From positions 16,325 through 40,415 of the forward strand of contig NW_003119428.1 of assembly GCF_000003605.2 (NCBI RefSeq): DNA of 24,091 nt, read 5' to 3'. This document shows positions 1 through 24,091 of this stretch, one piece after another. Origin of the DNA: Saccoglossus kowalevskii. Its lineage: Eukaryota > Hemichordata > Enteropneusta > Harrimaniidae. How positions within the stretch are numbered: the first letter of the stretch is position 1; each line of letters opens with the position of its first letter. The position numbers were made by a program, and so were the translations under genes. A model generated the notes under the pieces. The model made no database searches. It saw nothing but the letters and a program-made list of their open reading frames with translations, and had not been told where the DNA came from.

Positions 1-2122
1 GTTCCATGGCGACAGATTTTCGACAACATCCATCTGGTGCGTGACGTCATCGATTATTCTAACATCAATAACTTGCCACTTGGGATCGTTGCCCTGGACC
101 AGGAAAAGGCATTCGACCGTATCAACCATGACTATCTTTTTAAAACCCTCAAAGCGTTCGGCTGTGGGGACGAGTTTTGTAAGTATATGCAATTAATTTA
201 CTCAAACACGCAAAGTTTAATTCGTGTTAATAACTCTATAACCAGTCCGGTATTGTTCCAACGTGGTATTCGTCAGGGCTGTTCTCTGTCTGGGCAGCTA
301 TACACGCTGGCCATTGAACCACTTTTACACAAAATAAAGACTGAAAGTGAAATACATGGGGTTTATTTGCATAACAATAGTCCCAAACCTTCTAATCTGA
401 CATTAGTTTCTTTTTAACTCAAAACAGTGATTTTAACAAACTTGAACATTGGTTACGTGTGTACGAGTCTGCCAGCAATTCTCGTATAAACTATGGCAAG
501 TCAAAAGGATTGTGGGTAGGCAAGTGGAAGGATAGGACTGACAATCCACTAAATATAGCGTGGAATAATCAAGGGCTGAAAGTTCTTGGTACCTATCTAG
601 GTAATAGCGACACTTTTGTTGCTCAAAACTGGGACGGTGTTATAGGAAACGTTGACGCCAAATTGGGTTGGTGGTCACGCTACGCCCCTGCTATGACCTA
701 TAGAGGGTGCACTATAGTAATAAACCAACTAATTGCGTCAAAACTACTTCACTTTTGCATGTGCACGAGTCCACCCACGTCACTGGGTCCCTGCTGAGAC
801 AGTTTATCTACCAGCAGCAGCTGGTGGCGGCCACGGCCTGATACATTTACCTACTCGCATTGCGTCTTTTCGCATTCAGTATAACCAACGTTACCTCTAC
901 TCCAGTGTCAGTCATGCTTGTTTTGCTTTTACAGATTACTTTTTAAAAGAATTCAACCATTTAAACTATGATAAACAGTTATTTATTATTGACATTCCAA
1001 CACTCAATGTTCACTTACCACAGTTTTACTCTGACTTGCCAACAGTCTGGTCTTCCCTTCCAACAATCAGGAAAGACAGACCGACTGCACTGCACGAGAT
1101 TGCTCAAGAGCCGTTATTTTTTAACCAACTCGTTATTCATCCAATTCAAAATACACCTTTGAATCTTTTACATTTTCGTGAGGCTGGCCTCACAAAGGTC
1201 GGTGACCTTTTTTAACAATGGTGCATGGTTAGGCGTTGACGCCATACATAGTAAAGTGAATGTGTACTCGAGACGGCTAGCGGGGATGGCACTCGATGTG
1301 ATTCACCGGGCCATACCTGTTGAGTGGAAGGGAATTATACTCAATCAAAAAGAGACAGACGAACACGAGTCATCTAAAATCAAATATTATATTGAACTTT
1401 GCTACCGAGACGATGATAATGACACTCTTCTGAATACTCCGCTTTACAAATTTGAGAGGGGTGAAATATACAAATTCCCCATAATGTATCAGTATTATTC
1501 AAATCACAATTCACAGTTTAACACCATATGGCACGACCTCCTTTGTCTGTTTCCCAACGCTAAGCCCGTCTTTAAAGATTGCTATGTGACCCCAATCACA
1601 AAAAAAGACGGCGACCTTAATTGGCGCATCCTCCACGGCGCCTGCCCAACTGGCGTTTTTTTTTTTTAAAAGCAAAGCTCAGAACACAGATACGTGTCTC
1701 TTTTGTGATGAAAGAGACGATATTACCCACATTTTATTGAATGTTCAAGACTTGCCCAACTTTTCAACATATCGTAACTAAATATCAATAAACTATTAAA
1801 TATTGACACAATACCACTATCGTGGTACGTACTTGGTCCACCAAGTAAAAGAACGGCTACACATCGTCTGCTTTGCTACATAATTGCAACCATGAAAGCG
1901 GCAACTCACGTAACACGATACAAAATGATGAACGATCGTGTACAAACAAATGTATTCGAGTGTTTTAAATCAAAAATTAAGTACCGAGTGACCAATGAAA
2001 ACAACTATCACCTTCTTACAAAATCTCTAGATGTATTTCAAACAGAGTAGTGCGTAAATGACGTCATTGCCATATTGGATGGCAACTCGTTAAAAATTCC
2101 CGAATTTTTAGACAATGGCTGA
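1..2122 (+). pseudogene. Decayed LINE (L1/Tx1-like) ORF2: reverse transcriptase to C-terminal zinc-knuckle region
   Basis: The translation enters in mid reverse transcriptase. A degraded VPGR-type motif (VPWRQIFDNIHLVRDVID) is followed by the palm block DQEKAFDRINHDYLF and by QRGIRQGCSLSGQLYTLAIE. The catalytic YADD box is missing: frame 1 runs to about 398 and coding resumes in another frame at 399 with DISFFLTQN. Later L1/Tx1 landmarks are HWVPAETVYLP, GLIHLPTRIASFR, DLNWRILHGA and a CX2C-X7-H-X4-C knuckle (CLFCDERDDITH, then IEC in a shifted frame) near 1700-1750. Frame breaks lie near 399, 770, 1206-1214 (T run), 1657-1669 (T run) and 1735. Stops in the last frame are TAA near 1780 and TAG at 2048-2050, and the reading frame ends at TGA 2120-2122. 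The 5' part lies outside the window. The copy cannot move itself. Family-level assignment (L1-like versus Tx1) comes from memory of motifs, not a search. Confidence 0.9.
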
Positions 2123-2690
2123 AAAAATACCCTTTGTAACTGTAATAACCTGCCTTTTAATAGTATTGTACTTGTAAGCATTTTTAGAATTGTTATTTTT
2201 AACCCAATTTTTACCATTCAACTATTGTAATTTAAGTATACTACCATTTGTGAATTTTATCGTTTAATGTCGTCCACGTCGTCATTTTTTCATTGTTTAC
2301 TTGTTCGTGACCGTCGTTTGTAATCGTTTAATCGTTTCATTTTGAACCAAGAAATGTGTCAAACGGATGACTGTTATCCCGATGGCACGGGCAGGGGGGT
2401 TCGATTCCCCCATTGTCCGTGCCACTTGGTGTTGGCCTGCCCGCGGGGTTTCTTGGTTCTGTTTACTACTGTCCAGTCGTTATTGATTTTTATTTACCCG
2501 CTGATCAAACAGGATCTATCTTTAGTATTTATCTATCTTTATCGACATGTCATCACAGATCTCAATACGCGCGCGTGTTACAGGAAACAGAATACATTAG
2601 ATGACGTATTTATAATATGGACAATACATGCTAATTGTGACGTAATTGTAATCACGCTGGGTACTCACTCACTTGTCTGAGCTTATTTAT
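2123..2690 (+). mobile_element. Probable 3' untranslated region of the LINE
   Basis: This follows directly on the end of LINE ORF2. It contains a strong hairpin (2384-2423) and GC-rich islands in otherwise AT-rich sequence. No poly-A tail or clear terminal repeat is visible, so the right boundary is a guess. The open frames here have no recognisable protein content. Confidence 0.5.
2384..2423 (+). other. Stem-loop in the LINE 3' region
   Basis: GGCACGGGCA (2384-2393) pairs with TGTCCGTGCC (2414-2423), giving ten pairs including one G-U. After a two-base bulge (AT, 2412-2413), GGGGG (2394-2398) pairs with CCCCC (2407-2411). The loop is GTTCGATT, which resembles a tRNA T-loop. Many LINEs use a 3' RNA hairpin as the reverse-transcriptase recognition site; that role is inferred here from position only. 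It is not a tRNA: no D-arm, anticodon arm or 7-bp acceptor of proper spacing can be drawn. Confidence 0.75.
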
Positions 2691-3684
2691 ATCACTTTTC
2701 GGACGAAAACATTATGACCACCATTGAAGTAACGTTAAAACCTACCCAATTGTAGACTGTTCAACACACAACAGGGTAAATTACAAGTATGTGAGTACAA
2801 TGAATATGCAGTATACAACAAAAATGTGATACGAAAACATTGAGCACGTGTCATTCTGGGTCATAATCAAATTGCCTTTTTAAGACACTTGCATCATACA
2901 AGTAATATTGATGTTATCCGAGTTTCATATTTAAAAACACGTTAATTATATCTGCAAAAACAACTTTTCAATGTTAAGGTTAATCATTCTCTGGTAAACC
3001 CTTGGTTTAATTGATGAAAAAATACAATATCCCTTTAAACAATCTGCATATGTACTACAGGGATAAGCACAGCGAATGTGTTACAAATGCATATCGCATT
3101 GTAAGTGGGATACTAACTTTATTGCTTTCCCCATGTTTTTTTTTCTGAATAGAATGACATTAGGTTAATATAGCATAGACTCTTTTCGACAACCGGAATC
3201 AGTATGGCTTAGCTGGACCCGGTTGCATTGACGAAAGGCAATATTGTTAACAAGATCCTCTTGGAGAAAATATTCTGGATCGCCATCATATAATTCATAA
3301 AGAAAGGCAACCATACTATCGTAATTCACTGACAACCCACATATCCATCATACCGTCTATGTTCTGCCCAACACATCTTAGGAACAATCTGCTGCCAACC
3401 CCCCATACCCACCACCACCCCACCCACCGAAATTAATCACAACACTACATCAACTGGCCTATGATTCACTTTCCTACAATATGTAAAGATCGTTTTTGAA
3501 ATGAGGCCGCACTGCGCCCGCTATGTTGGGAGGGAGAATGAATTTGATTGTACCAAACACCTTCAATTTTGTATTTTTTAATATTTGATGTAGGGTAACT
3601 CATATGGTACTGTCTGCCTTATGTCTTGTTTTAGGTTTTCAATTAAAAAATATTTTCTCTACTCGAAGACTAATGGCGTCCGCT

Positions 3685-3840
3685 CCGCCCTCTATCGGAA
3701 TCATTAAAAACGATGTTTTTTATCATGTACTGTTAATGCTAATAATGTGGTGAGTAGTATTATTTAAACCAATCAGAGGGCGGTATGATTTGCGGCAGTG
3801 TGGCGTAAGACCCAAGTTGCCCTCCACTCATTAATACTAC
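3685..3840. repeat. Two interlocked short inverted repeats
   Basis: CCGCCCTCT (3685-3693) has an exact inverted partner AGAGGGCGG (3775-3783). GTAGTATTA (3754-3762) has an exact inverted partner TAATACTAC (3832-3840). The arms alternate (A, B, A', B'), so they cannot both form simple nested hairpins. A CCAAT box (CCAATCAG) overlaps the A' arm. This could be the remains of a MITE or a promoter-like patch; I cannot tell which. Confidence 0.45.
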
Positions 3841-4118
3841 AAGCAGACGAAGAGATTGTTGAATAGTTCCCGCGATGAGGCGAAATATGGAAGGTGGAAC
3901 GTGTTCAAATGAAATATTATCACGTCTTGCATTATAGCGGCATTAGTAGTAACTAAAAGTAAATTATTGATGGGTATATTTCCGGCCGCAATGTTTAAAC
4001 AAGAGTGAGAAGTTACGTCATTTTGACTCGACCGTTGACCTCATTGAACAGAATGTTCACGTGGCCTGCAAAATCTAGTTATAAAATGCATATATGAATA
4101 CAGCAGACATAACCTGTT

Positions 4119-4207
4119 GGGGGGGGGGACGATTTCGCGGTTAGTGGGGTAATTCGCGAAAATAGTAATGTATTTCACTTGAGACAAGTAAAATACCCCC
4201 CCCCCCC
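4119..4207. repeat. G10/C12-closed foldback containing two hairpins
   Basis: A run of ten G (4119-4128) and a run of twelve C (4196-4207) enclose two further inverted repeats: TTTCGCG (4133-4139) with CGCGAAA (4155-4161), and TATTTCACTTG (4171-4181) with CAAGTAAAATA (4185-4195), one mismatch and a three-base loop. Together they can fold into a three-way junction. It may be a very short terminal-inverted-repeat element; no clear target duplication is visible. Confidence 0.6.
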
Positions 4208-4919
4208 TCGGACTGTAGCCACACTACTCCATGCCCTGGCCAATGTTAAGTAATAGGCACTGCCGAATACTTTGGCAATTGCGGTCATCATTATTTCCGC
4301 AATAATACTCACCATACCTCATTCATAGTGTGACTTGTATCCAGAGGTTCGTCGAGCACGGCCATCCAACGTACTAGTACTTTGTGACATCGCTACCGGT
4401 ACTTGCTAGCTGACAAGTGGGGACAATACATAGAACTTGCCTAATGGGGACGTGCCCCTGAAATGGGTCTCGTTTTTTAGATTTTTGGTATGAGTAACGG
4501 TCTCATTTCTGGTCAAGATGGGTATATAACTAAATCAATGAAGATAATTGGCATTTTTACCTTGCCTGTAGTGTAAACGGAAGGTAAGGTATTATTATGT
4601 TTTCAAATAACAATGCAGTTGAAAGTGTGATTTCATCACAAATGGTATAACAATATTTAATTTCAACAATACTATTTATAGCTAAGATATTTTCTTTCTT
4701 AGTTTTTAAATGAAATAATGTTAGACTAAATTATTAATTATCTTACTATATATTAATATTAATGATTACTTTCCTGATTGGTACATTATATCATAAGACG
4801 TTCCACAATTATATACTGGTCTAGTGGGCTAGGTACAGCTTATAATTGACAGATATTTGTCAAATATAAATATATATGGCACTCTTCAAAATCTAATTAT
4901 TTTTATTTCAGGCATAAAA

Positions 4920-6743
4920 ATGGCAGAACCTTACTCAAATCCATTAAAATTTGTACCGGAAAAGAAGCAGCTGCTGTCCACAAATTGGGAGAAATGTGTG
5001 ATATGTCAGCAGAGCAGCAAAGAAAAACTTGTGACACCAACAAAAGTGGATATTGACAAATTATTATCAACATTATTGGTAAGGCAGGACGATGTTTTTC
5101 AGAGACTTAAATCTGAGTTTGATGACCTTACAAAATTACAAAGTATGTCTGTTAAATACCACCTTAGTTGTTCAATCAATCATTTACAAGCAAGAAAAAC
5201 ATTTCCCATGTTACTTGTAAACATGGCACTCAAGATTCTGCAACACATAGTACAGACGATCAAAGTGTTTGCACCCGGGCTCAAACATTCAAGCGTACAA
5301 ATTGGTCAATGTGTGTAATAGGCAGTGCATGGAAGAGAGACAGCCTACATAAGGTGCAGACAACATGTCAAAACAATCTCTATCAAGCAGCACAAGCTCG
5401 TAAAGACTTCACTATGCTTGCTAAAATTGAAGGAGAAGACCTCATTGCAACTGATGCTATTTATCACAGATCCTGCATGGTAAGTTATACAAGCAAGCAT
5501 AATATCAGCGCTTCACAGAAAATGGATGTAGGAGAGAACATATTTTAGAAGGCATTTATGGCGCTGGTAAAAGAAATAGATGTTAATCTGCAACACGGAA
5601 GAGCCTATAAGTTGAAAACACTGCTATATAAATTCCATGATCTTTCACCTGACCACATTGACACCAAGGGATACAGTGCACACAAACTGAAGCGCCGTCT
5701 TATGAATCATTATGGTGATGAAATTGTTTTTTATGCCCAGCGGGGACAGTCCAAGTCAAGTATTGTTGTCAGTAGTAGTGCCAGCTTAGGAGATGCTGTC
5801 AGAGCCTTTGCTCAACTGAAGGAGGAGTTCAACTATAATGAGATGACACTTGGTTCTGCTGAAGAACAATCAAATGTTCTAGTGAATTCTGAAAGTTTGC
5901 TTCATTCCGTCATTGGTGTGCTTAGGCAAGAAATAGCAGAGAGAAAAAAACCAACTGAATACTTCACTGCTGCTGAAATCGGCTTGGAAACATCCCAAAC
6001 ATTAGTACCAGAGCTTTTACAGAAGGCTTTTCTTTGGTTGCTCAGCAAAGATGCATTTGAATCTGGTGATTCAAATTACCAGTCATCAGAGAAAGTACAA
6101 AGAAGAGTCTTAGCTCTTGCAGAAAGTGTTATTCATAGCAGTAATAGCAGTATAATAACCCCTCTTCATTTAGGGCTTGCAGCGCAATTGCATCATGATC
6201 ACGGAAAACGAGATATAATAGACACTCTCAATGCCCATGGTTTCAGCATAAGCTACGATAGCCTTCGATGCTTTTTTAACAGCCCTTGGAAAAGATGAAC
6301 TTAAAAGAATGCAACATCGCATATATATACCACATGGCTTAGTCTCACGGTAACATGGAGGAAAGCTTATTCAAGAAGGTGATGACAATATTGACATCAA
6401 CTGTGCAACAATTGATGGAAAGGGAACATTTCATTCCATGGCTTGTGTTGTATTTCAAGAACAAGCAATTGATAAAGATGTCATTTGCCCGGAAGACAGG
6501 GTGAAGATTGGCCAAGAGAAGTCACTGTCTCTTGACTGTGATGATGCGAAGGCACTGAAGAATGTAATGCGCTATGACAAACCCAGGAAACGACCAGAGC
6601 CTCCTAGGCGTGATGATGCAAAGGGCAAGGTAAAATCACTTCACATTGCTGAATCAGACATACAGGCAGCAGATCTTTCTTGGATATTTCTCAGAACAGT
6701 TCCACGTGGTAGCCTTTCTGTTCCCTCAAGTAGTTACCGATGA
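4920..6743 (+). pseudogene. Broken copy of a Cys-rich, probably transposon-associated animal protein family
   Basis: I recognise the layout from large uncharacterised protein families in cnidarians, echinoderms, lancelets and fish; I know no agreed function or name. The start is ATG 4920, just after a good splice acceptor (TTTTATTTCAG, ending 4911). A first zinc-binding-like module reads WEKCVICQ ... KYHLSC. A second reads WSMCVIG ... IYHRSC, so its second Cys is Gly (codon 5321-5323). A conserved helical block follows (KEIDVNLQHGRAYKL, HKLKRRLMNHYGDEIVF), then a motif DDNIDINCATIDGKGTFHS that looks like an acidic catalytic patch (inference). Breaks are a frameshift between about 5200 and 5280, an in-frame TAG at 5546-5548, a one-base T insertion at 6272-6277 and an in-frame TAA at 6351-6353. 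Similarity fades at SWIFLRTVPRGS near 6710, so the C-terminal part is missing. Not expected to make a working protein. Confidence 0.7.
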
Positions 6744-6926
6744 CAACAACTGTTACAGAGGTGGTGTTTATCAGCACGGTGACCGTTACAGCGAAACAAT
6801 TTTATTAGTGTTAAAATGCCTTTGAGGAAAATTAAATTAAAGGAAAATAAATAAATAAAAAATCAAACTATTTAACAGTCTATCACTGGAAGCTGTCAGG
6901 CTGGAAGTTGCTGACATGTTGCGAGA
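6744..6926. other. Short non-coding spacer after the Cys-rich pseudogene
   Basis: AT-rich sequence with no recognisable product. A short + strand reading near 6885-6970 (LEAVRLEVADMLRDTAKT) looks protein-like and runs into the left arm of the inverted repeat. It is too short to assign. Confidence 0.3.
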
Positions 6927-7631
6927 TACAGCCAAAACAAGGTCAGCTTGGACGTTCAGTTGCGAGATGTAACAAAAAAAAGGCAGCCAGTGATACATTT
7001 CGAAAATAAAAATACAAAACAAACGCAATCAGAGGCGCCGACCACGCGCGTTGGAAACACACGCACTCACGCACCAGCCACTCACGCAATATATTATGCT
7101 ATTTCCCAACGCACTTATATTTAATACATTGACGAATAACACCACAAGTTAAATGTAAATCAGGCTTGTAATTACTAGTAACTCAACTCGAACGCAATAT
7201 TCATCACTGTAAAAGTGGATAAATTCGAACCAGCCAGCTCATGACCAGAAACGTCCTGTCGTCTTCGTTGATAACTCGCCAATTCACCGTAATCGTGGTG
7301 GTGAACTGTTTAGCTGATTTTTCAAAAGATGGATATTCAATTCATATTCATCCGGACCCCAAGAAACACCCCACCCCCTAGATCCGCTACTGAGTTGTAT
7401 TAATACAAAGATGATTTAAACTTGTCCCTTCCGTTGCCAACGTATTCAATATACAGAAATAACATGTGTGTGCGTTTGCGTGAGTGCAAGATGCAGGTAA
7501 GATTTCTTGTCGCAACGCGTTCTATTTAGTTCCAACGCGCGTGATCGGCGCCTTTGATAGCCTTTCACTGGCACCGTTTATTTTGTCATGTCTCACAACT
7601 GAATGTCCAAGCTGACTTTGTTTTGGCTGTA
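6927..7631. mobile_element. Large diverged inverted repeat, possible foldback or non-autonomous DNA transposon
   Basis: The left arm (6927-7056) read in reverse complement matches the right arm (7530-7631). TTCCAACGCGCGTGGTCGGC and its extension match in 22 of 23 positions, and CTGAACGTCCAAGCTGACC with its extension matches in 31 of 33. The left arm carries an extra stretch of roughly 25-30 bases between those blocks. About 470 bases separate the arms, and CACGCACTCACGC-like words also recur inverted inside the arms. No target duplication was found, so the exact ends are unknown. Two unrelated copies of one repeat inserted head-to-head is an alternative. Confidence 0.65.
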
Positions 7632-8137
7632 CAGGTGAACAAGTTTACTTATCATTTACAACTGTATGTTTTTTTATTCCGCTTGCATACTGGAAGCGTC
7701 TACGTCTTGTCAGCTTTTTTTGTTGTTTGCGAAGATAGTTGATCTCTTTTGAGGTAAATCAGGGAGCCAGGACAGGAAGTCACGAACTGAGGCCAGCAAC
7801 TCGTTTGCATATAGCATCAAGAGCAACATAAACAAACTTTCGGGACTTTTAATCACATACGCGTGCCTCGGTTTCCTATATTTTAAAGTCTTTTTATCAG
7901 TACGTTCCAACATTGACAAAGCTCTAAAATTTTAACACTACCTAGCCAAGACTGCCTGTTGCCCCGACCAACGAGTACGAAATGAGACTTTACCGAGTTT
8001 AACTATGTAATTTCCAACTTGAAGGTGATTGGAGCGTATTGAAGCAGTCGCCGGCTGTAATTAGTGCACGTTGTACCCAGGTCAAGACTCGTACTAGTGA
8101 TTTTCATTAGAAGAATGCATTGGATTGTGGGGAAATA
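7632..8137. other. Non-coding spacer
   Basis: I see no gene, repeat or regulatory site that I can support here. Confidence 0.5.
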
Positions 8138-8506
8138 CATGTTTGAGTAGGGGGGGGCAAGGGTTATTTTCGTTCAACGTAATTGCAATATATTTTTGTT
8201 CGTACAACGTAAATTGAAAAAAATAAATTCCGTAATTCTGTAATCACAGGCTAGACGAAATCAATCAAATATTTTGTTCGTACACTGTAAAAATGTGTCA
8301 TCTTTCTCGGTACGTACAAGAATTTTCTAGGTTTTCTTTCTTAATTTTCCGTAAAATGTAAAATAACCTTTATTTTCTCTGTAAACTGTAAACATTCAAT
8401 TTTCACTGTAAACTGTAAAAACGTATTTTTTTTCATTGTAAATTGTAAACAAAACCTTTTTATTTCCTGTAAAGCTGTACCAGCTACCCCCTTGCCCCTC
8501 ATGTTT
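8138..8506. mobile_element. Candidate MITE with G-rich terminal inverted repeats and internal tandem repeat
   Basis: The left end GGGGGGGGCAAGGG (8150-8163) is matched in inverse by CCCCCTTGCCCC (8487-8498). The direct repeat CATGTTT lies just outside both ends (8138-8144 and 8500-8506) and may be a target-site duplication, although the left copy is five bases from the G run. The interior is dominated by diverged tandem copies built on TGTAAACTGTAAA. There is no coding capacity, as expected for a non-autonomous element. Assignment to a superfamily is not possible from this. Confidence 0.55.
8336..8475 (+). repeat. Diverged tandem repeat, period about 28-30 bp
   Basis: About five units share the pattern T-rich run, then CTGTAAACTGTAAA or close variants (CGTAAAATGTAAA, CTGTAAACTGTAAA twice, TTGTAAATTGTAAA, CTGTAAAGCTGTA). 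Looser versions of the same words (GTACAACGTAAATTG, GTACACTGTAAA) occur from 8170 to 8300, suggesting an older, longer array. Confidence 0.7.
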
Positions 8507-11479
8507 ACCACACAATTGTCGCACATGAGCAGCGCGCGATAACCACCGTCCTTCATGCATCTGAAAGTACCAACTTAGAACACATTTCCAGTTGCCAAAA
8601 AATTGCCATACACATCCGTGTACAACAAAACATTCTTTTCAATTCAGATAAATTAAAAAAACAGCTGACTGTAAAATAAATATATATTTTATTCATTATT
8701 CAAATATTTTATTATTTTGTATTCCATACTCAATGTCCATCATATTGGCCCAGCATAACTAGACCCTCAATCAAATGAATTCAAATGTCACTGTATTTCC
8801 ATGGTTTGCACACGTTAATTTACTTTACCTGCTGTCTATTTGACATTTTCCGCTTATTTGACAAATAGTATTGTATGAGGGGGAAAATCTCCTCCTCTAG
8901 GGTTCTCCACACGTGTCAGGTGGGAATATCGTCTCGTCTCTATATCGCGTCCCCTTGAGGTACGGGATCGGGAAAGTCACTTAAGCCTTACAGTCAAATA
9001 GACACACACAACGAAATACGTTTCAACTCTCGTCTTAGTCGGTCAGTCGAGCACTCTATAAGACACAGCGCCCTGGGGAAAAGTCCCCAAGACTATCGCA
9101 AGGCTGACCCAAGACTCTCTTTAGATTGCGTCAAGACTCGCCCCAAGACTCTCCGGGACTGGACTGCCTCTGTCCTGATGTACTCGCCAAGACCAACTAA
9201 AAACTCTTTATTCGCTTTCAAAACATTTACCAATTACAAAGCAGTAAAAAGACTCTAGGGCGTAACCTTCAATCATAAAGCCAATCACACTAAGCACTGG
9301 ACACGTCATATTTTTTGATTAATCGTTCATTACATTAATAACTACGAATACTAACTGTCAGAAATAGTAGTCCGAATAGCGACGGTTATATGTCGTAATT
9401 AGTTCCAAATCACTGAGTCGAGTTCCGTCCAGAACCTCAAATGGCCTAAACGATGCCAGACATAACACAGCCAATCACTCGTAATCAACTAATTAAGTCG
9501 ACCAACAGATACGCAAAAACAATTTCATCATACTTGCATGTTTACAGTGGGCCTTATATTAGTTGTCGAGACTGAAACATGGTGAACCAATTACGTGTAT
9601 TTCAGGTCCGTGTGGCGAGCCATTTCTTGTGATTCCATGATATTAATTAGTTGGACTGTTACTAGTTTTCACAATAGTTTAAAAGACTTTCTATCAATGT
9701 ACATGCAGCTACGCAATATATTAGACGTATGTTTACAAGCAACATACGACCTTATTTATTGCAAATTACTAAAACTTAACAAGATTGCTTTGAAAGTACG
9801 CATTTCACTTTAATCCGTTTCTCATAAACATTTTATTAGAAGTAAAAGTAACACACTTTTCTATACACAATTTGAAAAATTCGGTACCAACCCTGTCTGC
9901 CATGTGGTCGCTTAGTTTATAAACCTACCATTTAAGCTTTGTATTTTATGTATGGGATATAAAATTAGGACAATGTGTCTCAATATCGTTTAATGCTTGA
10001 CTCCTGACAATTATATTGCTGCAAATATTATATTTCCCCATGTTAAATCACCCAGTTAGGTCATAGTTATTGTATTTATCATGTGTAGGGGCCAGCTGAC
10101 CAACAGAATCCAGTAAAATACAATTTCTTTTTTTAATGTACCATCTTCAATTCAGTCGTAGATATGACCAATCTCTTATCTGACTACTACAAAGTTTGTC
10201 GCCATCGTCTCCTGTTTCTTTAGGTTTTGGATATGAGTAATATGGCTATTACAAACCAGTGAAAGCATAATTCATGGGGTTCCAAACCTAATGGCTGTAG
10301 TGCTACAATACACAAGCTATACGGATAAGCTGTACTGCCCTGTGACACACATAGTGAAATTCAAATAACATGTAAGTTCAGAAAATGTGAGATACAGAAT
10401 ATATCTTAGGGTCATGCCATAGACAGCTTCTTCAGGACTGAATGATAATCGATGCATATTGCATTTTTTAGTTTTAGCAGAATAAAAAAAAAGATGTATT
10501 ATTTGATAAAAATACTTGTAAACGGTATGGGGTTTCATTTACATAATCGTGATTGTACAGACGTTTTCAGGATTTTAATGCAATAACTAACATTTTTATT
10601 CATATCAATAACAACTTAGTGAATGGCCTAGGATCTTACTAACTGCAGGGCAGATATGCTGACTATTTGTTACTCACAGTCTTCACCTCCCATAAATAAT
10701 ATCGAATACACAACGCCGTAAATACAAATTGATAATATTAAGCATGAGATGCGTGGACAACTCGAACCGACAAATACGCACGGTAGCAAATCGCGTTTCC
10801 CAACCGACCACAGGTTATCCCTCAAAAGTATGCAAATAATTAAGTATGAATACTACGAACAAATCCCGTGAAACCCCGACCACGTCAGTTGTAAGGTTGC
10901 GTTTCCACTTTTTCTATCATCCCTCCCATAACTAGCCAAGACATAGAACGTGTAAAAACGCTGTAACAGTTGATTTTGTCAAACAAGATAGGTATCTTTT
11001 TCTCACCAAACCACAAAATGCATTCCTTAGACGAACATACCAACAAAGTAACCGACCCTCGAAAATAATCAAACCCTTCTAACTAAGTGTCTCTTGTTTA
11101 CAAATTAAATTAAATTGAATTAAAATAGTATATTCTGCAGTTAATTTTTCATTTCATATCTTAAAATATTATGGTGTATGTATTGGTCATGGGGTGGTAC
11201 CGTATATATTTGCAAAGTGGGAATCCTAAGTTAGTTTTTTTACTTTAAATCCACACCACTGCAAACTGCCAAAACATGTTATTCTGTACTCTAGATGTAT
11301 GTCAACATCATTTGTAACAAAGCACTGAAATAAGATATACGACGTTATTAATTGCAAATTTCTATACTGTAAATAGTTGTTTTGAACATGAACAACACCA
11401 TATTTTTTAATTGGACAAGCCTTTCTCATTTAGCAGAATTGGAAACACCTGTTTCAGCTCACTGTTTTAAGTGCACTAG
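8507..11479. other. Long intergenic or intronic stretch without a recognisable gene
   Basis: Open frames are short and low in complexity, and I found no exon matching the Cys-rich gene to the right. At 9085-9195 the word CAAGACT(C/A) occurs five times at irregular spacing (near 9089, 9110, 9131, 9144 and 9189). The rest is AT-rich with no structure I can support. Confidence 0.5.
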
Positions 11480-11591
11480 TATACACTCCACAATTTTCTT
11501 TGTGATGAACATGCATCCGTGACGCCTGGCTATCTGTGTTGTGTAGACGACGGTTGTGCGGCACCATCGTGTTTAGGAGTATACACACCAG
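11480..11591 (+). CDS. Probable exon: C-terminal half of a VWC-like domain
   Basis: The frame reads CDEHASVTPGYLCC, then VDDGCAAPSCLGVYTPG, and ends in phase 1 at the donor CCAG|GTAATT. It lines up with the exon at 12972-13121 (LCC-x-D-x-x-C, then P, L, Y and a terminal Gly) and ends in the same phase. The CC-x(3-4)-C motif is the hallmark of the end of a von Willebrand type C domain. The 5' boundary is uncertain: a TAG at 11477-11479 closes the frame, and an acceptor there would give phase 0 instead of the phase 1 of its paralogue. The exon may therefore be degenerate, or its true start unrecognised. Confidence 0.5.
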
Positions 11592-11767
11592 GTAATTTTA
11601 GGGAAATATCTGCCTTTTCTGTTTCATATCCAATCCTGTTTCAGTCACAGAGGTATCGTTCAGAATAAATGTTTCACACTGCGGATTAGGTTGTGAATCC
11701 TGGAATAAATTGCTGCCAATTTGTTTAAATTTAAATACACTATAAACCCATTAATTGTTACTGAGAG

Positions 11768-11931
11768 TTAAAGCGGGAAGTCATCACCTGCGCATGCGCC
11801 AAATGGCCATAGCGTGTCATTGTTTACAAACAATCATCTACCCATGAGCCTTTGCGTTTATAGCCTGTGTTGTTATCGTCGCTTGGGACTCAATTCCCAC
11901 GCGTGTGCAGGTGACAACCCTCCCGCTTTAA
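11768..11931. mobile_element. 156-bp MITE, copy 1, with TTAA target duplication
   Basis: The element (11772-11927) starts AGCGGGA and ends CCCGCT, with an imperfect terminal inverted repeat of about 27 bp (AGCGGGAAGTCATCACCTGC against AGCGGGAGGGTTGTCACCTG). TTAA lies directly on both sides (11768-11771 and 11928-11931). A second copy of identical length lies at 22831-22986. TTAA duplication is typical of piggyBac and Kolobok elements; I cannot choose between them. It lies in the presumed intron between two VWC-like exons. Confidence 0.88.
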
Positions 11932-12445
11932 AGTTCGGATACGAAGATACTAAGTAGTAAACGTCCGTGACTTTGTAATACAGCGCATTTTGCGAGTTGT
12001 TTTTTCTGCAGCCCTGTTATTACAGTGTATGTGTTACACCTAACCCCTTTTACATAGAATTTGCATCTGAATTTGCATATCATTGTAAAGTACATGTGTT
12101 TCAAACAAAAAAAGCTTGTCAATCTGATTACCGTTGTTTCATAATTTAGGGTTTTGCTGCTCATAAATTGTCCCATTTTTAAATAGAAAAATGTCGTGAT
12201 ACCGTTTTAAATCACGTGAGAAAAACCTAGTTCAGAACGACAGTTCTCTCATAGTAAATTGTAAATTTTTCTTAATAATGAATTAAAAAAACGAGCAAAT
12301 GGTTAATGGATGTGCATTACACGAGTCTAGTGGTGTCACGTGATGCACATTGTAAATACATTTCAATAGAACCGCCATATTGATGACGTAATCGGAAGAA
12401 AGAATATCATTAATATGGTCTCACAAATGTTCTTAATTTCCACAG

Positions 12446-12515
12446 AAGGGTTTTGTGAGTTGGACTGTGAATATTACTCGCCGGGAGATGTAGTGAATGA
12501 AGACTGTGAAATCTG
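12446..12515 (+). CDS. Exon A of a VWC-like domain
   Basis: The acceptor is TTAATTTCCACAG and the donor TG|GTAATG. The exon is 70 nt long, entered in phase 1 and left in phase 2. It reads GFCELDCEYYSPGDVVNEDC followed by EI, with the junction codon completing Cys in the next exon. The spacing C-x3-C-x2-Y-x2-G-x6-C-x2-C is that of the first half of a von Willebrand factor type C domain, a secreted disulphide-rich module found in BMP-binding proteins, mucins and matrix proteins. Start and end are set by the splice sites and by continuity into 12627. Confidence 0.75.
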
Positions 12516-12626
12516 GTAATGAGTTGTTATTGTATTGTAACAGTAACATAGTTAATACCTTCTGCTTTGTTAATTAAAAGATTGTGAGATTGGTAACGTT
12601 TTTGTTTTGTTTTTAATTTCCGATAG

Positions 12627-12673
12627 CACGTGCAAGGATGGAAGTTGGAAATGTATACCAGATCCGGCATGTG
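12627..12673 (+). CDS. Exon B of the same VWC-like domain
   Basis: 47 nt, entered in phase 2 after AATTTCCGATAG and left in phase 1 at a strong donor (G|GTGAGT). The reading is C-TCKDGSWKCIPDPAC-G, the classic C-x-C-x2-G-x-W-x-C core of VWC domains. Together with exon A it gives an uninterrupted domain half. The 111-base intron between A and B is short, as is the 144-base intron that follows. Confidence 0.78.
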
Positions 12674-12772
12674 GTGAGTACCTCTTATTTTGACAAAATC
12701 GTTCATATATATATGTACCATGCTGATTCATTTATTCACATTTTCGTTCGTTCTTTCATTCATTAATTCATT

Positions 12773-13015
12773 AACTGGTTTGTATGCTGAAATATATGAA
12801 AACGATTTTATTTACAGACGGAGCCTGCCCATGTCCGTCCGACTTTGTAGGGGATATGTGCNNNNNNNNNNNNNNNNNNNNNNNNNNNNNNNNNNNNNNN
12901 NNNNNNNNNNNNNNNNNNNNNNNNNNAACTGGTTTGTATGCTGAAATATATGAAAACGATTTTATTTACAGACGGAGCCTGCCCATGTCCGTCCGACTTT
13001 GTAGGGGATATGTGC
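12773..13015. repeat. Perfect 89-bp repeat flanking the assembly gap
   Basis: 12773-12861 and 12927-13015 are identical in all 89 bases, including intron sequence, acceptor and the first 44 bases of an exon. The left copy stops at the first N and the right copy starts right after the last N. This is the pattern left when two overlapping contigs are scaffolded but not merged, so only one copy probably exists in the genome. Confidence 0.9.
12862..12926. other. Assembly gap, 65 Ns
   Basis: 65 undetermined bases between two identical 89-bp ends. The real gap size may be negative, meaning the contigs overlap. Confidence 0.99.
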
Positions 13016-13121
13016 GTGGAAACGTGTGACGTTTGTGTTAACGAAAGGAGCATCAGTCGGCTTTGCTGTACTGATCCTCGCTGTCCACCTCCTGAATATC
13101 TGTCTGGACAATATCTTGGAG
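12972..13121 (+). CDS. Exon C: C-terminal half of the VWC-like domain
   Basis: The acceptor is ATTTTATTTACAG (also present in the left gap copy, where the exon would begin at 12818 and be cut by Ns at 12861). The donor is GGAG|GTATTT. It is 150 nt, phase 1 to phase 1. The product starts DGACPCPSDFVGDMC, continues VETCDVCVNERS and ends SRLCCTDPRC-PPPEYLSGQYLG. The CC-x4-C motif matches the last three cysteines of VWC domains, so exons A, B and C encode one complete domain of about 90 residues. The symmetric 1-1 phase of the A-B-C set suits duplication of whole domains. I would use this copy and ignore the partial one before the gap. Confidence 0.75.
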
Positions 13122-13268
13122 GTATTTCATCATTTTTGAATTGTGAAGTTTTATTACACTTGGTGTATTTTTATCTTTATACATTTTGACAAAATGCTAC
13201 ATAAATTCTGTCGTATGGTCCGCCAAAACACCATCACATGAATACTCAACTTCTTTATTTGTTCTAAG

Positions 13269-13335
13269 GTTACTGTGAAACGAATTGTACTTTCTACAGA
13301 CAATTTGATGTTTATAAAGAAAACTGTGAAATATG
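13269..13335 (+). CDS. Exon A of the next VWC-like domain
   Basis: 67 nt between acceptor TTTGTTCTAAG and donor TG|GTAAGC, phase 1 to phase 2. It reads GYCETNCTFYRQFDVYKENC then EI, with a split codon expected to give Cys. This mirrors exon A at 12446 (C-x3-C-x2-Y ... DV ... E-x-C-E-I). I could not find the matching exon B further right, so the next intron is long, or the gene continues past the sulfotransferase on the other strand, or the copy is degenerate. The gene identity is unknown; kielin/chordin-like or mucin-like proteins have the same module. Confidence 0.68.
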
Positions 13336-14833
13336 GTAAGCATGTGGCAGATTAAATACATCTACATTTAAATTACACCACTACCATCAGTACATTTAGA
13401 TGCTCAACTCTTTAGGAGCAGTTAGTGGATTTGTCGGTTTTATTTTTTTCTTTACTCTAAGTTTCGATAAATGATTTCCATGGTCTAAGATTGAATGCTG
13501 AATTAAGGTAATTTAGACATTCCTAAAGGGAACTAAGAATGCTACCAGAACAACATATTACTCGATTGCTTAGATATAAACTAATATGGTAGTGCATATG
13601 CCGTGCCATGTTTGTTTACGAGATTACATGACGGTCAATATCCTAATTGTGTTTTTTTTTAATATTTGGGCTATTGAAACACCAGATTTCATGCGAGTGA
13701 CATAACATTTGCAGAAGACGTTGGTAACCCTGTAATGTAATATGTTCATTGATTTGTTTGTGGGTTTGTAAATTCATCTTATTTACTAATTTATTCAATC
13801 ATCCATTTATTTATATCTATTGATTCGTTCGTTTATTATTTATGTATTAGCTTATTCATTCATTCATTCATTCATTCATTCATTCATTCATTCATACTTT
13901 CATTATTTTATTGAATCAGCAAAACTCTTCATCGTAAATGAAATATATAGTTTAATGTAGTTTATTCACTCGAATAAATTCAAATATATCCAAATAGCCA
14001 TTGAAGTGTTTGTTCTTTTTGCATAATATTTGCATAATATTTGAGTACTTTTTGTTGGCTTGAATTACTCTTAACCCATTATTACTGTACCAGGCGATAG
14101 AGGCAATAAACATGTGTAACAATTTCTAAATGAAGTTTGATACTAGAATATTATTCTCTTTTGCATAATTCCCACATCATTAACCATTATTATGCCACAA
14201 CATTTCACATACACTCATATTGTTATTTATTTATTTATTGGATTTTCCTCGGTATACATACAAGATTCATGTAAGAATCAAGGCAGAATCTGTGACCAGT
14301 GGCAATCATCCATTCTCTACGGGATAGCTCTGTCAAATGTGTGTCACACACTGCCACGCTATATTTGTATTCGTCTCTAAAAACAAATGCATTTTCACTT
14401 AGGTTTCCTAATTCGTTTTTTTATATCTCGCGTTTTGTCTTTGTTATACATAGAAAAAGTTTTTAAACTTTGGAAAATGTCGGAAAATTAAAATTAGTAT
14501 TAGTTACTATTAGTTTGCCTAGAAACCACGTGACTGTGTTTCTTCGTGTCCGGTTCGCCTTACGTCGTACGCCATGTACGCATTACGCGTTGTTGCCACG
14601 CACAGTAATAAGATTACGCAAGATTCAGTGACGGTCGCGTCACGTGATTGGCAATTGTTTTTTCAAATTAAAATGGTCGCTGAACGATGATGGTCTTCGA
14701 CAGCAAACTTTTCTCTTTTATACGAGGCTAAAAAAAATATATTTCCGTTTGTTTTCGACAGGTTTCAATCACTGTTTTCGTAATAAAAAAATGTTGAGAC
14801 AGCTATCTGCATAACTGCATTTGAGAGACAGAG
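13336..14833. other. Intronic or intergenic stretch
   Basis: No further VWC-like exon was found. It contains a (TTCA)10 microsatellite and, near 14525-14660, a CpG-rich patch with two CACGTG words (the second in TCACGTGATTGG beside an inverted CCAAT box). That patch could be a promoter, but nothing downstream on either strand supports one. Confidence 0.4.
13855..13894 (+). repeat. (TTCA)10 microsatellite
   Basis: Ten uninterrupted TTCA units, flanked by looser ATT-rich copies from about 13740. Confidence 0.97.
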
Positions 14834-14900
14834 CCAGGGTGTGACGTCTGTTGATTTTGCAATTTCCCACTGGACTACAGACAGAAATTGCGCACCCTGG
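14834..14900. repeat. 67-bp compound inverted repeat
   Basis: Outer arms CCAGGGTG (14834-14841) and CACCCTGG (14893-14900) are exact. Inner arms GCAATTTC and GAAATTGC are exact as well. On the right the two arms are nearly adjacent, while the left has 17 extra bases between them. GTCTGT in the left spacer also pairs with ACAGAC. Such asymmetry does not fit a microRNA precursor; a decayed mini-transposon is likelier. Confidence 0.65.
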
Positions 14901-15738
14901 TTTCACAATTAATCATCGTATATCGCAAAACTACATGATTTGGTTCAATATTCTTAGTTTCAGCTAAGGAATACCTTTGTATCCAAGACATAACGTCTTT
15001 GTTTTAGCTTTTCCGAAATCAGTGCGATCAAATGTTTAAACAAATAACTATAAAACACATTTTCTCGGATAGCATTTATTTTAAACCAAACATATATCAT
15101 CGAAGCCATGTGAGTAAAGCAAAAACTTATTACACAATACATACAGTGGTTGTTTCCACCATATGTAATGTATATAATTGATATTTAATGTATCTAGTTT
15201 GCAAAAAGTTGCAAACGACGTACTTGATGAACCATTTATTTATATGGAAGAAGATGTATTATACAATTATAACTGGAGATGCACATGTGATAATATGATT
15301 AAATATATGTCCTTTCCGGGATACGACGCCACAATTTAATCGATAGGGAGTCGGAGGGTGACGTGAGACATAAACAAAATTACTATACTTACTTACTAAC
15401 TATTTATTTCTAAAATACGCAAGAACAATGTGTAGATAGATGAAAATGAAATGAACATAAGCGTTGTAGAATATGTCAATACCGAAATAAACCTACACTT
15501 ATATCGTTTTAGCCTCCCCTGAGTTATATAAAAAGTAAACTTTTAACATACTTTGACACGCTGGTAAATTAGAGATTAAAATGATTGACACAACAATTAT
15601 GTTTTGCACGTAGCTGCATTGGTGTTCGAACGCTACGTGTGGCGATAGTAAATAACTCTTAGAGTTTGTGTACAATAGATTTGAATATTCACATTATGTA
15701 GGTGGTGTGTTGTCTCTGACAATATGTGCCATAAGTGC
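14901..15738. other. Non-coding spacer before the minisatellite
   Basis: No gene seen. A small perfect palindrome, GTTTGCAA-AAAG-TTGCAAAC (15197-15216), is the only structure I can point to. Confidence 0.45.
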
Positions 15739-16387
15739 TAAAGCTTGAGTGGGCTTGATTACGTGGCAGACACCATGTTTGTCATATTGTTAAAAGCTTG
15801 AGTAGGCTTGATTACGTGGCAGGCATGCTTATCATATTGTTAAAAGCTTGAGTAGGCTTGATTACGTGGCAGGCATGCTTATCATATTGTTAAAAGCTTG
15901 AGTAGGCTTGATTACGTGGCAGACATGTTTATCATATTGTTAAAAGCTTGAGTAGGCTTGATTACGTGGCAGACATGTTGTCATATTGTTAAAAGCTTGA
16001 GTAGGCTTGATTACGTGACAGACATGTTTATCATATTGTTAAAAGCTTGAGTAGGCTTGATTACGTAGCAGACATCATGTGTGCCATATTGTTAAAAGCT
16101 TGAGTAGGCTTGATTACGTGACAGACATGTTTATCATATTGTTAAAAGCTTGAGTAGGCTTGATTACGTAGCAGACATCATGTGTGCCATATTGTTAAAA
16201 GCTTGAGTAGGCTTGATTACGTGACAGACATGTTTATCATATTGTTAAAAGCTTGAGTAGGCTTGATTACGTAGCAGACATCATGTGTGCCATATTGTTA
16301 AAAGCTTGAGTAGGCTTGATTACGTGGCAGACATGCTTATCATATTGTTAAAAGCTTGAGTAGGCATGATTACGTGGCAGACACCCT
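15739..16387 (+). repeat. Minisatellite, 13 units of 49-53 bp with higher-order structure
   Basis: Each unit contains AAAGCTTGAGTAGGCTTGAT followed by TACGT(GG/GA/AG)CAGACA and ends in CATATTGTT. Two main types occur: a 50-bp unit with ATGTTTATC and a 53-bp unit with CATCATGTGTGCC. From 15991 to 16299 these alternate strictly, giving three copies of a 103-bp dimer. The first and last units are the most diverged, as expected at array edges. A partial unit may precede the first (15721-15738). Confidence 0.97.
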
Positions 16388-17018
16388 GTTACAGAAGAAC
16401 AAATGTGTCACCAATCCCAGACGTGTACACGAGATGAGTGACAATTAGGCTAGGAACAAAACGGGACTTCAGGGGCTAATTGGTTTAAACTTTCGTAACA
16501 ATCTGTATAACTCAAGTTAAGAGATTGGCTAATTTGCATAAGCCTTTATCACACGCATGAGCAGTCCGTTAAATATTAACCTGTGTACTACCATTAGTTC
16601 AAGCTGTTAAAATAAATAATAGTTCTTTGTGTGCCCGTCACTCGAGCAGTCGACGAGGTATGTGAATGAGATGTTTTGGAGCGGATAGGACAGTGCCCCG
16701 AAAACGACGGGGTGACTTTTGAATGGTATTTTGTGAGTGAAAGAAGAAAATCGCTCTTAAACGATGCAATAGTACAATATTTGATCATATACAACAGGAA
16801 CAGGGATGCATTGACCCTAGACAAAAAAAATAGATGTAAACAAAATGTAAAAAGGACATTAATTTATATTATAAAAAATAATATTGAAATCGGAATGTAG
16901 TACTCTATCAAAGAGCTCATTCCTGGTACGGTGTATAATGATTGACACAGTGACAAACTATTCTCTCGAAAAGACTATGTGTAATCGTTAAAAAATTCAG
17001 TTAGTACTAGATTCTGAA
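16388..17018. other. Spacer downstream of the sulfotransferase gene
   Basis: It should hold the 3' untranslated region of the - strand sulfotransferase. I see no canonical AATAAA on that strand close to the stop codon. A short + strand reading with CPENDGVTFEWYF (near 16695-16735) before GTGAGT looks exon-like, but its acceptor lacks a pyrimidine tract. Confidence 0.4.
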
Positions 17019-18119
17019 TCACCAGAGTGGCTGTGTCATATTTAACAACTCCACATTGTTCCAAACCATTGTATAACCGAACATGTCCATCGCGTCAAAA
17101 CAAACCGCTTGTACGTGCTGTACATCAACAAGATGAAGAGTACTTCTCCATGATTGCGCAACCGCTGTGGAATTTTTGGTTGTTGACATATTATTATCAA
17201 TGGTAGGATTACTTTGTCTTGTATTAAAGTTTATCCACTCAAGCACTTTTTTGTGCAACGGTATTCCGACAAACCTGTACAACTCCACGGCCATCTTGAT
17301 TGGGTTCGAGGCTATGTCCTCGTACCGTACTAATTTGTAGTTATTTGAGGTCCACAGATTAGATGCATCGACATAGTCGCTGTTGTTTGTCATCCACTCG
17401 CAATATTCGCGTATATTATCCGTTATTCCATTGTGTATTCGAGTAACGTGTGTTTTGTTGACCACGGGAAAAACATATCTGGAATTCACAACTCCACGAG
17501 GGTCACGAACGAGGTGGATAAGTTTAATGGACGTTCCATACGAGTCTAACAATGACTCGAGTTCTCGAAGAGAGGATGCCCGGATTATCTTTGCTGCTAT
17601 ACTTTGACGTTTAGCACATTCCTTTGAAAGAACGACAGGTGGAACCATGGAACACTGGTTGTACTTTCGACAAACGTTTTGGATAGCTTTACTATAGGCA
17701 ACTGCTATTTTCCACCGTCGTAGTTCTGTTGCATATTTCGGTGGAAAGCGACACTGTAACAACTTGTTTAATAATTGTACTCCATTGGTGCCATCTACCG
17801 ACGCGTGCAGTGGTTCGAAATAATAAAATATATTTGGGTTTTGGTTGAATAATTGACCTGTGAACGATGACCCTGTGCGAAATCGTGAAAATAATATAAC
17901 ATAAACATTTTTTCGACGTTTCATATTTTTGCTATTAAGTATTTTATCAAGTCTCGCTTCTTTCCCGTACAGCTGTTGCAAATGTGACGTACCCTTTAAT
18001 GGTCGCATAATCGTGAAAATTGCGTTGTATCCGTCGTGAAGCAGAATGAAATCCATAGCCGTGGTTACCAAGGAGACTACGCATACCAGTGTCAGCCATT
18101 TTCTCAACTCGGCATTCAT
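17019..18119 (-). CDS. Carbohydrate 6-O-sulfotransferase (CHST1/3/5/7-like), Golgi type II membrane protein
   Basis: The enzyme would move sulfate from PAPS to C6 of Gal, GlcNAc or GalNAc in glycans in the Golgi lumen. It is 366 residues and intact in one coding exon. A short cytoplasmic tail (MNAELRK) precedes a signal anchor at about residues 8-27. The 5'-phosphosulfate loop is SRFRTGSSF (78-86), the 3'-phosphate site is LVRDPRGVVNSR (203-214), and YEDIASNP (267-274) matches the conserved C-terminal block. Potential N-glycosylation sites are N221, N245, N310, N316 and N360. It is somewhat shorter than vertebrate relatives (about 386-530). The start is the first Met, placed seven bases after a splice acceptor (TTTGCTTGTAG, ending at 18127), so a 5' untranslated exon lies upstream. 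The acceptor specificity cannot be read from sequence. No partner gene is visible nearby. Confidence 0.93.
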   Translation of the reverse strand: MNAELRKWLTLVCVVSLVTTAMDFILLHDGYNAIFTIMRPLKGTSHLQQLYGKEARLDKILNSKNMKRRKNVYVILFSRFRTGSSFTGQLFNQNPNIFYYFEPLHASVDGTNGVQLLNKLLQCRFPPKYATELRRWKIAVAYSKAIQNVCRKYNQCSMVPPVVLSKECAKRQSIAAKIIRASSLRELESLLDSYGTSIKLIHLVRDPRGVVNSRYVFPVVNKTHVTRIHNGITDNIREYCEWMTNNSDYVDASNLWTSNNYKLVRYEDIASNPIKMAVELYRFVGIPLHKKVLEWINFNTRQSNPTIDNNMSTTKNSTAVAQSWRSTLHLVDVQHVQAVCFDAMDMFGYTMVWNNVELLNMTQPLW

Positions 18120-18126
18120 AGTTAAG

Positions 18127-18140
18127 CTACAAGCAAAACA
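18127..18140 (-). other. Splice acceptor in the sulfotransferase 5' untranslated region
   Basis: On the - strand a pyrimidine-rich tract ends TTTTGCTTGTAG, and the exon then begins CTTAACT followed by the start ATG. This suggests a non-coding first exon and a promoter further right, which I could not locate. Confidence 0.6.
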
Positions 18141-19319
18141 ACGTGGAATGTCTTATTCATATATGCAATGTTCAACAACTCAAGAATTGCAGCTTAAATA
18201 GACATTGACATTGTATTGAGTATAATCTCGCAAAATAAACATGGAATACGATGATAAATCCTTAATTGAACAAAACTATTGGACATTTATTCTTACCGTC
18301 TCACTCATTCAGTGAACCGACGTGACACTGTATTATCATAAGGTTGCAAACCATGAGCTCAATAAAAATGATGTTTATAATTACGATCACAATATATTAT
18401 CTGTTTATCTGCCTGGACAAACTAGTGCGCATGTTAATGAGATCGTGAACAGCGCGGTATGCAACTAACAGCCACTCTGAAGTCGTTAGGAACAGGTGCA
18501 GACTACTTAACGAGCATTCACACATTGGAAATTATTTTACAAAAGTAGTTGACTCCCGGTGTGCTTCGGGCGTGGTGACTGCGAAGGGGTGGGTATTCGT
18601 TCCCATATTATAACTCAGGGAAAGTACATACAAATTACCATAATACTGATTAAGAGCTGTTTCGACATAGGTCACGAATCTGGAGAGGGCCACATACTAG
18701 TATAGTGATAAACGTTCCCTATAGGATTAGTGTCTGTTCTTGATAATGTGACGTGACGCACTGATCTTTCATAGATACGTCTTTCCGTATCCATGTATTC
18801 CAAGCAGTGTTGGTGAATGTGCGTGTTTAGACTTTAACAACGCTCAGTTGGCAATCATTAGAATATGCATGTACACGGTTTGGATACCCGCATGATGACA
18901 CCGTAAAATACTATTCCCGCAGCCAATGAATTACTAATATTTTGTGGAATTTAACATCTTGGTTTTTGGCGTAATTTTGATGAATTTGCAGTAAGCAATC
19001 ACAAAATGAACGCCGAATATCAAAATACGATTTTCATTTTCGGACGTTTTATTTTATTGAAATGCTAGGATGGGAGTTTTTTTTTTGCACATTTCCAAAC
19101 GACGGCAAGCGCAGCAACAAATGGTATCAGATCATAAACAAGCACAAGCTACAATGATACCACTGCAGTAAGTTCTATTTCAAGACCCTCAAATATTGTC
19201 CTAACAAAAACGCCCACTTCTTAATATTTATACAGTTCAACGCATGCTCGATTCAGACATATGACGTCATATTCTAGAACCAAAGCGACGTTAACTAATT
19301 CATGATTATGCAAGTTAAA
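18141..19319. other. Upstream region of the sulfotransferase, no feature located
   Basis: It presumably contains the 5' untranslated exon and promoter of the - strand sulfotransferase. I see no clear core promoter, repeat or gene. Confidence 0.4.
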
Positions 19320-19611
19320 ATGGAGATCGACAAAATTGTTGACACGGAGTGTGTCAGTGCTCTTGTCAAACAGGGGACTAAGGCTGTATCAGTATCCGAA
19401 ATCTAGACAAATTTCTGAAAGAAGCGTGCGACGATTCCGTCATCAATACGGCAAACATCACCTACTGCGGAAGCCAAGCGAGTGTTCAAAACGTAATAAA
19501 AAAAGACGCCGCCATCAGTGCGCGTGGCCCAATCAATTGACTAGCTGTCAGCTAACTTGTCAAACAAAAACATCGACTCGCCAAACAGAAAAGGTTGACG
19601 CGCCAAAATAA
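19320..19611 (+). pseudogene. Possible N-terminal fragment of a transposase or integrase-like protein
   Basis: From ATG 19320 one frame reads MEIDKIVDTECVSALVKQG and stops at TAG 19404-19406. The next frame then continues with RQISERSVRRFRHQYGKHH. QISERSVRRF resembles the helix-turn-helix of integrase-type DDE transposon proteins seen in many animals (from memory, no search). If the two pieces belong together, a frameshift near 19395-19405 breaks it. The rest of the frame to 19611 shows no conserved residues. Confidence 0.35.
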
Positions 19612-19740
19612 AAATGTTAAACCACGCCCACTGCTTCTGAGCACATCAAGCTCGTAAGCTGACTACTGAAACTTGGCCGGTAACGTGAGTAACACGGGCA
19701 GAAAATTTAAACGAGGTGCTGAAACATCGAGGAGCTACAA

Positions 19741-19974
19741 AACATTATTGTAACTGACAAATTGTTGAACGGGGAAGATCCGGTCACTGGGAATTGTTCA
19801 TCTTTCCGTGAAATAGCCGAGAAGTATCGCTCCAGTGACCGGGGCATTCGTAAAATATGGCAGCGATTCGTTCATTGTAGATCAAGCAAAGGCAACAGAG
19901 GTTTTTACCATAAGCTTGGTGATGGTGACTTGGAGCTGATCGACACTTTGAAAAGATTACAACCATCTATAACG
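19741..19974 (+). pseudogene. N-terminal helix-turn-helix fragment of a Tc1/mariner (IS630)-like transposase
   Basis: The open reading begins NIIVTDKLLNGEDPVTGNC and continues SSFREIAEKYRSSDRGIRKI, WQRF and later GDLELIDTLKRLQPSIT. FREIAEKY-x5-IRKIWQRF is a paired-type helix-turn-helix, and DLELIDTLKRLQPSIT matches the linker that leads to the DDE domain in the animal IS630/Tc1 group I recall. There is no obvious Met start. Similarity ends right at 19974, where a separate inverted-repeat element begins, and the DDE catalytic domain is absent, so the copy is dead. Confidence 0.65.
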
Positions 19975-20344
19975 CCCGGGGGGGCTACTTCCACATTAAG
20001 TGGGTAAGGGTGTGAAGCCCACCTCTCGAAAACCATACTCACTTCTAAACCATTGTGTTGCTACTTATATACCCACTTCTAAACACAATGGTTTTCAGCC
20101 AAAAAAAAAACAGCTCACAACTTTCGCAACCAGTGGGCGCCCCCGGGCGACACATTTTATTCAGCCTTTTCCAGTATCTGGCTTTGAATATAAGAACCTG
20201 TGAAAAGGTAAATAAATGCTACACACTTCTTAACCAAAACATTGATAAAGGACTACCCACTTCTAAACAAACAAAACGTGAAATGACAACCCAGTCGGGC
20301 GGCACATACCCGTATTGCACTTCTATGGAAGTAGGCCCCCCGGG
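19975..20344. mobile_element. 370-bp non-autonomous DNA transposon with long terminal inverted repeats
   Basis: The left end CCCGGGGGGGCTACTTCC (19975-19992) and the right end in reverse complement, CCCGGGGGGCCTACTTCC (20344-20327), agree at 17 of 18 positions. Weaker inverted similarity continues for about 25 more bases (AAGTG, GGGT and GCCC blocks). CCCGGGGGG-type termini with ACTTC or ACTCC are familiar from invertebrate DNA transposons (from memory). The interior holds three CACTTCTAAAC words (20040, 20074, 20258 approximately) and a 12-bp hairpin. No convincing target duplication is visible. Confidence 0.72.
20047..20094. repeat. Perfect 12-bp inverted repeat inside the element
   Basis: AAACCATTGTGT (20047-20058) and ACACAATGGTTT (20083-20094) are exact reverse complements with a 24-base loop. 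Each arm is next to a CACTTCT word. Confidence 0.85.
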
Positions 20345-20740
20345 AATAATGCCTATTGAAAACCCCCTCCCAAAAAAAAGATTTGTTCTCTTTACCGCAC
20401 TATAGTACTATAACACGGCTTTGTGGGACATGTTACGTTCCTATGACGGTCTGCACAGTCACGTTGTCTCAAAATATACCAGAAAATAACTCACACTTTC
20501 CTAAACGCTATTGTGACTCGTATTTTCTAAATAGACAAATACATGTGATTATAGGAGAAGCATTAAAAACTTCGGAGCGATGGCAAAACTGAAAAAAAAA
20601 AATGTACAATCACAATCATTGTTCAGGAATCCATAACATAAACACATCTGCACGCATATTTCTTAAATATTACACGCAGAGGAAATAACCTAGACCTGTC
20701 TTTGAACGAAGTGTGGTCGGTTGGTATGGGATCACCAGCT
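20345..20740. other. Spacer between transposon debris
   Basis: I find no continuation of the IS630-like transposase here and no gene. Confidence 0.4.
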
Positions 20741-21625
20741 TCACCTGATTACCAGTTGAGCAAGGCTAACCGAGTCGTGACATCGATGTGGTTCGTAACC
20801 AGTCTTATGATTGGTAATCACCTTGGTTGTACAATTTTTTAAATAACAATGTGCATTAGTGAATCTGATACCAATCATTTGATCGTGAACTTCAATATCA
20901 AACTTTGACAAATCAGCTGGCTTCCACACTAAAGATAATGCTGAAACCAAACCGTACCACCTTAGATAAACATTCTGTGAAACTCCCTTGCCTACAACAT
21001 CATCCCATTTCAAAATGCTACCTCAATCATTGAATAAATTACCTACATAAATCAATCCAGCATCTACAAATTATTTAAAGTAAATACTACAGCCACCAAT
21101 TGTTATGTTGCAATTGTTCCATATGCGCTGATTGAGGTAGTGCTCCTCCAATTTATGGCCAGACACTGACAGCCAGGATTTTAACATGTTAAAATGAAAT
21201 TTGTTAAGTTTTAATGGCAGTGATTTCAGACAAAAATTGCATTTAAGTAGCATTTCAATACCACCATTTTTTTAAAGTTTACTTTGAAGAAACCATTTCC
21301 GAAGATGGTGAATATCATGATCAAAATACCATCTAAGCCAACTAATGCGCTGAACATCATAAATAGCAAATATAGCATTTTTAAGTCACCTTGTTTAATA
21401 CTACCAATAACAGTTTTCCTGGCCACCCCATCAGGACCACCCCAGAGAAAGTTATACATTAATTTGTTAATCTATTTTAATTGGTTCATTTGTGGATCAC
21501 TGAGATTGAGCACATGCGAGATATTCCCATTGATTTTATAATCTGTACTTTACCTAATAAAGTTAAATTTCGAATTCTCCAAATGTTTAATGATGCATGT
21601 AATTTTTCCATAGGCGCTGCAAAAT
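20741..21625 (-). pseudogene. C-terminal part of a second LINE ORF2 (L1/Tx1-like)
   Basis: Reading leftward on the - strand gives the thumb-region signature MEKLHASLNIWRIRNL, then TLLGKVQIIKSMGIS, MYNFLWGGPDGVARKTVIGS with IKQGDLKM, later LKSWLSVSG and LNQRIWNNCNITIGGCSIYF, and KWDDVVGKGV with YLRWYGLVSALSLVWK. These are the ordered post-catalytic landmarks of L1-like ORF2 proteins. In-frame stops occur near 21470, 21070 and 21025, with a frame change near 21510. The catalytic reverse transcriptase core is absent. Its motifs differ from those of the LINE at the left edge, so this is probably a different family. Confidence 0.82.
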
Positions 21626-21883
21626 TCATTTCAGCCGCAAGTTTCTTTTCATCTCAGTTACCTCACGAAAACCCACCTCGACACTGGCTTTCAGAACTGC
21701 AACCTCTTTAAACCCATTTTCAACAATTTTCTTCAAATCTGCATTGGATACCAACTCCGGCTCCGACATGGCCTCTACCTCGTGGTCGACAAGATGGCTG
21801 CTCTCTTCGTTTGTACTTTTGCCGAAAGTTAGTTTGGATTGTTCCTCCTTCTTCTTGTTAAGTTTCGTTCCATCTCCAGGCAT
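21626..21883 (-). pseudogene. N-terminal part of LINE ORF1, fused by deletion to ORF2 remains
   Basis: From ATG at 21883 the product reads MPGDGTKLNKKKEEQSKLTF, then an acidic stretch and a heptad-like region (ADLKKIVENGFKEVAVLKAS, VEVGFREVTEMKRN). A Lys-rich start followed by a coiled coil is typical of L1-type ORF1 RNA-binding proteins. The frame ends at TGA 21626-21628, exactly where ORF2-like sequence begins. The RNA-recognition part of ORF1 and the first part of ORF2 are therefore deleted. An upstream in-frame Met (21922) is possible but less typical. Confidence 0.6.
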
Positions 21884-22826
21884 ACTGCAACACAGGGTCT
21901 TGACGATGCAAACTGGGTACACTATATGTTAGGGGGGCGTATCTTTCATGTAAAATCTAAACGTATTTCTAGAGCCGATGTAGAACCAAGTATGCTACTC
22001 GGACATCGCGCATGTGCCTCACTGTTTCCGTGTTTACTTCTGTCGGGATAACACCTGCAATATTTTTAACACGGAATAATACGTCTGTTACGTAGTTAAC
22101 TAATGCAATACTGTCCCAGTCGGTGAGATGTTCTTCAATCCGTCATCCCCATCGATACATTAATATTATCAACCGACTTGGAGGATCGTAAATTTCGGCC
22201 ATGATACACATATTTCGGATGTTTGAGACCCACGTGTGGCGTGTTATTATGTTAGTCCATTCAAAATAATCTGTCAATCTTTACTGGGTTGTAATGCATC
22301 AACATTGACAGACATACTGGCTGATATTGTAAACATATTCCTATTTCTTTCTTATATATCCAGACGTACAAAAGCCGTGATATATTTCTAAACAATTTCT
22401 GAACTGTATAATTGTAAATAAGCATGATTATTTTCCTGGGCAAATACGAACGTGTTATATCTATGCGACTTTTCGCCGAAGGTACTATAATTCTCAACGA
22501 TTAAACCCGTTCAGCTCATGAATGTGACGCTATCTTCAAAAAGGAACTATTGAGATCTTGGCATATTGATCTGATTACTGTTACATGTAAACAAATACAT
22601 AAGCTGTGACTGTGTTATAGTGTGCCATGCAATATGAATATACACACGTGTCTCAATACTGTATAATGCTCGTCATTATAAGCTTAAATATACCTATTAT
22701 ATGCGGAAACGACAGTTCAGCCAGCTCGTCCGGTTCAGTAGATCAGGCTTAAAACAACTTCGAACAATAAATATAGATAGCGAGCCAGTCTTTTATGCAA
22801 GGGGTCGAAAGCACAACGCATAGTCA
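21884..22826. other. Probable LINE 5' flank and spacer
   Basis: The first 100-200 bases should be the 5' untranslated region of the - strand LINE. The end of the element cannot be placed, and no other feature is supported up to the MITE. Confidence 0.4.
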
Positions 22827-22990
22827 TTAAAGCAGGGGAGTCGTCATCTACACATGCGTCAGATGGCCATAGCGTGTCATTGTTTACAAACAAGCTTCTA
22901 CCCATGAACCTTTGCGTTTTAGCGTGTGTTGTTATCGTCGCTTGGAACTCAATTCCCGCGCGTGCGCAGGTGACGACCCTCCCGCTTTAA
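22827..22990. mobile_element. 156-bp MITE, copy 2, with TTAA target duplication
   Basis: Same family, same orientation and the same length (22831-22986) as copy 1. TTAA flanks both sides (22827-22830 and 22987-22990). The interior shares ATGGCCATAGCGTGTCATTG and the block around GTTGTTATCGTCGCTTGG. The left terminus here is AGCAGGGGAGTC, so its inverted repeat is slightly worn. Confidence 0.88.
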
Positions 22991-24091
22991 AACCTAGTTT
23001 CCATCTTACTGCAATTATGTCTGTCTGTCTCTAGTTGTTTTTGTAATTAATGTCGAGGAGTAAAAAGATGGTCGCCGTTGTACAGCGCGCCCGAGTATTG
23101 TGTAAATAAACAGCGTGTTTTACGTGCGTTGTGTGCGTCGCCGCAGTGAACCCCTACCGAACACCACGCGTCGTTACTTTTGAAATTGAACAATTTGTTA
23201 TAACTCTTATGACATTATTTCGACTAGCGTAAGCGACATTTTACTGTTTCAATGCCAAACTTGGGTATATGTTTATACGAGCAGCCGTATAACTATATTA
23301 CGCATTGCTATGGGAAATTAAATCTTATACAAAAATTCTTAGGAATGATTATCGGTTGGAAAGAAACTGACTGATCTCAAGGATAACTTCCATGATAGCA
23401 TACATCTTTAACACTAAATGATTTGCGAATGACTTACGTTGGCTCCAAAAAAAAAACGTTTCGAATAATTATATCCAGCCAAGACTTAAACCCCAACTGC
23501 CCTATATAATACGAACGTTTGGTAATTCCCTCAGATGTTTATAGATTAGCTTCTAGTGATGATGATTCGTGTTAGTCCAGGCACTGACGCAAGGTGTATT
23601 ATTCATAGTTGTATTCATAAACATGTGTACAATGCAACTAAGTTTCGTAAAACGTGTTCTATTAGAAAAAATCTGTTGTAGCACTGAACACACTTCCACT
23701 GTCAATGTTATTAAAACAATTCGCGGATGTTGTACCGTTAAACGGTGGTGTACCACGTTACAGCGCGTGTGAAATTCTAACGTGTGCTGTACGGTGACTC
23801 TGGCCTGAAGCGCGGTGGTCGTCGCACTGTGCATGTGCGACATTTGTGTTGATAAACACTGACTTCCCCATAATCCAATGCGCTCTTCAAATGGAAATCA
23901 CAAGTATGAGGTTTGACTTGGGCGTGACTCTTTCGATACCTTTCAATCACCTAAGATATACCTAATTAAAGCTTGGAATGTCTCAATTTGTACTCGTTGA
24001 TCTGCGCAACAGTCAAAGTCGCCATCTTGTTTATATGAGACCCATATATATCGCGCATGCGTGGCCCGACGCCTACCGGCTTTTAAAGGGC
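22991..24091. other. Right-edge region without a supportable gene
   Basis: The patch at 23060-23175 is richer in CpG, and GTCGCCATCTTG near 24018 reads as a YY1-type motif on the - strand (CAAGATGGCGAC). Either could belong to a promoter, but there is no adjacent gene to support it. Confidence 0.35.

Follow-up and report, generated by a model that had tools for sequence, protein, structure and literature searches.

Micro-exons of a putative modular, cysteine-rich protein gene in Saccoglossus kowalevskii and an apparently truncated copy of its module array

The exons studied here are likely parts of an animal gene whose product would be large, modular and probably secreted. Exons A and B would make up one unit of it and exon C a separate one, and the window would hold a copy of the gene about 10.9 kb shorter than its homologue. 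The window is the whole 24,091-nt stretch of Saccoglossus kowalevskii DNA that was analysed (C1213:16325-40415 of the 572 Mb genome). The A-B unit would be VWC-SD1/pacifastin-like and interrupted within a Cys codon by a phase-2 intron, and C would be a Cys-rich unit preceding an A-B unit. The homologous copy on contig C1210 adds lustrin-type modules and one domain each of Kunitz and pacifastin type; the window copy would be without about 10.9 kb of such modules, with one break inside a C exon. Judged by the lustrin-type, Kunitz and pacifastin modules of C1210, the product is most likely secreted or bound to a matrix, and would combine protease-inhibitor units (Kunitz, pacifastin) with adhesion-type ones (lustrin, VWC-like). 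We infer splicing, secretion and inhibition from the sequence and its domains.

Micro-exons in the window

Exons of 70, 47 and 150 nt with splice phases 1-2, 2-1 and 1-1 had been proposed from the letters alone, and their AG/GT borders and phases agreed (Table 1). Joined, exons A, B and C were 267 nt long and encoded 88 residues with 15 Cys, and no stop was present in the joined A-B-C-A2 frame. The A-type exon claimed at 13269 was also recovered. It was 52% identical to exon A (tblastn E about 4e-7 in 103 kb).

Table 1. Coordinates of features in the window and on contig C1210
Feature	Position	Strand	Details
Exon A	12446-12515	+	70 nt, phase 1-2; AG before, GT after
Exon B	12627-12673	+	47 nt, phase 2-1; AG before, GT after
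Exon C	12972-13121	+	150 nt, phase 1-1; AG before, GT after
Exon A2	13269-13335	+	67 nt, phase 1-2; AG before, GT after
C-type exon stump	11497-11591	+	last 95 nt of exon; 94% identical (tblastn) to C1210:328035-327880
Junction	11490-11497		left matches C1210:338836, right C1210:327977 (blastn blocks, side-by-side sequences)
65-N gap	12862-12926		identical 89-nt flanks, 12773-12861 = 12927-13015
Reverse-transcriptase gene tail	1-417, frames on to about 2050	+	PF00078, E 4.6e-15; probably a broken retroelement
Run of long open frames	4833-6743	+	161, 126, 249 and 129 aa; may be a putative decayed mobile-element gene
Tandem repeat, about 50/103 bp	15740-16383		6.3 copies of longer unit, 94% matches
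Sulfotransferase-like intronless open frame	17019-18152	-	377 aa; PF00685, E 1.4e-16
A6-B6	C1210, gap edge 346351 to 346281 + 344283-344228	-	split pacifastin-type domain
A4-B4	C1210:334675-334438	-	no Pfam match
N gap and possible B exon	C1210, between A4-B4 and first lustrin-type module	-	
Lustrin-type module 1	C1210, 5' of A5-B5	-	25.6 bits, below cut-off of 27
A5-B5	C1210	-	VWC 20.5 bits, below cut-off
Lustrin-type module 2	C1210, after A5-B5	-	32.5 bits, above cut-off
C exon	C1210:330539, after lustrin-type module 2	-	
A3-B3	C1210:330247-330025	-	VWC-type matches, all weak
Lustrin-type modules 3 and 4	C1210, after A3-B3	-	21.6 bits, below cut-off; 27.9 bits, above cut-off
Kunitz domain	C1210, between lustrin-type module 4 and C exon at 328035	-	E 8e-19
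C exon	C1210:328035-327880	-	intact, 156 nt
A exon	C1210:326908-326839	-	after C exon at 328035
Element of about 930 nt	C1210:326815 to about 325887		80-nt inverted ends

The micro-exons look real. A scan by phase and Cys pattern found A-B and A-B-C chains on the real plus strand. Neither the real minus strand nor any of 200 dinucleotide shuffles held such a chain; isolated exons of A-, B- and C-like form occurred in 28, 4 and 14 of the shuffles, respectively. The scan pattern was composed post hoc with the exons already seen, which makes the scan a check and no blind test. Sequence similarity is better support for the exons. Exon A differed from C1210:326908-326839 at 1 of 70 nt, and exon C was 49% identical to a C exon of C1210 (tblastn E 1e-13 in 103 kb).

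The A/B intron split a Cys codon (TG/C or TG/T) in all five pairs, one in the window and four on C1210; A5 and A6 of C1210 were found or delimited through this terminal codon and are not fully independent in the count. Exon A2 terminated in TG/gt, as did the A exons of these pairs. Neither the window nor the readable C1213:46694-61642 and 90717-100000 contained a B partner downstream of A2, a further B or another complete C; C1213:1-16324, 40416-46693 and 61643-90716 read as N. The sequence-only reading of a repeated three-exon set was therefore borne out for the second A exon and left without its second B and full second C. The search of the flanking scaffold that it proposed gave no further B or complete C exon on these readable stretches of C1213, and the longer homologous gene was found on C1210.

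A second exon-C start at 12818-12861 lay within the exact 89-nt repeat beside the 65-N gap. Unmerged contig ends have this appearance, and the partial exon is therefore most likely an assembly artefact in which one exon appears twice. A real duplication of the exon-C start is less likely.

Promoter and terminator patterns in the window occurred near chance, and neither a tRNA nor an Rfam family at gathering score was present. A dispersed repeat of about 165 bp with inverted ends (MITE-like) was observed at window 11768-11932 and 22827-22991, with a copy at the matching place on C1210 (327680-327515).

Homologous copy on contig C1210

The 572 Mb genome was searched with the DNA of window stretches 12400-13100 and 9500-12540. 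Apart from the dispersed repeat, they resembled one other place, the minus strand of C1210 (for 9500-12540, among the 40 of 1869 first-look candidates that were scored). Co-linear blocks extended from window 2507 to 12539 against C1210 343558 to 326815; counting substitutions only, their identity was 0.80-0.95, and indels were numerous. A few short, repeat-like blocks off this line were seen at window 6927-7631 and 22827-24015.

Joined A6-B6 of C1210 matched Pacifastin_I (PF05375) with 38.6 bits (cut-off 27.9) and the VWF-like PF23244 with 31.8 bits (cut-off 27); its PF00093 score of 25.6 bits was below the cut-off of 27.6. Two of the four lustrin-type modules were above their cut-off. The Kunitz exon and the four lustrin-type exons were phase 1-1, as read by eye from the printed C1210 borders. 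No 5' gene end was recovered, and C1210 reads N between 346352 and at least 360000.

When the C1210 C exon at 328035 was used as the genome query, the matches were this exon, the window stump and window exon C, three places in all. Local scans alone detected the C exon at C1210:330539 (tblastn E 0.003). The genome search with the pacifastin model gave 14 places at E<=10, one of them above the cut-off, and that with the lustrin model gave one place at E<=0.001. The locus of the gene, with the split A6-B6 domain, was not among these places; an exon-by-exon search evidently misses split modules.

Domain assignment and module borders

Joined A-B scored 25.3 bits against PF23244 (VWF-like module; E 1.2e-5, cut-off 27), 16.7 bits against PF00093 (VWC; E 0.009, cut-off 27.6) and 15.3 bits against PF05375 (pacifastin; cut-off 27.9), all below the cut-offs. 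Exon C had no Pfam match in any of its three versions (window and C1210). Solved-structure sequences gave six weak matches, of which a von Willebrand factor chain was the best (E 0.074). No match was found in NCBIfam, no relatives of the joined exons or the sulfotransferase in viral contigs, and no match to window 12400-12760 in plasmids. The window held no convincing lustrin-type or Kunitz module.

The motif of the VWC first half is CxxCxC and that of the second half is CCxxC. The former was present in window A-B and in C1210 A3-B3, A4-B4 and A5-B5 (the three C1210 pairs tested by regular expression). Where the VWC second half would have CCxxC, exon C carried CC-x4-C. The pacifastin consensus is a six-Cys spacing with C-N-x-C and C-T. 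The strict six-Cys pattern was found in none of the four pairs tested, and the relaxed Cys spacing in two of the four (window A-B and C1210 A3-B3).

Exons A, B and C had been read as one VWC domain in a tandem three-exon set. In the window, exon C does come after A-B and the set is phase-symmetric, and CxxCxC in A-B with CC...C in C resembles the two VWC halves. On C1210, none of the four A-B pairs was followed directly by a detected C exon (one was followed by an N gap), and the two C exons came after other modules, one after a lustrin-type module and one after the Kunitz domain; the C1210 exons were selected with patterns derived from those of the window, and missed exons could alter this order. 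Each known C exon had an A exon next: window exon C, both C exons of C1210 and the stump. The spliced translation gave no VWC hit, as joined A-B-C-A2 had no PF00093 match at E<=1; the VWF/VWC-like signal was confined to A-B and stayed below cut-off. The CC-x4-C of exon C and the 15 Cys of the A-B-C set also count against a single VWC domain. Altogether this reading is very unlikely. Since the C1210 module order separates C from A-B, the three exons probably do not form one VWC domain. Judged from the sequences, A-B and C appear to be distinct phase 1-1 units, with C coming first, and the claimed phase symmetry holds for each of them, since A+B and C both start and finish in phase 1. A tandem array of three-exon sets was also considered. 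The window contains one A-B-C, one A and the stump, and the array is contradicted by the different module order on C1210.

Apparent truncation of the window copy

The window copy seems truncated by a large deletion or an assembly fault. Its match to C1210 ended at window 11495 and resumed at 11497 inside a C-type exon, with 10,858 nt of C1210 (1,970 of them N) missing between these positions. The first 58 nt of the C1210 exon at 328035-327880 had no counterpart in the window, and the stump had 95 nt against 98 nt in the corresponding part of C1210. A C-type exon had been claimed at 11480. It proved to be a truncated stump, with exon homology restricted to 11497-11591, and the nearest AG before it (11478-11479) would give phase 0 instead of 1. 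The exon has a C-like end and no proper start because the jump falls inside a C-type exon. No exon was detected in the C1210 DNA that matches the window up to 11495 (10.9 kb upstream).

A real deletion in an allele or paralogue, leaving a shortened copy or a dead gene, has close to an even chance of being correct. The junction contained no N and no evident repeat, which supports a deletion and argues against an assembly artefact. The identity of 0.80-0.95 with many indels shows that the window and C1210 copies are separate sequences. Against a deletion, the common sequence stopped at window 12539 and did not reappear in the 36 kb retrieved, which means that one contig or both are rearranged or misjoined. 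C1210 was also the only place that resembled the two searched window stretches, within the candidates scored, and the window sulfotransferase gene was single at 100% in the genome (39 other places at E<=0.001, none at 100%).

An assembly artefact, in which two haplotypes or copies were stitched at 11490-11497 and 12540, is a serious possibility with a probability below one half. The exact 89-nt duplicate at the N gap indicates imperfect joining nearby. The common sequence ended 24 nt past the exon A donor, at the edge of the element of about 930 nt, so that C1210 departs from it exactly at a transposon edge. Near-identical (99%) pieces of this element were also observed on contig C3744. Around the window, C1213 consists of N over long distances, and N does not necessarily mean an assembly gap. 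Were the deletion real, skipping the stump would leave the other modules joined in frame, because the modules read are phase 1-1.

Comparison with known proteins and biological meaning

'Ancestral' pacifastin-like multidomain proteins have lustrin, VWC and Kunitz partners, and molluscs are a main reservoir of them; pacifastin-like proteins with these partners occur in lophotrochozoans and other non-arthropod groups, according to the available text of PMC13388995. The gene studied here resembles the proteins described there in combining pacifastin-like units with lustrin, VWC and Kunitz modules. It differs in that window A-B is under the pacifastin cut-off, and the C unit has no counterpart in the descriptions of pacifastin-like proteins in the same text.

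A-B is similar to the short VWC or VWF E-like modules (PF00093, PF23244) in its CxxCxC, its G-x-W-x-C-like spacing and its weak model matches. It differs from them in scoring under both cut-offs and in having no VWC second half. The C unit is unlike VWC in being a separate unit, as judged by its distribution on C1210.

Exon-shuffled extracellular modules are usually phase 1-1, according to the part of PMC7259759 consulted. The present units are consistent with this in starting and finishing in phase 1, and A-B differs in being split once more, at a fixed Cys codon, by a phase-2 intron. A literature search on VWC exon phase found nothing.

The gene is an ordinary modular gene of a kind already known. 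Two of its features are of wider interest, a C module that has no name and what may be an in-frame deletion allele. In the furthest-reaching reading, exon C would be a small Cys-rich module, so far undescribed, placed in every case ahead of a VWC/pacifastin-like A-B. The window copy would be a natural internal deletion of at least nine modules, translatable only through phase 1-1, and a modular inhibitor-type protein would thus show a standing polymorphism in length. The whole of this reading is unlikely.

The results confirm that raw sequence allows micro-exons of a modular gene to be picked out through their phase and Cys pattern; the module borders were corrected. The deletion allele, if real, would be a natural test of phase 1-1 modularity, in which a secreted inhibitor-type protein loses domains and keeps its frame.
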